Source: Ignavibacteriota bacterium (GTDB taxonomy: Bacteria; Bacteroidota; Ignavibacteria; UBA10030; SZUA-254). Taken from it: a DNA stretch of 64,000 nucleotides. Under the pieces are notes generated by a model. The model had not been told where the DNA came from and ran no database searches. It saw nothing but the letters and a program-made list of their open reading frames with translations. Positions within the stretch are counted from its first letter, which is position 1; every line of letters starts with the position of its first letter. The stretch is from assembly GCA_025358305.1 (NCBI GenBank), contig JANYJZ010000035.1:1-64000 (forward strand), given 5' to 3'. Both the position numbers and the translations under genes were made by a program. Positions 1-64,000 of the stretch are shown here, piece after piece.

Positions 1-159
1 AAACCTCACGTACGGAATCGAAGAGGGTCTAATGGAAACAGCGGTGATGGCTTGCTTGAGCGGGACACTCGACCCGAAAGGAGAGAAACGGCTTGGACTC
101 ACATAGCCTGCACACTACTGCGCCATTTTACTACTCAACGATATGCGCTTGATAGAACA

Positions 160-191
160 GCAAAGGCCCGGTCGAGAGATTGGGCTTTTGC
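160..191 (+). terminator. Hairpin, possible rho-independent terminator
   Basis: A 10-bp stem (GCAAAGGCCC at 160-169 against GGGCTTTTGC at 182-191, one G-T pair) closes a 12-nt loop. Only a short T-rich run lies in the 3' arm and none follows it, so termination is plausible rather than certain. It would end a gene to the left of the window. I see no credible gene in 1-285. Confidence 0.5.
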
Positions 192-285
192 CGTTTATGG
201 GGAATTGAATGAAGACTCTTTTGTATTGGTTGACATTGATAGGTTCTATCTGTAAACTTACAGTAGGAACAGTTGGAGGCTTGAG

Positions 286-677
286 ATGACGTCGGAGAAC
301 TGGGAGAGGAGAAAATCCATCAAAGTACTGATCATTGGCGCGTTGACGGCGCTTTTATTTCTGCCAACGAGCTTGTTTTCCCAAGGCTGGTCATTCCTTG
401 GCCCTGACTCAGTTCAGTGGCGGGATGTAAGCCAGATCGATGTTTCCTCACGGTCCGGACATCCAACAAGGATCGTCGCTCGTAACCCAGCAGGCATTGC
501 TGCTCAGATAGGCGGCAAATGGCATATGGCACTCCGAAATCACCCCGATAGTTATCCGAGCTTCCATACCAGTTATTATGGGGCGCGATTTTCACCTTGG
601 AATGACTCGACCGCAATCATTGACGTCGACAGATATGTTGGAGAGTATTCAATCTATAACCTCGCTTACGTCGATAA
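286..677 (+). pseudogene. 5' fragment of a secreted protein gene, broken at an integrase junction
   Basis: The reading frame starts with a short basic stretch and a hydrophobic signal-peptide core (about residues 11-33, ending LFSQG), then a polar Gly/Asp/Ser-rich segment typical of exported beta-rich proteins. Around 677 the sequence changes character. From there the conserved coding signal is in another frame and belongs to a tyrosine recombinase, while the original frame runs on to 870 as meaningless Arg/Ser-rich residues. I read this as a truncated exported protein joined to an integrase remnant by a deletion or recombination. The family cannot be named from what is left. An alternative is a short intact lipobox-free exported protein, but the missing C-terminal domain argues against it. 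Confidence 0.5.
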
Positions 678-878
678 TACATACGCAGAGTCGACATGGA
701 CGCCGAGTTCAAGCTTCACTCGTTACGCCACACGTTTGCGACAAATTTGGTGTCCGCAGGCATTGATATCCTGTCCGTCAAGGAGCTCCTCGGTCATCAG
801 GATATCCGAACAAGCATGGTGTATGCGAAGGCAGACACGGAGACGCTCAGGCGCGCCGTCGACAAACTGAAGAACTAA
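678..878 (+). pseudogene. 3' remnant of a tyrosine recombinase (phage-type integrase)
   Basis: The frame encodes about 66 residues with the C-terminal catalytic signature of tyrosine recombinases: box II HSLRHTFATNLV (the Arg and the two His positions), then the ELLGH motif, then the MVYAKAD stretch that holds the nucleophile Tyr. A TAA at 675-677 and the secreted-protein frame upstream show that the N-terminal arm-binding and core-binding domains are gone, so it cannot be active alone. The fragment ends 90 bp from the 3' end of tRNA-Arg, the usual position and orientation of an integrase next to its attachment site. It is therefore the relic of an element that used this tRNA and lay to the left of it. 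Confidence 0.85.
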
Positions 879-967
879 TTGGTAACGGTTTGGAGAAAGT
901 TTGGTTGGATTTTGGTGGATTATTTCGGTCGGGGGAGGGTTGCGGAGGAAAAAGCTGCGAGAACAAG

Positions 968-1041
968 TGCGCCAGAAGGGAGTCGAACCCCTAACCCTCA
1001 GCTCCGTAGGCTGATGCTCTATCCAGTTGAGCTACTGGCGC
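968..1041 (-). tRNA. tRNA-Arg(ACG)
   Basis: The minus strand folds as a standard cloverleaf: 7-bp acceptor GCGCCAG/CTGGCGC, D-stem GCTC/GAGC, anticodon stem TCAGC/GCTGA with loop CTACGGA (anticodon ACG), T-arm with loop TTCGACT, discriminator A. CCA is not encoded. The 3' end faces the integrase remnant at 678-878, so this tRNA was probably the integration target. Confidence 0.95.
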
Positions 1042-1092
1042 TCTGTTTTGGGCACTTTGATTCTTGAAAACACCGTTAAAAAAACCGGTGTG

Positions 1093-1112
1093 GTCCCAAT
1101 TTAGTCCCAATT
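1093..1112. repeat. Two direct copies of GTCCCAATT
   Basis: GTCCCAATT occurs at 1093-1101 and 1104-1112, 11 bp apart, on the 5' side of tRNA-Arg. Repeats of this type are often seen around integrase genes and attachment sites. Here it may be a recombinase-binding or attachment remnant, which I infer from the integrase fragment on the other side of the tRNA. Confidence 0.35.
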
Positions 1113-1280
1113 CGTATAGGGAGGTACAGGGTATCAAGGAGTGGTGCCAGTTACAGTCGCAATATGGTAACAAAAAATCGTGATATTTCCAAGGCCTGAA
1201 GAATAGTTGACTTTGACCAAAGGCCTCTGATCGATGCGATGATTGGGGGCTTTCTATTATAGGAGACGAATCGGTCGTGA

Positions 1281-1823
1281 TTGACAGTACGGATTTCTTT
1301 CCCTATACTCTTGGAAAGGGGTCAATCGGACCATTCACCCACTGCTCAACCAGACTCCACTCGCCGCCACGCCATTCCTCCGCGGAGGCCAAACGGGATA
1401 AAAGGATATACACGGTCAGAGTTGGATTCCATATTTCGTGCTATCAACATCAGAACGAAAGCTCGACATCCAAACCCTGAACTAGAAAAGCAGGAGACTC
1501 TGACACGTTATCGTGATACGACCGACTTCGACTCGGTTGAGGTTCCGCCGTGGGAGAAAACGTGTACGCCCCTCAAAACGGTTCTACCTGTGTACCCCAT
1601 CGACGTAGAACGCCTAAGAGTCGAGGGGACGGTCTGGGTCACAGTTTTGGTGGAGACGGACAGCAGTGTGCGCGATCCGAAAGTCGAAAAATCTGATTCG
1701 CCACTTTTAAATGCAGCGGCCTTAGCTGCAATCATGCAGTTTAGATTCTCACCTGCTGAGATGTCTGGACACAAGGTCGCAGTACGAATTGCTTTGCCGT
1801 TTCGTTTCAAATTGGATGAATGA
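1281..1823 (+). CDS. TonB C-terminal-domain protein
   Basis: The last ~75 residues match the TonB C-terminal fold: a YP motif (VLPVYPIDVERLRVEG), a beta-strand with VWVTVLVETDSSV, a Lys/Ser-rich turn, then NAAALAAIMQFRFSPA and a final beta-strand RIALPFRF. In FCB bacteria such domains occur at the end of TonB-like or MecR/BlaR-linked periplasmic proteins. The N-terminal ~100 residues show no clear membrane anchor. The TTG at 1281 is only the first possible start; a GTG at 1277 opens a different frame, so the true start may lie further in or the 5' end may be damaged. I am confident about the domain, not about the start or how it reaches the envelope. Confidence 0.65.
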   Translation: MTVRISFPILLERGQSDHSPTAQPDSTRRHAIPPRRPNGIKGYTRSELDSIFRAINIRTKARHPNPELEKQETLTRYRDTTDFDSVEVPPWEKTCTPLKTVLPVYPIDVERLRVEGTVWVTVLVETDSSVRDPKVEKSDSPLLNAAALAAIMQFRFSPAEMSGHKVAVRIALPFRFKLDE

Positions 1824-1868
1824 CTCTCGGCATGAGCCATTTGACTACTTCATTTCCAAGGAGTGACG

Positions 1869-3875
1869 ATGAAACACCTGCTCTGCTGTTGTCTCGCGTT
1901 TTTGGCCTTCCGTCAGCTCTCATCCGGCCAAACGGTATACCTTGATGAGCTGAATCTCTCCGCGATGGAATGCGGATGGGGCTCACCGGCAGCCAGAAAG
2001 TCTGTGGACGGAAATTCATTGAAGGTGGGCGGACAAGCCTACGAACGCGGCGTTGGTACACACGCCGTGAGCACCTTCCTTCTGCATGTTGATGGTACGG
2101 GAAGACGATTCCGAGCATCGGTCGGGCTTGATGACGAAGTGGGGGGCGGGAAAGGCTCGATCACATTCATCGTCCTCGGTGACAAGCGGACACTCTGGGA
2201 GAGTCCTGTGATGAAGCAAGGAGACAAGCCTGCCAATTGCGACATCGACATTTCCGGAGTGACGCTCTTGGGGCTGCTGGTGACGAACGGGGGGGATAAT
2301 ATAGACTATGATCACGCAGACTGGTGCGATGCAACACTGGAGCTTGCCGGACAGCGATCCCTTGATGCACTCGTCGTTCAAGAAAGAGCGGAGCCGTATA
2401 TTCTGACCCCTCAGCCTTCCGAAAGACCGAGGATCAACGGTGCGAAGGTGTTCGGTGTCCGACCAACTCATCCGTTCTCGTACACCATCGCGGCGACCGG
2501 CAAACGCCCGATGAGATTTGCCGCTCAGCATCTGCCGGCGGGACTGACACTCGACACGGTCACGGGACAGATATCCGGGAGTATGACTGCACCCGGCGCG
2601 TATCAGGTCACCCTCGTTGCGGAAAACGACCTCGCCACGGCCTCGCGCCCGCTGACGATCAAGGTGGGGGATCAGATCTGCCTTACGCCCCCCATGGGTT
2701 GGAACAGCTGGAACTCCTGGGCATGCTCGGTCGATGATGCGAAAGTGCGCGCCTCCGCCGATGCGATGATCGCCTCCGGATTGGCTGATCACGGATGGAC
2801 GTATATCAACATCGATGATTGCTGGGAGATCAAACCGGACGCGAAAGAGCCGGAACTCCAAGGGGAAGCGCGCACGGCTGACGGGATGATCGCGACGAAC
2901 AAGAAGTTCCCGAACATGCGGGCGCTCAGCGATTATGTCCACAGCAAGGGATTGAAGCTCGGCATTTATTCCGGTCCTGGACCGATCACCTGCGCCGGCT
3001 TTACGGCGAGCTATCAGCATGAAGCGGAGGATGCTCGTCAGTACGCACGATGGGGCATCGACTATCTCAAGTACGATTGGTGCTCATACAGCCGCATCGC
3101 GAAGGATCGTTCGCTCCCCGTGCTCAAGCAGCCGTACCAGGTGATGAGGGACGCCCTTGACAAGGTCGACCGCGACATCGTCTACAGTCTGTGTCAATAC
3201 GGGATGGGAGACGTCTGGAAGTGGGGCGCGGAGGTCGGCGGCAATTGCTGGCGGACGACGGGCGACATCAACGATACCTGGTCCAGTATGGCCGGTATCG
3301 GCTTCGGTCAGTCCGGGCATGAACAGTATGCCGGCCCGGGACACTGGAACGATCCCGACATGCTCGTCGTCGGACGTGTCGGTTGGGGTCCCGAGCTTCA
3401 CCCTTCAAGACTTACGCCGGACGAGCAGTACACCCACATCAGTCTTTGGTCACTCCTTGCGGCGCCGCTCCTGATCGGGGCTGACATGAGTCACTTTGAT
3501 GACTTCACACTCAATTTGCTCACGAACGACGAGGTGATCGACATCAACCAGGATCCGATTGGCAGACAGGCGCGACGGATCTCGAGTGAGGACGGGAAGC
3601 AGATCTGGGTCAAGGACATGGAGGACGGATCGAAAGCGGTCGGGCTATTCTCTGCGGACGCGGCGGGGCGGACGCCGGCCGATTACTTCCAGTGGAATAC
3701 ATCGCCCACAAAGGCGAGGATCATTTTCAAAGGGTCGGATGTCGGGATGTCCGGTTCATTTTCGGTCCGGGATGTCTGGCGGCAGAAGGATCTCGGCGTT
3801 TTTACGGGCCAATTCGAAGCCGATGTTCCTCCTCATGGAGTCGTGCTCATCAGGGTGACGGAAGTGCACCGATGA
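1869..3875 (+). CDS. Secreted NPCBM-domain alpha-galactosidase, glycoside hydrolase family 27
   Basis: The ATG at 1869 follows AAGGAG (1858-1863), so it is preferred to the in-frame GTG at 1863. The 668-residue product has a signal peptide (about 1-21), an NPCBM carbohydrate-binding domain (about 25-165), a putative-Ig linker with ATGKRPMRFAAQHLPAGL (about 195-265), and a GH27 (beta/alpha)8 barrel starting at TPPMGWNSWNSW. The expected catalytic residues are present: nucleophile Asp403 in YLKYDWC and acid/base Asp466 in RTTGDINDTW. The CSYS and GHWNDPDML loops are typical of alpha-galactosidases. It should release alpha-linked galactose from oligo- or polysaccharides outside the cytoplasm. 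alpha-N-acetylgalactosaminidase is the main alternative within GH27. Confidence 0.93.
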   Translation: MKHLLCCCLAFLAFRQLSSGQTVYLDELNLSAMECGWGSPAARKSVDGNSLKVGGQAYERGVGTHAVSTFLLHVDGTGRRFRASVGLDDEVGGGKGSITFIVLGDKRTLWESPVMKQGDKPANCDIDISGVTLLGLLVTNGGDNIDYDHADWCDATLELAGQRSLDALVVQERAEPYILTPQPSERPRINGAKVFGVRPTHPFSYTIAATGKRPMRFAAQHLPAGLTLDTVTGQISGSMTAPGAYQVTLVAENDLATASRPLTIKVGDQICLTPPMGWNSWNSWACSVDDAKVRASADAMIASGLADHGWTYINIDDCWEIKPDAKEPELQGEARTADGMIATNKKFPNMRALSDYVHSKGLKLGIYSGPGPITCAGFTASYQHEAEDARQYARWGIDYLKYDWCSYSRIAKDRSLPVLKQPYQVMRDALDKVDRDIVYSLCQYGMGDVWKWGAEVGGNCWRTTGDINDTWSSMAGIGFGQSGHEQYAGPGHWNDPDMLVVGRVGWGPELHPSRLTPDEQYTHISLWSLLAAPLLIGADMSHFDDFTLNLLTNDEVIDINQDPIGRQARRISSEDGKQIWVKDMEDGSKAVGLFSADAAGRTPADYFQWNTSPTKARIIFKGSDVGMSGSFSVRDVWRQKDLGVFTGQFEADVPPHGVVLIRVTEVHR

Positions 3876-3944
3876 GATCGTCGTGCCCCGGCGACGTGAG
3901 ACCATTAGCGACTTACCGTATCTTCCTCTGGGAGTCGTACGGGA

Positions 3945-4421
3945 TCATCGCTTCTGGAGCGTGGCCGATAGAAACTGAGCGAAGAACCTCCGGCTTCCGG
4001 TGAGGAGCATGCCTCCCATTGCCGTGTAAGGAATGACGAGATACTCCTTCGGGATCGCCGAATTCCTCAGCGTGATCCCGATCGTCACCATCAGGCCGAT
4101 CATCACGTACCCCTTCCACGCCGTAAATGCGAATGCGCAGACGCGCTCCGGTAGCGACTGGATGCGCGCGATGTTCTTCTTCGCGATCTTCGAAAAGCCA
4201 TAGATGTAGCCCGCCGCTGCAAGGAGAACCCCCATCCCTTCGAGTATGAACCCTGTTGTGAGCGAGAACGGCGCGATCCACACGAGCGCCCGCAGGCAGA
4301 GGAGTAGCCCGACGGCGGCCCAGATCAGGCCGGCGAACAGGAAGAGCCAATGCCGAGGAACAGCCGGGTGGAGCTTCTTCCAAGGGTCCCGCAGTTGGTA
4401 TGGTGGTGTTGGAGGTTCCAC
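3945..4421 (-). CDS. Conserved membrane protein of unknown function
   Basis: The 158-residue protein has about four hydrophobic segments (near 25-45, 55-78, 103-122 and 128-145 with a Gly/Met-rich TAMGGMLLTG) joined by short basic loops, which fits a small integral inner-membrane protein. There is no recognisable catalytic motif. Its stop lies 69 bp from the end of the convergent alpha-galactosidase gene. Its start lies 16 bp downstream of the stop of the ProDH-like gene on the same strand, so the two, and the acyltransferase before them, could be co-transcribed. Confidence 0.7.
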   Translation of the reverse strand: MEPPTPPYQLRDPWKKLHPAVPRHWLFLFAGLIWAAVGLLLCLRALVWIAPFSLTTGFILEGMGVLLAAAGYIYGFSKIAKKNIARIQSLPERVCAFAFTAWKGYVMIGLMVTIGITLRNSAIPKEYLVIPYTAMGGMLLTGSRRFFAQFLSATLQKR

Positions 4422-4437
4422 GGAGGAAGGGGATGGG

Positions 4438-5271
4438 TCAAATGTGCGGTCGGGATCCCCCGAGGAGGAAATTCTTCACGGCCCAGAGCGCGATCCCGGG
4501 ACGTGTCTGGACATGCATGATGTTGTACGGAAGGTAGGGATGTCCGTACGGTGTGTAGATCCGCACGGGGAGTTCAAGCGATCGTGCGACCCGCAGGATG
4601 CCGAGCGGCAGGCTGAAGAGGAGTTCCAGCTCGCAGGATGTCCCCGCATCCTTCAAGATCTTCAGTGCGTCGTATGCGAGCCGGGAGTCGTGCGTCGCCA
4701 CCGAGATGTGGCCGGAAGTACCGCGAAGCTCCCTGGCGACGCTGAGAAAGTTCTTCCGCGCATCGATGCCGCGGATCTCGGGATCGCTCCACTGCCCCTT
4801 GACGAGCCGGACGCCGATCCCGAGCTCCCGGATGCGCCTGGCGTCCTCGATGCTTCTCTGCCACCGCGATGGGATCGTACAGCCGACGCGCGGGTAGACC
4901 TTGAGTGCTCCTTCCACCAATCGAAACGTCGGATCGGCCGTCTCGGGGCCGTGCGCGTCGAAATGGAGGTAGACATTCCCGGGCCGTGCGTCCTCGACGA
5001 GCGTCATGACCTTTTCCCGCTCATCATGGAGCGCTGGCGTCTTCACCGAGAGTCGGCAGTCGAGGCGGTTCGTCTCTATCGCACGGATGGCCTCTCGGTA
5101 CCGAGCCAGCACCTCGTCGGAACTGGTGCTCGAATCGGTCCACGGACACATGGTCATGGACCAGCCCCTGGCCGCCACCATCCGGCACACCGAGAGAGCG
5201 TCTTCGATGCCCGGCCCCGCGATATGGCTCGCGGCCAACCTTCGCATGATTCGCTGCTTGATGCTTTGCAT
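4438..5271 (-). CDS. Proline dehydrogenase-like TIM-barrel protein
   Basis: The 277-residue protein carries motifs of the PutA/ProDH barrel in the right order: an early acidic/Lys strand RLSVKTPAL, HFDAHGPE, the substrate/FAD-region VRLVKGQW, ATHDSRLAYDALKIL, and a late VRIYTPYGHPYLPY that matches the usual R-Y-V-P-Y-G segment. Normal ProDH enzymes oxidise proline to pyrroline-5-carboxylate with FAD. Here the late motif is altered (TPYGHPYLPY) and no P5C dehydrogenase gene is near, so the substrate may differ. It sits 24 bp downstream of a CelD-type acyltransferase gene on the same strand, a pairing that suggests modification chemistry rather than proline catabolism. The fold assignment is fairly sure; the activity is inferred. 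Confidence 0.75.
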   Translation of the reverse strand: MQSIKQRIMRRLAASHIAGPGIEDALSVCRMVAARGWSMTMCPWTDSSTSSDEVLARYREAIRAIETNRLDCRLSVKTPALHDEREKVMTLVEDARPGNVYLHFDAHGPETADPTFRLVEGALKVYPRVGCTIPSRWQRSIEDARRIRELGIGVRLVKGQWSDPEIRGIDARKNFLSVARELRGTSGHISVATHDSRLAYDALKILKDAGTSCELELLFSLPLGILRVARSLELPVRIYTPYGHPYLPYNIMHVQTRPGIALWAVKNFLLGGSRPHI

Positions 5272-5295
5272 AAGAGTGGCCCGGGGGCGGACGCG

Positions 5296-6369
5296 TTACG
5301 TTTTGGGGGACTTGGACCTGAACGCGGGGATCCGGTTCAGGAGGTAACTGGAGCTGTCGCTGCCGAGGTTGATGAGTCCGCGGAGAGAAAGGGGGTAGAG
5401 GTGAATGCCGACGAACTGATGCACGTCATCCGTCCAGACGTGAAGCCACGGATCGTCGGTCCCCAAAAATTCAAACGCTTCGAGCTCCTCTTCCACCGCG
5501 TGATGGATGGTCTCGTGCATCAGGATGACGCCGGGCGAGCAGTGAGCGAACGCCTCATCAAAACTGATCTTCAGCACCCAATACCGGTTCGCGTACTCCA
5601 CTCCCATGAGGAACGCAACGGCGGCGCCATTGATCGTCAGGAAATTCACGCGGAGGATCCCCGCCTTCGCCGCAGAGAGCATGTACTCGCTGAAGAACCG
5701 GTTGAGCTGTGTATGCGCTCCGAGGCTCGTCCTGTTCTTTTCCTTCCAGCTTAACGACTCGATGCGGACGAGATCCTCAAAACTGTTAGGTACGTCATTC
5801 TCGTCGGGGATCCGAAAATCGAACGCAACTGTGCCAAGGGCGTCGGCCCGTTTTCGCGCTCTGCGCATCGTGTAGCGGTTCTTGGAGGAGATGCTCTGTT
5901 CGAATTCATTCCATGGGTGGGTGATCGGAAGCCAGGGGGATGCAGATGAACGCTCGGCTTGAAATCCTAGGCCCTTGTTCTTCGCGTCCAGCAGGGTAGT
6001 GACGGGCGCATCCGCGGGCAGCCGCCGGAACACGGTGGGTTTCCGGAGAGCAATGATGTGGTCGATGAGTTCCGCGGCCTCGGCTTCCTTCTCGTAGATC
6101 AGACCGCTCGGCTCGCACAAGACCTCAGTTCCGAGGATCTCCAAACGTCCTTTGGTGAGCCCGTTGACGAACGCCAGCGGCGCGATCGCAGTGATCTTCC
6201 CGTCCACCCGCTTGACCATGACGTTGAGCTCGTCCGGCGGGCAAAATGCCTTCGCGCCTGCCACGAACCATTCATGCTGCAGCAGGGGAGAGGAAAAGCC
6301 GCGGGCAAGCGCTCGCCATTCCTCGGCGATGCCCTCTAGCCCAGCGAGCGTGTCGATCGTTTCAATCAT
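5296..6369 (-). CDS. CelD/BcsL-type GNAT acyltransferase
   Basis: The 357-residue product has the layout of the CelD-like acetyltransferase family (Acetyltransf_6). It begins with an N-terminal EEWRALARG...LLQHEWF segment, has a central FRRLPADAP region, then SKNRYTMRRARKRA followed by a long helix, a GNAT core with FLTINGAAVAFLMGVEYANRYWVLKISFD, and the late GVILMHETIHHAVEE...FEFLGTDDPWLHVWT. Such enzymes transfer acyl or aminoacyl groups onto polysaccharides or related small molecules in the cytoplasm. It heads a likely three-gene minus-strand operon with the ProDH-like and membrane proteins. Two more members of this family lie at 61.4-64 kb. Confidence 0.8.
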   Translation of the reverse strand: MIETIDTLAGLEGIAEEWRALARGFSSPLLQHEWFVAGAKAFCPPDELNVMVKRVDGKITAIAPLAFVNGLTKGRLEILGTEVLCEPSGLIYEKEAEAAELIDHIIALRKPTVFRRLPADAPVTTLLDAKNKGLGFQAERSSASPWLPITHPWNEFEQSISSKNRYTMRRARKRADALGTVAFDFRIPDENDVPNSFEDLVRIESLSWKEKNRTSLGAHTQLNRFFSEYMLSAAKAGILRVNFLTINGAAVAFLMGVEYANRYWVLKISFDEAFAHCSPGVILMHETIHHAVEEELEAFEFLGTDDPWLHVWTDDVHQFVGIHLYPLSLRGLINLGSDSSSYLLNRIPAFRSKSPKT

Positions 6370-6734
6370 TTCAGGGGTGCGGCCCTAATGTGTCGACGTG
6401 ATCCGGGTATCTCTTGATCCGTAATGTACGCACCGGGGCCTCGGCGAGGAGTGAGGTAAATCACAAATGCCCCGATCCGCTACGGTTTCACCATTCGCTA
6501 GGAGAAGATAATAGATTTTTTTGACGGGAACAACTCCTTTTGTGACGCAGATACGCGAGGACCGGACTTCTCTCCCCTCGTGTCCCCGTCCACTTGACTT
6601 TGTAGCCTTCCCTGCTCATATTATCCATTAGAATCGGGCAAAAGGGGGTAAGAGTATCACCGCTCGCGAGCGAGCTCGGTCGCCTCATCTCGCCATAGCC
6701 GAACCATCAATCATTCGTCCTATTCTTCCGTCGT
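6370..6734. other. Gene-free divergent intergenic region
   Basis: 365 bp between two divergently oriented genes (6369 minus, 6735 plus). It is more AT-rich than its flanks in the middle (about 6500-6630). No convincing ORF, RNA or repeat is visible. It must hold the promoters of both flanking genes, but I cannot place them with confidence. Confidence 0.6.
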
Positions 6735-8045
6735 ATGACCGTATTGAACCGGATGGCAGCCATTTTCGTGCTCTTCCTTGCGCTGGGTCCCGGGCTCTGT
6801 TCAGCATTTCCCGACGGACCGGCGGATTCCACGACGCAGGTCATCCCGATCGGCGGGAATGCCTGGGAGACGTCTTCGATAGCCGGCGCGGCGAAGATCT
6901 CCGACTCCGGCCTCGTTCGCTGGGCCGACCCTGAGGCGGTGTGCAGGGTGATGTTCCGGTTCAACGGGCCCTGTCGGGCGAATCTCGCGTTTTCGCTGAG
7001 CCTTTTGCACGGCCGTTCAGCGATCCGGGTCACCGCGCAGGGAAAGACCGTCGTGATCGACTGCCAAGCGGTCGGAGAACATGACTATCCCGTCGGAGAG
7101 ATACGGGTGGAACACGAGGGGTACGTCGCGGTCGATCTCCAAGGGGTGTCGAGGACCGATAGTACTTTCGGAAGGCTCGCCGCCCTCATTGTGCGCGGAG
7201 TGCCCCCGTCGCTCATGAGCTTCGTCCGAAACAACGAAGGCAACTTCTTTTACTGGGGGAGAAGGGGACCGTCCGTGCACCTCAACTATTCGCCCCCGGC
7301 GGACACGAACGTCGAATGGTTCTACAATGAGGTGACGATCCCGGAGTCCCAGGACGTCATGGGCTCGTTCTTCATGGCGGAGGGCTTTTCCGGCGGATAT
7401 TTCGGCATGCAGGTCAATTCTCCGATCGAACGGCGGATACTCTTTTCCATATGGAGCCCGTTCGCAACGGACGACCCGAAGGCGATACCGGCCGACCAGC
7501 GGGTGGAACTCGTGAGGAAGGGACCGGGCGTTCATGCGGGAGAGTTCGGGGATGAAGGCTCCGGCGGCCAAAGCTACCTGATCTTCGACTGGAAGGCCGA
7601 CTCGACCTACCGATTCCTCCTCCACGCAGAGCCCGACTCGAGCGAGCGAACGCTCTACACGGCCTACTTTTACGCGCCGGAACAAAGCCGGTGGATGCTT
7701 GTGGCAAGTTTCCGGCGGCCGAAGACAGCCTCGTATTTGAAGGGTCTGCACTCGTTTCTCGAGAACTTCATACCGGAAACGGGCATGGTCGAGCGGAGCG
7801 GCCGCTTCGGAAATCAGTGGGCGAAAGGGCCCCGAAGCGGCTGGCATGAACTGACGCAGGCGCGATTCTCGGCGGACAATACTGCGCGTCACGCATACCG
7901 CATGGATTACGCCGGCGGGTCGGTCGGGAGGTGGTTCTACCTGAAGAACTGCGGGTTCTTCGATACCTATACCAGGATTGGCGAGGTGATCCATCGCGAA
8001 GCGGGCGGTACGCCTCCTGCGGTGGACCTCTCCGAGCTGCCATAG
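6735..8045 (+). CDS. Exported DUF3472-domain protein (with DUF5077-like N-terminal domain)
   Basis: The 436-residue product starts with a signal peptide (about 1-23, ...GPGLCSA). Residues ~35-165 form a beta-sandwich-like DUF5077 region (IPIGGNAWETSS... VDLQGVSRTDSTFGRL). The rest is DUF3472, with SVHLNYSPP, EWFYNEVTIPE, SFFMAEGFSGGYFGMQVNS and a late NCGFFDTYTRIG typical of that family. These proteins are widespread in Bacteroidota polysaccharide-handling regions and are thought to bind or modify glycans at the cell surface, but no activity is established. The nearby GH27 enzyme fits such a role. It lies 65 bp before the peroxiredoxin gene. Confidence 0.85.
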   Translation: MTVLNRMAAIFVLFLALGPGLCSAFPDGPADSTTQVIPIGGNAWETSSIAGAAKISDSGLVRWADPEAVCRVMFRFNGPCRANLAFSLSLLHGRSAIRVTAQGKTVVIDCQAVGEHDYPVGEIRVEHEGYVAVDLQGVSRTDSTFGRLAALIVRGVPPSLMSFVRNNEGNFFYWGRRGPSVHLNYSPPADTNVEWFYNEVTIPESQDVMGSFFMAEGFSGGYFGMQVNSPIERRILFSIWSPFATDDPKAIPADQRVELVRKGPGVHAGEFGDEGSGGQSYLIFDWKADSTYRFLLHAEPDSSERTLYTAYFYAPEQSRWMLVASFRRPKTASYLKGLHSFLENFIPETGMVERSGRFGNQWAKGPRSGWHELTQARFSADNTARHAYRMDYAGGSVGRWFYLKNCGFFDTYTRIGEVIHREAGGTPPAVDLSELP

Positions 8046-8110
8046 GCGGCCGACGCGGCCGCTCGATATTCTCAATCAACACATACATGTACATTCAGGA
8101 AAGGCGCGAT

Positions 8111-8770
8111 ATGACATTACAGATCAACAGCGAAGCTCCCAATTTCACGGCCGCCACGACGAAGGGGACGATCAATTTCCATGAATGGATCGGCAACGGC
8201 TGGGCGATCCTCTTTTCTCACCCGAAGGATTTCACGCCGGTCTGCACGACGGAGCTCGGAACCATGGCGAAGCTCGAGCCGGAATTCGCAAAACGGAACT
8301 GCAAAGTGATCGGACTGAGCGTCGATCCCGTTGAGAAGCACGGAGAGTGGGCGAAGGACATCGAGGAGACGCAGGGGGCGACCGTCCGGTTTCCGATGAT
8401 CGGCGACCGGGACCTCACCGTCGCGAAACTCTACAATATGCTCCCGGCGAGCGAAACCGGCGTGGCGGACGACCGCACGGCGGCGATGAACGGTACCGTT
8501 CGGTCCGTGTTCATCATCGGCCCCGACAAGAAGATCAAGCTTATGCTGACCTATCCCATGACGACGGGCCGGAACTTCCACGAGATCCTGCGGGTGGTCG
8601 ATTCGATGCAGCTGACGGCCAAGCATAAGGTCGCGACGCCGGCGAACTGGAACAACGGCGAGGACGTCATCATCGTGGCGGCTGTTTCGGACGCCGAAGC
8701 GAAGGAGAAGTACCCGGAAGGATGGAAGACGCTGAAGCCGTACCTCCGGATCGTCAAACAACCCACCTGA
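8111..8770 (+). CDS. 1-Cys peroxiredoxin (Prx6/AhpC-TSA family)
   Basis: The start is the ATG at 8111 behind AGGAAAGG (8097-8104). The 219-residue product begins INSEAPNFTA and has the peroxidatic motif SHPKDFTPVCTTELG (Cys45) in the Prx6-type context, then GLSVDPVEKHGEW and FPMIGDRDLTVAKLYNML. The long C-terminal dimerisation part (TPANWNNGEDVIIV...PYLRIVKQP) is diagnostic of the 1-Cys subgroup. No second conserved resolving Cys is seen in the C-terminal arm. It reduces hydrogen peroxide and organic peroxides in the cytoplasm, using an external thiol. A strong hairpin follows at 8819-8850. Confidence 0.95.
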   Translation: MTLQINSEAPNFTAATTKGTINFHEWIGNGWAILFSHPKDFTPVCTTELGTMAKLEPEFAKRNCKVIGLSVDPVEKHGEWAKDIEETQGATVRFPMIGDRDLTVAKLYNMLPASETGVADDRTAAMNGTVRSVFIIGPDKKIKLMLTYPMTTGRNFHEILRVVDSMQLTAKHKVATPANWNNGEDVIIVAAVSDAEAKEKYPEGWKTLKPYLRIVKQPT

Positions 8771-8818
8771 TCCGGCCCCGAGAGAACTTCGTTCGCCCGT
8801 CGACACCGGGCAAGCGAA

Positions 8819-8850
8819 GGGGAGGCCGCGCTCCCCGGCGCGGTCTCCCC
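8819..8850. terminator. Bidirectional hairpin terminator between convergent genes
   Basis: A 12-bp GC-rich stem (GGGGAGGCCGCG at 8819-8830 against CGCGGTCTCCCC at 8839-8850, one G-T pair) with an 8-nt loop sits between the ends of the peroxiredoxin gene (+) and the membrane-protein gene (-). There is no clear T-tract, so it is likely but not certain to terminate. Confidence 0.6.
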
Positions 8851-8867
8851 ATGGCGTTACTTGGCGT

Positions 8868-9602
8868 TCAGCGCTGGAACGCCGCGATCTGCGCCCGGAG
8901 GATCGCAGCGATCTCGTTGCTGTAGGACTTCACGATATCCTCTGACACTTCCTTCGTCATCCGCAGCAGCCGGTACCCGAACCAAAGCCCCGCGAACAGG
9001 TGCGCGAGCGCCATCACCCAGACGATGGCGAACACCGTCTTTGCGAAAGCGAGGCTCCCGAACAGGAACACGGGGAACGCCGCGACCGTCAGGAGACTGA
9101 AGATCGCGATCCCGTAGTTCGTGACCCAGTACCAGATCCAGAACCGAAAGATGCCGCTCCTCAGGAGCGTCGGAAAGAGATGATTGTTGCTCGCCAGTTT
9201 GGAGAAGATCGTCTCGGCCATGCTTTCCCGGTCCCGCTGGGAAAGCTCGTACGCCTTGTCCCGTTCCGCCGGCCGGAGTGCGAACAGGAGCGTCTGGAAG
9301 ATGATCTCATTGGACCGCGAAAGAAATCCGAAGAACTTCCGGTCGAGCCAGATGTGAAGTTCACCGATCCATTGGACCTTGCTGATGGTCCTGATCAGGA
9401 GCACGTACGCACCGACGAGAGCGGCGCCGACGAGGAGGACAGGGATGGGGAAATTCTCCACAGAAGCGATCATCGACCGGCTGCTCCCGACGGCCAGGGC
9501 CGCGACACCGAGAAGGAGGAGAAAGACATAGATCGCCAGTGCGATTTTTATCGTTTTTTCAAGGTTCTCGAAGTACGCGTAGTGGCTGCTGGCGTTTGCC
9601 AT
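8868..9602 (-). CDS. Four-segment membrane protein of unknown function
   Basis: The 244-residue protein has two N-terminal transmembrane helices (about 18-40 and 50-72, IALAIYVFLLLLGVAALAVG and VLLVGAALVGAYVLLI), a ~75-residue charged cytosolic stretch rich in Arg/Glu (KAYELSQRDRESMAETI), two more helices (about 150-195) and a C-terminal amphipathic helix. I do not recognise the family with certainty. The gene is divergent from the P-loop ATPase at 9824, with 222 bp between the two starts, which would allow joint regulation. Helix pairs with cytosolic loops occur in membrane effectors, but no effector motif can be pointed to. Confidence 0.7.
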   Translation of the reverse strand: MANASSHYAYFENLEKTIKIALAIYVFLLLLGVAALAVGSSRSMIASVENFPIPVLLVGAALVGAYVLLIRTISKVQWIGELHIWLDRKFFGFLSRSNEIIFQTLLFALRPAERDKAYELSQRDRESMAETIFSKLASNNHLFPTLLRSGIFRFWIWYWVTNYGIAIFSLLTVAAFPVFLFGSLAFAKTVFAIVWVMALAHLFAGLWFGYRLLRMTKEVSEDIVKSYSNEIAAILRAQIAAFQR

Positions 9603-9823
9603 GACTCTTTTCGTCGAATTCGACTCAATGCCCCTTCTTCTGCGCTAAAAGTAGTGATTTTTGGGTCGGTTAGCAAGGAAGACCCATCCGTGTGATTTCG
9701 CCGATACTCTTCCCCCCCGTGTGACCAGAACCACATCCGCCTCGCATGAATGCATTAGATTGGATACAATGATCGGCGCAAGAAGCGCAGAGATTTCATA
9801 CGGAATCATTGAAGGAATGCGTG

Positions 9824-11452
9824 ATGATCGACCCCCAACAGGTATTGACATGTTTGAACTTCGGGCGAGTTGACGGCGAATCGGACAACCGCTTCAACAC
9901 CTGTTTCATCGGCACGGAGATGCTGCGCCAGGTACTCCTCCCGCAGCATTCACTCATCGTGGGGAACAAGGGGTCGGGGAAGAGCGCGATCTGCCGATTG
10001 CTGAGCGAAGACCTTCAAAAGGTCAAGCCGCTACTCCCCAAAAATTACAGCGAGATCTACTGCATCCCGGCGTACGGCCTGCAGAGCGAGCAGTTCCTCC
10101 CCGACGTCGATCTGCGCGAGCTCCAGCCGACCTCGGTCGACGACTTCCGCGATTTCTGGCTCCTCTATCTCGGCCTCAAGACCGCCTCGACGCTCATGGC
10201 GGATCCGAAGGTGGAAATCGCTGCCCTCAAAGGGAAGAATGTTGCGCTCAAGACGTCGTACGACACGCTCCATAGCATCCTTGTGAAGCTCGGGCTGCGC
10301 GAGGAAAAGAACGCCTTCAAGAAGGTCCGGTCACAGATCTTTGGCGGGGGAAACGGCGCGCGAGCCTCGCAGTCGGCGGGCGGGAACGGGGTGTCCGGCG
10401 CGACGGACTTCAAGCATAAGACCGGCATGAGCATCATCGCTCTCCTCGACCACGTCGATGTGGTCCTCCGGGAGACGCACAGCCTCGCCTGGCTCATGCT
10501 CGACAAGCTCGATCTCCTCTTCGTTGACGACATCGTGAAGCTCAAGGCCGCCATCACCGGGCTCGTGCAGCTCCTCGTGCAGTACGGCAACCAGTTCAAG
10601 AACATCCATCTGAAGATCTTTCTTCGGAACGACATCTACCGGCAGCTCCACATCGTCAATAAGTCGCATCTCGTGAGCTACAGCAGCGACATGAAGTGGC
10701 CCGCTCATCTGCTCCTGAAGCTCCTCGTCGCCCGCGCGGTCGTCGATCCGCACGTCCGGGACTTCTGCGAAGAGCAGCTCGGTGAAAAGGTCGACGTCAG
10801 CGGCGTCATTCTCGGCGCCGACGACTACGTGAAGCGGATCTTCTACACGATCTTTGAGCCAACGATGGGGAGCTCGGAGGCAAATTCCACGCCGACCGAC
10901 CAGTGGATCCTCCGCCGGCTCGTCGACGGCACGGGCAGCAGCTTCCCGCGCGAACTCATCCATCTCGGGAACCGTGCGGTGGAGAAACAGCGGGAGATGA
11001 ACCGGATGGCGAACAGGCACTGCTCGGTGAAGCTCATCAGTGCCAAGGCGTTGAAGGACGCGTTCGAGGTGATCTCGGCGTATCGGTGCGACACGTACCT
11101 CTATTCGGAGTTCCCGCACCTGTCGAAGCATTTCGATGTATTCCGCGGGAGTGACACGGCGGTCTTCCACCGCCAGGAGCTCTACATGCTGTTCGAACCG
11201 CTCTCGATCAAAGGGGACGACGCGATCCGCGCAGTGTTCGACACGGGTCTTCTCTTGCCGCTGGGGAACAACGTGGATTCAAGCAGAAAGTTCAAAGTGC
11301 CGCTGCTCTACAGGACGGGTCTCGGCGTCTCCGACCGGAAGCATTACTCGGACGCGCGTCCCGCAAACCGCCAAGAACACCCGGTGCGCGAACGGGAGCA
11401 ACAGCACCAACAGCACCATCAGCATCAGCCGACGGCAGGTTCGAACAACTAG
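9824..11452 (+). CDS. P-loop ATPase of the Sll1717 type
   Basis: The ATG at 9824 follows GAAGGA (9811-9816) and is chosen over the TTG at 9809. The 542-residue product has a Walker A motif GNKGSGKSA at about residues 47-55, a Walker B-like WLMLDKLDLLF near 230 and the arginine-bearing KIFLRNDIYRQL near 270, an arrangement typical of the Sll1717/KAP-like P-loop NTPases. Residues ~180-200 are a Gly/Ala/Asn-rich linker. The C-terminal half ends in a His/Gln-rich low-complexity tail. The family is linked to membrane-associated or defence-type NTPase functions in other bacteria, but its role is unknown. The divergent membrane-protein gene next to it is the natural partner candidate. Confidence 0.75.
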   Translation: MIDPQQVLTCLNFGRVDGESDNRFNTCFIGTEMLRQVLLPQHSLIVGNKGSGKSAICRLLSEDLQKVKPLLPKNYSEIYCIPAYGLQSEQFLPDVDLRELQPTSVDDFRDFWLLYLGLKTASTLMADPKVEIAALKGKNVALKTSYDTLHSILVKLGLREEKNAFKKVRSQIFGGGNGARASQSAGGNGVSGATDFKHKTGMSIIALLDHVDVVLRETHSLAWLMLDKLDLLFVDDIVKLKAAITGLVQLLVQYGNQFKNIHLKIFLRNDIYRQLHIVNKSHLVSYSSDMKWPAHLLLKLLVARAVVDPHVRDFCEEQLGEKVDVSGVILGADDYVKRIFYTIFEPTMGSSEANSTPTDQWILRRLVDGTGSSFPRELIHLGNRAVEKQREMNRMANRHCSVKLISAKALKDAFEVISAYRCDTYLYSEFPHLSKHFDVFRGSDTAVFHRQELYMLFEPLSIKGDDAIRAVFDTGLLLPLGNNVDSSRKFKVPLLYRTGLGVSDRKHYSDARPANRQEHPVREREQQHQQHHQHQPTAGSNN

Positions 11453-11473
11453 GGGACCAGACCGTCGTCGTGG

Positions 11474-13669
11474 TCAGGCCTGCGGCGCGTCCGGCGCGGT
11501 CGCGATGGCCTTGCGGACGCTTGCGAGCATCATGTCGGTCGTGTACGGCTTGATGATGTAGTCTTGGATCCCGTCTGTACCCTTGGCGGCCTGGATCGCA
11601 GGGTCGAGGTACCCGCTCGAAATGATCGATCGCACCCCCCGTTTCACCTCCTTCATCTTGAGCAACGCATCCCATCCGTTCAATTTCGGCAGTCCGATGT
11701 CGAGGATGACGAGCTGGACCTCATCCTTGTGGGCAGTGAACGCCTCCACACCCTCCACGCCGTCAGACGCATTGATCACCTTGAACCCCTGCGATTCCAA
11801 CGATTTCGTAAGGGACGTCCGGACAAACTCCTCGTCCTCGACGACGAGGATCATCCCGCGACGGGAAGTGTCCGCCCGGGGTTGGGCGGGCACGATCGCG
11901 ACCAGACGTTGCGTGTCCTCCTCGCTCACCGGAATGCAGACCGTGAAGACCGAGCCCTCACCGAGACGGCTCTGGACATCGATGACCGCGTGGTGCGTCT
12001 GCACGATCCCGTAGACGACGGAAAGTCCCAGTCCCGTTCCTTTGCCCATCTCTTTCGTCGTAAAGAAAGGATCGAAGATGTGCCGTCGGGTCTTTTCATC
12101 CATGCCGGTCCCCGTATCGGCGACGCTCAGCCGCACGTAGCGCTGGTGGGCGACTGCGGCCGAGTGCTTCTGCCGGAGGAGCGTGCCGTCCACCTCGTCG
12201 GTCGCGATCGTGATGCGTCCGCCTGAAGGCATCGCGTCGCGGGCGTTGACGCAGAGATTGAGGAGTACCTGATGGACCTGGCTCGCGTCGGCAACGACCG
12301 GGGGGAGGTGCGGATCGAGGATGCTCGAGAACTCGATCGTCCGGGGGAAGGTCTGCGCGAGCATCGCGACGAACTCCGTCACGGCCGTGTTCACATCGAC
12401 GACGGCGAACGTGATCGGCGTCTTTCGGGCGAACGTCAGGATCTGTTGGACGACCATGGCGCCCCGGTCCACGGCCTTCGTGTTGATGCCCACGATGCGG
12501 TCGATCTGTTCGCGCGACAAATTCTGCTTCTGCAGGCCGAGTGTATTGATGAGGATGATCTGGAGGATGTTGTTCACGTCATGGGCGATGCCGCCGGCGA
12601 GCGTGCCCATGCTCTCCATCTTCTGCGATTGGCGCAGTTCCTCCTCCATCCTGCGCCGTTCCGTCATGTCGCGGCCGATGGCGACAAAGCCCCGGACCTG
12701 CCCGTCGGTCAGCATCGGTTTGACGGAAAAGTTCATCGGAACGGTCGTGCCGGACTTGGCGCGGACGCCGCATTCAAAATTCGTCTCACGGGACCCGATG
12801 AGCGATCCTTCTCGTCCATTCGGGTGGAGATTGCCCGGTTCCTCGAGAAGCTCGTCCAGGCGCCTCCCGATGAGCTCCCGTTCCTCGTAGCCGAGAATCG
12901 ACGTGACGGCGGTTCCGCGCACCATCTCGATGCGGAACGCATCGTCGGTCGTGACGAACACGTCGCTCATGGCCCCGAGGGCGGACTTGAGCTCGTCGAA
13001 GTGCGTATTGACGATGATCTTGTGCCGGAAGATGAAGTAGACGGCGATCGTCAGCGCGATCGTGCAGGAGATGTAGTACGATTCGGGTCCAAGATGGAAG
13101 ATCCCGAAGAAGACGGACTCGGTAAAGGGGCCCGGGAGGAGCATGAGAAGGAGGGCGAACGCGCCGAAGAGGAGGTTCGACCTTCCTGCCCTCTCATAAA
13201 AACCGCGGGCCACCTCGTAGAGCATGGCGATGCCGATCGTGAAGAAGATCGTCAGCCATGTGAGATAAAAGACGTATCCGCTCTGGTTGATCCCGTGCGA
13301 CTCCGACAGGGGTTCCGGAATGAGCCCGAGGAGGATCATGGCGTACCCGAAGAGCCCTGCCGTGTAGATGCTGATCGTGACCAATCGGGAATGGAGCACT
13401 TCGTAGCGCCGGACGAACAGGACGATGAAGTGGAGGAAGAAGAACGGGAAGAGGGCGTAGACGAAGTTGCTCGCCATGCCGATCCACGGCCGGTACCAGA
13501 GCCCTGGGGACGCGGTCCAGACGTAGCCAGCGACTCCCAGGAACACGAGGAGCCCGATGCAAAACGCGAAGAATTGACTCAGGACGTTGCGCGGGGATTT
13601 GGAGAGGACGATCGCGGCAAGCGCGATGTTGGCTATGGTATAGCCGATAATGATGCTCGCAAAGAACAT
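11474..13669 (-). CDS. Hybrid histidine kinase (7TM - PAS - HisKA - HATPase - REC)
   Basis: A purine-rich AGGAGG site precedes the ATG at 13669. The 731-residue protein has about seven N-terminal membrane helices (1-215) and a PAS domain (about 225-340, ending GRDMTERRRMEEEL). The HisKA phospho-acceptor is in GGIAHDVNN. The ATPase domain has the N-box NLCVNARDAM, G1 DTGTGMD and G2 GKGTGLGLS. A C-terminal receiver follows, with acidic pocket VVEDEE, phospho-acceptor VILDIGLP and conserved KPY. It senses a signal at or in the membrane and passes phosphate through its own receiver. It lies 72 bp downstream of the coiled-coil/receiver gene on the same strand, so the two probably form one signalling operon. 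Confidence 0.93.
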   Translation of the reverse strand: MFFASIIIGYTIANIALAAIVLSKSPRNVLSQFFAFCIGLLVFLGVAGYVWTASPGLWYRPWIGMASNFVYALFPFFFLHFIVLFVRRYEVLHSRLVTISIYTAGLFGYAMILLGLIPEPLSESHGINQSGYVFYLTWLTIFFTIGIAMLYEVARGFYERAGRSNLLFGAFALLLMLLPGPFTESVFFGIFHLGPESYYISCTIALTIAVYFIFRHKIIVNTHFDELKSALGAMSDVFVTTDDAFRIEMVRGTAVTSILGYEERELIGRRLDELLEEPGNLHPNGREGSLIGSRETNFECGVRAKSGTTVPMNFSVKPMLTDGQVRGFVAIGRDMTERRRMEEELRQSQKMESMGTLAGGIAHDVNNILQIILINTLGLQKQNLSREQIDRIVGINTKAVDRGAMVVQQILTFARKTPITFAVVDVNTAVTEFVAMLAQTFPRTIEFSSILDPHLPPVVADASQVHQVLLNLCVNARDAMPSGGRITIATDEVDGTLLRQKHSAAVAHQRYVRLSVADTGTGMDEKTRRHIFDPFFTTKEMGKGTGLGLSVVYGIVQTHHAVIDVQSRLGEGSVFTVCIPVSEEDTQRLVAIVPAQPRADTSRRGMILVVEDEEFVRTSLTKSLESQGFKVINASDGVEGVEAFTAHKDEVQLVILDIGLPKLNGWDALLKMKEVKRGVRSIISSGYLDPAIQAAKGTDGIQDYIIKPYTTDMMLASVRKAIATAPDAPQA

Positions 13670-13741
13670 GATCCTCCTCCTCCGTCGCCTCCGTCGTACT
13701 ACGCCTCACCAGGTAGAGAGAGCCTCGCCTTGGTGCGTTGA

Positions 13742-16700
13742 CTAATTACGCGCGAACATGCGGTACCGCTTGAGCTTTCCTTCGACGACCGCAACGAGCA
13801 TGTCGGCATCGACAGGCTTCGTCAGGTAATCGTCCACGCCCAGCTGCACGCCGGAACGTATGATGACGCCGTCTCGCAAGGAGCTCATGAACACGAACGG
13901 GATCTTCCGCAACTGCGGCTGCGTCTGGACGGCCGCGAAGAACTGGAACCCGTCGAGTTCGCTTTCGCCGAACTTGATGTCGCTCAGGATGAGGTCCACC
14001 GAGGTGGTATTCAGGTGGACGAGACCTTCGTTGACCGAGAGGGCCGGGATCACCTGGAACCCCGCGTCGGTGAGGAGGTCGTCGACCACCTTCAAGAGGA
14101 GGATGTCGTCGTCCGCGACCAGGATGCGCCCCTTGACCGCGAGACGTTCGATCGTGGAGAGGATGTACGGTTCGAGCTTCGCGCTCTCCTCAGAGTTGAT
14201 CCGGTACTTGTCCTTCAGCGCGTTCAGGGCGCTCGTATCGCGGAGGTTGATCTCGTTGCCGACGATCATTCGTTCGACCTCTGCGGTGTAGAGCTCGAGC
14301 CGCACGTCCGCTTCCATCGCAAGGTGTTCGTCGAAGGTCAGGTCGAGGAGCTCCTTGAGCGCAAGGATGTCCTTCGCTGCAGCGACGGTCGGGTCGCCGT
14401 CGGCGTAGAGTTCACGGAGCTTCTTCCGGTAGAGCTCCTGTTTTTCCGCCATCTCGACGGGAACTTTGGTCCCCATGAGATCCATTTTGTAGTCGTATTC
14501 CTTGGAGAGCTGTTCCATCCGGCGGATGAACGTCGCTTCCATTTCCTTCTGGAGCGTGCCCCGCAGGGTCCGAATGCGATCCTCCTGGGCCCCCAGCAGG
14601 GCGTCGTACGATTTCTGCAGCCGCTGCTTCTCTGCTTCGATCGACTGCGCTGCGGCCTGTTCGACCTTCTGGCGCTGCGATTCAAGGTCGGTCTGGTACT
14701 TCTGGTGGAATTCGGCCTCGAGTTCCTTCCGGAGGACCGCCTGCTGCTGACGGAAGTGGATCTCCTCCTTTGACCGGAGCGCCTTCTCCTGCTCCTCGAG
14801 TTCCACGCGGTGTGCCTCGGCAAGGGCGACGCGCTTCGCCGCGAACCCCTCCTCGATCGTCTTCTTCTGCGTGTCAAATTCCTTCTTCCACTCTTCCCGT
14901 TCCTTCGCGAGACGCCCTTCGAAGTCCTTGGAGAGCTTCTTCTGGAGCTCCTCGACCACCGACCGGTGCTGGAGGTCGCTCTGGCCGCGGACCGACTTCT
15001 CCGTCTTCTGGACGGCGTCGGCCAATTTGGACTCGAACTCCTTGTGCAGGACCTCTTCTCGGGACTTCACGGCGGCACTCTCGTGCGTCCGATGCTCCTG
15101 CAGAAGCTTTTCGATCTCCTTCTTGTGCGCGGTGCCGAGTTTTTTCTCCCGTTCCGCGTGGGCCTGTTCCATGCCCTTCTTCTGCGTCTCGTGTTCAGCG
15201 AGGAGGGTCTCGCGTTCGCGGGTACGCTGGGCTTCCAACTGGGCGGTGAGCGTCTTCTGGGACGCTTCGAGCTCCGCGCGGTGCTTCTTGTCGCTCTCTC
15301 CCTTCGCGGCTTCCCGCGCTTCCCGTACGGCATCCGCCACCCGACGATCGAACTCGGCCCGCAAGGTCTTTTCGCGTTCAGCGTGGCTCTGCTCGGCCGC
15401 TTCGAGTTCCCGCATCTGCGTCTCGGCGAGCCGGCGACGTTCTTCTCCGTGCGCGGTCTCCAAACTCGTGACCTGCGCCTCGAAGTCTCGGGCCCGGCGC
15501 TCCTGATCTGCCGCAAGCCGTGCATCGAACTCCGCCGAGAGGTGCTTGCGGACCTCATCGAGGTCTGCGCGCTGCTTTTCGTTCTCCTCGAGCTCCCGTC
15601 GATGGACCTCGGCGAGTTTCTTGCGCTCCTCCTCGTAGGATGTCTGGAGAGCGCGACGTTGTGTTTCGAGTTCCTGCTTCCATCGTTGCTGCTCGGCCGT
15701 GATGCGGCTCTCAAAATCCGCGGCGAGCTGCTTCTCCTTCTTTTCGACCTCCACCCGGCGCTGCTGTTCGCTCTCGCCCCGCACGGAATCACGCGCTTTT
15801 TTCAGGTTCTCGTCGTTCTGACGCTGCAACTCTGCACGGATCTGCAGTTCGTGTTCCCGGAGCGTTTGTTCATGCTTCTTTGCCACACCCTGCTGTGCAT
15901 CGGCGAGCGAACGTTCCTGCTCGGCGTGTGCCTTGAGAAGCTTGGACTTCTCTGTTTCGAGCGTCTGCTTCCAACGTTCGGTCTCCGCCGCGAGGCGGGA
16001 CTCGAACTCGGCGGAAAGCCGCTTCTCCACATTCTGGACCTCGGTGCGGCGATGTTCGTCGCCCTGGGCCCGAAGCGCAAGTTCGGATTCTTTGAGCTTT
16101 TCGGCAAGTTGGCGTTCGAACTCTTCGCGGAGCTGCCGTTCGCGCTCCGCGAACGTGGCCTGTTCGCGCGACGTGAGATCGGAATGTTCCCGCTTGATCT
16201 GGTCCTGGAGGCGCTTCTGTTCGCTCTGGTGGTTCGCGGAGAGTTTTGTGGCGAGATCCTGCTCGGCCTTGGTGAGCGATTCCTGATACTGTTTCTCGAG
16301 GATGGCTTCGCTCTGCGCGGCGGCTGCCTTCAACTTGCGCAAGTAGTCGCGCTCGAGTTGTTCCTTGCTTTCTGCGAGCTGGTGCTCGAACTTGGTCCGC
16401 AGCGCCTCGCGATGAAGTTCGACGTTCGCCCGTTCGTCTTGGACGAGCTTCGCGGCGTGTTCCTCCGCTTTGCGGAGTTCCGCCGTGAATCGCTCCTTGT
16501 ACTCCGCCTCAAGCTGTTGGCGGACCTGGTGCTCAAGCATCTCGCGGCTCACGTCCGGAAGGGCTGCGGCCGCCTCTTGTTTCGGTGTAGCGCGTGGCGG
16601 TTCGGGCCGCGCCGGTGCTGCGGCAGGCGAGGGGGCCGGGTCGGAGGAAGACTTGCCTTTAAAAACGCTGAGCCGCTCTTCGAACGCACGGATGAACGGG

Positions 16701-16879
16701 TTTGTCGCGTCGATGAGGCGCGCTTCTGCGATCGTCGCCGTCGCCTTTTCGAAATCGCCGTCTTTGATCAGCTTATCGGCTTGTCGAAGGAGGTTCCGGA
16801 ACACCTCTTGGTTCCCACCCCTACCAGATTGCTGGGGTGCCGGGGGGGCGTCCTTTACTTTCGGGGGGGTTACTGCCAT
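13742..16879 (-). CDS. Giant coiled-coil protein with C-terminal receiver domain
   Basis: The 1,045-residue product starts with a TPR-like helical hairpin (about 25-75, NLLRQADKLIKDGDFEKA) and a Pro/Ala linker. It then has ~700 residues of almost uninterrupted Glu/Lys/Arg/Gln heptads with recurring phrases such as HAEREKTLRAEFD and KKLGTAHKKE: a very long coiled coil. After a helical region around 830-910 comes a receiver domain with acidic cluster VADDD, phospho-acceptor LILSDIKFG, MSSLRDG and LTKPVD. A receiver at the end of a long rod suggests phosphorylation-controlled assembly or localisation. The hybrid kinase 72 bp downstream is the likely phosphate donor. No known family of this full architecture comes to mind. 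Confidence 0.85.
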   Translation of the reverse strand: MAVTPPKVKDAPPAPQQSGRGGNQEVFRNLLRQADKLIKDGDFEKATATIAEARLIDATNPFIRAFEERLSVFKGKSSSDPAPSPAAAPARPEPPRATPKQEAAAALPDVSREMLEHQVRQQLEAEYKERFTAELRKAEEHAAKLVQDERANVELHREALRTKFEHQLAESKEQLERDYLRKLKAAAAQSEAILEKQYQESLTKAEQDLATKLSANHQSEQKRLQDQIKREHSDLTSREQATFAERERQLREEFERQLAEKLKESELALRAQGDEHRRTEVQNVEKRLSAEFESRLAAETERWKQTLETEKSKLLKAHAEQERSLADAQQGVAKKHEQTLREHELQIRAELQRQNDENLKKARDSVRGESEQQRRVEVEKKEKQLAADFESRITAEQQRWKQELETQRRALQTSYEEERKKLAEVHRRELEENEKQRADLDEVRKHLSAEFDARLAADQERRARDFEAQVTSLETAHGEERRRLAETQMRELEAAEQSHAEREKTLRAEFDRRVADAVREAREAAKGESDKKHRAELEASQKTLTAQLEAQRTRERETLLAEHETQKKGMEQAHAEREKKLGTAHKKEIEKLLQEHRTHESAAVKSREEVLHKEFESKLADAVQKTEKSVRGQSDLQHRSVVEELQKKLSKDFEGRLAKEREEWKKEFDTQKKTIEEGFAAKRVALAEAHRVELEEQEKALRSKEEIHFRQQQAVLRKELEAEFHQKYQTDLESQRQKVEQAAAQSIEAEKQRLQKSYDALLGAQEDRIRTLRGTLQKEMEATFIRRMEQLSKEYDYKMDLMGTKVPVEMAEKQELYRKKLRELYADGDPTVAAAKDILALKELLDLTFDEHLAMEADVRLELYTAEVERMIVGNEINLRDTSALNALKDKYRINSEESAKLEPYILSTIERLAVKGRILVADDDILLLKVVDDLLTDAGFQVIPALSVNEGLVHLNTTSVDLILSDIKFGESELDGFQFFAAVQTQPQLRKIPFVFMSSLRDGVIIRSGVQLGVDDYLTKPVDADMLVAVVEGKLKRYRMFARN

Positions 16880-17083
16880 ATGTCACCGGGGGCTGATACG
16901 TTACCGGCAGAGATACAGCCCTCCCTGCATGTGCGAACTTGCTTCATGGTGCCCGAATATACGAATTTAGTGGGGTAAATGTCAACTGTCTCCTCGAAAA
17001 CGGCCTTTAACGGCAGAAATTACGTCTGTTGCTGAGGATAAAGAGTGAAGCGTTGGACTTTAAGTGCTTGTGGGGTAAGGACT

Positions 17084-18166
17084 TCAGGGAAGGCTGTCCA
17101 GCGCGGCACACAAACGCATCACTCCGGTCCGAAACGACTCTGGCGTCCCGCCGAGTCCGAGCCGGAAGTGGTCGGGAAGGCCAAAGAACTCTCCTGGGGC
17201 GATTGCGGTGTCATGACGCGAGAGGAGGTGCTGGTAGAGCGTGTCGACCGACCCGTGCATCAATCTGGGGAACATGACGGTACCGTACACTGGGAAAAAA
17301 CACTCCAGATCCTCCCTCGGCGCGAGGAGCTCCTTGGCGCATTTCCGGTTCTCGTCGAGGATACCTTTGGACCATGCGCGGATCGCGTCGAGATGTTCGA
17401 GCGCGATGACGCTCATCCGTTCGGTCGCGTGCGGAGGGATGTTCTCGAAGAGATCGTTGAGAAGCCACATGCGGCGGATGAGAGAGGGTTCGGCGAGCAC
17501 CCAGCCGCACCGTAAGCCGCTGAGTCCGTAGACCTTCGTGAGGCTGTTCGTAATGACGAACTCCTCTCCAAGGTGAACGGCGGAACGCGGCGTGATGTCG
17601 AATGCCGCGTCGAGGTAGACCTCGTCGACGAGAACCCGCGCGCCCGAGCGCCTCGCGATCGCGCCGATCTCTTTGAGCGTCTCCTCGCTTGTGAGGGCGC
17701 TCGAAGGGTTGTGGAGGTTCGTCACGACGATGAGCTTTGTTCGGGGGGACATCCTCGACGCAATATCGCCGGGATCGATCTGGTAATTGGCTTCAGGACG
17801 CCGGGGAAATCGTCGTACGACCGCGCCGAGGTATCCCGCGGTCGCAACGATGAGCTCGTACCCAGGGTCCTCGATGAGGATCTCGTCGCCTGGACCCGCG
17901 AGCACCGCCATCGCGATATGGTTCGCCAGAGAGGTTCCGAGCGTGGCGAAGATGCGATCCGCGCCGATGCTGCAGTGGCGTGCGAGCGCCTCCTGGAGCG
18001 GCAGGTAGCCGTAAAAACTGTTCCCTGTGATCTCAAGGTCCTCGAGACGCACGGGCAGGCGAGAGAGGGGGTAACTCATCAGGCCGCTCGTCGCAAGGTT
18101 GTACGAGACGTGGACATGTTGTTTCGCCCACTGCATGTAGCGCGATTCCATGACGCGCGGGGTCAT
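17084..18166 (-). CDS. PLP-dependent class I/II aminotransferase
   Basis: The 360-residue product has the fold-type I aminotransferase pattern: substrate/phosphate region GTSLANHIAM, the NLHNPSSALTS segment (Asn contacting PLP), VLVDEVYLD (Asp-Glu-Val-Tyr) and the Schiff-base lysine in NSLTKVYGLSGLRCGW (NSLTK). It probably transfers an amino group between an amino acid and a 2-oxo acid in the cytoplasm. Its ATG overlaps the stop of the upstream permease gene by four bases (ATGA, 18163-18166), so the two are translationally coupled. The enzyme may therefore act on the amino acid the permease imports. The exact substrate cannot be read from the sequence. Confidence 0.88.
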   Translation of the reverse strand: MTPRVMESRYMQWAKQHVHVSYNLATSGLMSYPLSRLPVRLEDLEITGNSFYGYLPLQEALARHCSIGADRIFATLGTSLANHIAMAVLAGPGDEILIEDPGYELIVATAGYLGAVVRRFPRRPEANYQIDPGDIASRMSPRTKLIVVTNLHNPSSALTSEETLKEIGAIARRSGARVLVDEVYLDAAFDITPRSAVHLGEEFVITNSLTKVYGLSGLRCGWVLAEPSLIRRMWLLNDLFENIPPHATERMSVIALEHLDAIRAWSKGILDENRKCAKELLAPREDLECFFPVYGTVMFPRLMHGSVDTLYQHLLSRHDTAIAPGEFFGLPDHFRLGLGGTPESFRTGVMRLCAALDSLP

Positions 18167-19503
18167 CCGTTGCTCCGGAGCTGGCGTTTCCAGTAGAAGT
18201 AGACGGGGATGCCCGTGAGGAGGATTGCCACGCCGATGAGGGTATTGACGGGATAGGTGTAGACCGTGTTGATGACGACGAGCGCACAGACCGAGACGAA
18301 GAGCGCGGTCGTATAGGGGTGTCCCGGCATGCTGAACGCCTGCGACGCCGCGGAGTCCCGGCGGCGGAAGACGAAGATGCAGCTCGCGGTCAGGCCGAAA
18401 AAGATGAAATCGTCCGAGACGACGTAACTCAGGATCTGCTCGTACGATCCGGACAGGGCGACGATGATCGCGCAGAGGCCCTGGAGGACGATGGCGACGA
18501 CCGGTACGCGGGTCCGCGGGTGGAGCGTTGCGACGCTCTTGAAGAAAAGCCCGTCGTTTGCCATGGCGTAGTAGACCCTCGGCGCAGTGAGGATCCCCTG
18601 GCTCAGGAACCCGAACGTCGAGATGGCGATGCCCAGGGCGATGATGACCGCCCCCTTGTCGCCGAGCGCAGCCCGCATGACCTCGGAAGCGGGGGTCTTT
18701 GTCGCGGCCAGGCCGTCGGCGCCGAGAGCCCGCAGGCTGACGACGTTCACCGCGAGATAGAGGAAAACCACGCCGACGACGCCGATGAGGAGTCCACGGG
18801 GAAGGTTCTTCTCCGGTGAACGGATCTCACCAGCGATGAAATTCGATGTCTGCCATCCGCCGTAGGCGAAGAGCACGGGAACCATCGCTGCGCCGAACAT
18901 CGTGATGGCGTCGAGCGAGACCGGCTGTTCCAACGAAGCGTGGAGCGCGAACTTGGAATCGGCTATGAGGATATACCCGCAGAGCACGAGAAAAGCGATG
19001 GCGCCGATCTTGAGCACCATGAGCCCGCTCTGGACCGTGCCTCCGATCCGGACGCCGAGGCAGTTGAGCGCGGTGAGAAGAGCGAGCGCCGCAACGGCGA
19101 TCGTCCAATCGGGAACGCCGACGCCGGTGAGTTCGATGAAGTACCGGGCGAACGTCATGGCGACCGCGGCGAGCCCGCCGGAGGTGCTGACGAGGAACAG
19201 TCCCCATCCGAACAGGAAGGCGAGAAGCGGATGATAGGCTTCCCGGAGGTAGGCGTACTGACCGCCGACCGCCGGCCTCCGCGCCGCGAGTTCCGCATAC
19301 ACGAACGCACCCGCGAGGGCGATGACGCCGCCGAATCCCCATGCGCCGAGGATGAGGAAGGGTGTGTGAACGATCGTGGCCACGACATGCGGGTTCATGA
19401 AGATCCCTGACCCGACGATGCCCCCCATGACGAGCATGATCGCGTCGAAGAGTCCGAGGCGCTGCGCAAAGCCGGTTGCTTTTTCCTGTTGTTCGGTGTT
19501 CAT
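18163..19503 (-). CDS. APC-family amino acid permease
   Basis: The 446-residue protein has about 12 transmembrane helices. TM1 carries the family signature MLVMGGIVGSGIFM, with the GSG unwound-helix motif that binds the amino-acid backbone, and GGQYAYLREAYHPLLAFLFGW is typical of the LAT/APC group. The ATG at 19503 is chosen because upstream in-frame codons are Pro-rich and include the short tandem repeat at 19566-19612. It imports or exchanges amino acids across the inner membrane. The gene is followed without a gap by the aminotransferase (overlapping start and stop) and diverges from the glycosyltransferase at 19650. Confidence 0.92.
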   Translation of the reverse strand: MNTEQQEKATGFAQRLGLFDAIMLVMGGIVGSGIFMNPHVVATIVHTPFLILGAWGFGGVIALAGAFVYAELAARRPAVGGQYAYLREAYHPLLAFLFGWGLFLVSTSGGLAAVAMTFARYFIELTGVGVPDWTIAVAALALLTALNCLGVRIGGTVQSGLMVLKIGAIAFLVLCGYILIADSKFALHASLEQPVSLDAITMFGAAMVPVLFAYGGWQTSNFIAGEIRSPEKNLPRGLLIGVVGVVFLYLAVNVVSLRALGADGLAATKTPASEVMRAALGDKGAVIIALGIAISTFGFLSQGILTAPRVYYAMANDGLFFKSVATLHPRTRVPVVAIVLQGLCAIIVALSGSYEQILSYVVSDDFIFFGLTASCIFVFRRRDSAASQAFSMPGHPYTTALFVSVCALVVINTVYTYPVNTLIGVAILLTGIPVYFYWKRQLRSNG

Positions 19504-19565
19504 CGTGTTCAGAAATGACTTCGTGAATATAGGGAATGGGTGGCGCAAGTGCAACGGCAAGTAAC

Positions 19566-19612
19566 ACGTCTCTGGCGGGGACGTCTCTGGCGGGGACACG
19601 TCTCTGGCGGGG
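19566..19612. repeat. Three tandem copies of a 15-bp repeat
   Basis: ACGTCTCTGGCGGGG occurs exactly at 19566-19580, 19581-19595 and 19598-19612, the last after an AC insertion. It lies in the divergent promoter region between the permease and the glycosyltransferase, directly upstream of the -33 element of the latter. Confidence 0.9.
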
Positions 19613-19644
19613 GTTGTTCCTTGCTCGGGTTTTCCGTATTTTTG
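19613..19644 (+). promoter_or_regulatory. Bacteroidota-type promoter, near-leaderless
   Basis: GTTG at 19613-19616, 20 nt, then TATTTTTG at 19637-19644 fits TTTG-N19/20-TAnnTTTG. Only five bases separate the -7 element from the ATG at 19650, so the mRNA would have almost no leader. Confidence 0.55.
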
Positions 19645-19649
19645 AACCG

Positions 19650-20786
19650 ATGTCGTCGAAACCTCTCCATATCCTGCAGACCTGCTTCTCTTCGTCGTGG
19701 GGCGGCCTCGAACTTCAGGCGCTCGAGGTGAGCCGGCGGCTCATCGGCCGGTCGCACACGGTCTGGATCGCCTGCGTGGAGGGGAGCAGGCTGGAGTCGG
19801 AGGCGCGCAACGCCGGCGTGCCCGTCGTCCCGCTCGGCGTCTCGGGCTACTTCCATCCAGGAGCTGTCCTTGCGTTGGCCCGATTCCTGCGCCGAGAACG
19901 GATCGACATCATCCACGCTCAACACTCGAAGGACCTCGCGACCGTCGTCCCGGCGAAGATCGCATCGGGCCGGAAGTGCCCGATTCTCTTGAGTAAGCGC
20001 GTCGGTTCGTACCTCATGAAGCGCGATCCGCTCCATCGGTTCACCTATGCGCACGTCGACAGGGTCCTCGCCATATCGGAGGTGATCCGGAAGAATGTCG
20101 CGGAGACCACGCCCGTCCCTCGTGACCGCATCGTCACCCTCCACGATGCCGTCGATCTCGGCCTCTTCTCCCCGTCGGCTGCGCACCGCGACGCACTCCG
20201 CGCGGAATTCGGCTGCGCGACCGGGAGCGTCCTCGTGGGATTCATCGGCCGGTTCTCTCCCGGGAAGGGACACGAGGAACTCCTCTTGGCCGCCGCGCTC
20301 CTCGCGCCGGACTATCCGGAACTTCGGTTCGTCATCGTCGGCGAGGCGAGCCGCGGCGAACAGGCGTATGAGCGTACGGTGCGCGCACGGTGCGCGGAAC
20401 TGAACCTCGGCGCCATTGTGCTGTTCGCCGGCTTCCGCAATGATGTGCCGGATGTCCTCTCGGCGTTCGACATCTTCGGGTTCCCGTCTCACGCCGAAGC
20501 GTTCGGCGTCGTCCTCATCGAGGCGATGGCCATGGAGCTTCCTGTCGTTGCAACGAACTGCGACGGTGTCCTCGATATCGTCGTCGACGGCGAGACCGGG
20601 ATCCTTGTCCGGCCCAAGAACGCGCCCGAGCTCGCCTCCGGCGTGGCGAGGCTGGCGCGGGATCCCGCGATGCGCCGGTCGATGGGGCTTGCGGGCCGGA
20701 AGCGCGTGGAATCGCTCTTCGACCAGCGAACGCAGACCGATGCGATACTTCGGATCTACCGAGAGCTCCTCGGGCGTCCCGCATGA
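19650..20786 (+). CDS. GT-B family 4 glycosyltransferase
   Basis: The 378-residue product starts at the ATG right behind a Bacteroidota-type promoter. Residues ~1-165 form the acceptor Rossmann domain (HILQTCFSSSWGGLELQALE, with the WGG loop that replaces the usual GG, and DIIHAQHS). The donor domain from ~180 has VGFIGRFSPGKGHEELL, ALLAPDYPELRFVIVGEASRG, VLFAGFRNDVPDVLSAFDIF and the nucleotide-sugar EX7E motif within EAFGVVLIEAMAMELPVVA. It is a retaining sugar transferase acting in the cytoplasm on a lipid- or glycan-linked acceptor. It overlaps the HrpB gene by four bases (ATGA), though the two functions look unrelated. Confidence 0.92.
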   Translation: MSSKPLHILQTCFSSSWGGLELQALEVSRRLIGRSHTVWIACVEGSRLESEARNAGVPVVPLGVSGYFHPGAVLALARFLRRERIDIIHAQHSKDLATVVPAKIASGRKCPILLSKRVGSYLMKRDPLHRFTYAHVDRVLAISEVIRKNVAETTPVPRDRIVTLHDAVDLGLFSPSAAHRDALRAEFGCATGSVLVGFIGRFSPGKGHEELLLAAALLAPDYPELRFVIVGEASRGEQAYERTVRARCAELNLGAIVLFAGFRNDVPDVLSAFDIFGFPSHAEAFGVVLIEAMAMELPVVATNCDGVLDIVVDGETGILVRPKNAPELASGVARLARDPAMRRSMGLAGRKRVESLFDQRTQTDAILRIYRELLGRPA

Positions 20787-23263
20787 CGCTTCTCCCGATC
20801 GAAGATGTCCTCCCCGAGCTCCGCGGCGCGCTCGCACGGGGCAACAACCTCGTCCTGTGCGCCGACCCCGGCGCAGGCAAGACCACGCGGGTTCCGATCT
20901 CCCTCCTTGATGAGGTTTGGCTCGCAGGGAAGAAGATCCTCATGCTCGAACCGCGACGGCTCGCCGCCCAGCGCGCGGCCGCGTACATGTCCCAGCAGAT
21001 CGGCGAGGATGTCGGCGGCACCGTCGGTTACAGGATCCGGGGAGAGCAACGCACCGGCAAGAAGACGCGGATCGAGGTCGTCACCGAAGGCATCCTGACC
21101 CGGATGCTTCAAACTGACCCGTCGCTTGCCGACGCCGGCATCGTTATCTTCGATGAATATCATGAACGGAGCATCCATGCGGACCTCGGACTCGCACTGA
21201 CGCTCAACGCTCAGGAGCATCTCCGGACGGACCTCCGCATCCTCGTCATGTCCGCGACGCTCGACGGTGTCTCCGTCTCCTCGATCCTCGGCGATGCGCC
21301 GGTGATCGCCAGCGAGGGGAGGGCATTTCCCGTTTCGACGCACTACCTTGCACGGCCGGTCGAGGGGCCGCCGGAACCGGCGGTCGTGGCATCCGTGCTG
21401 CGCGCCCTCAGGGACGACGAGGGGGACCTCCTCGTATTCCTTCCAGGGCAGCGCGAGATCCGGCGCGTCGACGCGCTCCTGGCAGAAGCGGAGCTTCCCC
21501 CGGGAGTCAACGTACACCTCCTCTTCGGTGAAGCGCCGCCCGAACGGCAGAAGGCAGCGCTCCTTCCATCGGGACAGGGAAGACGGAAGATTATTCTCGC
21601 GACGAGCGTCGCAGAGACGAGCCTCACGATCGACGGCGTGCGAGTGGTGATCGACGCTGGTCTCGCTCGGAGCGCCCGGTTCGACCCGCAACGCGGAATG
21701 TCGGGGCTCATCACGGGTCCCGTGTCGCAGGCGGCGGCCGACCAGCGCAGGGGCCGGGCCGGACGCCAGCATCCTGGGGTCTGCTACCGGCTCTGGACGG
21801 AACAGCAGCACAGGCTCCTGCAGGAGTTCGCCCCGCCGGAGATCCTCGTCGCCGACCTCGCCCCGTTCCTCCTCGATCTTGCGCAGTGGGGCGCGCCGGA
21901 AGGGGAGGGGCTGCGGTTCCTCGACCGCCCCCCCGCCTCCCATCTCTCCCAGGCTCGCGATCTGCTCCAGAGGCTTGGAGCGCTTGACGCGGCCGGCCGT
22001 CTTACACGGCACGGGGAGTCAATGTCGCGGCTTCCCATCCATCCCAGGTTCGCCCATATGCTCATCCGGGGCGCCGAACTTGGCCACGGAGCTCTCGCCT
22101 GTGACATTGCCGCCCTCCTTGAAGAACGCGACCTGCTGCGCGGCACGAGCGATACGGATATCGATCTCGCCTCCCGGTGGTACACGCTCCGAAAAGGGAA
22201 GGCGCGCGACCGCTCCGCCCAGGAGCGTGTGCTGGCCCAAAGCGCCCGGCTCAGATCGCTCACCGGAAGCGCTCCGCGCGACGGATCCGGCGAGGCGCTC
22301 GGGATCCTTCTCGCGCTCGCCTATCCGGAGCGTGTCGCAAAGCGGCGTACGCCCGGCGGCGTGCGCTACCAGCTCTCTGGCGGGGCGGGGGGAACGCTTC
22401 CGGCAAAGAGCATCCTCTCGCGTGAGGAATATCTCGCGGTGGGCGATGTGGACGGCACGGGAACAGAAGTGAAGATCTTCCTCGCGGAGCCTCTCACGGA
22501 GGAGCAGATCCGGTCTGCGTTCGCCGACGCACTCGTGACCCAAGAGGAGGTCAAGTGGGAGGAGCGTCAGGAATCGGTCGTTGCCCGGAGCGTCACGCGC
22601 TTCGGCGCGATCACTCTTTCCGAGAGGCCCGTCACACGGTCCTCCGAGGTGATCATAGAACGCATGGCCGACGGGATCCGTCTTATGGGCCTCGACACGC
22701 TTCCCTGGTCTCCCTCGGCGCGCTCGCTCCGGGAGCGGTCCGAATGGCTCCGGAGGACGGGGAACTCCGGCCCGGATTGGCCGGACCTCAGCGACGAAGC
22801 GCTCCTCGAACAGATCATGAGCTGGCTGGGTCCGTACCTCGGTGGGATCACAAAGCGAGCGCACCTTGTCCGGCTCGATCTCGCGAAGATCATCGAGGGG
22901 CTCTTCTCGTACGAGCAGCTACGCGAGTTGGAAAGCATGGCCCCGACGCATCTCACGGTCCCGACCGGTTCGCGCATCGCTCTGGCGTACGGCAAGGAGG
23001 GGCCGCCCGTCCTCGCCGTTCGGCTCCAAGAAATGTTCGGCCAAACCGAGACCCCCTCGGTGGCTCGAGGTCGGGCGAAGGTCCTCCTCCATCTCCTTTC
23101 CCCGGCGCGCAGGCCGCTCGCGGTGACCCAAGACCTTCCGAGTTTCTGGAAGAACGCCTATCCGGAGGTCCGGAAGGATATGCGCGGCCGGTATCCGAAG
23201 CACCACTGGCCGGAGGATCCGCTCGACGCCGAACCGACCCGCAGAACGAAACGCCACTCCTGA
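20783..23263 (+). CDS. hrpB: ATP-dependent helicase HrpB
   Basis: The 826-residue protein has a DEAH/DExH-type helicase core: Walker A DPGAGKTTR, motif Ia MLEPRRLAAQRAAA, motif II DEYHER, motif III MSATLDG, motif V TSVAETSLTIDGV and motif VI QRRGRAGRQ. The HA2-like, OB and HrpB-specific C-terminal regions follow, with RYPKHHWPEDP at the end, which is characteristic of HrpB. HrpB is a cytoplasmic RNA-dependent ATPase of uncertain role in bacteria. Length and order of motifs are as expected for an intact gene. It begins inside the stop of the glycosyltransferase gene (ATGA overlap), which implies translational coupling. Confidence 0.95.
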   Translation: MTLLPIEDVLPELRGALARGNNLVLCADPGAGKTTRVPISLLDEVWLAGKKILMLEPRRLAAQRAAAYMSQQIGEDVGGTVGYRIRGEQRTGKKTRIEVVTEGILTRMLQTDPSLADAGIVIFDEYHERSIHADLGLALTLNAQEHLRTDLRILVMSATLDGVSVSSILGDAPVIASEGRAFPVSTHYLARPVEGPPEPAVVASVLRALRDDEGDLLVFLPGQREIRRVDALLAEAELPPGVNVHLLFGEAPPERQKAALLPSGQGRRKIILATSVAETSLTIDGVRVVIDAGLARSARFDPQRGMSGLITGPVSQAAADQRRGRAGRQHPGVCYRLWTEQQHRLLQEFAPPEILVADLAPFLLDLAQWGAPEGEGLRFLDRPPASHLSQARDLLQRLGALDAAGRLTRHGESMSRLPIHPRFAHMLIRGAELGHGALACDIAALLEERDLLRGTSDTDIDLASRWYTLRKGKARDRSAQERVLAQSARLRSLTGSAPRDGSGEALGILLALAYPERVAKRRTPGGVRYQLSGGAGGTLPAKSILSREEYLAVGDVDGTGTEVKIFLAEPLTEEQIRSAFADALVTQEEVKWEERQESVVARSVTRFGAITLSERPVTRSSEVIIERMADGIRLMGLDTLPWSPSARSLRERSEWLRRTGNSGPDWPDLSDEALLEQIMSWLGPYLGGITKRAHLVRLDLAKIIEGLFSYEQLRELESMAPTHLTVPTGSRIALAYGKEGPPVLAVRLQEMFGQTETPSVARGRAKVLLHLLSPARRPLAVTQDLPSFWKNAYPEVRKDMRGRYPKHHWPEDPLDAEPTRRTKRHS

Positions 23264-23291
23264 ACCATCTCGATCGCCAAGGTCGTTTTGC

Positions 23292-23323
23292 TTTGGCGGT
23301 CGGCAGATTTTTTCGTATGTTTC
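23292..23323 (+). promoter_or_regulatory. Bacteroidota-type promoter, near-leaderless
   Basis: TTTG at 23292-23295, 20 nt, then TATGTTTC at 23316-23323 (7 of 8 bases match TAnnTTTG). The ATG at 23328 is four bases beyond it, and there is no Shine-Dalgarno site, so the transcript is probably leaderless or nearly so. Confidence 0.55.
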
Positions 23324-23327
23324 ACGG

Positions 23328-24236
23328 ATGAATCGCTCACATCACTCGCCGCTGCGTCATGCGGGAAATGCGACCTGCCCGAACTGCGGACGCCGGGACA
23401 TCGGGAACTCGGCGTACTGCCCGGACTGCGGCCAGGAGAACCACCCGTTGGACCTATCCCTGGGGCATTTTCTCGCCGAGCTTCTCGAGAGCACCATCCA
23501 TTTTGATTCCAAGATCTTCCGGACGCTCGGCGCGCTCCTGTTCCGGCCCGGATTCCTGACGCAGGAGTATGTCGGAGGCCGGCGTCAGCGCTATGTCCCG
23601 CCCATCAGGCTCTATGTCTTCGTCAGCGTCGTGTTCTTCTTCCTCCTCGCGGTGCTTCCCGGAGGCGCCCAGCATTCCTCGGCCCGGCAAGAGAACAAAT
23701 TGAACCTCTCATTCTATTCGGTCGACGGGCGGATCCTCGCCGGGATGGATGAAGTGCAGCTCGATTCCGTGATGACGGCGAACGGCATCGAACGGACGGC
23801 GGCCAACCGCTACGTCGCCCGCAAGCTTGCCGTCATCGAGCGCGGCGGCCTTGGCGAATTCGCCCACCTCCTTCTGAAGACCTTTTCGTACATGATGTTC
23901 GTCCTCATGCCGGTCTTCGGGTTCTTCGTCTACCTCTTGTATCGCCGGAGAGCTCTGTTCTACGTCCGGGGCCTCGTCTATGCCGTGCATCTCCATTGTT
24001 TCATCTTCCTGGCGCTGTCCGTCTTCCTCGTCGTCGGCCCGCTCCTGCCGGTGTTCGTCCTGTTCGGGATGGAGGTCGCGGTCGTGCTTGTCTATGGGTT
24101 CCTGTCGCTCCTGCGGCTCTTTCGGGAGCCGGTGGGCTGGACGCTCCTGAAGGCGTCCGCGCTGAGCGTTCTCTACCTTCTTGCGATCGCCGGCTGCTTC
24201 CTTGTCGGCGTGCTCACGAGTATCGTTCTCTTCTAA
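23328..24236 (+). CDS. DUF3667 zinc-ribbon membrane protein
   Basis: The 302-residue protein has an N-terminal zinc ribbon made of CPNCG at ~17-21 and CPDCG at ~33-37, followed by QENHPLDLSLGHFLAEL. It has the conserved HFDSKIFRTLGALLFRPGFLTQEYVGGRRQRYVPPIRLYVFVS block, which defines DUF3667. About five hydrophobic helices follow (near 92-110, 187-210, 222-245, 250-270 and 280-300). Function is unknown; the family is common in FCB bacteria and sits in the inner membrane with the zinc ribbon in the cytoplasm. No gene partner is evident. The haem-binding protein gene follows 72 bp downstream. Confidence 0.85.
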   Translation: MNRSHHSPLRHAGNATCPNCGRRDIGNSAYCPDCGQENHPLDLSLGHFLAELLESTIHFDSKIFRTLGALLFRPGFLTQEYVGGRRQRYVPPIRLYVFVSVVFFFLLAVLPGGAQHSSARQENKLNLSFYSVDGRILAGMDEVQLDSVMTANGIERTAANRYVARKLAVIERGGLGEFAHLLLKTFSYMMFVLMPVFGFFVYLLYRRRALFYVRGLVYAVHLHCFIFLALSVFLVVGPLLPVFVLFGMEVAVVLVYGFLSLLRLFREPVGWTLLKASALSVLYLLAIAGCFLVGVLTSIVLF

Positions 24237-24308
24237 GGTCCTAAGGTAAGACCGGCGGCGTGCAACGGCACGCTCGGCCGGGATCTCACTCACTCATGAG
24301 GGTCATGT

Positions 24309-24812
24309 ATGAAAAAGATAGTCCGTTGGGCGCTCATCGTCATTGCGGCAGGGTTCGTCGTCCTGCAGTTCTTCCGGTCTCCCAAAAACAGCGCTCCCGC
24401 AGATCCGGCGGTCGATTTCATCGCGCAGTACCATCCCCCCGCGGACGTGGAGAACGTTCTGCGCGTCGGGTGCTACGACTGCCATAGCAACGAGACGAGG
24501 TATCCCTGGTACGCGGAGGTCCAGCCGGTCGGGTGGTGGCTCAACGAGCACATCAAAAACGCGAAAGGGGAGGTCAACTTCTCGGAATGGGGGTCGTATC
24601 GGGTGCGCCGAAAGTTCAAAAAGCTCGAGGAGATGATGACGCAGGTCCAGAAGGGCGAAATGCCGCTCCCGTCGTACCAATTGTTGCACGGCGACGCTAA
24701 GTTATCCGCCGAGCAGACGCGGCGCTTCCTCGAGTGGGTGGGAGCGATGCGCGATACAATCAAAGCGACGACGCCGGCCGACAGTCTGGCGAGACCGCGG
24801 CCGACGTCCTAA
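24309..24812 (+). CDS. Exported haem-binding domain protein (Haem_bd)
   Basis: The ATG follows GAGGG (24298-24302). The 167-residue product has an N-terminal membrane anchor or signal (residues ~4-22), then the Haem_bd signature: VLRVGCYDCHSNETRYPWYAEVQP, with a CxxCH haem-attachment motif, VGWWLNEHI, FSEWG and a late MPLPSYQLLHGDAKLS. Proteins of this family are c-type cytochrome-like and are held on the periplasmic side of the inner membrane in FCB bacteria. They probably take part in electron transfer or redox sensing, but no defined partner is present here. Confidence 0.88.
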   Translation: MKKIVRWALIVIAAGFVVLQFFRSPKNSAPADPAVDFIAQYHPPADVENVLRVGCYDCHSNETRYPWYAEVQPVGWWLNEHIKNAKGEVNFSEWGSYRVRRKFKKLEEMMTQVQKGEMPLPSYQLLHGDAKLSAEQTRRFLEWVGAMRDTIKATTPADSLARPRPTS

Positions 24813-24822
24813 CGAGCGGGAG

Positions 24823-25605
24823 TTACTTGAGGGCTTTGCGGAAGAGCTTCTTCATCTCTTCCCACGATTTCGTGTCCGCGTTCTTATTGTACGCGATCGC
24901 CATGTCGAACTTCTTCCCCAATTCGGTCGCGGCGGGGTTCGTAAACGCGTGGATCGCTCCGGGATAGTTGAAGAACCGGAAGTCCACGCCGGCCGCCTTC
25001 ATTTCGGCCTTGATGGCCGTGATGGATTCCGGCGAGATAAATTTGTCGTCCGCGCCATTGCAGACGAGGATCTTGGCCTTCACCTTCCCCTTCTCCGCCG
25101 GATGCTCCGTCGCCAGGCTTCCGTGGAAGCACACCGCTGCCTTGAGGTTGGATCCCTCGCGCGCCATCGCCAGGACGACGCCGCCTCCGAAGCAATACCC
25201 GATCGCGGCGATCCTCGTCGTGTCAACGAACCTGCTCTTCTTCAGGAGACCCAGCGCGGCGTTGAACCGTTCCTTCATGACGGGAAGGTTCTTCGACACC
25301 TCCGCTGAAAACTTCCCCGCGTCGTCCGGATGCTCCGCCGTCTTGCCAGAGCCGTACATGTCGACCGCGAACGCGGCATAGCCAAGCTCGGCGAGCATGT
25401 CCGCGCGCTTGCGCGCGTAGTCATTGAGACCCCACCATTCATGGACGACAATGACGGCGGGCCGGGGGCCCTGGATCGCATCGTCGTAGACGTAGTAGCC
25501 CTTCATCGTCATGCCAGGGATGGAATAGCTCACCTCTTTGCCGACGAGCCCGGCCGTGGCGAGTGACGCGCAGAAAAATAGGAGTGCCGCAAGGGTGGTG
25601 CGCAT
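24823..25605 (-). CDS. Exported dienelactone hydrolase-family protein
   Basis: The 260-residue protein starts with a signal peptide (about 1-19). It has the alpha/beta-hydrolase fold of the DLH family: VIVVHEWWGLNDYARKRAD, GYAAFAVDMYG, nucleophile Cys in GYCFGGGV, the Asp in CNGADD and the His in GAIHAFTN. Cys instead of Ser as nucleophile is the rule in this family. The usual substrate of the cytoplasmic members is dienelactone; export suggests another ester substrate. It is convergent with the haem-binding gene, with only 10 bp between the stops. Confidence 0.9.
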   Translation of the reverse strand: MRTTLAALLFFCASLATAGLVGKEVSYSIPGMTMKGYYVYDDAIQGPRPAVIVVHEWWGLNDYARKRADMLAELGYAAFAVDMYGSGKTAEHPDDAGKFSAEVSKNLPVMKERFNAALGLLKKSRFVDTTRIAAIGYCFGGGVVLAMAREGSNLKAAVCFHGSLATEHPAEKGKVKAKILVCNGADDKFISPESITAIKAEMKAAGVDFRFFNYPGAIHAFTNPAATELGKKFDMAIAYNKNADTKSWEEMKKLFRKALK

Positions 25606-25684
25606 GGGGGATCTTCCTTTGTGGTGAATATTGTCAGTTCAGGAAAAATATAGAAAATAGTCCCGAGACTCGCAAGGTACGCAC

Positions 25685-25718
25685 ATGGGCAGGAGAGTCG
25701 TATGGGCAGGAGAGTCGT
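25685..25718. repeat. Perfect tandem duplication of 17 bp
   Basis: ATGGGCAGGAGAGTCGT occurs at 25685-25701 and again at 25702-25718, in the intergenic region between the dienelactone hydrolase and the ABC permease. It is a simple tandem duplication with no obvious function. Confidence 0.9.
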
Positions 25719-25783
25719 AAGGGCGCGGAATGGTGTCCGTGCCGAGGGTGTGACGGATTTCAGCTTCCGCACCGACTCCCCGC

Positions 25784-27247
25784 TCAGTCGTTCCGGAGCG
25801 CCGCCACCGGGTCGATCCTCGCGGCGCGCGCCGCGGGGTAGAACCCGGCAAGGAGGCTCACGCCGATGCCGAACGCCAGGGCGATAAGGACGAGCCAGAC
25901 AGGGAGCGCGAAGAGGTCGATCGGCGGGATACCTTCGCCCTTCATGTAGCGCTGGGCTATCGCGGAGACGATGCGCGTGATCGTCCATCCGGCGAGGATG
26001 CCGCCGAGCGTGCCGAGCACGCCGATCGCGCCCGATTCGACGAGGAAGAGGTAGCGAATGTCCGACTCGTCGGCCCCGAGCGACTTCAGGACGCCGATCT
26101 CGCGGCGGCGTTCGTTGATCGACATGATCATCGTGTTCGCAATGCCGAGCGACGCGGTGAGCAGCGCGATGAGGCCGACGACTCCGAGGGCGAGATCGAG
26201 GTAGACGAAGACACGCTGGATCTCCGCGAACTCCGCCGCGAAGCTGAAGGTCTTGAACCCCATCTTTTCGACCGAATCGCGTATCGTCGTGTAGAGGACC
26301 TTGGGGTCGAAGTCGAGCGTCACCTGCGAGTAGGTTCGGGATTCCCCTTCGTCCGTGCTGCCGAAGATCGAACCGTTGCTCATCGCGGTGATGATCTCGA
26401 TCGGACTTCCGCCGAAGCCCGTGGCTTTGAATCTCTTCGCCGATGCGACCGGCATGATGACGTCCTCGATCCGAAGCCTTCCCATGCGCCCTTCCTGGCG
26501 CACGCCGCAGACGGTGAGCGTGTCGCTGATCGTCGCCTGCGCGTCGGTGAACCCAGTGAAGAACCTCCGGACGACCTCGCCCGCCTCGCTCCGCAGGACC
26601 TTGCTCCGGTAGGGGGCGTGGAGGAGGGAATCGACGTGCACCTTCTTCGCCCGGTCGAAGAGCGAGACGCCGCGGTCGGTGAGGACGTGGGCGAGCGCGC
26701 TGTCGAGCGTGGATACCCGGACGGAAACGATGATCGACATGCCGACGGCCGAGTCAGGCCTGGTGATGCCGGCCCTATGAAGGAGGTCGTCCGACACGAT
26801 CGCCTGTCGAGAGCTGTCGCCGGAGAACGCAATTCCCGCGACGAGCCCGGAAAAGAGCTTGGTCCTGACGGCGGCGGCCGGCAGTGCCTGCGCCTTCGTG
26901 CTGACGACCGAGTCGCCGAGCCGCACTTTTACCATCATGGCATCGTATGGGTAGACGAGATTTACGCCGGGGATGGCGGAGAGCCGTTCGAGCGCGGCGG
27001 CGTCGAGTTTCGGTGCGGGGGCAGAGTCGGTTTCCTGGCCCTTCTTCTCGACGAAGACCTGCATCGTCGAGAAGAGGCCGAGCTTGTTGAACTGCTTCTC
27101 AACATACGCCTGGTTCCCTGCGCCGAAGGAGACCATGGCAACGAACGCGGTGATGGCGATGAGGACGCCCGAGATCGTCAGTGTCGTCCTGAGTTTCATC
27201 CGCCAGAGATTGCCGGCGGCGAGGATGACGAGATCGCGGAACGTCAC
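25784..27247 (-). CDS. MacB/FtsX-type ABC transporter permease
   Basis: The 487-residue protein has the MacB-like layout: one N-terminal helix (about 15-45, KLRTTLTISGVLIAITAFVAM), a ~280-residue periplasmic domain (about 50-340) and an FtsX domain with three helices near the C-terminus, including NTMIMSINERRREIGVLKSLGA. It starts at a GTG that overlaps the stop of the ATPase gene (GTGA, 27244-27247), so it is the partner of that ATPase. The complex probably moves a lipophilic substrate or lipoprotein by mechanotransmission from the inner membrane. No outer-membrane or periplasmic adaptor gene is adjacent. Confidence 0.92.
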   Translation of the reverse strand: MTFRDLVILAAGNLWRMKLRTTLTISGVLIAITAFVAMVSFGAGNQAYVEKQFNKLGLFSTMQVFVEKKGQETDSAPAPKLDAAALERLSAIPGVNLVYPYDAMMVKVRLGDSVVSTKAQALPAAAVRTKLFSGLVAGIAFSGDSSRQAIVSDDLLHRAGITRPDSAVGMSIIVSVRVSTLDSALAHVLTDRGVSLFDRAKKVHVDSLLHAPYRSKVLRSEAGEVVRRFFTGFTDAQATISDTLTVCGVRQEGRMGRLRIEDVIMPVASAKRFKATGFGGSPIEIITAMSNGSIFGSTDEGESRTYSQVTLDFDPKVLYTTIRDSVEKMGFKTFSFAAEFAEIQRVFVYLDLALGVVGLIALLTASLGIANTMIMSINERRREIGVLKSLGADESDIRYLFLVESGAIGVLGTLGGILAGWTITRIVSAIAQRYMKGEGIPPIDLFALPVWLVLIALAFGIGVSLLAGFYPAARAARIDPVAALRND

Positions 27248-27951
27248 AGCGCACCCCCTGTCGCGCCCGCCAGATCGGTTCCCGTCACGCGCCCGTACTG
27301 CATCCGGACCGTCCGGTGTGCGTACTCCTGGGCCATCTCATGGTTGTGCGTGACCAGGACGACGGTCAAGCCTCCGGCGTTGAGCGACTGGAGGAGCCCG
27401 GCAATGCTCCGGGAATTGTCGTAGTCGAGGTTTCCAGTCGGCTCGTCCGCAAAGAGGATCTCTGGGCGCTTCACAACCGCACGGGCGACGGCGACCCGCT
27501 GCTGCTCTCCGCCCGAGAGGTCGCCGGGGCGGTGCGTCATCCTGTCGGCGAGGCCGAGAGATTCAAGCATCGCGGCGCTTGCGCGCCGGCGTTCCGCCGG
27601 GGGCGTGCCGTTGAACAGGAGCGCCGCTTCGACGTTCTGGAGCGCAGTGTAGTGTGAAATGAGGTTGAACGACTGGAAGATCATGCCGACCTTTCGGGCC
27701 CGGTAGGCCGAGAGCTCGCGTCGGGACATCCCGGTCAGGGGAGATCCCTCGAGGGCGACCGTCCCCGACGTCGGAGTGTCGAGCCCTGCCAGGAGATTGA
27801 GAAGCGTCGTTTTGCCCGATCCGGAAGAGCCAAGGAGCGCAAGGTACTCGCCCTTGTTGACAGCGACGCTGACGTTGTCGAGGGCTTTCACTTCGTGCGG
27901 TCCGCGCCGGTAGTACCTGCACAAGCTGACTGTCTGTAAATAGGGTTCCAT
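27244..27951 (-). CDS. MacB/LolD-type ABC transporter ATPase
   Basis: The ATG at 27951 gives a 235-residue protein of normal length for the family. A longer frame reaches back to 28146 but that extension has no conserved content. Motifs: Walker A LLGSSGSGKTTLL, Q-loop IFQSFNLISHYTALQNVE, signature LSGGEQQRVAVARA, Walker B EILFADEPTGNLD and H-loop VLVTHNHEMA. It powers the FtsX-type permease encoded by the overlapping downstream gene. No clear Shine-Dalgarno site precedes the chosen start. Confidence 0.92.
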   Translation of the reverse strand: MEPYLQTVSLCRYYRRGPHEVKALDNVSVAVNKGEYLALLGSSGSGKTTLLNLLAGLDTPTSGTVALEGSPLTGMSRRELSAYRARKVGMIFQSFNLISHYTALQNVEAALLFNGTPPAERRRASAAMLESLGLADRMTHRPGDLSGGEQQRVAVARAVVKRPEILFADEPTGNLDYDNSRSIAGLLQSLNAGGLTVVLVTHNHEMAQEYAHRTVRMQYGRVTGTDLAGATGGAL

Positions 27952-28167
27952 CGGTGGCAATATGCTCAATGTATACGTTTCCTTGAACGGCCAAGAGGTG
28001 CGGAATGTTGCGCGCGCCTCATCCATGCCGCGGTGGAATGTACGTCCCGTTTCCCTGAGTTGCAATCGGGGGAGGCGAAGCGTACCTTTTTGAACGCGTT
28101 TGGGGAGGTTTTCGATCCAGTGTAGCGTTTTGGGGTCACGGTGCATCTAACGGGGAAATGAACGGTC

Positions 28168-28701
28168 ATGACTGACGAACGGGAACTCATCGGGAGGGCG
28201 AGGGAAGGCGACGAGCGCGCCTTCCGGGAACTCTACGACCGCCATGTCGATGCGCTCTACCGGTTCCTCAAGCAGTATTCGGACGACTCATTTTGTGTCG
28301 AGGACTGGGTCCAACGGGCGTTCATCCAGGCCTTTCAAGCGATCGATTCGTTCCGGAGCTCCTCGAAGTTCTCGACGTGGCTCTTTACGATCGGCCTGAA
28401 TGAGATGCGCTCCGACGCCCGGCGCAAGAACATCGTCGCGTTCGACAGCCGCGAACTGGAGTCGTGGGACGGGCGCGAGGAGGAGCAGGGGGATTTTCTC
28501 TGGGTCGATGCGATGAAAGGCTGGATCCGGGAACTCGACGAGACGAAGCGGTCCGTCTTTCTCCTCTACGAAGTCGAGGGATATACCCACGGCGAGGTCG
28601 GGGAAATGCTCGGCATCACCGAAAGTACATCGCGGGCGCTGTTGTGCCGCGCGAAACAGATCTTGAGGTCTAAGGCTCAATCACAGGAGAAGCGCGAATG
28701 A
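28168..28701 (+). CDS. ECF-type RNA polymerase sigma-70 factor
   Basis: The 177-residue product has sigma region 2 (about 10-80: LIGRAREGDERAFRELYDRHVDALYRF, then FSTWLFTIGLNEMRSDARR) and region 4 (about 120-170: LDETKRSVFLLYEVEGYTHGEVGEMLGITESTSRALLCRAKQ), with a helix-turn-helix that would read the -35 element. It directs RNA polymerase to a small regulon, usually in response to envelope stress. The gene overlaps the next one by four bases (ATGA). That gene encodes a membrane protein in the usual place of an anti-sigma factor, so activity is probably held at the membrane. Confidence 0.95.
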   Translation: MTDERELIGRAREGDERAFRELYDRHVDALYRFLKQYSDDSFCVEDWVQRAFIQAFQAIDSFRSSSKFSTWLFTIGLNEMRSDARRKNIVAFDSRELESWDGREEEQGDFLWVDAMKGWIRELDETKRSVFLLYEVEGYTHGEVGEMLGITESTSRALLCRAKQILRSKAQSQEKRE

Positions 28702-29195
28702 ACGATCGATTCTATTCGAATGAGGATCTCCCCAACGGGGAGCAGAAACGCAGGATGTGGCGCGCGTTGCGCCGAGGGACGAGGCGGCGGCGGTCACTTT
28801 TAATGTTCGTCCCCGACCTCCCGTCATTCTCGTACGGGATCGCCGCGAGCGTCATCGTCTACTTCTTGGCGGTCGGCGTCCTCTCGACGGTGCGCAGCTC
28901 GATCGCGGGCGCGCAACCGGACGCCGTGCGGCTCGATCAGGCGTATCAGTTGGCGATCGAGCAGTTTGAACGAGTCGTGCCCCGGGTCGTGGCAAGTCGC
29001 AGCGCCTCGTCCGGTCCTTCGCTCGAGGCGCGCCAGGCGGAGCTCGCCCAGTTGAACACGGCGATCGCCGAGCTCCGGCTCGCCACCGGCGAAGGGGATC
29101 TTTCGCCGCTGAAACAGAAGCGGCTGCGCCAGTTGTACGGTCTTAAACTACAGATCCTTCAGGAAATGATCGAAAATGCGGAGGTGGAACTATGA
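28698..29195 (+). CDS. Putative membrane anti-sigma factor
   Basis: The 165-residue protein has a short basic N-terminal cytosolic part (about 1-45, with RRMWRALRRGTRRRR), one transmembrane helix (about 48-70, YGIAASVIVYFLAVGVL) and a periplasmic helical domain rich in Gln/Leu/Ala (about 78-165). It is fused by start-stop overlap to the ECF sigma gene upstream and to the DUF4097 gene downstream. It lacks a recognisable zinc-binding HxxxCxxC motif, so it is assigned by position and topology, not by a signature. Confidence 0.7.
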   Translation: MNDRFYSNEDLPNGEQKRRMWRALRRGTRRRRSLLMFVPDLPSFSYGIAASVIVYFLAVGVLSTVRSSIAGAQPDAVRLDQAYQLAIEQFERVVPRVVASRSASSGPSLEARQAELAQLNTAIAELRLATGEGDLSPLKQKRLRQLYGLKLQILQEMIENAEVEL

Positions 29196-30583
29196 AACAG
29201 GCACTGATGGCCGTCGCGCTCCTCGTCGTCGTTCTCCGCGCGGATGCCGGGACGACGAACACGCTCGAAAAGCATATCGCAACGAAGCCGGGGCAGCACA
29301 TCGAGGTGAACGGCATCTCGGGATCGAAGGTCATCGTCCGCTCGTGGGCGAAAGACGAGATCTATGTCCACCTCAACGTGAGTATCTCCTCCTCAGATGA
29401 GGAGTACGAGAAGGCATATGTCGCTTCCGTTGCCATCGACGACGTGCAGACGGCGGACGATGTCCGCCTCACCTTGCATGATGGGGACGTGAACAGAAGA
29501 AAGGTGTCGTGGCTCTCTCAGCTCTTCGGCCAGTTCTTCGTGAACAAGGAGATCTCCGGGGAGGTATACGTTCCGCAGAAGAACCCGCTGACGACCGATA
29601 TGAAATACGGCTCGCTCACCTTGGAAGGGATGAATGGCGAAGTGCAGCTCCTGGGGACGACGAACTCCGTCACGTTGCGGAACTGCGCCTCCGTGAGCCG
29701 CGTGGAGAACAACTACGGCACGACGAGGATCGAGAACTCGGGGGGCTCCCTGCGCCTCACCGGGAGCAGCTCGAAGGTGACGGTCTCCGACTTCGAAGGA
29801 AGCGTCGAGATCGACGCCAACTATTCAACGGTGACCGTCAGCCACGTCTCCCGCGACGTGTCGGTGACCGACCAGAGCGGGAAGCTCACCTTGGACGACG
29901 TCGGCGGGAATGCGACGCTCGACGCGAACTATTCGACGATCACGCTCAATCGTATCAAGGGCGCGGCGGACGTCCAGTGCGTGAGCGGGACGGTCCGGGT
30001 CCGAGACGTCGGGGCGGCCGACGTGCGAGCGAACTACTCTACGATCGACATCGCCGGCGTCCGCGGGCTCGCCGGCAAACAGCTCCTCGTGACGAGCCAG
30101 TCGGGGAGGCTCACGCTGGAAGATGTCGTCGGAGACGTCGTCATCGACAACCCCTATTCCCCGATGACGCTCACCCGGATCACGGGCAACGTGACCCTCA
30201 CTTCGACGAGCGCCACGGTCGAGGCGACAGAGGTGAAAGGGGACTGGAAGTCCCAGACGCAATACAGCACGATCACCCTCCGGCAGCTCAACGCGAAGTC
30301 GGTCTCGATCACGAACTCCAGCGGGGCGCTCAAGCTGGGGATGACTTCGGTCCCCGCGACGCTGACGATCTCGAACAGCTACGCCGACGTCCGGGTCTCC
30401 ATGCCGACGGGGTACGCCGGGGACGTCGACCTCGATGCGGAATACGGTACGGTTGAGACAAGCCTCCCGTTGAAGGTGAAGGTGCGCAGCGGCTCCGGGT
30501 CGGCCAGCGGGAAGGTCGGCTCCGGCACGGGGTCGATCAGCATCGAAACGAAGTCAGGAAACATCGATCTGGATGAAAAATAG
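29192..30583 (+). CDS. Exported DUF4097-type beta-helix protein
   Basis: The 463-residue product has a signal peptide (about 1-20) followed by a long right-handed-helix-like repeat: rungs of about 18-40 residues with the recurring phrases ANYSTVTV, ANYSTITL, ANYSTIDI and QYSTITL, the pattern of DUF4097/adhesin-like proteins. It starts inside the stop of the anti-sigma gene (ATGA). In other FCB genomes DUF4097 proteins follow ECF sigma/anti-sigma genes as here and are thought to sense or resist envelope stress at the surface. No T9SS tail is present, so it is probably periplasmic or outer-membrane associated. Confidence 0.85.
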   Translation: MKQALMAVALLVVVLRADAGTTNTLEKHIATKPGQHIEVNGISGSKVIVRSWAKDEIYVHLNVSISSSDEEYEKAYVASVAIDDVQTADDVRLTLHDGDVNRRKVSWLSQLFGQFFVNKEISGEVYVPQKNPLTTDMKYGSLTLEGMNGEVQLLGTTNSVTLRNCASVSRVENNYGTTRIENSGGSLRLTGSSSKVTVSDFEGSVEIDANYSTVTVSHVSRDVSVTDQSGKLTLDDVGGNATLDANYSTITLNRIKGAADVQCVSGTVRVRDVGAADVRANYSTIDIAGVRGLAGKQLLVTSQSGRLTLEDVVGDVVIDNPYSPMTLTRITGNVTLTSTSATVEATEVKGDWKSQTQYSTITLRQLNAKSVSITNSSGALKLGMTSVPATLTISNSYADVRVSMPTGYAGDVDLDAEYGTVETSLPLKVKVRSGSGSASGKVGSGTGSISIETKSGNIDLDEK

Positions 30584-30782
30584 CGGTTTCGGACGTTTCC
30601 GCGGGCCCTATTAGGATGCCACAGAAATTAACGCTACCTTACCCCTGTCATTTGCGCATCATGCGCTCTCGCATGGTGTGGAACAGCAGGAAGGGAGAGC
30701 ATCCCCTCCGGCCTCAGATGATGCCCTCTCGTGACGGGCAGTGATCACGAAGTTTCTTAGTATCTTTCCTCCGGAGGTTCGA

Positions 30783-31100
30783 ATGAGGCTCTATGTAGGC
30801 AATCTCTCCAAAGAAGTCACAGAAGACGATTTACGCGGTGCGTTTGAGACGTTTGGCAAGCTCGACGAAGTATCCATCGTGAAGGACCGTTCCAACGGCG
30901 TCTCGAAGGGATTCGCCTTCGTGGAAATGCCGGTCGGCGATGAGGCGAAGAACGCCATTGCCGGGCTCCAGGGCAAAGAACTCAAAGGCCGTTCCATGGA
31001 CGTCAACGAAGCGCGTCCCAAGACCGATCGCCCCTCGGGCGGCGGCGGCGGGTACGGCGGCGGTCGTAAGGGCGGCGGTGGCGGCGGTCGTCGCTGGTAA
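30783..31100 (+). CDS. RRM-type glycine-rich RNA-binding protein
   Basis: The ATG at 30783 follows CCGGAGG (30771-30777). The 105-residue protein is one RNA-recognition motif with RNP2 LYVGNLS and RNP1 KGFAFVEM, then a Gly/Arg-rich tail (PSGGGGGYGGGRKGGGGGGRRW). Such small proteins occur in cyanobacteria and FCB bacteria, bind single-stranded RNA and are often cold-induced. The 150-bp leader between 30584 and 30740 could carry such control, but I cannot fold a specific element with confidence. Confidence 0.95.
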   Translation: MRLYVGNLSKEVTEDDLRGAFETFGKLDEVSIVKDRSNGVSKGFAFVEMPVGDEAKNAIAGLQGKELKGRSMDVNEARPKTDRPSGGGGGYGGGRKGGGGGGRRW

Positions 31101-31236
31101 GACACCACCTGCAGCCGGTCTGACCGGCGGCATCTGATCTTCCTCTGCATTCCTGATGACAATTACTTCTTCCCACGCGCTCCTGGCCGTCAAGGCCGGG
31201 AGCGCAGGCGGGATCCTCGCACCTGGCTAAAGAGAA

Positions 31237-31267
31237 TTTCCTTCTTTTCAAAAAAACCGTATCTTGA
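31237..31267 (+). promoter_or_regulatory. Bacteroidota-type promoter upstream of GH47 gene
   Basis: TTTC at 31237-31240, 19 nt, then TATCTTGA at 31260-31267 resembles TTTG-N19-TAnnTTTG. About 30 bases and a GAGAGGG site separate it from the ATG at 31298, so this gene has a normal leader. Confidence 0.45.
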
Positions 31268-31297
31268 GGCTCACCATCACCTCGAGAGGGTCGCCCC

Positions 31298-32635
31298 ATG
31301 CGTCGTTCCATCTTTGTCCTCCTGTTCTCTCTGCTCTCACCGCTTCTCCTTGTAGCCCAGCATATTACACCCGATTCCGTGAAGGCGGAGTTCCTTCACG
31401 CCTGGAACGCGTATAAGCAGTACGCCTGGGGACACGACGCACTCAAGCCCCTGTCGAAGCAACCCCACGACTGGTACGCGACCTCCCTCTATCTGACTCC
31501 CGTCGACGCGTACGACCTCATGCTGCTCATGGGTCTGAAGAGCGAAGCGGCCGACGCGAAGAAGCTCATCCTGGAGAACCTCTCGTTCGATAAGGACATA
31601 CAGGTGCAGACCTTTGAGATCACGATCCGGCTCCTCGGCGGCCTCGAAAGCGCCTATCAACTCGACGGGGACCCGCGCTTTCTCGCGCTCGCCGAGGACC
31701 TCGGCAAGCGGCTCCTGCCGGAGTTCAACTCCAAGACCGGAATGCCCTACCGCTTCGTGCATCTGCAAACGGGACAGCTCCGGGACTCGCTCAATAACCC
31801 GGCGGAGATCGGGACGGCTCTGCTGGAATTCGGGACCCTCTCGAAACTCACCGGCAACTCGGTCTACTACGACAAGGCGAAGAAGGCGCTCGTGGAGCTC
31901 TACGCTCGGCGTTCGGCGATCGGGCTTGTCGGCTCGGTCATTAACGTCGAGACGGGCGAGTGGGTCAACACGACGAGCCACATCGGGGGCGGGATCGATT
32001 CCTATTACGAGTACCTCGTCAAGGCGTGGCTCCTCTTCGGCGACCGGGAGTGCAAGCAGATGGCGGACGACGGGCTCCGGGCCGTGAACCGGTACCTTGC
32101 CGATTCGACCGCCGACGGCCTCTGGTACGGCGACGCCGACATGACGACCGGCGAGCGGACCGGCACGACGTTTGGGTCCCTCCATGCGTTCTACCCGGCC
32201 GTCCTCTGCCTCGCCGGGGATACCAGCCGGGCGAAGGCGCTCGAGGCCTCGTGCTACCATATGTGGCAGATGTACGGCATCGAGCCGGAGGAGATCGACT
32301 ATGCGACCATGAAGGTGACCGCGAAGGAATACTACCTGCGCCCTGAGATCATCGAATCTGCGTTCTATCTCTATCGGAAGACCCACAATACGACATACCG
32401 CGACATGGGGGAGACGTTCTTCCGTGGGATCGTGCGCTATTGCCGTACGGAGGCCGGCTATGCCTATCTCAAAGACGTGACGACGAAGGAGAAGGCTGAC
32501 GGGATGGAGAGCTTCTTCTTTGCCGAAACGCTGAAGTATCTCTATTTGATCGTCGCTCCGGAGGAGACCCTCTCGCTCGATGCGGTCGTCCTGACGACCG
32601 AAGGGCACCCCATCCGGCCGACCTGGAGGAAATAG
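31298..32635 (+). CDS. Exported glycoside hydrolase family 47 (alpha-1,2-mannosidase-like)
   Basis: The 445-residue product has a signal peptide (about 1-20, ...LLLVAQH) and then an (alpha/alpha)7 barrel with class I mannosidase motifs in order: LYLTPVDAYDLMLLMGL, IGGGIDSYYEYLVKAWLL, LRPEIIESAFYLYR, KADGMESFFFAETLKYLYL and the final TEGHPIR, where the Thr binds the active-site calcium in known members. The family removes alpha-1,2-linked mannose. It is typical of eukaryotic N-glycan processing and less common in bacteria, so this exported enzyme is probably used to take mannose from external glycans. A hairpin at 32651-32685 follows the stop. Confidence 0.9.
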   Translation: MRRSIFVLLFSLLSPLLLVAQHITPDSVKAEFLHAWNAYKQYAWGHDALKPLSKQPHDWYATSLYLTPVDAYDLMLLMGLKSEAADAKKLILENLSFDKDIQVQTFEITIRLLGGLESAYQLDGDPRFLALAEDLGKRLLPEFNSKTGMPYRFVHLQTGQLRDSLNNPAEIGTALLEFGTLSKLTGNSVYYDKAKKALVELYARRSAIGLVGSVINVETGEWVNTTSHIGGGIDSYYEYLVKAWLLFGDRECKQMADDGLRAVNRYLADSTADGLWYGDADMTTGERTGTTFGSLHAFYPAVLCLAGDTSRAKALEASCYHMWQMYGIEPEEIDYATMKVTAKEYYLRPEIIESAFYLYRKTHNTTYRDMGETFFRGIVRYCRTEAGYAYLKDVTTKEKADGMESFFFAETLKYLYLIVAPEETLSLDAVVLTTEGHPIRPTWRK

Positions 32636-32650
32636 GGGAAGGTTCAGAAC

Positions 32651-32685
32651 CATGAAATCTCGTCACGTCACGACGAGATTTCATG
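32651..32685. terminator. Perfect 14-bp inverted repeat, hairpin after GH47 gene
   Basis: CATGAAATCTCGTC (32651-32664) and its exact reverse complement (32672-32685) enclose a 7-nt loop. The position 15 bp after the GH47 stop suggests a terminator. The lack of a T-tract leaves open a protein-binding site for the next gene. Confidence 0.6.
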
Positions 32686-32755
32686 TTCGCCCATGACGTG
32701 ATACGTCGATGTCAGAACTGAAAGTATGATATCAGATAACGAAAGGGAGCATGAA

Positions 32756-33193
32756 ATGAAAGCGGTTCTCATAGAGAAGCCCTACGTCAAGAAGTTGTAT
32801 GGGATCTCGGGCAAGCTTACCGACCAGGGAGCCTGGGCCTCAGCCAAACCTTTGATGGACAGAGTATGGGAGGACATTCGCGCAGATCAGCACAAGACCA
32901 CTGGGATCAATTACTGGTATTATCATGGAGCCCGATCGATATTTGTCGGAGTAGAATTGTTGAATGCGGATATCAAGAATGCGAAGCTTGAATTCCTCGA
33001 CATTCAGATACCGCACTATGCATATCTCAAGTTCATCGGGCCATACAGTGGGATGAATCGTGCCTACAGCGAGCTTTCAAAACTCATTCGTGATCACACT
33101 CGAACGGAAACTGGAAACAATCTAGAAGTCTATGGACATGACAATGGCCCTACTTCAATACCAGAAGTTGAAGTACTTTTAGGCGTTGAATAA
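32756..33193 (+). CDS. GyrI-like small-molecule-binding protein
   Basis: The ATG at 32756 with AAAGGGAG (32741-32748) is preferred to the upstream in-frame ATG at 32726. The 145-residue protein has the GyrI/AraC-effector-binding fold: YVKKLYGISGKLTD, a central strand RSIFVGVEL, and HYAYLKFIGPYSGMNRAYSELSK ending in PEVEVLLGVE. Such stand-alone domains bind hydrophobic or cationic small molecules, or inhibit gyrase. Its base composition is visibly more AT-rich than its left-hand neighbours, which suggests it is a recent arrival. No DNA-binding domain is fused. Confidence 0.8.
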   Translation: MKAVLIEKPYVKKLYGISGKLTDQGAWASAKPLMDRVWEDIRADQHKTTGINYWYYHGARSIFVGVELLNADIKNAKLEFLDIQIPHYAYLKFIGPYSGMNRAYSELSKLIRDHTRTETGNNLEVYGHDNGPTSIPEVEVLLGVE

Positions 33194-33225
33194 TTACGGT
33201 CAGCGGCCGCCTCATCAATGCGTGC

Positions 33226-35358
33226 TCACGGTTTCATCTGTCTCAGGGTGTTGATATCCGTGAGTACCTTTTGTGCCTTCTCACTTTCAGGAGGAAGGAT
33301 CGCGTAATGTCTGGTCAACACGCTCAGCGCTCGGTCTCTATCCCGGAGTTGGACGAAGACAGAGAGGAGGTCATCGTAGGCGATGCCCATACGCACATCG
33401 AGCGACACCGCCCGCTCCAGCGGCGAGATCGCCTCACGGATGTGCCCTGCCTTCAACAGTATGTCACCCTCAAGCCAGTGCATGCTTGCTGATGCGGGGT
33501 TTATGCGCAGATAGCTTCTCGTGAGATCCAACGCTTCCTCGAATTGCCCCCGGCTGACCAAGATCCCGACAAGCGTTGTCCTCGCATTGAGATTGTTCAC
33601 CTCCACCGAAAGGATCTCGCGCAGCAATTGCGATGCCTTCGCGAGCCTCCCCTTCTCGATGGCGGTGTACGTGAGATTTTGGAGGAAGACGCTGACCCTC
33701 GTGCTCTCAGGAGCGGATTCCAGCCGATTCATGAGGTCCTCCGGGAGGGGGACGTCCGCCGGTACTCTCGGCGGTCGATAGAGCCAGATCGGAGGGCCGG
33801 GTTGATTGTCATTCGGTTCGAACTGCGCCTGAAGCTTCCACCGGGTCTTCAGCGAATCGTAGTACGAGAGAAATTGCGCGTAACGCGCCGGATCGCTCCG
33901 GTACCTGTCGTAATCGAAGCTCGTTCCCACGACGATGTCGCAGTCCTCATACCAACGGGTGTCATAGAAAGGCGCGATCCGCTCCGCGTTCACGGCGAGG
34001 AATGGAATGGGGAACACGCGTCGGCTGGAATCCGGGAACTCGAGTCCAAACGGGATCGCCGCAATGACCGCTCCCTTTGGCGTATGTTGCATGATCCAAT
34101 TCTTCGCGAGTACACGCGTGTCGGGGAGCCCGAAGGAGCGATGATATGCTGCGACCGACCATAACGGCTGGACCAGCAAGAGCGATCCAAGGACGACGAA
34201 CATGAGCTTTCCTCTTGGAGCGTCTTGAATGGATGGCTGGGGTTTGCCGCCGGCCAACTTCCCTGCGATAGCGGTGACGAAAGCCGCTGTACCGACGGAG
34301 GCCAAGAGTATCATTGGAGGGAGAATGGGGAGCAGGTATCGCTCCGCTCGCATACTCCATGTTGAAATGATCAGCAGATACATCGCCGGAAAGAGGGCCA
34401 CCACAAAAAGCCGTACGTCGCGTCTGTACAACGTCCAGATCATTGTTGCGACGGCCGCAGTCGCGATTGCCCATCCTACGCCGTTCGGGAGTGCGTGAAG
34501 GAGGTAGTATTCCCACGTCTGCATGGTCGGATCGACCCCCAGGTGTCCCGCCGCCATGTGCATCTCCTCAAAGCTGAAATCGCGATAGAATTCGTTGAAG
34601 CTCAAAACGATGTAGGGGTTGCAGAGCAGGAACACCGCCCCCGAGAGAGCGGCACCCTCGATCAAGAACCGGAACGGGAGTACGTGAGAGCTCTTTTGCG
34701 CGGAACGCACGCCGACAATGTGGGCCGCTGCCATGATGACGAGGAGGAGGGCGCCATTGTACTTCGACGATGCGGCAAGCCCGATGCTCATGCCGGCCAG
34801 GAGATACCATCTCCGCTTCGGATCGGTGAGAATCCGAGAGAGGAACAAGAGGGAAAGCGTGGAAAAGAAAGTGAGTGCGGAATCGACGTTGATAAACTGC
34901 GATTGCTTCATAAGTAAAGGACACAAGGCGCACAAAGTCGCTGCGAGCAAGGCGACGGCATCGCTACCGATCTCGCGGCCGATCTTGTAGACCACGTAGA
35001 CCGATCCAGCGTCAAAAGCGACGGAAAGTAATCGGGCAAGAATCACCGATATCGTCGGGTCCGCAGCGTACGATTGCTGGAAGGAAGCAAGTGTTGAATA
35101 CACACCAGCGACGGATCCGACAGAGAAGTGGCCGACCTGGATCAAAAAATTGAGAAGAAATGTCAGGGCGGGATAATTGAAGAAGTGGGGGTTCATATCG
35201 AGTCCGGCGTGACCCCAATTCCAGAACTTCCACGAGATCGCGAGCGGAAATGCCTCCTCGTAGAGCTCTGGTAATCCCCAATTCACGTGTACGACTCTGA
35301 CCGCTAGGGCGGAGAGGAGTATGAGGAGGATACTATACTGGTGCTGAGTCTTTGCCAA
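33226..35358 (-). CDS. GT-C (family 39-like) membrane glycosyltransferase with TPR tail
   Basis: The 710-residue protein has 10-12 membrane helices in its first ~400 residues, with an early NWGLPELYEEAFPLAISWKFW and an acidic first periplasmic loop as in dolichyl/undecaprenyl-phosphate-sugar-dependent transferases of the PMT/ArnT group. The C-terminal ~230 residues contain TPR units (EEALDLTRSYLRINPASASMHWLEGDILLKAGHIREA). It probably transfers a sugar from a polyprenyl carrier on the outer face of the inner membrane. The start is a TTG without a clear ribosome-binding site; an upstream start cannot be excluded. The first direct repeat of the tRNA-Glu array lies 75 bp upstream of it. Confidence 0.78.
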   Translation of the reverse strand: MAKTQHQYSILLILLSALAVRVVHVNWGLPELYEEAFPLAISWKFWNWGHAGLDMNPHFFNYPALTFLLNFLIQVGHFSVGSVAGVYSTLASFQQSYAADPTISVILARLLSVAFDAGSVYVVYKIGREIGSDAVALLAATLCALCPLLMKQSQFINVDSALTFFSTLSLLFLSRILTDPKRRWYLLAGMSIGLAASSKYNGALLLVIMAAAHIVGVRSAQKSSHVLPFRFLIEGAALSGAVFLLCNPYIVLSFNEFYRDFSFEEMHMAAGHLGVDPTMQTWEYYLLHALPNGVGWAIATAAVATMIWTLYRRDVRLFVVALFPAMYLLIISTWSMRAERYLLPILPPMILLASVGTAAFVTAIAGKLAGGKPQPSIQDAPRGKLMFVVLGSLLLVQPLWSVAAYHRSFGLPDTRVLAKNWIMQHTPKGAVIAAIPFGLEFPDSSRRVFPIPFLAVNAERIAPFYDTRWYEDCDIVVGTSFDYDRYRSDPARYAQFLSYYDSLKTRWKLQAQFEPNDNQPGPPIWLYRPPRVPADVPLPEDLMNRLESAPESTRVSVFLQNLTYTAIEKGRLAKASQLLREILSVEVNNLNARTTLVGILVSRGQFEEALDLTRSYLRINPASASMHWLEGDILLKAGHIREAISPLERAVSLDVRMGIAYDDLLSVFVQLRDRDRALSVLTRHYAILPPESEKAQKVLTDINTLRQMKP

Positions 35359-35432
35359 CGTCGCTCACTGTCTGAGGAGAAGTTATGCCAATATATGAAA
35401 AGAGGAGTTGGAATCCAGCGCCGAAAACTGGA

Positions 35433-35462
35433 GTAGCGTTAAGGAAGACTTTCAGTACCCAG
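35433..35462 (+). repeat. tRNA-Glu-like direct repeat, copy a (most diverged)
   Basis: A 30-bp element that starts GTAGCGTTAA and ends TACCCAG. It matches copy b in 23 of 30 positions and copy c in 21 of 30. It is the leftmost copy and probably the distal end of the array that ends at tRNA-Glu. Confidence 0.6.
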
Positions 35463-35612
35463 GACGGGGTACACTCTTCAAGGAAGGATGATGATGCTTC
35501 AGGATTGTCCATTCTCGTCAAATCTCGATTGAGTGAATGAACCCCAAAGTCTCGTTCGTTAGGTATGAGCGGTTAAGTGGGTGAGCGCTTCGCCCTTTCC
35601 TACTGAATGTAG

Positions 35613-35960
35613 CGCGCAAAACAGGTCCAATCTGTCCCCATTGGTTCATTCCCCAGAGCCTCCAAGCCAATGGAACTCAGTGAACGGGCGGTCCAGCCGT
35701 ATTACTTTGCGGACATCCAGTATCACGCTGGGATCGCCGTCATTGATACAAAGTCCGGACCTGTCCGAAACTACGATCCCGAAAAGACACTCTGTGATAT
35801 GTTCCGGTTCAAGAATATGCTGGGGAGCGATCTCACGTTCGAAGCGCTCAAGCAATATCTCGGCCGTCGGAGATGGGATCTCAATGCCCTCATGGGATAC
35901 GCGGAGGTGTGTCGCGTCAAACACGAGATGACGCAATACCTCAAGGCGATCCTCGGGTGA
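35613..35960 (+). pseudogene. 5'-truncated AbiEi-type antitoxin
   Basis: The frame is open from 35613 (after a TAG at 35610-35612); the first ATG is at 35670. The ~115 residues correspond to the C-terminal part of AbiEi-family antitoxins: a FPRASKPMELSERAV lead, YHAGIAVIDTKSGPVRNYDPEKTLCDMFRFKN and FEALKQYLGRRRWDLNAL. The N-terminal winged-helix DNA-binding domain of the ~190-200-residue family is missing. It overlaps the toxin gene by GTGA (35957-35960), as in intact AbiE operons. Without the DNA-binding half it may still neutralise the toxin but could not autoregulate; a shortened but expressed form starting at 35670 is possible. Confidence 0.75.
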
Positions 35961-36868
35961 AGCCAGAGCCGACGAATATATCGGCTTCGGTTCTTGCGCG
36001 GCTGAAAAATATTGCCGACGGGGCGGAACTCAACTTCAACGTGCTCCTCGTGCGATATGTCCAGGAACGATTTCTTTCCCGGGTGGTGGGTTCATTGCAT
36101 GCCAAGAGCCTCGTCTTGAAGGACGGGTTTTTGCTGCTTGCGTACAATGTCGAGAGAGCGAGGCCGACGAGAGACAGCGACTTCCTCGGGATCGATCTCT
36201 CAAACGATCGCAAGGGCATCAAACAGGTCGTGCGTGAGATCATCGCGGGCAGTCAAAACGACGGAGTGGTGTTTCTGCCGGAGTCCCTCAGGTCACAGCT
36301 GATCAAGGAAGCGGAACGGTACGAGGGAGTTCGCGTGAAACTCGACGTCAGGATTGGATCTGCCCGGATCAACCTTCAAATCGATTTCGCGTTCGGGGAT
36401 ATTGTCAGCCCCCACCCGCTGCAGATAGACTATCCAACGCTCCTGGAGAAAGCAAATCTCAACGTTCTTTCGTATTCAAAGGAGTCCATTGTCGCAGAGA
36501 AGTTTGAAGCCATCGTACAATTGGGCGCGTTTAACACCCGGATGAAAGACTTCTATGACATTGACTTTTTGTCGGGTGAATGTGACTTCAATGAAGAGAC
36601 GTTGCGCGATGCGATCTGGAAGACGTTTGGGCGGAGGCAGACGAGCCTCCGTCAGGCTGTGGTATTCCTCGAATCAGGGATCCGCTCCGACGCCAGCTTG
36701 ATGCGTCAGTGGGGTGCTTTCACGACGCGATCACACTTGTCGACCCGACTGGATTTCAATGAAGTAGCAAACACTATCCGACGGTTTCTCTCTCCAGTAT
36801 TGCACGATGCGGTCAAGCGAGATTCGCTTCATCGGAGGTGGAACAGAAACACCAGCGAGTGGATGTAA
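35957..36868 (+). CDS. AbiEii/AbiGii-type nucleotidyltransferase toxin
   Basis: The GTG at 35957 overlaps the antitoxin stop. The 303-residue protein has the AbiEii pattern: a helical N-terminus (VLARLKNIADGAELNFNVLLVRYVQERFLSR), the polymerase-beta-type site LVLKDGFLLL...RPTRDSDFLGID with the paired Asp residues, a third catalytic strand VKLDVRIG...INLQIDFAFGD, and the family motif EKFEAIVQLGAFNTRMKDFYDIDFL. AbiEii toxins are GTP-binding nucleotidyltransferases that stop growth during phage infection and form a type IV toxin-antitoxin pair with AbiEi. Copies a and b of the direct repeat flank the pair. Confidence 0.9.
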   Translation: MKPEPTNISASVLARLKNIADGAELNFNVLLVRYVQERFLSRVVGSLHAKSLVLKDGFLLLAYNVERARPTRDSDFLGIDLSNDRKGIKQVVREIIAGSQNDGVVFLPESLRSQLIKEAERYEGVRVKLDVRIGSARINLQIDFAFGDIVSPHPLQIDYPTLLEKANLNVLSYSKESIVAEKFEAIVQLGAFNTRMKDFYDIDFLSGECDFNEETLRDAIWKTFGRRQTSLRQAVVFLESGIRSDASLMRQWGAFTTRSHLSTRLDFNEVANTIRRFLSPVLHDAVKRDSLHRRWNRNTSEWM

Positions 36869-36921
36869 ATGGGGATGTGAGGCTGAGGTGCGGCAGCGGA
36901 CTGCCATGGAGATGGGCAGTG

Positions 36922-36951
36922 GCAGCGCTAAGGGAAAGTTTCTGCACCCAG
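36922..36951 (+). repeat. tRNA-Glu-like direct repeat, copy b
   Basis: 30 bp starting GCAGCGCTAA and ending GCACCCAG, 53 bp after the AbiEii stop. Its central bases (AAGTTTC) resemble copy a (GACTTTC) more than the other copies, as expected if a and b flank one inserted unit. Confidence 0.7.
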
Positions 36952-37044
36952 AAGACGTTCATCTATAACACCGTTTGTTTTGCAACGGAAGAAACCGAAC
37001 GATGTTCAATCGAAGGATGCTTGTGCGATAATCATTACGACTGC

Positions 37045-39012
37045 TCAACGCATGAGAACCATCTTCGTCATTCGCACAATGCCTCCCGCGCTCAAACGAC
37101 AATAGTACACTCCACCGCTGAGTCCGCTTGCATCCCACACCACTTCGTAACTTCCCGGCAGCCTGACTTCATTGACGAGGGTGGCAATGTTCTGACCAAG
37201 CCCGTCGATGACCGTCATCGACACGGCTCCTGTCGCCGCCAGATCGAACGGAATGACGGTCGTCGGATTAAAGGGATTTGGATAGTTCTGCCGAAGTGCA
37301 AATTCATGAGGAGTTCCTGCGGCATTGTCGACGCCAGTCGTTTGGAGTGAACCGTTCCACAATGCAATGTTGAAAAACGGAGCGGCAACAATTTCGTCTT
37401 TTCCGACAATGTCCGTGCCGGAATATGAAATGTCTACGAGATCTCCGCTCAGTATCGTTCTGGTTGTATGGAGCAACAGTTCGTTGGCCGTCACCACGGC
37501 GCCATCCACCGGATGACCACCATCATCGGCAACGACCGAGAACCCGGACAACTCTGTTACGGGCTGGAGCGGTTTGTTGAACCTCAAGACAATATCTCGA
37601 CCCCCCGGATAGATCTCACCGTTAGCAAGTTCCGTCGGTCGCAGGCTGTCGGCTACGTTAAGCCCGACGAAGTAGTTCAACTTGGCGGTGCCGGCACCGC
37701 TGACCGAACCCGGTCGATAGTTAAGCAGGATGGTGTCGCCGATCTCGATTGCCTGGGAGAGCTGGAGGTAAAGAATCTTTGCGTCGATGGAATCGCGATG
37801 CGCACTCGCGATCGTCACCGGGAGCCGGTTCAAGAGAGTCGCAAACCCGGTGTACTCCCCTGTTGAGCTTGAGATCTGCGTGTTGAAGTTAAGCCGCACC
37901 TGATGTTTCGTTACGACAGAAGCCTCCATCACGGCAGGAACAACATCCCATCCTTTCAGCGTGCGGATGTACTCGGTTAATTCGAGGCCGTTCTTGATGT
38001 GCTGTGCGACTGTTGGGTGGTAGTCGGTTCCAATTCCCAGATCACCCGTCATGTGGGACATTTCAAAAAACTCTACCGTGCCCTTCCCCTTGCTGTTTGC
38101 GATAGCGACGATGGTCTGGAAATAATTTCGCACGAACGGGGCATTGAGAAGCGGGCCGAGCAGACAGAGGATGTCCGGAAAAGCATATCGGGACTGGAGC
38201 GTGTCGATGAAACTTACATAGTGACTAACAAAGCGAGCCGAGTCGCCCCCGCCGGTGCTGAAATCGTTTGTCCCAAGCTCGATGCAAATCAAGTCGGGTG
38301 TTGGCTGAAAAGCGTATTGAGGAGAGTCCTCCCAGAGAAAAATTCTCGGATACAGATTCGGCATGCAGTCGGGATCGCCATTCGGGGGGCCGTCGTAGTT
38401 TCTGTAAATGCCGATTCCGGATTTGGCGACCGCCAGATGTCTCGCATTAAAATTCCGAGAGGTCAGCGCGGCATACGTCATGTAATGATTTTGTGTCGAT
38501 CCGGAAAACACCTGTCCAAGCGCGCCTTCATTTCCATAGCCGCAGGTCACCGAATTGCCGATGAACTCGATGAGTCTCGTGTGTTTGTTCGACAGCGGGA
38601 CAATTGCCCTGTCGGAGCTGATGACAAACCCGTTGAACGAGGCTTTCCCAAAATCCTGCTCCGTCAGCTTGAAGAGTTCAATTTCATGGACCGTATCGAC
38701 CAGATTTGCCGCGACAGAATACGTAAACGTGCCCGCACTTGGTTGCAGTTTTGAAAGGACAACCCCGTCAAGGATGACATTATAATAATTGAATCCCCAT
38801 TCATCGTCCAGTATGACGGAGATGCTCGTCCCGGTGAATGCCGCCCTGACGGAGACTCCGGGATACGCAAACCTCGGAGCTGCCGGGTCTGTAAAATCGA
38901 TTCTCCCGGTATACTCGATGAGCGAGTCGGTGGCAGGAATCGTTACCTCTCCCTGGCACCAGACGACGTTCGAGATCAGCAGCAATGGAACCATCACGAA
39001 CAGCAATTTCAT
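37045..39012 (-). CDS. T9SS-exported CE2-like SGNH carbohydrate esterase
   Basis: The ATG at 39012 gives a 655-residue protein with a signal peptide (about 1-19). Residues ~25-140 form a jelly-roll like that of family 2 carbohydrate esterases. The SGNH hydrolase follows: EFIGNSVTCGYGNEG (Ser154 in a GNS variant of GDS), SGIGIYRNYDG, ELGTNDFS and GTDYHPT with the catalytic His. Next come Ig/SwmB-like beta domains (about 340-560) and a T9SS sorting domain beginning LRQNYPNPFNPTTVIPFDLA and ending MTKMVLMR. It should deacetylate polysaccharides at the cell surface or outside. It lies between direct repeats b and c, read opposite to the toxin modules on both sides. Confidence 0.9.
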   Translation of the reverse strand: MKLLFVMVPLLLISNVVWCQGEVTIPATDSLIEYTGRIDFTDPAAPRFAYPGVSVRAAFTGTSISVILDDEWGFNYYNVILDGVVLSKLQPSAGTFTYSVAANLVDTVHEIELFKLTEQDFGKASFNGFVISSDRAIVPLSNKHTRLIEFIGNSVTCGYGNEGALGQVFSGSTQNHYMTYAALTSRNFNARHLAVAKSGIGIYRNYDGPPNGDPDCMPNLYPRIFLWEDSPQYAFQPTPDLICIELGTNDFSTGGGDSARFVSHYVSFIDTLQSRYAFPDILCLLGPLLNAPFVRNYFQTIVAIANSKGKGTVEFFEMSHMTGDLGIGTDYHPTVAQHIKNGLELTEYIRTLKGWDVVPAVMEASVVTKHQVRLNFNTQISSSTGEYTGFATLLNRLPVTIASAHRDSIDAKILYLQLSQAIEIGDTILLNYRPGSVSGAGTAKLNYFVGLNVADSLRPTELANGEIYPGGRDIVLRFNKPLQPVTELSGFSVVADDGGHPVDGAVVTANELLLHTTRTILSGDLVDISYSGTDIVGKDEIVAAPFFNIALWNGSLQTTGVDNAAGTPHEFALRQNYPNPFNPTTVIPFDLAATGAVSMTVIDGLGQNIATLVNEVRLPGSYEVVWDASGLSGGVYYCRLSAGGIVRMTKMVLMR

Positions 39013-39439
39013 TATCTCGTTTCCTTTTTGAGGGGACAATCAGTCTATCTTCCGCGTAACGTTCAGGGTCAGGCGATCGCTGATGAGTTCGGGTGACATG
39101 GCGGAAAACCCATTATATACAAAACTAATGAATACTTCATCATAGTGTCAAGGGGTGCCAAAGTTAAATAAGAAAAGTAGACCTTCCCATTTTCCATATG
39201 CGCTCCTCCGGCCCTGAGCTTGAAGCAACCGATGGGAGCATTACATTGTTCGTTGATTCAATGTCCGGCAAAGTGCGTCACGTCGGTGCTTGGCCAGGTG
39301 CATGGAATCCCGATGATGAGAAGTAGTCTAGCGCCCGATGCAAAAAACGGTATCTGCACCGTCTACTTCAGGCGGATTTCGAAAGTCGATGAGACGGCGA
39401 ACGTGCTGGAGACGGAGGGGGCCACGATGGGATCTGAGT
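39013..39439. other. Gene-free stretch upstream of the esterase gene
   Basis: The stretch is AT-rich around 39110-39200. Between 39340 and 39420 the plus strand reads VYFRRISKVDETANVLETEG, faintly like the SGVYFYRL strand of a T9SS tail, so a decayed gene end is possible. No functional ORF is seen. Confidence 0.35.
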
Positions 39440-39469
39440 GTAGCGCTAAGGGGAATATCCGGCACCCAG
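39440..39469 (+). repeat. tRNA-Glu-like direct repeat, copy c
   Basis: 30 bp starting GTAGCGCTAA and ending GGCACCCAG, extended by TAT. It matches copy d in 28 of 30 positions and copy e in 27 of 30. Its first 17 bases match the 3' end of the tRNA-Glu gene (45533-45549) in 16 positions. Confidence 0.85.
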
Positions 39470-39581
39470 TATTTCATTCCGTCATGAAAACGTTGGTGCT
39501 GAAGGGACGGAAGTAGCAAATTTAACTAAAACTGCTCCTTTGGAAGATAATCCGTGCCTTTCACCAGGATGGACGGGGGAC

Positions 39582-39610
39582 TTGACTTAATGCAGTCTTT
39601 TATGTATAAT
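39582..39610 (+). promoter_or_regulatory. Classical sigma-70 promoter of the toxin-antitoxin-like pair
   Basis: TTGACT (39582-39587), a 17-nt spacer and a perfect TATAAT (39605-39610). It is unlike the Bacteroidota-type promoters elsewhere in the window, which fits a foreign origin. Just downstream TAAAC-N2-GTTTA and AT-rich symmetry around 39615-39650 could be an operator. Confidence 0.7.
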
Positions 39611-39654
39611 AAACTTAATGAGTATATTGTACTAAACACGTTTACTATAAAGAA

Positions 39655-40644
39655 ATGAACCACCTGAAGGAGTATGTCGCGAAGGTACTCGGATGCACCC
39701 TAAGCATCAGTGACGTGCGAAAACAAGATCTGGATCGGTTGCCCTTTCATATCAATGCAGCGTTCCGGTTTCACCAAACCAAATTGTTGGACCGTGACGT
39801 GATCATCGCGGAAGCAACCGATGCATCGATCGTTACGACCAAACAAGTCTCGACTCAGTTTCAGATCGTACGGAAGATCTTGGAAAGACCCGTCGTACTG
39901 TTGGCAACCCTTATCCCCGCCGTCACAAGGAAGCGCCTCATCGAAAAGGGAGTCGATTTCATCGTGCCGGATAAGCAGCTCTTCTTGCCCTCCCTTCTTG
40001 TGGACATGCGAGAGACGTTCCAAAGGCCGAATGTGCAGACGGGAAGGATGCTCCCATCGGCACAGGTTATCGTGCTGTACAAGATCTTGCATCGATCCGA
40101 GAAGCTCGAACAGCTCTCCTTCAAGGAACTCGCGGAGCGCCTACAGTATTCGCCCATGGCGATCACCAAGGCGGTCCGCAATTTGGTCTACCACCAACTC
40201 TGCGAGGTGAGCGGAGGGAAGGCGAAATACCTGCACTTCCATTTCAGCGTCCCGGAGTTGTGGAACCGCGCCAGCCCGTTGTTCGTGGCGCCTGTATCAA
40301 AACGGCTCTATCTGGATGTGCTTCCTCGAGGGCTCTCTTTCCTCAAGTCGAGCTTCTCAGCGTTGCCGGACTACAGCGACGTAAGCGAAAGCGGGCAAGA
40401 ATATGTTGCACTGTACATGGGATTGTTTCACGGCCTGCCCAACAAGGAAAAGCTGGTGGGCATGAATGATCGAGAAGGGCGCTACTGTGTGGAATTATGG
40501 AAGTATGACCCTCGCATCCTGACGGGCACATCGTCAACAGTCCGGTCTGTCGACCCGCTTTCCCTCTATCTCAGCTTACGAAGCAATCAGGACGAACGCA
40601 TTGAGACGGCACTCGACGACATCATCAGGAGGCATATATGGTGA
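39655..40644 (+). CDS. Winged-helix putative antitoxin/regulator
   Basis: The 329-residue protein has an N-terminal ~115-residue region of alternating beta-strands and helices (LLDRDVIIAEATDASIV, RPVVLLATLIPAVTRKRLIEKGVDFIVPDKQLFLP), reminiscent of a degenerate nuclease-like fold. A MarR-like winged helix follows (about 133-195: VLYKILHRSEKLEQLSFKELAERLQYSPMAITKAVRNLV), then a C-terminal domain (about 205-325). It overlaps the nucleotidyltransferase gene by seven bases and has its own strong promoter. By analogy with AbiEi it is the likely antitoxin and repressor, but it is not an AbiEi homologue by visible motifs. Confidence 0.65.
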   Translation: MNHLKEYVAKVLGCTLSISDVRKQDLDRLPFHINAAFRFHQTKLLDRDVIIAEATDASIVTTKQVSTQFQIVRKILERPVVLLATLIPAVTRKRLIEKGVDFIVPDKQLFLPSLLVDMRETFQRPNVQTGRMLPSAQVIVLYKILHRSEKLEQLSFKELAERLQYSPMAITKAVRNLVYHQLCEVSGGKAKYLHFHFSVPELWNRASPLFVAPVSKRLYLDVLPRGLSFLKSSFSALPDYSDVSESGQEYVALYMGLFHGLPNKEKLVGMNDREGRYCVELWKYDPRILTGTSSTVRSVDPLSLYLSLRSNQDERIETALDDIIRRHIW

Positions 40645-41417
40645 AAGGGCTCGACGTTTTTCGAGAGTATTTCAAGGACTATTCTGATCGGTACATCATC
40701 ATCGGCGGTACGGCGTGCGATATCGTGATCTCAGCCGCAGGTCTGACGCCACGCGCCACGAAGGACATCGACGTCGTACTTGTCGTAGAGTCGCTGGATC
40801 CGGAATTTGTCAGACAGTTCTGGAAATTCATCAAGGACGGAGAATACGGTGAACAGCAGAAGAGCACATCGGACAGGACCTACTATCGGTTTATGAACCC
40901 GGGCATAGGTGGTTTTCCCCAACAAGTCGAGTTATTTTCCCGCAGACCCGATGCCATCGATGGCGATGCGAGTGCCTGTTTCACAGCCATCCCGGTCGAT
41001 GACGACCCTTCGAGCTTGTCTGCGATACTCATGGATGACCGGTATTACACGTTCACCCTAGAGCATAGCATAGCCGAAGCCGGGCTGACCCGAGCCCAGA
41101 CTCCAGCGCTGATCTGCCTGAAGGCGAAGGCCTTCCTGGATCTTCGAAGTCGCAGGGATGCAGGAGAGCGTGTGGACGAGAAGAGCATCAGAAAACACAA
41201 GCTTGATGTATTCCGGCTCGCTCTGCTGCTTTCTGCCCGGACAGTTGTCGACCTCCCGGAGCCGCTAAAAGAGGATATGCAGAAATTTGTAGTTGTCGTG
41301 GGGACAGATCTGCCTGATCAGGCAATCTTCAAGGAAATGGGGGCAATTGGTATCGACGTTGACAAGTTGTTCCAGCAGCTCTTGTCGGTATTTGCATTGG
41401 TGAGGCAAGGCGGGTAA
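40638..41417 (+). CDS. Nucleotidyltransferase, AbiEii-like putative toxin
   Basis: The 259-residue product has a polymerase-beta nucleotidyltransferase core: YIIIGGTACDIVI (GG motif) followed by RATKDIDVVLVVE with the paired catalytic Asp residues. A third strand QQVELFSRRP and a late LKAKAFLDLRSRRDAGERVDEKSIRKHKLDVFRLALLL, the Lys/His-rich helix of AbiEii-like proteins, follow. It starts inside the winged-helix gene (40638-40644), so the two are made together. It probably transfers a nucleotide to a cellular target such as tRNA. Direct repeats c (upstream) and d (46 bp after the stop) flank the pair. Confidence 0.78.
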   Translation: MVKGLDVFREYFKDYSDRYIIIGGTACDIVISAAGLTPRATKDIDVVLVVESLDPEFVRQFWKFIKDGEYGEQQKSTSDRTYYRFMNPGIGGFPQQVELFSRRPDAIDGDASACFTAIPVDDDPSSLSAILMDDRYYTFTLEHSIAEAGLTRAQTPALICLKAKAFLDLRSRRDAGERVDEKSIRKHKLDVFRLALLLSARTVVDLPEPLKEDMQKFVVVVGTDLPDQAIFKEMGAIGIDVDKLFQQLLSVFALVRQGG

Positions 41418-41464
41418 GGCCTAGGAATTTTGCTCGATGAATAGCCTTACTCGGATCATGAAGA

Positions 41465-41494
41465 GTAGCGCAAAGGGGAATCTCCGGCACCCAG
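41465..41494 (+). repeat. tRNA-Glu-like direct repeat, copy d
   Basis: 30 bp starting GTAGCGCAAA and ending GGCACCCAG, extended by TAT. It differs from copy c at only two positions. With c it flanks the winged-helix/nucleotidyltransferase pair as ~2.0-kb direct repeats. Confidence 0.85.
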
Positions 41495-41641
41495 TATCAG
41501 TATTTTTGACAAAGGTACTGGATTTGACTTGAAGACCTCCGAATCTGAGCGATGAGTGAGCCTTCAGCGCCGCTCGAGCAAAGGCTGGTCAGAAGCTCGA
41601 AGTTACAAGCACTTCGTCAAATCCGTGCCTGTTCGTGCATC

Positions 41642-41791
41642 TTATGCGGCGACGACCATCAGCAGCACAAGCCCAACTAACAGGTATGGGACGATCGAGA
41701 CATACGACTTCGTAAAGAGACGCCATTTGATGAGAGCAGCGGCAACTCCCACAACCAATAAGCAAGAGTTGAGCGATGAAATGATTTCCAT
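41642..41791 (-). CDS. Possible 49-residue membrane peptide
   Basis: ATG at 41791 to TAA at 41642. The product MEIISSLNSCLLVVGVAA... has two hydrophobic stretches (about 8-21 and 33-48) separated by a short basic loop (KWRLFTKSY). It is small, has only a weak GAAAG upstream and no known family, so it may be chance. Its location in a repeat-bounded block next to toxin modules makes it worth noting. Confidence 0.35.
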   Translation of the reverse strand: MEIISSLNSCLLVVGVAAALIKWRLFTKSYVSIVPYLLVGLVLLMVVAA

Positions 41792-41812
41792 AGGCTTTCG
41801 TGCAGAGATGAA

Positions 41813-41842
41813 GGTGCAGGGCCGAGAGAACGGTCCTGCACC
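41813..41842. terminator. Hairpin between convergent genes
   Basis: GGTGCAGGGCC (41813-41823) pairs with GGTCCTGCACC (41832-41842), one G-T pair, with an 8-nt loop. TTGTTTG follows on the plus strand. It probably ends transcripts coming from the nucleotidyltransferase gene or from the propeller-like gene. Confidence 0.6.
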
Positions 41843-41922
41843 TTGTTTGACGTTTCGCCGTGCGCGCGGAATGACTGCTCACTGGCTAGGTTTCCCGTCC
41901 CAGTTCCGAACGGGAGAGGGAG

Positions 41923-43728
41923 TCACTTCATAAGAACCATCTTCTTCATCTGAGTGAATGGCGTCCCCGGGGCTTCCGTTAACACGGCAGAGAGCCGGTA
42001 GAAATACACACCCGAAGTCAGTCCGTCGGCGTTAAACTCCAACTCGTTCGGTCCGGCAGAGAACTCTTCGCGCTCGGCGAGCGTGGCAATCTCCTGGCCG
42101 AGGCTGTTGAAGATCTTCACCGTGACGACGGCATCGTTGGGCAGCTCAAATTCGATCGTGGTGCTCGGATTGAACGGGTTGGGATAATTCTGCTGGAGGG
42201 TGTACGATTCCGACACCGTCAAATCTTCGGTGGTAGCCCGAGCTGTGTAGCTCTGAGACGCGAGTGCCGAGGCGATGGAGTATTTCGCGATGAACGGCTG
42301 ACCGGGATTGACCATTGCGCCGAAGCCACGGAGGACGACTGTCCCAGACTCCGTGAACGGGATGTAGTAGACGCCGTGATGTTCTGTCCCGATGAGTGAG
42401 ACAGGATCTGAGAATCTCAGCATCGTTCCTCCGACGGCGCCCGTCAGATCGAAGACGTTCATGCTGTAGCCATCGCTTTGACGGAGGAGTACGTTGGACG
42501 ACGGATGAAGCACCGTGGACATCATGCTCTGACCACCAGGGGTCATTATCTTCCACGCAGCCTTCTTGGTCGCGATGTTGTACTTCATGAGGAGGTCATG
42601 GTATGCGAAATCGTTGATGCCGTCCGCCGTCTTTCCGCGCCCGACAGTACCGTGAAGGTAGAGATCGTCGTTCGGACCGGCCATCACCTCGAGGAGCTCA
42701 TTGCTTGAATCATCCGTCTTTTCTATCGTTTGAGCATCCACCGTGCGCACCTCGCCGCCCCCTCGATAGCGGAAACTCGAGACTGTTCCAGTAGGTGATA
42801 CGATGGACATGCGCCATTCGCTTTTACTGACAAAAGTACATTCGCCGTTCTTCCTACATTTCGTCGTTTGCGCATCCCAGTATCCCCCCACCACGAGATT
42901 TGTCCCACTTGTTGTGATGAATTTCGCCGGGCCCCCGTAACTAGCGGTATTCAATATGAATGACTTCGAACTTCCATCGGCGTTATTCTTCCAATCCTCA
43001 ATGACGCCTTGGTATACGTTCTTTCGGGTGATCAGCTGCCCGGTCGTTCCGTTGAACAGCATTGCTTCGTCAAACCCGAATCCCCTAAACGCCGGTGACG
43101 GTCGCTGAGTCATATCCTGCTCACTCTTCGCCTGTGCAAGCACCCAAGGATTACCATCGCTTGTCATGGAGGGCCCGAATACATACTGCTGGCGCGCATT
43201 GGGGACGACGGTCGGGATAGTGACCTCAAAGACACGTTCCCCAGCGGCATTGAGCTTGACGAGTGTCGAATTGAGCGGATTAAACCCAACGTCCCCCTGA
43301 GGGGGTGGAGCGGTCGAATAGGCAAGGATGATGCCGCCATCCTGGGTCACCGCGGGAAAACTTGCGAAGAACGACCGATCCGGGAACGAAAAACTCCACA
43401 GGTAATTGCCATTTGCATCGTAATAGTACACTGGGCCGTTGCCGTAGAGCGGCGGTGAGACGTAGACGCCGTTTACGGTCGGGAGGAGCTTGTGATCACG
43501 GGCGGGAATCGATTGTTGCCAGAGTATCGTGCCGTCCGGTCCTACCTTCGCCAGTGAATCCAAAGATCCCGCCGCCGACTTCAGGGAGACGTAGGTATCA
43601 CCTTGACCATCCTGCGCGGCTACTTCAAACGATCCGATGGGCCGCCAGAGTCGCCAGATCTCGGTTTGTGAAAATGCGGAGGCGGAAAGGAGGAGGATCC
43701 CGGTGAGAAATGATAGGAAGTTTTTCAT
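41923..43728 (-). CDS. T9SS-exported propeller-like protein
   Basis: The ATG at 43728 follows AAAGGGA and gives a 601-residue protein with a signal peptide (about 1-20, ...LSASAFS). The body is a run of beta-strand repeats of PQQ/WD type (LAKVGPDGTILWQQSIP, YYYDANGNYLWSFSFPD, TQDGGIILAYST), consistent with a propeller. It ends with a T9SS sorting domain: LQQNYPNPFNPSTTIEFELP, IFNSLGQEIATL, GLTSGVYFYRLSA, MKKMVLMK. It is therefore carried across the outer membrane and anchored or released. The ligand is unknown. It lies between direct repeats d and e, opposite to the toxin-like genes on both sides. Confidence 0.85.
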   Translation of the reverse strand: MKNFLSFLTGILLLSASAFSQTEIWRLWRPIGSFEVAAQDGQGDTYVSLKSAAGSLDSLAKVGPDGTILWQQSIPARDHKLLPTVNGVYVSPPLYGNGPVYYYDANGNYLWSFSFPDRSFFASFPAVTQDGGIILAYSTAPPPQGDVGFNPLNSTLVKLNAAGERVFEVTIPTVVPNARQQYVFGPSMTSDGNPWVLAQAKSEQDMTQRPSPAFRGFGFDEAMLFNGTTGQLITRKNVYQGVIEDWKNNADGSSKSFILNTASYGGPAKFITTSGTNLVVGGYWDAQTTKCRKNGECTFVSKSEWRMSIVSPTGTVSSFRYRGGGEVRTVDAQTIEKTDDSSNELLEVMAGPNDDLYLHGTVGRGKTADGINDFAYHDLLMKYNIATKKAAWKIMTPGGQSMMSTVLHPSSNVLLRQSDGYSMNVFDLTGAVGGTMLRFSDPVSLIGTEHHGVYYIPFTESGTVVLRGFGAMVNPGQPFIAKYSIASALASQSYTARATTEDLTVSESYTLQQNYPNPFNPSTTIEFELPNDAVVTVKIFNSLGQEIATLAEREEFSAGPNELEFNADGLTSGVYFYRLSAVLTEAPGTPFTQMKKMVLMK

Positions 43729-44219
43729 TGAGGTCCCTTTCAAAGGGTTGGGGAGGAGCACATTTCCATTTCGGAGAAAAGTCATGGTACGGAGTTCGAT
43801 GAAAATCTCTTCAGTACAGTCCCGCAATGCTGAGGTTGCGCCACGATCCCTCCCCACTCTGATCTGCCCGCGAGCGTGAACTCCAGTCCGGAGCCATCTC
43901 GCAAACAATCTCTCCCTCACTGGTCGCAGGTGCCGTCTTCTTGCATCTCGAAGCCGCCCCGAAGGAATCCAGTCCTGCCGTCAAGTTACGACATCCCGAG
44001 TGAAAGTCAAGTCTTGATTATAGTTCGTTTCCGTAGCATTGGCGGCCCCGACTGATGTGCCATGCTCGAATCCAGTAAGGGGCAAGATCATATACTCACA
44101 ACAGCAACAATTGATAGTAATCTCCTCGAGTGCTCGCCGATCTGGGACAGAATGGTCCTGATGAGGCGGATGAGTTGGCCTGAGCTGAAGAAGAATTGTG
44201 GGTCTTCGTGAAGCAGAGT
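43729..44219. other. Gene-free stretch upstream of the propeller-like gene
   Basis: 491 bp before repeat e. No convincing ORF, RNA or hairpin. It must contain the promoter of the minus-strand gene, but none is clear. Confidence 0.5.
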
Positions 44220-44249
44220 GTAGCGCTAAGGGGAACTTGCGGCACCCAG
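44220..44249 (+). repeat. tRNA-Glu-like direct repeat, copy e
   Basis: 30 bp starting GTAGCGCTAA and ending GGCACCCAG, extended by TAT. It differs from copy c at three central positions. Together with the 3' end of tRNA-Glu (45533-45549) it brackets the Fic gene. Confidence 0.85.
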
Positions 44250-44378
44250 TATGCGAAATGTATGCGAAAACACTGAAATTACCGCCTCCAGGCCCTCTTC
44301 GTGCCGTAGGGAGGATTCTCGTATGAGCTCTATGTCGCCGGAAATCGATATGTAACGCCGTGTACCGTGATATTTGCT

Positions 44379-44411
44379 ATATGTAATAAATATCGTATAT
44401 TTGTTACATAT
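44379..44411. promoter_or_regulatory. AT-rich palindromic operator upstream of the Fic gene
   Basis: ATATGTAA (44379-44386) and TTACATAT (44404-44411) are exact inverted copies around a near-symmetric AT-rich centre. A further half-site ATATGTAA lies at 44348-44355. The dyad ends 28 bp before the start of the Fic gene, whose product ends in a helix-turn-helix-like domain, so autorepression is likely. Confidence 0.65.
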
Positions 44412-44439
44412 CGAAACGGCACACAGTCACGGAGGAACC

Positions 44440-45513
44440 ATGGTATTTAATCCCACCCGCCCATACGCACTACCCCTGCTGCCACCTCAGCTTAACTTCA
44501 GGCATGACAAGTTCATCTACCTTATGCTGAAGACCCGGACTGAACTCGGCGAATTGAATGGTTATTCTCATGCGCTGCCAAATCCGATGCTGTTGCTTTC
44601 CCCGTCCGTCATCAAGGAGTCCGTCGCCAGCTCAAACATCGAGAATATCAACACGACGGTTGAGCGGGTATTGCAGATGAAGCTCTTTCCGGAATCCGAA
44701 CAACGGCAGCCGGACAGGGAGGTCCTGAGGTACAGCGAGGCGGTCTATTGGGGCTTCGATCAGCTCAAGAAGCTGCCGATCTCAACCCGAGTAGTTCTGG
44801 GGATTCACAAGAAGCTGCTTCCCGATGCGAAACACGCATACCGAACGACTCAGAATGCGATCTCCAATGCGACGAGCGCGGAGATATTGTACACGCCTCC
44901 CCCGGCGCAAGAGATCTCCGCGCTGATGGGAAATTGGGAGAACTTTCTTCATGCAGAGGATGGCGTCGATCCTCTCGTAAAGTGTGCGATTGCACACTAT
45001 CAGTTTGAGGCGATCCATCCATTCATTGATGGAAACGGAAGAACGGGAAGGATCTTGATTGTGCTGAATCTGATCGAGCAAAGACTGCTCTCGCTCCCGA
45101 TTCTGTATGTGAGTGGATTTATCAACAAGAACAGAGGCGAATATTATCAGCTCTTGCGAGAGGTCAGTTCCAAGGACAACTGGGAGGATTTCATTGTCTT
45201 TATGCTGCAGGGCTTCTACACTCAAGCAAAAGAAACGAAGCACCTGCTGTTCATGCTCGCAGACATGTTGGAAGAGACGAAGGAGCGAGTACGGTCGAAC
45301 CACAAGAAGATCTATTCTGCGGATCTCGTGGAGGCATTGTTCGCATACCCTATCGTCAGTCCTGTCAGCCTAGGAAAACGGATCGACGTGAACTACAGGA
45401 CGGCCAGTCGGTATCTTGCGGAGTTGACAAAGGCAAAAGTCTTGGAGGAAAGCTACGTGGGGAAATACCATCTCTTCCTGAACAGACCCCTCCTGGAGTT
45501 GATTGGAAAATGA
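44440..45513 (+). CDS. Fic-family protein (putative AMP-transferase) with winged-helix tail
   Basis: The ATG at 44440 behind GGAGGA gives 357 residues. A Fic_N domain leads (NPTRPYALPLLPP, LLSPSVIKESVASSNIEN). It contains the self-inhibitory motif S64xxxE68N69, so this is a class II Fic. The catalytic loop HPFIDGNGRTGR lies at about 193-204 with the conserved His. The C-terminal ~60 residues (SADLVEALFAYPIVSPVSLGKRIDVNYRTASRYLAELTKAKVL) look like a winged helix. It probably transfers AMP, or another nucleotide, to a hydroxyl of a target protein when inhibition is relieved. Its stop is 21 bp from the tRNA-Glu gene. Confidence 0.92.
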   Translation: MVFNPTRPYALPLLPPQLNFRHDKFIYLMLKTRTELGELNGYSHALPNPMLLLSPSVIKESVASSNIENINTTVERVLQMKLFPESEQRQPDREVLRYSEAVYWGFDQLKKLPISTRVVLGIHKKLLPDAKHAYRTTQNAISNATSAEILYTPPPAQEISALMGNWENFLHAEDGVDPLVKCAIAHYQFEAIHPFIDGNGRTGRILIVLNLIEQRLLSLPILYVSGFINKNRGEYYQLLREVSSKDNWEDFIVFMLQGFYTQAKETKHLLFMLADMLEETKERVRSNHKKIYSADLVEALFAYPIVSPVSLGKRIDVNYRTASRYLAELTKAKVLEESYVGKYHLFLNRPLLELIGK

Positions 45514-45533
45514 GCGGAACATGGAGGGCGTTG

Positions 45534-45605
45534 TAGCGCTAACGGGAATCGAACCCGTATTTGAGCCTTGAGAGGGCTCCGTCCTAACCGTTAGACGATA
45601 GCGCC
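45534..45605 (-). tRNA. tRNA-Glu(CTC)
   Basis: Minus-strand cloverleaf: acceptor GGCGCTA/TAGCGCT (first pair G-T), D-stem GTC/GAC, anticodon stem GAGCC/GGCTC with loop CTCTCAA (anticodon CTC), T-stem ACGGG/CCCGT with loop TTCGATT. CCA is not encoded. Its 3' end faces the repeat-bounded array at 35.4-45.5 kb and supplies the sequence that the repeats resemble. Confidence 0.95.
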
Positions 45606-45721
45606 AGAGAAAGATTCAAAAAAAAACACTTGATGCGGCTGAAATCGAGGATCTTGTCGGTGTAACACCCCTTGTGGCGGTATTAATGTACGTATCCCCG
45701 CTCTCAAATTCAATACAAAAA

Positions 45722-45746
45722 TCCGGCCCGATAGCATCGGGCCGGA
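45722..45746 (-). terminator. Strong rho-independent terminator
   Basis: A perfect 11-bp GC-rich stem (TCCGGCCCGAT / ATCGGGCCGGA) with a 3-nt loop is followed on the minus strand by TTTTTG. It ends the long minus-strand unit after the gene at 45772. An outer inverted repeat GGTGTAACA (45659-45667) / TGTTACACC (45751-45759) encloses it. Confidence 0.92.
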
Positions 45747-45771
45747 CCTTTGTTACACCATAACGCACGCC

Positions 45772-46296
45772 CTACGGTCGTCCCGGAGGGAGCGGTATCC
45801 CGCCTGGAGGAAGCTCATTCTGATTCTTGCTCACAAGAAACGCGATCACACCGCCGGCGATCGCCGCCGCGCCGACAGCGTAGTAGAGCCACTTGCTTTC
45901 CTTGCCGATCTCCTGCACGTGGATCTCGAAGTAGTATCCCTCGCCCTCGAACCCCTGCGGATAGTCACGCCGGTAGTACCAGCGGATCTCCCGGTTCGTG
46001 CCGGCAAAGTATCCCTCCCCGATGTCCCCTTCCGTGGTGACCGGCGCGGCCGAAAAGGCCGGGTCGGTCTCCCGCTTCATGACGACGTCCACCTTGAACT
46101 TCAGGTCGGGGTCGGTCTTCAGGTCGTAGTTGATGACGATAATGTCGTCCTTCACGGTCCATTTGACGTTCGTCCCCTGGGGCTTCTCGTCCTCCTGCTG
46201 CGCCATAACGGGCGAGTGGAGGAGCAGGGCCGCCAGGAACGGGAGGACCGCAAGGACGATCTGCCGCTGGTACCGGAGGAGATGCTTCATGATCAT
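45772..46296 (-). CDS. Small exported protein with C-terminal membrane anchor
   Basis: The ATG at 46296 is placed five bases after AGGTGA, which overlaps the adhesin stop; an ATG at 46290 is also possible. The ~174-residue product has a signal peptide (to about 33, HSPVMAQ) and a ~100-residue beta-domain (VKWTVKDDIIVINYDLKT...GDIGEGYFAGTNREIRWYYRRDYPQGFEGEGYYFEIHV) of a kind common in FCB lipoproteins and gliding/secretion accessory proteins. A C-terminal helix (YYAVGAAAIAGGVIAFLVS) and a Pro/Gly tail follow. It lies directly behind the giant adhesin gene and may help export or anchor that protein. The function is not known. Confidence 0.75.
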   Translation of the reverse strand: MIMKHLLRYQRQIVLAVLPFLAALLLHSPVMAQQEDEKPQGTNVKWTVKDDIIVINYDLKTDPDLKFKVDVVMKRETDPAFSAAPVTTEGDIGEGYFAGTNREIRWYYRRDYPQGFEGEGYYFEIHVQEIGKESKWLYYAVGAAAIAGGVIAFLVSKNQNELPPGGIPLPPGRP

Positions 46297-46305
46297 GGCG
46301 TTCAC

Positions 46306-49300
46306 CTATTTCGTAAGAATCATTTTCTTCGTCTGGACGAGGTTGTCCCCGTCGAGGAGCCTATAGAGATAGACCCCCGTGGCGACCGGGAGGTGATTGT
46401 CGTCGACGCCCTCCCAGACGAACGTGTGGATGCCTTGGTCGTACGCACCGTCGGCGAGCGTCGCGACGCGCTGCCCGAGGATCGAGTAGACGTCTAGCCG
46501 GATCCGGGATTCATGCGGGAGGCTGACGCTGATCGACGTCGTCGGGTTGAACGGGTTCGGGAAGTTCTGCGACAGTTCGAACGTCGTCGGGAGCTGCTTC
46601 GCGATCTCGCCCCGGACGAAGTCCTTCGTCCCGACGATCATCGTGAACGGCATCTTCGGGCCGATGCTCGTGAACGTGTACGTCGGGTGGGCCCGCAGAT
46701 CGTACGGCGTGGTGTTGTACGCGTTCACCAGGACGACCTCCAACCCGGCCGGGATCTGGTCGATGCCGCGGAAGGTGATCGAACCCTTCGTGCCGGCCGT
46801 CTTTGAGACCTCGAACTGCCAGGTCTGACCTTCGCCGATGCCGGGACGGACATCCGAGCTGAACCGCGGGAACCTCTTGTCCCACTCGGGGCGGTTGAAG
46901 TAGAGGAACCCCTGGTCGAGGAAGAGCGGCGGCTTGTGGCTGTCGTTCTCGTCGAGGCCCGGTCTCGCGGAGGAGGAGACCCCGATGAAGTTGTCGGGAT
47001 CCTCGTTGATGTCGGACCGGAGCGAGAGCTGCACGCGCCAGCCGTTCGCCTGCGCCATCGCGTGGGGGGGAGCGGGGCCGAACGGATAAGGCATCTTGAG
47101 GAGCCCGAGTCCCGAGCCGTTGAAGAAGTAGTACCCGCCGAACGGCTCGAGCGTGGTCGCCGTGACGAACGACCCGCCGTACGCGTAGAGCGCCGTCGCG
47201 GCAGGGAGGCCGTTGAGGTCGAGCACCGCGGCCCAATCGACGTTCTTGTCGAACGGGTTCGCGATGATGTTCCAGCCGTCATGGAGCGTGATGGGATACG
47301 AGGCCTCGACCGTATCCAGGACCGGCATCGTCATGTTCGTGACGAAGCTGAAATCCTTCTTCTTCAGGAGCCAGTAGCCGTGCCCGGTGATGAGCCGGGA
47401 GAGCGGCGTGAGCTCTTCGAGATAGTTCTCCGCGGAACCGTTGTCCCAGAACATGCGCCAGTCGGCGGGCGGGGTCCCCGGGAGGTTGTCCGTGAGCCGT
47501 TTCGTGGAGTCGACGATGCCCGGGTTGCTCACGAGCCGGTAGAGCGTCGAGAGCTGCGGGTCGGTCGGGAATGAAACGACCGTCGACATCGGCACGATGA
47601 GCGGGAGCGCGCCCGAGTAGATGGCGAACGTCCCGGTCTCGCCGTGGACGCTCGTATCGGAGGCCGACTCGATCCGGATCTTGCAGGAGTTGCCGAACGG
47701 CGTCGCATCCGGCAGCCTCCAGCTGTACGATCCCGAGTTCGGTATCCCGGTGAGGAGGGTCGCGTACGTCGTCCCACTGTTCGTCGAAAGCCGTACGTTG
47801 ACGCTGCCCGTGATGTCGATGCTCGTCCACTGGAGCGTCTGGACGAACCGCGTCACCCACGGCTTGGCGGGAAGGACGCCGCTCACCGACTTCGGCCGCG
47901 TCGTGAAGTTCCTCGCACTGGAGAACGTCGTGATGTTTCCTCCGACCTTCGCCTTGACGCGCCAGAAGTACATCGTCTTGTTCTGGAGCGCCGGCACCCG
48001 CATCGTCGAATCGGCGATCGATGCGCTGTCATAGACGGCATTCGTAAAGAGCGAGTCGGTCGCCACCTGGAGGATGTAGGCGGTCGCGCCCGGATAGGCG
48101 TGCCAGCTCAGGACCGGCGAGGGGGCAATGCCGGATGCGCCGTCGGGAATGCCCGACAAGCTCGGCGGAGGCAGAAGCGTGCCGAAACTCGCGACCTCCA
48201 CGATCCAGTTCTGCATGATGACCGAAGCAGCACTGTTGGCGCCCGTGTACGAGCCCGTCCCCGAGCCCTGCCACTCGATGAATCCGAACCCGCCGTTCGG
48301 CGCCGCGTTGATGTGCACCGTGTCGCCGGCGTTGTACCACGCTCCGTCGGGGCTGACGGTCCCGCCGCTGCCGGCGACCGTGAAGAGGTAGTGCTGGGTC
48401 GTGAAGGAGGCCGAAATGACGGAATCCTTCACCACCGTGATCGTATGCGAGATGGCGCCGCTGTCGCTCCACGTGTTCCAGAGGTACTGCGTCGGGGCGA
48501 CGAGCTGCTGCGGCGAGGTCGTGCCGACCGTATGGGCCGAATTGAGGAGCCAGTCGAACGACATCGGCGCGGTATACGTTGAATCATCCACGACGATAGA
48601 ACGGCCCGTCGGACTCGTCTGCAGCGTTATCCGAGCCCCCGGCGAGAAATTGCCGGTGACGCTCTTCGGGGTGTTCATGATGACCTTCGTCGGGTTTAGG
48701 TTCGTGACGACCGACCCGGTCCAGGCAGTGAACGCGAAGCCGCTGTTCGCTGTGGCGGAGAGGGTCGCCGTGTCGCCGACGTTGTAGAACGTCTGCCCGG
48801 AGGGCGAGATCGAACCGCCGAAGGGCGGGTTCGCGTTCGTCGTGAGGCCGAACTGCGTCTTGAAGTGCGCGGTGAACGTCGAGTCGTGCGTCCCGACCTC
48901 GATGATGTGCGTCCGCCCGGCGCTGTCGCTCCAGTCGGTCCAAAGGTACCGCGTCCCGCCTGCGACCACCTGGATGCTGTCGGCCGATATGGTGTGCACC
49001 GATCCAGGCAAGAAGCTGAACGTGAAGGTCGACGTGAAGAGGGCGCCGTCGACGAGGAATGTCCGGCCCGCCGGGTTCGTCTTCACCGTGATGAGAACGG
49101 CGTTCTGGCCGAAGTTCACCGCCTCCGTGATGGGGCTGACCATGAAGAGCGTCCCGGGGTTGTTGCCCCCGGAATAGGACCCTGAGCCGCTGCCGCTCCA
49201 GCTGAGGAACCCGTAGCCGTTTGCCGGCGTGGCCGTAATGACGACGGCTTCGCCGCTGTTGTGCCACCCGCTCGCCGGCTGGATCGATCCGCCGAGGCTA

Positions 49301-52300
49301 GAGTTCATCGTCAGGAAGTACTGGGTCGTGAAATTGGCGGTGTAGATCTTCGGGACCGACGGGGCGACGACGTGCGTGGCCGCGCCCGAGTCGCTCCAGC
49401 TCGACCAAACGTAGCGCGTCCCGGCCCCGCCGTTCTGTATCGTGTCGGCCTGGATGGTGTGGTTCGAGTTTGCCAGCCAGCTGAACGTCTGGGGAGCGGT
49501 ATAGGCCGTGCCGTCGACGATGATCGTCCGGGCTGGCGGCGACGTCGTCACGGTGACCTGGACGTTTCCGAGCGTGAACGAGGCGGACTCCGTGATGGGG
49601 CCCGTCATCGTCACGTTCGCCGGGTTGAGAAGGCCGCTATAGGACCCGGCGCCTGAGCCGACCCACGACGTGAAGGAATATCCGCCCGACGGCGTTGCCG
49701 ACACCGGGACGGTCTGCGCGCTGTCGATCCAGCTGCTCGCCGGACTGGCGGTGCCGCCGGTGCCCGCGTTCATCGTGAGGAAGAACTGCGACTTGAGCTT
49801 CACAGTGAAGGTGGTATCCTTGACGAGCGTGACGCTGTGCGTGCGCGCGCCGGAGTCGCTCCAGCTCGAGTAAATGTAGCGCGTGCTGGCCGCCCCGTTT
49901 TGGACGCTGTCAGAGGAGATCGTGTGGCTTGTGCCGCTGGTGAAGGTGAAGGTCTGCGGACTGGTGTAGATCGTTCCGTCGACCGTCACGGAGCGTCCCG
50001 GAGGGTCGGACTGGACGGTCATCTGGACCGGGAAGAGCGTGAAGCTGCCGGTCTCGCTCAACGGCCCGTTCATCGTGACCGAAGAGGGGTTTGCCGGCCC
50101 GGTGTAGGAGCCGGAGCCAGATCCTGCCCAGGTGCTGAAGCTGTAGCCGAGGTTCGGCGTCGCCGTGATCGGTACGTTCGAACCGCTGTTGAACCAGTTG
50201 GTGGCTGGGGAGACCGACCCGCCGGTCCCCGCGCCTGTCGTCAGAAGGTACTGGGTCTTGAAACTCGCCACGAGGATCGAATCGCTTGTCGGCGTGAAGA
50301 AGTGCGTGATGGCGCCCGAGTCGCTCCAGCTGGCCCACGTGTAACGTGTGCCGACGGCTCCTGACTGGGGATCGGTGACGATCGCCAGGGTCAGACCGTT
50401 GCCCGGCGCAACGCTGAAGGTCTGCGGCAACGTGTAATCGCTGCCGTTGACGCGGTAGGCCCGGTTGGCCGGGTTGGTGCCGACGGTGATCTGGTATGGG
50501 TTCTGGGCGAAGTTCGCCGTCTCCGTGATCGGGCTGTTCATGAAGAGCGTGCCCGGGTTATTGCCGCCGGAGTAGGAGCCGACGCCGCCGCCGTTCCAGT
50601 TGAGGAACCCGTAGCTGCTCGCCGGCGTGGCCGTAATGAGCACGGACTCGCCGCTGTTGTGCCACCCGCTCGCCGGCAGGACCGTCCCGCCGACGTTCGT
50701 ATTCATCGTCAGGAAGTACTGGATCGTGAAATTCGCACTGTAGGTCTTCGGGACCGACGTCGCTACGATGTGCGCGGCCGCGCCTGAGTCGCTCCAGTTC
50801 GACCAGGCGTAACGCGTCCCGGCCGCGCCGTTCTGGATCGTGTCGGTCTGGATCGTGTGGTTCGAGTTCGCCAGCCAGCTGAACGTCTGGGGGGCGGTAT
50901 AGGTCGTGCCGTCGACGATGATCGTCCGGGCTGCGGGCGACGTCGTCACGGTGACCAGGACGTTCCCGAGCGTGAACGAGGCGGACTCGGTGACGGGGCC
51001 CGTCATCGTGACTCCTGCCGGGTTGAACGAGCCGCTGTAGGAACCTGCACCCGAGCCGGCCCACGACGTGAAGGAATATCCGCCCGACGGCGTCGCCGAC
51101 ACCGATACGGTCTGCGCGCTGTCGAGCCAATTGCTCGCCGGACTGACGGTGCCGCCGGTGCCTGCGTTCATCGTGAGGAAGAACTGCGTCTTGAGCTTCA
51201 CGGTGAAGGTGGTATCCTTCACGACAGTGACACTATGGGACCGCGCTCCGGAGTCGCTCCAGCTCGCGTAGATGTAGCGTGTGCCGGCCGCCCCGTTTTG
51301 GACGCTGTCAGAGGAGATCGTGTGGCTTGTGCCGCTGGTGAAGGTGAAGGTCTGCGGACTGGTGTAGATCGTGCCGTCGACCGTCACGGAGCGCCCCGGG
51401 GGATCGGAGTGGACGGTCATCTGGACCGGGAAGAGCGTGAAGCTGCCGGTCTCGCTCAACGGCCCGTTCATCGTGACCGAAGAGGGGTTTGCCGGCCCGG
51501 TATAGGAACCGGATCCCGTGCCGCTCCATGTGCTGAAGCTGTAACTGACGTTCGGCGTCGCCGTGATCGGTACGCTCGAGCCGCTGTTGAACCAGTTGGT
51601 GGCAGGGGAGACCGACCCGCCGGTCCCCGCGCCCATCGTCAGGAGATACTGCGTATTGAAACTCGCCACGAGAATCGAATCGCTTGTCGGCGTGAAGAAG
51701 TGCGTGATGGCGCCCGAGTCGCTCCAGCTGGCCCACGCGTACCGAGTACCGACGGGTCCCGACTGGGGATCGGTGACGATCGCCAGGGTCAGACCGTTGC
51801 CCGGCGCTACGCCGAAGGTCTGCGGCAACGTATAATCGCTGCCGTTGACGCGGTAGGCCCGGCCGGCCGGGTTGGTGCCGACGGTGATCTGGTACGGGTT
51901 CTGGGCGAAGTTCGCCGTCTCCGTTATGGGGCTGAGCATGAAGAGCGTCCCGGGGTTGTTGCCGCCGGAGTACGAGCCGACCCCGATGCCGCTCCAGTTA
52001 AGGAACCCGAAGTTGTTCGTCGGCGTGGCCGAGATGACCACGGACTCGCCGCTGTCGTGCCACCCGCTTGCCGGCAGGACCGTCCCGCCGACGTTCGTGT
52101 TCATCGTCAGGAAGTACTGCGTGGTGAAGTTCGCGGTGAACGTCGTGTTGACCAAGGGGGCGACGGTATGGAGCCGCGCTCCCGCGTCGCTCCAGTTCGA
52201 CCAGACGTAGCGCGTCCCGGCCGAGCCGTTCTGAAGGGTGTCGCTCTGGATCGTGTGGTTCGAGTTGGCCACCCAGCTGAACGTCTGGGGTGCGGTGTAC

Positions 52301-55300
52301 GTGATACCGTCGACGATGATCGTCCGGGCTGCGGGCGATGTCGTCACGGTGACGGAGATCGTGTTCGGCGAGAAGTTGGCAGTTTCCGTGATGGGACTGT
52401 TCATCGTCACCGACCCAGGATTGGAAGCGCCTGAGAAGGAGACGGTCCCCGAACCGATCCAGTTGAGGAAGCTGTAGCCGGTCCCCGGTATCCCGGTGAT
52501 CGGCACGACCTGGGCGCTGTTGAACCAGCCGCTCGTCGGCGTGGCGGTGCCGCCCGTACCGGCGTTCATCGTGAGGAAATACTGCGTGGCGAACGATGCG
52601 GTGAACGTCGTATTGACGAGCGACGAAACCGAGTGCGAGAGGGCCCCCGCGTCATTCCATCCGGTCCAGTCGTACCGTGTTCCCGCCACTCCGTTCTGAA
52701 GACTGTCGGAGGCGATCGTGTGGCTCACGTTCGCCACCCACGTGAAGGTCTGGGGGGAGGTGTATGTCGTCCCGTCGACGGTGATCGAACGCCCGACGGG
52801 CACGGTCGTGAAGGTGACTGTGATGTTGTTCGGCGAGAAGTTCGCCGTTTCGGTGATGGGGCCGTTCATCGTCACAGAAGGGGAGGCGAGCCCGCCCGTA
52901 TAGGAGCCGGTCCCTGAGCCGGTCCAGTTCGCGAAGGAATATCCTGTCCCCGGTGTCGCGGAAATGGGCACGGACTGGCCGCTGTTGAACCAGTTGCTGG
53001 CCGGCGACGACGTGCCGCCCGTTCCCGCCGCCATCGTGAGATAATACTGCGTGCTGAAATTCACCGTGAACGTCGTGTCGCTCACCGGCGCCACCGCATG
53101 CGACTGTGCGCCGGCGTCGCTCCACGAGGTCCAGTTGTACCGCGTGAGCGTGTCGCCCTGGGGCGAGACCGTGTTGATGGTGTGCGACGCCGTCGCGGAC
53201 CAGACGAACGCCTGCGAATTCGTGTAGGTCGTTCCGTCGACGATGAACGTGCGCCCTGCCGGCGACGACTTCACCGTGACGTTGATGGGGAAGAGCGTGA
53301 AGCTCGCATTCTCGGTGATCGCTCCGTTGACCGTGACGGAAGAGGCGTTCACGGGGCCCGTGTACGAGCCGGTGCCCGAACCCGTCCATCCGGCGAACGA
53401 GTACCCCACCGTCGGGGTCGCGGAGATCGGTACCGACGCGGCGGTGTCGCGCCAGCTGCTGACCGGAAGGACGGTGCCTCCCGTCCCCGCGTTCATCGTG
53501 AGGAAGAACTGCCGGCGGAACACCGCCGTATAGGTTGTGTTCGAGAACGGCACAAGAAAGGAGTGCGTACGGGTGTCTCCGTCGCTCCAGTTGTTCCAGA
53601 TGTAGCGCGATGTCCCGAGCTGGCTCTGGATGCTGTCCGTCGAGATGCTATGCACCGAACCCGGCAGGAAGCTGAACGTCTGCTGAATGGTAAAGGGCGA
53701 ACTGTCGACGTAGAAGACCTGTCCCGGGGGGGACGTCGTGACGCTGATGAGGACGTTGTTGAGCGTAAAGTTCGCCGTTTCGCTGATCGGCCCGCCCATG
53801 AAGACGCTGCCCGGGTTATTGCCGCCGATGACAGCGCCTGGCCCTGAACCGCCCCAGAAGTTGAAGCTGTAGCCGCTCGAGGGGATCGCGGTGATCTGGA
53901 CGAAGGCGGCGCTGTCCTGATACCCTGTGGCGGGCGTTGTCGTGCCGCCTATGTTCGCGTTGACGGTCAGGAGGAACTGCGTCTTGAACGTCGCCGTGTA
54001 CGTCGTGTTGACGAGCGGCGTGACGTTATGGGACCGCGCGCCGGCGTCGTTCCAGCTGTTCCAGGCGTAGCGGATGCTCCCCGCGGCGGTCTGGAGGCTG
54101 TCGGTGGCGATCGAATGGGTCTGGGTGGCGGTCCAGGTGAAGGTCTGGGGGCTTGTGAAATTCACGCCGTCGACTGTGATCGTCTTTCCCGAGGGGACGG
54201 TCTGCACGTTGATCGTGAGCGTCGCGGGTACGAACGTCACGGAGATCGTGTGGTTCGTCGTGACGCTGTCGAACGGATACGAGACGACGGCTCCCTGCGA
54301 TATGCCGTCCACCAGCACGCTCGATACGGCGAACCCCGCGTTCGGGATCATGGTGAAGGTCTGGCTCCCGCCGCTGATGACGTTGACGGCGCCGGTTGGG
54401 GAGATGGTCCCGTTCGCACCGGAGGAGGCGGTGATCGTGTAGGTCGTGAGCGTGAAGGCGGAACTCACGGCTGCTGTGAGGCCCGACGCCGAGGCGGTGA
54501 TGTTCTTCACGCCGGCCTGGTTGACGCTCAGGTTGCTGAACGTCGCGAGGCCTGAAGCGTTCGTGAGCTGCGTGGTCGTGCCGGTGAGCGCACCGGTGCC
54601 GGTGGAGAGGCTCATCGTGACCGAGATGCCCGCGGTGGAGACGTTGTTGCCGGCAACATCGCGGAGCTGCACGGAGACGGCCGGGGCAATGAACGCGCCG
54701 GCAAGACCGTTCGAGGGCTGCTGGACGAACGCGAGCTGCGTGGCGGCCCCCGCACTGACCGTGATCGTTCCGGAATTCACCGGAGTGAGGGCTGCGGAAA
54801 CGACGTGGATCTGCGCGGTCCCGGTGAGATGTCCCGTGAGGATAGCGCTCTTCACATCGCCGTTCGGGACGAGATCACCCGCGGCGACGCCGCCCGTCGG
54901 GCTTGCCAGCGACCAGGAGTCTGCCGCGACGTTCGAGACGAAGTTCCCCGATCCGTCCCGTGTGATCGCGTAGACGGTGATCGCGCTACCCGATACGAGG
55001 CTCTGGACTGGGACGACGGAGCCGGAACCGTCCGGCGCCGTCTCGACGCGGACGGTCGTCGCTGTGCCCGCCGCGATCGTAAAGCTGCTGCTCACCGCCG
55101 AAGCGAGCCCGCCGCTCGATGCGGTGAGGCCCTTCGTGCCGACGAGGTTGATGCTGAGATCATTGAAGGTCGCAAGGCCTGCCGCGCTCGTAATCCGCGT
55201 GGTTGTGCCGGAGAGCGTCCCCGTCCCGGAGGATAGGGCCGTGGTAATCGAGACCCCCGACGCGGAGATGTTGTTCCCGAAGTTGTCCTGGATCTGGACC

Positions 55301-58300
55301 GTGACCGCGGGCGCGAGTGCCACGCCTGGAAGGGCCGAGGTCGGCTGCTGGAGGAACACGAGCTGTGAGGCGGAGGCGGCCAAGATCGTGAACGCGCTGC
55401 TGATCGCGGAGGTGAGCCCCGTACTCGACGCTGTGAGGTTCTTCGCGCCGGCGAGGTTAACGCTCAGGTCGTTGAAGGTCGCAAGGCCGGAGGCGTTGGT
55501 CAGCTGGGTGGCCGTCCCGGAGAGGACGCCGGTGCCGCTCGTGATCGTCAGCGTCACGCCAATCCCCGGCGACGAGATGCTGTTCGCGAACGCGTCGCGA
55601 AGTTGGACGGTGACCGCCGGCGTGATGACCGAACCCGCGGTCGTGCTTGTCGGCTGCTGAACGATCGCCACCTGCGTCGCCGCCGCCGTGTTGATCGTGA
55701 ACGGGCTGCTGACCGCGGAAGTGAGCCCGGAGCTCGCCGCCGTGAGGTTCTTGGAGCCGGCCAGGTTGATGCTGAGCGTGCTGAAGGTCGCGAGGCCCGA
55801 TGCGTTCGTCGGGACGGACGTCGTCCCGGAGAGCGTGCCGGTGCCTGTCGAGAGCGACATTGTGACCGAGATCCCCGATGTTGAAACGTTGTTGCCGAAC
55901 TGATCGCGGAGCTGGACGCTCACGGCCGGAGCGATGGTCGCGCCTGCCGTCGTGTTCGTCGGCTGCTGGACGAACGCAAGATCGGCCGCACCAGCGGCGC
56001 CGATGGTGAAGGCGCTGCTGATCGCGGACGTGACGCCTGCGCTCGCCGCCGTGAGGTTCTTGGAACCGGTGAGGTTGACGCTGATGTCATTGAAGGTGGC
56101 GAGTCCGCCCGCGTCGGTGTTTTGGGTCAGCGTGCCGCCGAGCGTGCCGCTCCCGGTTGAGAGCGAAAGGGCTACGGGGACGCCGATGCTCGCTATGGTG
56201 TTGCCGAGGGCGTCCTCGAGCTGCACGGTGATGCTCGGCGAGAGGACGACACCTGCGGTCGCGTTGGTCGGCTGCTGGATGAAGACGACCTTGGAGGCGC
56301 TGCCCGCGGAGATCGCAAAGGCGTTGCTGATCGCGGAGGTCAGTCCTGCGCTCGTTGCGGTGATGTTCTTCGAGCCGGCAAGATTGATGCTCAACGTACT
56401 GAACGTCGCCAGGCCCGACGCGTTCGTCGTTTGCGTGACCGTGCCGCTCAGCACGCCCGTACCAGAGGTCAGGGCAACCGAGACGGAGGTCCCGGAAGTG
56501 GAGATGTTGTTTCCGAGAGCGTCTTGGAGCTGGAGGGTCACGGCGGGAGCGATGACAGCGCCGGCCGCCGCGTCGGAAGGCTGTTGGACAAAGACGATCT
56601 TGCTCACCGTCGCAGCGGAGATCGTGAACGCGTTGCTGATGGCCGACGTGAGGCCGGAACTGGATGCGGTCAGGTTCTTCGAGCCCGCAAGGTCGACGCT
56701 GAGATCATTGAACGTCGCGAGGCCGCCGGCGCCCGTATTTTGGGTCAGCGTGCCGCCGAGCGTGCCCGTGCCGGTCGTCAGAGCGACCGTCACCGGTATG
56801 CCGGATGTAGCGATGGCGTTGCCGAGCGCGTCCTCGACTTGGACGGTGACCGCGGGAGCAAGCGTCAGGCCTGCGGTGCGGTTCGTCGGCTGCTGTAGAA
56901 AGACGACCTTCGTGGCCGTTCCGGCCGAGACGGTGAACGTGTTGCTTACATTCGACGTCAGCCCTGCACTGCTCGCGGTGAGGTTCTTGGAACCAATGAG
57001 GTTGATGCTGAGACCGCTGAATGTCGCGAGACCGGTTCCGTCCGTCGTCTGGGCGCCGCCGCCGCTCAAGACACCCGTGCCGGTCGAAAGCGTGAGGGAT
57101 ACCGATGTGCCCGAGGTAGGAACGCTGTTCCCAAACGTGTCTTCAAGCTGCACGGTGACCGGCGGAGCGATGGTGGCCCCCGCGGAGACCGCCGTCGGAC
57201 CCTGAATGAACGCGACCTTTGACGCGGCGGCGTGGGTAATGTTGAACGAGGTACTCGCCTTCGTTCCGAGTCCGCCCCCCGTCGCAGACGCCGTCAAGAT
57301 CTTCGCGCCCGCGAGGTCAACGTTCAGATCATTGAACGTGGCCACGCCGGAGGCGTTCGTGCTCCGCGAAACAGTGCCGGACAGCGTGCCGGTCCCTGAT
57401 GTGAGCGACATGTTGACCGTGACGCCGGAGGCCAAGACGTTGTTGCCCAATGCATCCTGGACGTTGACGGTGATCGATGGCGAAATGTTCACACCTGCAA
57501 CGGCGTCGGTCGGCTGCTGCGTGAACGCAATGGCGCTGGCCGGTCCTGCGGAGATCGTGAACGCGTTGCTCACGGCGGATGAGAGGCCGGCGCTCGAGGC
57601 CGTGAGGTCCTTGCTGCCCGGCAGGTTGATGCTGAGTCCGGTGAACGTCGCGATGCCGGAACCGTTCGTCACGGCCGTCAGCGTCCCGTTTAGCGGTCCG
57701 GTGCCCGTCGTCAGGGCGAGCGAAATATTCACTCCCGCCGTGGAGACCCCCCCGTTCAGCGAGTTCCGGAGCTGGACGGTGATGGCCGGCGAGATCGAGG
57801 CGCCGGCGACGGTATTCGTCGGCTGCTGGATGAAGGCGACTTGGGTGGCGGAGAGAAGCGACGCGTTGGCAAGCTGATTCAGGTGTCCGGTGGAATCCTC
57901 GATCTCGGTGTTCAGGCCGCCGACATAGGCGAACACTTTCGTGAACGGATCGGAAGAGTTTTTCCATGCGAGGTTCGCGGGCTGGTCCTCGAACGAAATG
58001 CTCGCGGTGAGCCGAAATCGCCCGACGCGCAGGCCGGGGCTCGCCGGGATGATCGTGCCGCTGCCGGCGCCGGGAGGGACGCGGGGATTGATCCGGATCT
58101 CCGAGCCGACGACCGACATCGTCGTGGGCTGCTGCGAACTGTTGAGATCGGAGCTGCCTGCGTTCATCGACACCGAGATCGTCCCCGCCGTGATGAGGGG
58201 GTCGAAGGTAAGTATCGGCTGGATGCTCGCGAGTTCGAACGGTGTGCCGCCCGTCCGCTGGAGCACGATGTCGAACTCATAGACCGTGCTGCTGACGATG

Positions 58301-58395
58301 ACGTCATTCTTCAGGATGAGTTCGTACGTCGGGTTCTGGGCGAGTGCCAGTTGCGACAGCACGACGAGCATCAACAGGGTCATGATCGATTTCAT
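46306..58395 (-). CDS. Giant T9SS-exported repeat adhesin
   Basis: The ATG at 58395 follows AAGAGG and gives ~4,029 residues with signal peptide MKSIMTLLMLVVLSQLALAQ. Order of domains: a ~150-residue N-terminal beta-domain (NPTYELILKNDVIV...), about ten Ig-like repeats of ~100 residues that begin QQPTN/QQPS and end NAFTIS (to about residue 1,310, one divergent unit in between), then 13 modules of ~155 residues. Each module has an InlB-B-like half (W..SG..V.ITATP..GYSF) and a VDG..YT.PQTF half. An FN3-like region (LSWHAYPGATAYILQVATD) and a T9SS tail (LSQNFPNPFNPTTSISVSLP ... TKKMILTK) complete it. It should be a very long surface fibre for adhesion or cell-cell contact. Confidence 0.93.
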   Translation of the reverse strand: MKSIMTLLMLVVLSQLALAQNPTYELILKNDVIVSSTVYEFDIVLQRTGGTPFELASIQPILTFDPLITAGTISVSMNAGSSDLNSSQQPTTMSVVGSEIRINPRVPPGAGSGTIIPASPGLRVGRFRLTASISFEDQPANLAWKNSSDPFTKVFAYVGGLNTEIEDSTGHLNQLANASLLSATQVAFIQQPTNTVAGASISPAITVQLRNSLNGGVSTAGVNISLALTTGTGPLNGTLTAVTNGSGIATFTGLSINLPGSKDLTASSAGLSSAVSNAFTISAGPASAIAFTQQPTDAVAGVNISPSITVNVQDALGNNVLASGVTVNMSLTSGTGTLSGTVSRSTNASGVATFNDLNVDLAGAKILTASATGGGLGTKASTSFNITHAAASKVAFIQGPTAVSAGATIAPPVTVQLEDTFGNSVPTSGTSVSLTLSTGTGVLSGGGAQTTDGTGLATFSGLSINLIGSKNLTASSAGLTSNVSNTFTVSAGTATKVVFLQQPTNRTAGLTLAPAVTVQVEDALGNAIATSGIPVTVALTTGTGTLGGTLTQNTGAGGLATFNDLSVDLAGSKNLTASSSGLTSAISNAFTISAATVSKIVFVQQPSDAAAGAVIAPAVTLQLQDALGNNISTSGTSVSVALTSGTGVLSGTVTQTTNASGLATFSTLSINLAGSKNITATSAGLTSAISNAFAISAGSASKVVFIQQPTNATAGVVLSPSITVQLEDALGNTIASIGVPVALSLSTGSGTLGGTLTQNTDAGGLATFNDISVNLTGSKNLTAASAGVTSAISSAFTIGAAGAADLAFVQQPTNTTAGATIAPAVSVQLRDQFGNNVSTSGISVTMSLSTGTGTLSGTTSVPTNASGLATFSTLSINLAGSKNLTAASSGLTSAVSSPFTINTAAATQVAIVQQPTSTTAGSVITPAVTVQLRDAFANSISSPGIGVTLTITSGTGVLSGTATQLTNASGLATFNDLSVNLAGAKNLTASSTGLTSAISSAFTILAASASQLVFLQQPTSALPGVALAPAVTVQIQDNFGNNISASGVSITTALSSGTGTLSGTTTRITSAAGLATFNDLSINLVGTKGLTASSGGLASAVSSSFTIAAGTATTVRVETAPDGSGSVVPVQSLVSGSAITVYAITRDGSGNFVSNVAADSWSLASPTGGVAAGDLVPNGDVKSAILTGHLTGTAQIHVVSAALTPVNSGTITVSAGAATQLAFVQQPSNGLAGAFIAPAVSVQLRDVAGNNVSTAGISVTMSLSTGTGALTGTTTQLTNASGLATFSNLSVNQAGVKNITASASGLTAAVSSAFTLTTYTITASSGANGTISPTGAVNVISGGSQTFTMIPNAGFAVSSVLVDGISQGAVVSYPFDSVTTNHTISVTFVPATLTINVQTVPSGKTITVDGVNFTSPQTFTWTATQTHSIATDSLQTAAGSIRYAWNSWNDAGARSHNVTPLVNTTYTATFKTQFLLTVNANIGGTTTPATGYQDSAAFVQITAIPSSGYSFNFWGGSGPGAVIGGNNPGSVFMGGPISETANFTLNNVLISVTTSPPGQVFYVDSSPFTIQQTFSFLPGSVHSISTDSIQSQLGTSRYIWNNWSDGDTRTHSFLVPFSNTTYTAVFRRQFFLTMNAGTGGTVLPVSSWRDTAASVPISATPTVGYSFAGWTGSGTGSYTGPVNASSVTVNGAITENASFTLFPINVTVKSSPAGRTFIVDGTTYTNSQAFVWSATASHTINTVSPQGDTLTRYNWTSWSDAGAQSHAVAPVSDTTFTVNFSTQYYLTMAAGTGGTSSPASNWFNSGQSVPISATPGTGYSFANWTGSGTGSYTGGLASPSVTMNGPITETANFSPNNITVTFTTVPVGRSITVDGTTYTSPQTFTWVANVSHTIASDSLQNGVAGTRYDWTGWNDAGALSHSVSSLVNTTFTASFATQYFLTMNAGTGGTATPTSGWFNSAQVVPITGIPGTGYSFLNWIGSGTVSFSGASNPGSVTMNSPITETANFSPNTISVTVTTSPAARTIIVDGITYTAPQTFSWVANSNHTIQSDTLQNGSAGTRYVWSNWSDAGARLHTVAPLVNTTFTANFTTQYFLTMNTNVGGTVLPASGWHDSGESVVISATPTNNFGFLNWSGIGVGSYSGGNNPGTLFMLSPITETANFAQNPYQITVGTNPAGRAYRVNGSDYTLPQTFGVAPGNGLTLAIVTDPQSGPVGTRYAWASWSDSGAITHFFTPTSDSILVASFNTQYLLTMGAGTGGSVSPATNWFNSGSSVPITATPNVSYSFSTWSGTGSGSYTGPANPSSVTMNGPLSETGSFTLFPVQMTVHSDPPGRSVTVDGTIYTSPQTFTFTSGTSHTISSDSVQNGAAGTRYIYASWSDSGARSHSVTVVKDTTFTVKLKTQFFLTMNAGTGGTVSPASNWLDSAQTVSVSATPSGGYSFTSWAGSGAGSYSGSFNPAGVTMTGPVTESASFTLGNVLVTVTTSPAARTIIVDGTTYTAPQTFSWLANSNHTIQTDTIQNGAAGTRYAWSNWSDSGAAAHIVATSVPKTYSANFTIQYFLTMNTNVGGTVLPASGWHNSGESVLITATPASSYGFLNWNGGGVGSYSGGNNPGTLFMNSPITETANFAQNPYQITVGTNPANRAYRVNGSDYTLPQTFSVAPGNGLTLAIVTDPQSGAVGTRYTWASWSDSGAITHFFTPTSDSILVASFKTQYLLTTGAGTGGSVSPATNWFNSGSNVPITATPNLGYSFSTWAGSGSGSYTGPANPSSVTMNGPLSETGSFTLFPVQMTVQSDPPGRSVTVDGTIYTSPQTFTFTSGTSHTISSDSVQNGAASTRYIYSSWSDSGARTHSVTLVKDTTFTVKLKSQFFLTMNAGTGGTASPASSWIDSAQTVPVSATPSGGYSFTSWVGSGAGSYSGLLNPANVTMTGPITESASFTLGNVQVTVTTSPPARTIIVDGTAYTAPQTFSWLANSNHTIQADTIQNGGAGTRYVWSSWSDSGAATHVVAPSVPKIYTANFTTQYFLTMNSSLGGSIQPASGWHNSGEAVVITATPANGYGFLSWSGSGSGSYSGGNNPGTLFMVSPITEAVNFGQNAVLITVKTNPAGRTFLVDGALFTSTFTFSFLPGSVHTISADSIQVVAGGTRYLWTDWSDSAGRTHIIEVGTHDSTFTAHFKTQFGLTTNANPPFGGSISPSGQTFYNVGDTATLSATANSGFAFTAWTGSVVTNLNPTKVIMNTPKSVTGNFSPGARITLQTSPTGRSIVVDDSTYTAPMSFDWLLNSAHTVGTTSPQQLVAPTQYLWNTWSDSGAISHTITVVKDSVISASFTTQHYLFTVAGSGGTVSPDGAWYNAGDTVHINAAPNGGFGFIEWQGSGTGSYTGANSAASVIMQNWIVEVASFGTLLPPPSLSGIPDGASGIAPSPVLSWHAYPGATAYILQVATDSLFTNAVYDSASIADSTMRVPALQNKTMYFWRVKAKVGGNITTFSSARNFTTRPKSVSGVLPAKPWVTRFVQTLQWTSIDITGSVNVRLSTNSGTTYATLLTGIPNSGSYSWRLPDATPFGNSCKIRIESASDTSVHGETGTFAIYSGALPLIVPMSTVVSFPTDPQLSTLYRLVSNPGIVDSTKRLTDNLPGTPPADWRMFWDNGSAENYLEELTPLSRLITGHGYWLLKKKDFSFVTNMTMPVLDTVEASYPITLHDGWNIIANPFDKNVDWAAVLDLNGLPAATALYAYGGSFVTATTLEPFGGYYFFNGSGLGLLKMPYPFGPAPPHAMAQANGWRVQLSLRSDINEDPDNFIGVSSSARPGLDENDSHKPPLFLDQGFLYFNRPEWDKRFPRFSSDVRPGIGEGQTWQFEVSKTAGTKGSITFRGIDQIPAGLEVVLVNAYNTTPYDLRAHPTYTFTSIGPKMPFTMIVGTKDFVRGEIAKQLPTTFELSQNFPNPFNPTTSISVSLPHESRIRLDVYSILGQRVATLADGAYDQGIHTFVWEGVDDNHLPVATGVYLYRLLDGDNLVQTKKMILTK
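49110..51905. repeat. Tandem duplication of a 1,398-bp three-module block inside the adhesin gene
   Basis: Landmarks recur exactly 1,398 bp (466 codons) apart, for example at 50041 and 51439 and at 50491 and 51889, and the protein modules 6-8 and 9-11 are nearly identical. The two blocks lie at about 49,110-50,507 and 50,508-51,905. The limits are approximate because neighbouring modules are also similar. Confidence 0.85.
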
Positions 58396-58461
58396 AGAGA
58401 GCCTCTTCATAAAGGATTCCAACTCTTGCTTCACATGTTCCCGGGTTTGCATTCCGGTGTG

Positions 58462-59748
58462 CTATTGCGGCACTTTCGTGCCGGTAAAGACGTTGTTGTC
58501 GGGGTAGAGAAAGTCCGACGCATCCACAAATCCGTCGAGATTGAGATCCGCCTGGCGGTAGCCGCCGAGGAAGACGTCGTTATCCGGTCCGGTAAAATCG
58601 CTCGCGTCGATGAAACCGTCGCGGGAGTAGTCTCCGGCGTAGAGACCGAAATGTCCGCCGCTGAGGGGTTTCACGCCCGCGCCGAACGCCGCGGCTGCGC
58701 TTGCCGTGAAGTCGTAGAGCGCGCTCGAGCGGTCGAGCGCCACAGCGGCTGCACTCATCACCGGGAGATGGTTCCGATGAACCACGACGATCCGGTACGA
58801 TCCGGTTCCTACGCCCAGGAACGTCACGGGTTCTGTGCCCCCCGTGTCGACGATCGCGCCGGTGCTCGTCAGGAACGCCGCCCGGCGCGCGATGCGCGTC
58901 GCCACGGTAGTGCCCGTCCGGAGCTCGACGAGGACCCAGTCGACGACGCCGGCCGGTATCGCGGCCACATGTTCAGTTCCCGTGTAGCTCCACGGTGCGC
59001 CGCTGTAGGGCTGCGAGAGTGGGACGAAGCCCTTCGTTCGGAGCGACGTGTTCATTGTCGCGCCGTTCCACGCCCCTTCCAGATAGGCTTTCGCATTCAC
59101 CACCGGTGGGAGCACCGAAACAGTCTGGCTGCCCGACGTGCCGCCGCCGGGGGCCGGCGTGACGACGGTGACCAAGAACGATCCGGCGGTGCTGATATCC
59201 GATCCCAAGACGGCCGCGGTGAGTTGCGCCGTGCTGACGAACGTCGTGGACCTCGCGTTGCCGTTGACCCTCACGACCGATGTCGGGACAAAATTTGCGC
59301 CGTTCACTATGAGCGTGAACCCAGCGGCCCCGGTCGTCACGACGTCCGGCGCGATGCTCGAGGTCGACGGCAACGGATTCAGGACGGTGAAGCTGGAGCT
59401 CGTTCCGGTGGCCTCTCCGGCGGTCTCCGTCGCCGTGACGGTGACGCTGCCGGCGCCGGAGAACGAGATCCCGTACCCCGTCAATATGCCGCCGATGAAG
59501 GCGTCGGTCGTGCCGCCGCCGGTGAGGAACGTGCCGGTCGTCGTGACGTCGACCGTTCCGGTGAACGATGTGACGGTCCCGTTGACCGAATCCTGTGCGA
59601 TAATCTGAATGAACAAGGGAGTTCCCGCGGTGGTATCCGGTATGACCCCTCCGCCGTCGCTGGAAATGGCGAAATGATCCACTTGCGCCATGCCGGAGGC
59701 AGCTCCTAAGATAAGCAATATTCCGATCACCAGAAACCGAACGTTCAT
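58462..59748 (-). CDS. Exported IPT/Ig-like protein with dockerin-like calcium repeats
   Basis: The ATG at 59748 gives 428 residues with a signal peptide (about 1-22). Residues ~25-125 form a beta-domain (FAISSDGGGVIPDTTAGTPLF), ~130-215 an IPT/TIG domain (PSTSSIAPDVVTTGAAGFTLIVNGANF), then a ~150-residue region with YLEGAWNGATMNTSLR. The C-terminus carries two dockerin-type EF-loops, GDYSRDGFIDASDF and ADLNLDGFVDASDF. No T9SS signature is present. It is 66 bp upstream of the adhesin gene on the same strand, and may bind the adhesin or another cohesin-like partner. Confidence 0.82.
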   Translation of the reverse strand: MNVRFLVIGILLILGAASGMAQVDHFAISSDGGGVIPDTTAGTPLFIQIIAQDSVNGTVTSFTGTVDVTTTGTFLTGGGTTDAFIGGILTGYGISFSGAGSVTVTATETAGEATGTSSSFTVLNPLPSTSSIAPDVVTTGAAGFTLIVNGANFVPTSVVRVNGNARSTTFVSTAQLTAAVLGSDISTAGSFLVTVVTPAPGGGTSGSQTVSVLPPVVNAKAYLEGAWNGATMNTSLRTKGFVPLSQPYSGAPWSYTGTEHVAAIPAGVVDWVLVELRTGTTVATRIARRAAFLTSTGAIVDTGGTEPVTFLGVGTGSYRIVVVHRNHLPVMSAAAVALDRSSALYDFTASAAAAFGAGVKPLSGGHFGLYAGDYSRDGFIDASDFTGPDNDVFLGGYRQADLNLDGFVDASDFLYPDNNVFTGTKVPQ

Positions 59749-59780
59749 GTCAACCCCCGTGATCCTGTGCGGTTCGTACG

Positions 59781-60149
59781 TCACTTGTCGACGACAGAAA
59801 GGACATTGCCGATCTTCTTGATGAGCGCCTTGACATCGTACGGCTTTCGCACGTAGTCGAGCGCTCCAGTTCTTAAGGCGAGGACCGCCGACTCGACCGA
59901 GGCGTATCCTGTGATGACGATGACCTTCGCCTTCTCGTCGATCCTGCGTATCTCTTTCAGGACCTCGATGCCGCTCAGGGTCGGAAGACCGAGATCCAAC
60001 AGGACGAGGTCCGGGCGATGCGTCCGGAACAGCGTGATGCCCTGCGGACCGTCCGCGGTCGTATAGACGGAGTAGCCCTCGCTCGAGAGGAGGGAGCGCT
60101 GCAGCATCAGCTGCACTTCGTCATCGTCGATGATAAGAATCTTGTTCAT
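59781..60149 (-). CDS. Single-domain response regulator (receiver only)
   Basis: The ATG at 60149 gives 122 residues covering exactly one receiver domain: acidic pair IIDDDE, phospho-acceptor LVLLDLGLP, VITGYAS and the conserved Lys in VRKPYD. There is no output domain. It lies 34 bp behind the GT2 gene and 32 bp before the IPT/dockerin-like gene, inside one minus-strand unit. It may therefore act by protein contact on polymer synthesis or surface export. No kinase is encoded in this cluster. Confidence 0.92.
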   Translation of the reverse strand: MNKILIIDDDEVQLMLQRSLLSSEGYSVYTTADGPQGITLFRTHRPDLVLLDLGLPTLSGIEVLKEIRRIDEKAKVIVITGYASVESAVLALRTGALDYVRKPYDVKALIKKIGNVLSVVDK

Positions 60150-60183
60150 GGGAAATCCGTTCCTTTGGACTATGAATGTGCGA

Positions 60184-61419
60184 TTAAGACTTTCCCGCCG
60201 GGCCATCTCGGCCTTCGGCGGCATCGGCGCGTTCACGCGTCGTACGGACCCACTCTGTCGAGGGGCGACGCCGAACGAACTTCATATAGAGAAGCAGTTT
60301 CCAGACCGCGTAGCGCGGGATAGAAAGGAGCGTCCGGTAGAGCTCACGGTCGGCCCGTGCTGCAATGAGCCCGACGAGGACATGCGCAATACCGAGGACA
60401 AGGAGTATTTCCCAGAGTATAAGGAACAAAAATGCGCCGGAATAGCCTGTGACAGCGAGCACGGCTGTCGTCACAGTCAGGAGAAGCACCCCCCCAATAA
60501 GGTTCACAAATGGCGGAATGACGAGATCCACGAGTGCGTCGAGTGGCCGGAGAGAGAACGTCCGCGCGGAGGCGGCCAAGAGCGGCCACGTATAGCGCCG
60601 GATGACCGGGAACCGGCCGCGCTCCCAGCGTGAGCGCTGGGACTCCGCGTTCGCTGCGGTCGCGGGCATCGTCGCCAGGACCAGTGCTTCCGGGGCAAAG
60701 ACGATCGGTACGCCCCCAAGGAGGAGAACGAGGCCGTACTCCAGGTCCTCATTGAGCGAATATGTGTTCCACGGATGGTGCCGAAGCGTATCGGCCGCGA
60801 AGCACATGCCGTTGCCCCGGAGGCCGGCGGAGAACCCGAACAGGCTTCTGGCAAGAGGCCGGACATGGTTATAGAGCGTGAACCCGAGGCGGGTGACCTC
60901 CGAGCTCCATGCGCCGGGGAGCGGTGCGACCATGTCGCTGCACTGGAGGGCGCCGGCGCCCTGTTCGAGGTAGTGGTTCATGACCGTGAGAAAGTTCGCG
61001 GAGGCGACGCTGTCGGCGTCGATCACGACGACGCCGCCGTAGCCCGGCTCGCTCCGCAAGATCTCGTCGAAGCACCAGCGCAGCGCATACCCTTTGCCGC
61101 GGAGGACCGCGTCGGTCCGTTCGCGCACGACCGCCCCGGCATTCCGGGCGATCGACGCGGTCGCGTCGGTGCAGTTGTCCGCCACGACGATGACGTCGAA
61201 GAGCTCCTTCGGGTAATCGATGGCAAGAAGGCTTGCGAGCGTTCGGCCGATCGAAAGTTCCTCGTTGTGCGCGGGAACGACGACGGCGAACCGCCGTCGG
61301 GTCCGGGCAGGGAAGGCCCTCTTCGGACGCACGAACAACGCGAGGATGCTCAGGGCCATCAGGTAGACGACGAAGAACCCTGCGATCGACAGGGACACTA
61401 TTTCGAACAAGGCGATCAT
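60184..61419 (-). CDS. Processive-type family 2 glycosyltransferase
   Basis: The start is the ATG at 61419, which overlaps the upstream acyltransferase stop (ATGA). The 411-residue protein has an N-terminal helix (about 5-25), a GT-A domain with FAVVVPAHNEELSIGRTLASL, VVADNCTDAT, the DxD-like VVIDADS, a later NEDLEYG (acidic base region) and the processivity motif QRSRWERGRF (QxxRW). Three C-terminal membrane helices follow (about 290-365). These features match synthases of extracellular polysaccharides that polymerise and extrude through the inner membrane. The acyltransferase upstream suggests an acylated product. Confidence 0.9.
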   Translation of the reverse strand: MIALFEIVSLSIAGFFVVYLMALSILALFVRPKRAFPARTRRRFAVVVPAHNEELSIGRTLASLLAIDYPKELFDVIVVADNCTDATASIARNAGAVVRERTDAVLRGKGYALRWCFDEILRSEPGYGGVVVIDADSVASANFLTVMNHYLEQGAGALQCSDMVAPLPGAWSSEVTRLGFTLYNHVRPLARSLFGFSAGLRGNGMCFAADTLRHHPWNTYSLNEDLEYGLVLLLGGVPIVFAPEALVLATMPATAANAESQRSRWERGRFPVIRRYTWPLLAASARTFSLRPLDALVDLVIPPFVNLIGGVLLLTVTTAVLAVTGYSGAFLFLILWEILLVLGIAHVLVGLIAARADRELYRTLLSIPRYAVWKLLLYMKFVRRRPSTEWVRTTRERADAAEGRDGPAGKS

Positions 61420-62630
61420 CGCGTCCTCTCCTGCGGAGATGCGACCGCGCCATGTCCCGCGGCGAGAAGCCCGAGATGCGCGCTGAACGTGCGCAGGCGC
61501 GGCAACACCTGGTAAGCCCAGATCCCCCCGACAAGCATATTGTAGAGCGTGACCATGGCGAGAAGCGGGACGACCTTGATGTGAGCGATCCCTTTCTCCC
61601 AGATGACCGTCTTGGCAAAACCCGTCTCCTTGCCGCCGAGCTTGTACTTGTACTGCTCGGTTCCCCCCTGAAAATCGAACGTCGTGCACCCCTCGCGGAT
61701 GGCATCCCGGATGACGTAGCTCAACAGGACCTTGCCGGGGCTGTAGCGTACGAGCTCGTGCATGCGGTCGAGGCCGCTCAGATAGAAGCAGCACTGGCCG
61801 TGCATGAAATACGCGTGGACGGCGGCGAAGCGCACCCCGTCCTTCGCGAAAAAGTAGAGCCGGGCTTGGTTGTTGCGCATGAAGTTCGATGTCGCCCTGC
61901 GGTGAAAGGCCTCGAAGCGCGACGAACTGAAGTATCCGGCGATCCCCTTTCCGGTCCACGCGGCCGTATGGAGCCGCACGTAGTCGTCAAAATCGGCCTG
62001 GGAAGGTTCCATGATCGTCTCGAGTTTCGCCCCGCTTTTCTCGAGGGAGCGGCTCCTGCGGCGCAGGATCCCGCGCTCGGCGGGTGTCAGGCTCTTGAGA
62101 TATGTTTCCCAGTCCGCCGGGAGGGGCATCATGACCCGAGCGATCGCCTTCGCGTCATGGCGCAGGTGCACCTTGGCATGACCGACTTCCCGGAGGAGGA
62201 GCCCCATCGAGCGGGAAGCCGAGTCGAACCGGAAGAGCGTAATGACGTCGCTCGATCTGCTCTTGAGTTCGTCGGCGCAGAACCTGGCGAAGCACGCAAG
62301 GACGTCCGTTTCCCGGCCGGGCCGCAGGAACGGGGCGTACTCGCCGTAGATCTCCAAGGTGCCGAGGAGCCGCAGGCGCCGTAAGGCGAGGGGACCGAGA
62401 TGCGTCTCCTCAATGAACGCAGGAAGGACGCCGACGAGCACGCCAGAGTCGCGTACGGTGGCGATCCGGAGCCGGAGATCCGGCCGACGGTAGATCGACC
62501 ACCAGTCCGCAAGCCACCGGAACGATTGGAAGATCGTCCCCTTCGCTTCCTCGTGCAGGGCCGTCCACTCCTCGTCGAGCGCCTGGAACTCCGTTTCGGT
62601 CGTGATGATATGGAGACTCAGGGCGTTCAT
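61416..62630 (-). CDS. CelD-type GNAT acyltransferase
   Basis: The ATG at 62630 overlaps the stop of the preceding gene (ATGA), and the stop overlaps the GT2 start. The 404-residue protein follows the CelD/BcsL layout: EWTALHEEAKGTIFQSFRWLADWW at the start, LRRLRLLGTLEIYGEYAPFL, then a long basic helix (RRRSRSLEKSGAKLE), the GNAT core (LYFFAKDGVRFAAVHAYFMHGQCCFYLSG) and YSPGKVLLSYVIRDAIREGCTTFDFQGGTEQYKYKLGG, a highly typical block. It probably adds an acyl group to the polymer or to its precursor. It is the second of three adjacent polymer-related genes joined by overlapping start/stop codons. Confidence 0.88.
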   Translation of the reverse strand: MNALSLHIITTETEFQALDEEWTALHEEAKGTIFQSFRWLADWWSIYRRPDLRLRIATVRDSGVLVGVLPAFIEETHLGPLALRRLRLLGTLEIYGEYAPFLRPGRETDVLACFARFCADELKSRSSDVITLFRFDSASRSMGLLLREVGHAKVHLRHDAKAIARVMMPLPADWETYLKSLTPAERGILRRRSRSLEKSGAKLETIMEPSQADFDDYVRLHTAAWTGKGIAGYFSSSRFEAFHRRATSNFMRNNQARLYFFAKDGVRFAAVHAYFMHGQCCFYLSGLDRMHELVRYSPGKVLLSYVIRDAIREGCTTFDFQGGTEQYKYKLGGKETGFAKTVIWEKGIAHIKVVPLLAMVTLYNMLVGGIWAYQVLPRLRTFSAHLGLLAAGHGAVASPQERTR

Positions 62631-64000
62631 GACCGGGTTGGCCTGCAATAGATGACGTCGTTCGTCCAGCGGTGCCGGATCTTGCGGACGCGGATGTCGT
62701 ACCCCATCTCTCGGAGCGAGTGTGCGAACCGTCCCGAGTCGATGTCGTCGGCTTCGGTGTCGATCATCCGCTGGAACGTGATGGAACCGCCCGGGTTGAG
62801 CATCGACATGAGCTCCTTGATGAGGCCCTGATGGCTCCTGCTGAGCTTGCCGGTCACCTTGTTGAAGACGTCGTCGAGAATCATGTCGAACCTCGCCCCC
62901 TCTTTGCGCAAAGCGCGGATCCCGGTGGTGGCGTCCCCTTCGACGATCGTGACGTCGGGAATCGAGCCGATGAAAAAATGTCGTTTCGCGGCCTCGATGA
63001 TGAGCGGGTCGATCTCGAGAACCGTCACCACGGGCGCGTGATGGGCGCGGTGGAGCATGTGGAGGGTCGTCCCGCCGCCGAGTCCGAGGAGGAGGATGCG
63101 CGCGTGGCGGGGGGTCCCGAACGGACTCTCGGCCATGGCTCCCCAGTACTCCCGTCGCGCTTCCGACCAGTTTCCGCTCGTATAATAGATCGAAAACGTG
63201 CTCTCGCCGAGCACCAGCCGGCGCTCGTTGCCCGACTGGATGACCTTCATCGGTCCGGAATAGGCCGAGGTGCCCTCCTCGAGGACGGTGGCGGGGTGCA
63301 TCTGCAACCGGAGCGTGCAGAGGAGATTATTGATCTTTGCAGACCGGTAGATTCTCGCGAGTTTCTCTCCCAAGGTATACTGGAGGATCGACGAGCTGTC
63401 GTAGTCCTGGAGCAATTCATACGAGTTCGGGCCTGCCGGGTGCCGCGGCTCGGGCGTCGCCACCGTGCGGAGCGGGGTATGTCGCAGGATGAAGAACACT
63501 CCCATCCGGAACAGGTGGAACATCTTCGTGAGGATGTAGTTCGCGAGCATGCCCGGCGTCGGGTTCTTGACGATCCTAATGCGCTTGAACTCGTAGTACT
63601 CACGGATGAGGCGGTTCCGGATCTTCGCCATGAGTTCTTTTGTGAGGAAGAGCATGAACCGCAGTTTGCCCGACGTCCGGGGGGACCGTGCGCGGAAGAG
63701 CCAGTTCTGGCTGTCGACCGCGTCCCACTCTCGGTATTTGTATGCCTCGTCGCCTCGGAGAAAATCGAACACGCGCATCCCTTCGGTGATCCCCGCGACC
63801 ATCGCGAGGGACCGGATGAGAAAGCCGGGGCTGCACCGCATGATCGCCTCGGAAGCATGGGCGTTGCTCTGATACATATAGATGCGATTCCGGTAGTTGA
63901 AACAGAACGTCACTGCAACGGGCGTGCCGTCGGCGTTCAAGAAGAACATCCGCAGCCAGTCGCGCTTGGCGAACTTCGTCGCGATCTCGACGTGGAACGC
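62627..64000 (-). CDS. GNAT - spermidine-synthase-like methyltransferase fusion (5' end outside window)
   Basis: The frame is open to the window edge, so the N-terminus is missing. Residues before about 130 of the visible part are the C-terminal half of a CelD-type GNAT: GTPVAVTFCFNYRNRIYMYQSN, CSPGFLIRSLAMVAGITEGMRVFDFLRGDEAYKYREW. A ~60-residue linker follows, then a Rossmann methyltransferase/spermidine-synthase-like domain with ILLLGLGGGTTLHML (SAM loop), VLEIDPLIIEAAKRHF, VEGDATTGIRAL and FDMILDDVFN. The pairing of the two catalytic domains in one chain is unusual. It overlaps the next acyltransferase gene by four bases, so it belongs to the same operon. Confidence 0.85.
   Translation of the reverse strand, partial: AFHVEIATKFAKRDWLRMFFLNADGTPVAVTFCFNYRNRIYMYQSNAHASEAIMRCSPGFLIRSLAMVAGITEGMRVFDFLRGDEAYKYREWDAVDSQNWLFRARSPRTSGKLRFMLFLTKELMAKIRNRLIREYYEFKRIRIVKNPTPGMLANYILTKMFHLFRMGVFFILRHTPLRTVATPEPRHPAGPNSYELLQDYDSSSILQYTLGEKLARIYRSAKINNLLCTLRLQMHPATVLEEGTSAYSGPMKVIQSGNERRLVLGESTFSIYYTSGNWSEARREYWGAMAESPFGTPRHARILLLGLGGGTTLHMLHRAHHAPVVTVLEIDPLIIEAAKRHFFIGSIPDVTIVEGDATTGIRALRKEGARFDMILDDVFNKVTGKLSRSHQGLIKELMSMLNPGGSITFQRMIDTEADDIDSGRFAHSLREMGYDIRVRKIRHRWTNDVIYCRPTRS

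What the first reader, a model, noticed from the sequence alone, without database searches (positions are those of the whole stretch)
11474..16879. Rod-like coiled coil carrying a receiver, paired with a hybrid kinase
About 700 residues of coiled coil (of the order of 100 nm if extended) sit between a TPR-like head and a C-terminal receiver, and the next gene is a membrane hybrid kinase. A phospho-switch on a filament-forming protein is not a standard two-component output and may control cell shape, polarity or gliding.
Basis: partly seen in the sequence, partly recalled or inferred. Interest (0 to 1): 0.5.

Follow-up and report, generated by a model that had tools for sequence, protein, structure and literature searches.

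The report
Phospho-switched rod protein with kinase
The bacterium carries a long rod-shaped protein whose tail is a normal phosphate-accepting signalling domain, next to a membrane sensor kinase; in relatives the rod is built on an unusual 15-residue repeat and is often exactly the same length, which points to a signal-controlled scaffold rather than a gene switch.

Summary
On the minus strand a 1045-aa protein (16879..13742) has a proline-free, charged stretch of 698 residues and a C-terminal receiver with every catalytic residue; a 731-aa multi-TM PAS hybrid kinase follows after 72 bp. (1) The rod is not a heptad coil: hydrophobic residues repeat every 3.73-3.75 residues (15/4, pentadecads), which predicts a right-handed coiled coil. 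In 15 of 23 measurable relatives it is exactly 315 residues (21 x 15) between flanking motifs; the window's copy is expanded to 672. (2) A ~100-aa helical module, weakly like ENT/Tic110, lies between rod and receiver. The long-rod form occurs in families f1 and f2 of the window's order and in f12 of its class. The receiver is kept while its partner kinase is swapped: 7TM hybrid, RodZ-linked hybrid, or phoR-phoU. Pairing with this kinase is real but not obligate. Best reading: a phospho-regulated, non-DNA-binding rod scaffold that works like FrzS but is not one. A cell-shape link is weak (RodZ, SPOR neighbours); gliding is unsupported. Phosphotransfer, filaments and localisation were not testable.

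The parts
13742..16879 (-). Coil-receiver protein, 1045 aa
   Evidence: ORF, translation
16664..16813 (-). N-terminal TPR-like helical hairpin, aa 23-72
   Evidence: Pattern seen by eye in the relatives printed (L058 lacks its N-terminus); no Pfam TPR match in the window protein; 'TPR-like' is inferred
16556..16663 (-). Pro/Ala-rich linker, aa 73-108
   Evidence: Proline positions
14462..16555 (-). Proline-free rod, aa 109-806; 672 residues (aa 126-797) between the conserved flanking motifs; hydrophobic period 3.73
14138..14449 (-). Tandem helical module (EEH..LE repeats), aa 811-914, five predicted helices
   Evidence: alignment A3, AlphaFold2 pLDDT 86, PDB profile hit to Tic110 E 6e-6
13784..14125 (-). 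Receiver domain, aa 919-1032; D923/D924, D967, S999, K1021 present
   Evidence: PF00072 E 1.5e-15, residues, model with Z about 20 to PleD/NtrX receivers
13979..13981 (-). Codon of the predicted phospho-acceptor Asp967
   Evidence: Position
11474..13669 (-). Membrane hybrid histidine kinase, 731 aa, 72 bp downstream
13010..13660 (-). N-terminal multi-TM sensor region of the kinase (about seven hydrophobic segments, aa 4-220)
   Evidence: hydropathy; a match in 18 of 60 genomes at E<=0.001
11516..12973 (-). Kinase PAS, DHp (His363), ATPase and receiver (Asp657), aa 233-718
   Evidence: Pfam, residues
16956..16985 (-). Promoter-like TTGACA-18-TATATT about 80-100 bp upstream of the coil-receiver ATG
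   Evidence: 1 found, 0.7 expected in shuffles; weak evidence

Best explanation
The protein is a response regulator whose output is its own rod, not DNA binding. Shown by sequence: a short TPR-like hairpin, a pentadecad (15/4) helical rod, a tandem helical module and a fully canonical C-terminal receiver. Inferred: two or more chains form a right-handed coiled-coil rod of about 47 nm in the common 315-residue form and about 100 nm here. The N-terminal hairpin holds one partner, and the helical module plus receiver hold another. A membrane hybrid kinase phosphorylates Asp967, directly from its own His363, because no Hpt protein was found in the genome. Phosphorylation changes how the receiver/module end pairs or what it binds, and so recruits or releases a partner at a set distance. 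In the window the likely donor is the adjacent 7TM hybrid kinase. A second candidate is the RodZ-linked GAF-PAS hybrid kinase elsewhere in the same genome. The target is unknown; the envelope or cell-shape machinery is the best guess but weakly supported.
For: Canonical receiver residues in 26 of 26 long-coil members and a receiver fold in the model. No other Pfam domain at E up to 1. Pentadecad period in all 23 coils with both flanking motifs (peak 3.715-3.765, power 26-51, shuffle maxima at most 13.4). Rod length is exactly 315 residues in 15 of these 23, and 18 standard coils align with only 5 internal gap columns at 21-29% mean identity between families. Kinases sit beside the gene in three different arrangements: 7TM hybrid in 5 of 12 f1 loci, another hybrid in 6 of 7 f4 loci (GAF-PAS by Pfam in the one scanned), phoR-phoU in 9 of 10 f12 loci. 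No Hpt hit, and no HPTransfase hit over its cut-off, in the window genome. The kinase carries PAS, HATPase_c and a HisKA region.
Against: No kinase like the window's was found beside the gene (BLAST, over 60 bits) in 4 of 4 f2 loci, 7 of 12 f1 loci and 6 of 6 f6 loci. In f4 and f6 relatives the linker is short, and in f9 short or of another type, so the rod is not needed for the receiver's core role. Six of 55 relatives with a receiver have a changed active site. Several core positions of the rod are often Glu or Arg, so a stable coiled coil is not certain. No oligomer, phosphotransfer or localisation data exist here.
Confidence: 0.55

Rival explanations
1. The rod protein is a phospho-controlled part of the cell-shape or division machinery: it tethers RodZ/MreB or septal factors to a membrane kinase and its rod sets a spacing.
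For: In f4 the short relative, its kinase and a rodZ-like gene are consecutive: both RodZ Pfam domains over cut-off in L065, L070 and L071; in L072 and L085 HTH_25 over cut-off but RodZ_C just below; L063 by matching N-terminus only. In the window genome the same kinase still precedes rodZ. A SPOR-domain gene is divergent from the coil gene in 4 of 12 f1 loci. The genome has MreB and RodZ.
Against: In f4 the protein beside rodZ has no long coil. In the window the coil gene is not near rodZ. In f12 it sits in a phosphate operon. The SPOR gene cut by a contig end in L046 gave no SPOR hit. Gene order can be incidental.
Confidence: 0.2
2. It is a phosphate sink or scaffold for kinases: the receiver drains phosphoryl groups from whichever kinase it is expressed with, and the rod only concentrates or localises it.
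For: Three different kinase partners in three lineages; in f12 a complete phoB-phoR pair already exists upstream, so the extra receiver would compete with PhoB.
Against: A sink needs no conserved 315-residue rod or N-terminal hairpin.
Confidence: 0.15
3. The helix is not a coiled coil but a long amphipathic or charged single helix that lies on a membrane or another filament.
For: Highly charged composition, about 20-29% VILMFYW in the 26 long coils, and Glu/Arg common at some core positions.
Against: A coherent 15/4 stripe through 310-672 residues and near gap-free length conservation fit a coiled coil better. Other charged helices in the same DNA (11 stretches) show other periods, such as 3.465, 3.665 and 3.675.
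Confidence: 0.15

Closest known systems
FrzS (and AglZ) of Myxococcus xanthus
   Same: Receiver domain plus long coiled coil, no DNA-binding output; works in polarity and motility (PMC1974792, passages read)
   Different: FrzS has its receiver at the N-terminus, and that receiver lacks the phospho-Asp and Mg2+ binding; its coil is 258 residues. Here the receiver is C-terminal and canonical, with a pentadecad rod and an extra helical module
FilP and Scy of Streptomyces
   Same: Long coiled-coil rods with non-heptad repeats in cytoskeletal or polar proteins (PMC9858780, passages read)
   Different: They use hendecads and have a DivIVA-like N-terminal motif; no receiver is described in the passages read. 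Here pentadecads and a receiver
RomR of Myxococcus
   Same: Response regulator that controls polarity through protein binding (PMC12719032 and PMC3441718, search listings only)
   Different: Recalled, not from a call: its receiver is N-terminal and the rest is Pro/Glu-rich, not a long rod
CckA-type hybrid kinases
   Same: Kinase core scores best to a CckA model
   Different: Scores of the two CckA models are 301 and 243 bits, far below their 1000-bit cut-offs; no Hpt hit and no HPTransfase hit over cut-off was found in the genome
ENT domain / Tic110 helical repeats
   Same: Helical module resembles them: Tic110 E 6e-6 by profile, ENT over Pfam cut-off in relative L064, 48-50 columns at 1.0-1.2 A to ENT structures
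   Different: In the window's module only Tic110 appears in Pfam, below cut-off. Foldseek E-values are 5.8-9.7 and Z 5.8-6.5, no better than unrelated rows

Membership tests
Phosphorylatable response regulator | Receiver fold with acidic pair, Asp, Ser/Thr, Lys | tested here: met
   PF00072 E 1.5e-15; D923, D924, D967, S999, K1021; fold
Phosphorylatable response regulator | Accepts phosphate from a cognate kinase | not testable with these tools
   Needs biochemistry
FrzS/AglZ family | N-terminal receiver that lacks phosphorylation residues, followed by a coiled coil | tested here: not met
   Receiver is C-terminal and canonical
Canonical (heptad) coiled-coil filament protein such as crescentin (named from memory) | Hydrophobic period 3.5 | tested here: not met
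   Power at 3.5 is 0.0-1.4 in the 23 coils measured
Pentadecad right-handed coiled coil | 15-residue repeat with hydrophobics at a, d, h, l (period 3.75) | tested here: met
   Register profile .78/.55/.61/.49 at positions 0, 4, 7, 11 in 18 aligned coils, not including the window's own; window period 3.73; definition in PMC9858780
Pentadecad right-handed coiled coil | Supercoil handedness and oligomer state | not testable with these tools
   No structure of the rod; inferred from period only
DivIVA/FilP/Scy superfamily | DivIVA-like N-terminal motif | tested here: inconclusive
   No DivIVA match in the Pfam scan of the whole protein or of the N-terminal hairpin; no motif search was made
TPR protein | TPR repeats over threshold | tested here: not met
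   No TPR hit in the window protein; TPR_14 only E 0.071 in relative L062
Hybrid histidine kinase | DHp His, HATPase_c, attached receiver | tested here: met
   HATPase_c E 4e-22, receiver E 4.8e-18, HisKA E 0.0024 (below cut-off); His363 in GGIAHDVNN
CckA-ChpT phosphorelay | ChpT-like phosphotransferase | tested here: not met
   PF10090: three matches below cut-off and none over it in the window genome, one of them the window's kinase; control rang in Caulobacter only

The most novel reading that the evidence does not exclude
A phospho-switched molecular ruler: a right-handed pentadecad coiled-coil rod of fixed length (21 repeats, about 47 nm; expanded to about 100 nm here) that holds a membrane kinase and a target such as the RodZ/MreB complex at a set distance, with its receiver deciding whether the bridge is made. 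The rod and receiver stay while lineages swap the kinase.
Probability: 0.12. Interest if true: 0.75.

Novelty: new variant of a known kind. Interest (0 to 1): 0.52.

Why it matters
Response regulators known to act by scaffolding through a long coil are few (from memory), and the best studied, FrzS, has a receiver that cannot be phosphorylated (PMC1974792). Here a family joins a canonical receiver to a long rod on a rare repeat whose length is exactly the same in members of three bacterial families. That gives a direct test of whether phosphorylation can switch a rod, and long natural pentadecad sequences for structural work.

Tried and rejected
Heptad coil: rejected by the period. Hendecad: power at 3.667 is low in the long coils, while two module-bearing relatives without this rod show 3.665-3.675 (L207, L209). 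The 11 comparison stretches are few, and at least five of them are in relatives that carry the helical module, so they are not an independent control; the shuffles are. Strict multiples of 15 in the expanded rods: only partly true. The extra lengths over 311 are 210, 223, 296 and 361 residues, and only 210 is an exact multiple (from the distances). Fold search with the whole C-terminal model returned only receivers in the rows shown, so the helical module was predicted alone; its fold matches are weak. The search for related loci in genome contigs used receiver patterns; of the 80 loci kept only L085 matched over most of the helical module (residues 45-274), the rest mainly the receiver. A GldM search found nothing, but its controls rang nowhere, so it says nothing about gliding. 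Paper searches: 'pentadecad' with coiled coil and right-handed (5 papers), 'hendecad' with '15-residue' or with bacteria, 'right-handed coiled coil' with response regulator (none), coiled-coil receivers (15 of 21 listed) and output domains (12 of 92 listed). None of the listed titles and abstract starts describes this family; I read passages only of PMC9858780, PMC1974792 and PMC12632262. Orthologous kinases that read as two ORFs (L046, L055) were not joined or mended.
Full report
What is there. On the minus strand, 16879..13742 encodes 1045 aa and 13669..11474 encodes 731 aa, 72 bp downstream. Pfam finds only a receiver in the first (E 1.5e-15, aa 919-1032). In the second it finds PAS, HATPase_c and a receiver, with HisKA below its cut-off. 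The kinase's first 220 residues hold about seven hydrophobic segments; His363, and Asp657 of its own receiver, are in place. Upstream genes on the same strand are an aminotransferase and an amino acid permease; downstream, a Sll1717-type ATPase gene is convergent. A promoter-like TTGACA-18-TATATT lies at 16985-16956, weak evidence that the pair is its own two-gene operon.

Anatomy. Aligning relatives shows four blocks: an N-terminal helical hairpin with a TPR-like pattern (aa 23-72, by eye), a variable middle, a ~100-aa tandem helical module (aa 811-914) and the receiver with a basic tail. AlphaFold2 gives it five helices (pLDDT 86). A profile search finds Tic110 in the PDB at E 6e-6, and Pfam's ENT passes its cut-off in one of five relatives scanned (L064). 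Structural matches are weak: the ENT rows score no better than unrelated ones. The receiver part of the C-terminal model matches PleD and NtrX receivers at Z about 20 over 128-129 residues.

The rod. Twenty-six family members have a proline-free run over 300 residues (12 from family f1, 4 from f2, 10 from f12). In all 23 that carry both flanking motifs, hydrophobic residues repeat every 3.715-3.765 residues. Peak power is 26-51, against at most 13.4 in 200 shuffles each; power at the heptad period 3.5 is 0.0-1.4. Folded on 15, the hydrophobic frequency in 18 standard coils is .78.55.61 (.36 next to it) and .49 at positions 0, 4, 7 and 11, and .06-.14 elsewhere. This is the a-d-h-l pattern of pentadecads, for which PMC9858780 gives a right-handed supercoil (passages read). 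The distance between the flanking motifs is exactly 315 residues (21 x 15) in 15 of 23, 311 or 310 in 3, and 521, 534, 607, 607 and 672 (the window) in 5; in 3 of the 26 the motif pattern did not match. The 18 standard coils have only 5 internal gap columns, although mean identity between families is 21-29%. Among 11 other charged helical stretches in the same DNA, none shows a strong peak near 3.75; examples are 3.465 (heptad-like, L208), 3.665 (L207) and 3.675 (L209), all in module-bearing relatives. The window's rod repeats a ~100-aa block (offsets 97, 105, 159, 264 and 361, identity up to 0.55 over 40 residues), and its 15/4 phase is steady at both ends with a shift between about 336 and 560, which explains its 3.73 instead of 3.75. 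Handedness, oligomer state and length in nm (about 0.15 nm per residue) are inference.

Spread. The helical module is found in 49 of 149 genomes sampled from the class; in 11 of these the match covers only one of the two repeats. In the phylum sample it is found in 22 of 296, 19 of the 22 being in the same class. The long-coil form was seen in f1, f2 and f12 (10 of the 11 f12 genomes with a match were fetched). In f4 and f6, and in three f9 loci, the same hairpin, module and receiver are joined by a short linker; two f9 relatives are long with a different middle. Some relatives have no receiver (L200 by Pfam; L209, L214, L216 by eye).

Phosphorylation. All five catalytic receiver positions (Asp or Glu allowed in the acidic pair) are kept in 26 of 26 long-coil members. 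In the full set, 61 rows passed the gap filter (one, L214, was dropped) and 49 kept all five; of the 12 others, 6 have no receiver and 6 have a changed one. Among the changed is the window genome's own paralogue (L039), with Glu in place of the phospho-Asp; its relative L205 has the same change.

Partners. The 7TM hybrid kinase follows the coil gene in 5 of 12 f1 loci (window, L044, L045, L046, L055) and in 0 of 4 f2 loci; in L046 and L055 it reads as two ORFs. Its sensor is found at E below 1e-50 in 13 of the 17 genomes with a close coil-receiver orthologue (E below 1e-60), and in 2 of the other 43. This association is confounded by descent. In f4, 6 of 7 loci have a different hybrid kinase directly downstream (GAF and PAS by Pfam in L065). 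A rodZ-like gene follows in at least 5: both RodZ domains over cut-off in L065, L070 and L071, RodZ_C just below cut-off in L072, and by N-terminal sequence in L063. In the 6 f6 loci no kinase was found beside the gene. The f4-type kinase is present in 51 of 60 relatives. In the window's own genome it is 50% identical to the f4 copy and precedes rodZ (Pfam) and a gene that looks by eye like ligA, but with no receiver gene beside it. In f12, 9 of 10 loci have phoR and phoU directly upstream (phoB seen in 8 of those 9); the tenth begins at a contig end (domains scanned in L187). So the receiver protein persists while its kinase changes. That supports a need for phosphorylation and argues against one fixed kinase. 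No Hpt (PF01627) and no HPTransfase over cut-off (PF10090) was found in the window genome, so transfer straight from the kinase's histidine is the simplest route; this is inference.

Function. I favour a phospho-regulated rod scaffold. Shape or division has neighbour hints only: RodZ, and a SPOR-domain gene divergent from the coil gene in 4 of 12 f1 loci (Pfam in L043, L044, L045, L047; the fragment in L046 gave no hit). MreB and RodZ exist in the genome. Gliding was not supported; the one search was uninformative. FrzS is the nearest known design, but it has an N-terminal receiver that cannot be phosphorylated (PMC1974792, passages), so this is not a FrzS.

Noticed in passing
L221:1629-6900 (window genome, contig 3): Hybrid kinase (f4 type), rodZ and a ligA-like gene in a row without the receiver gene that precedes them in family f4: a second candidate kinase for the coil-receiver
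   Followed up: partly
L039:5937-7091 and L205:6514-7662: Paralogues of the family whose receiver has Glu at the phospho-Asp position, perhaps a fixed 'on' form
   Followed up: no
L187, L188, L190-L195, L199 (family f12): Coil-receiver gene directly downstream of phoR-phoU (phoB seen in 8 of 9), which suggests an extra branch of phosphate signalling
   Followed up: partly
L211:1961-2836, L212:2252-3121: Proteins that look by eye like ExbB/TolQ/MotA channels (not scanned) carry a single EEH repeat of the helical module at their C-terminus
   Followed up: no
L208:838-4152, L213:2263-5139 (family f9): Relatives of about 1000 aa whose receiver is degenerate; L208 has a heptad-like coil stretch (period 3.465), so the rod type and phospho-site changed in this lineage
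   Followed up: no
L200:7552-11563 (window genome, contig 4): An 861-aa protein with a charged N-terminal part and TPR repeats lies directly upstream of a hairpin-module paralogue that has no receiver by Pfam
   Followed up: no
window 46306-58452 (-): 4048-aa ORF with 14 InlB-like repeat stretches and sub-threshold FlgD_ig and Por_Secre_tail matches: probably a giant surface protein
   Followed up: no
L046:3453-5451, L055:7010-9207: The orthologous 7TM kinase reads as two ORFs in two genomes, either assembly error or decay
   Followed up: no
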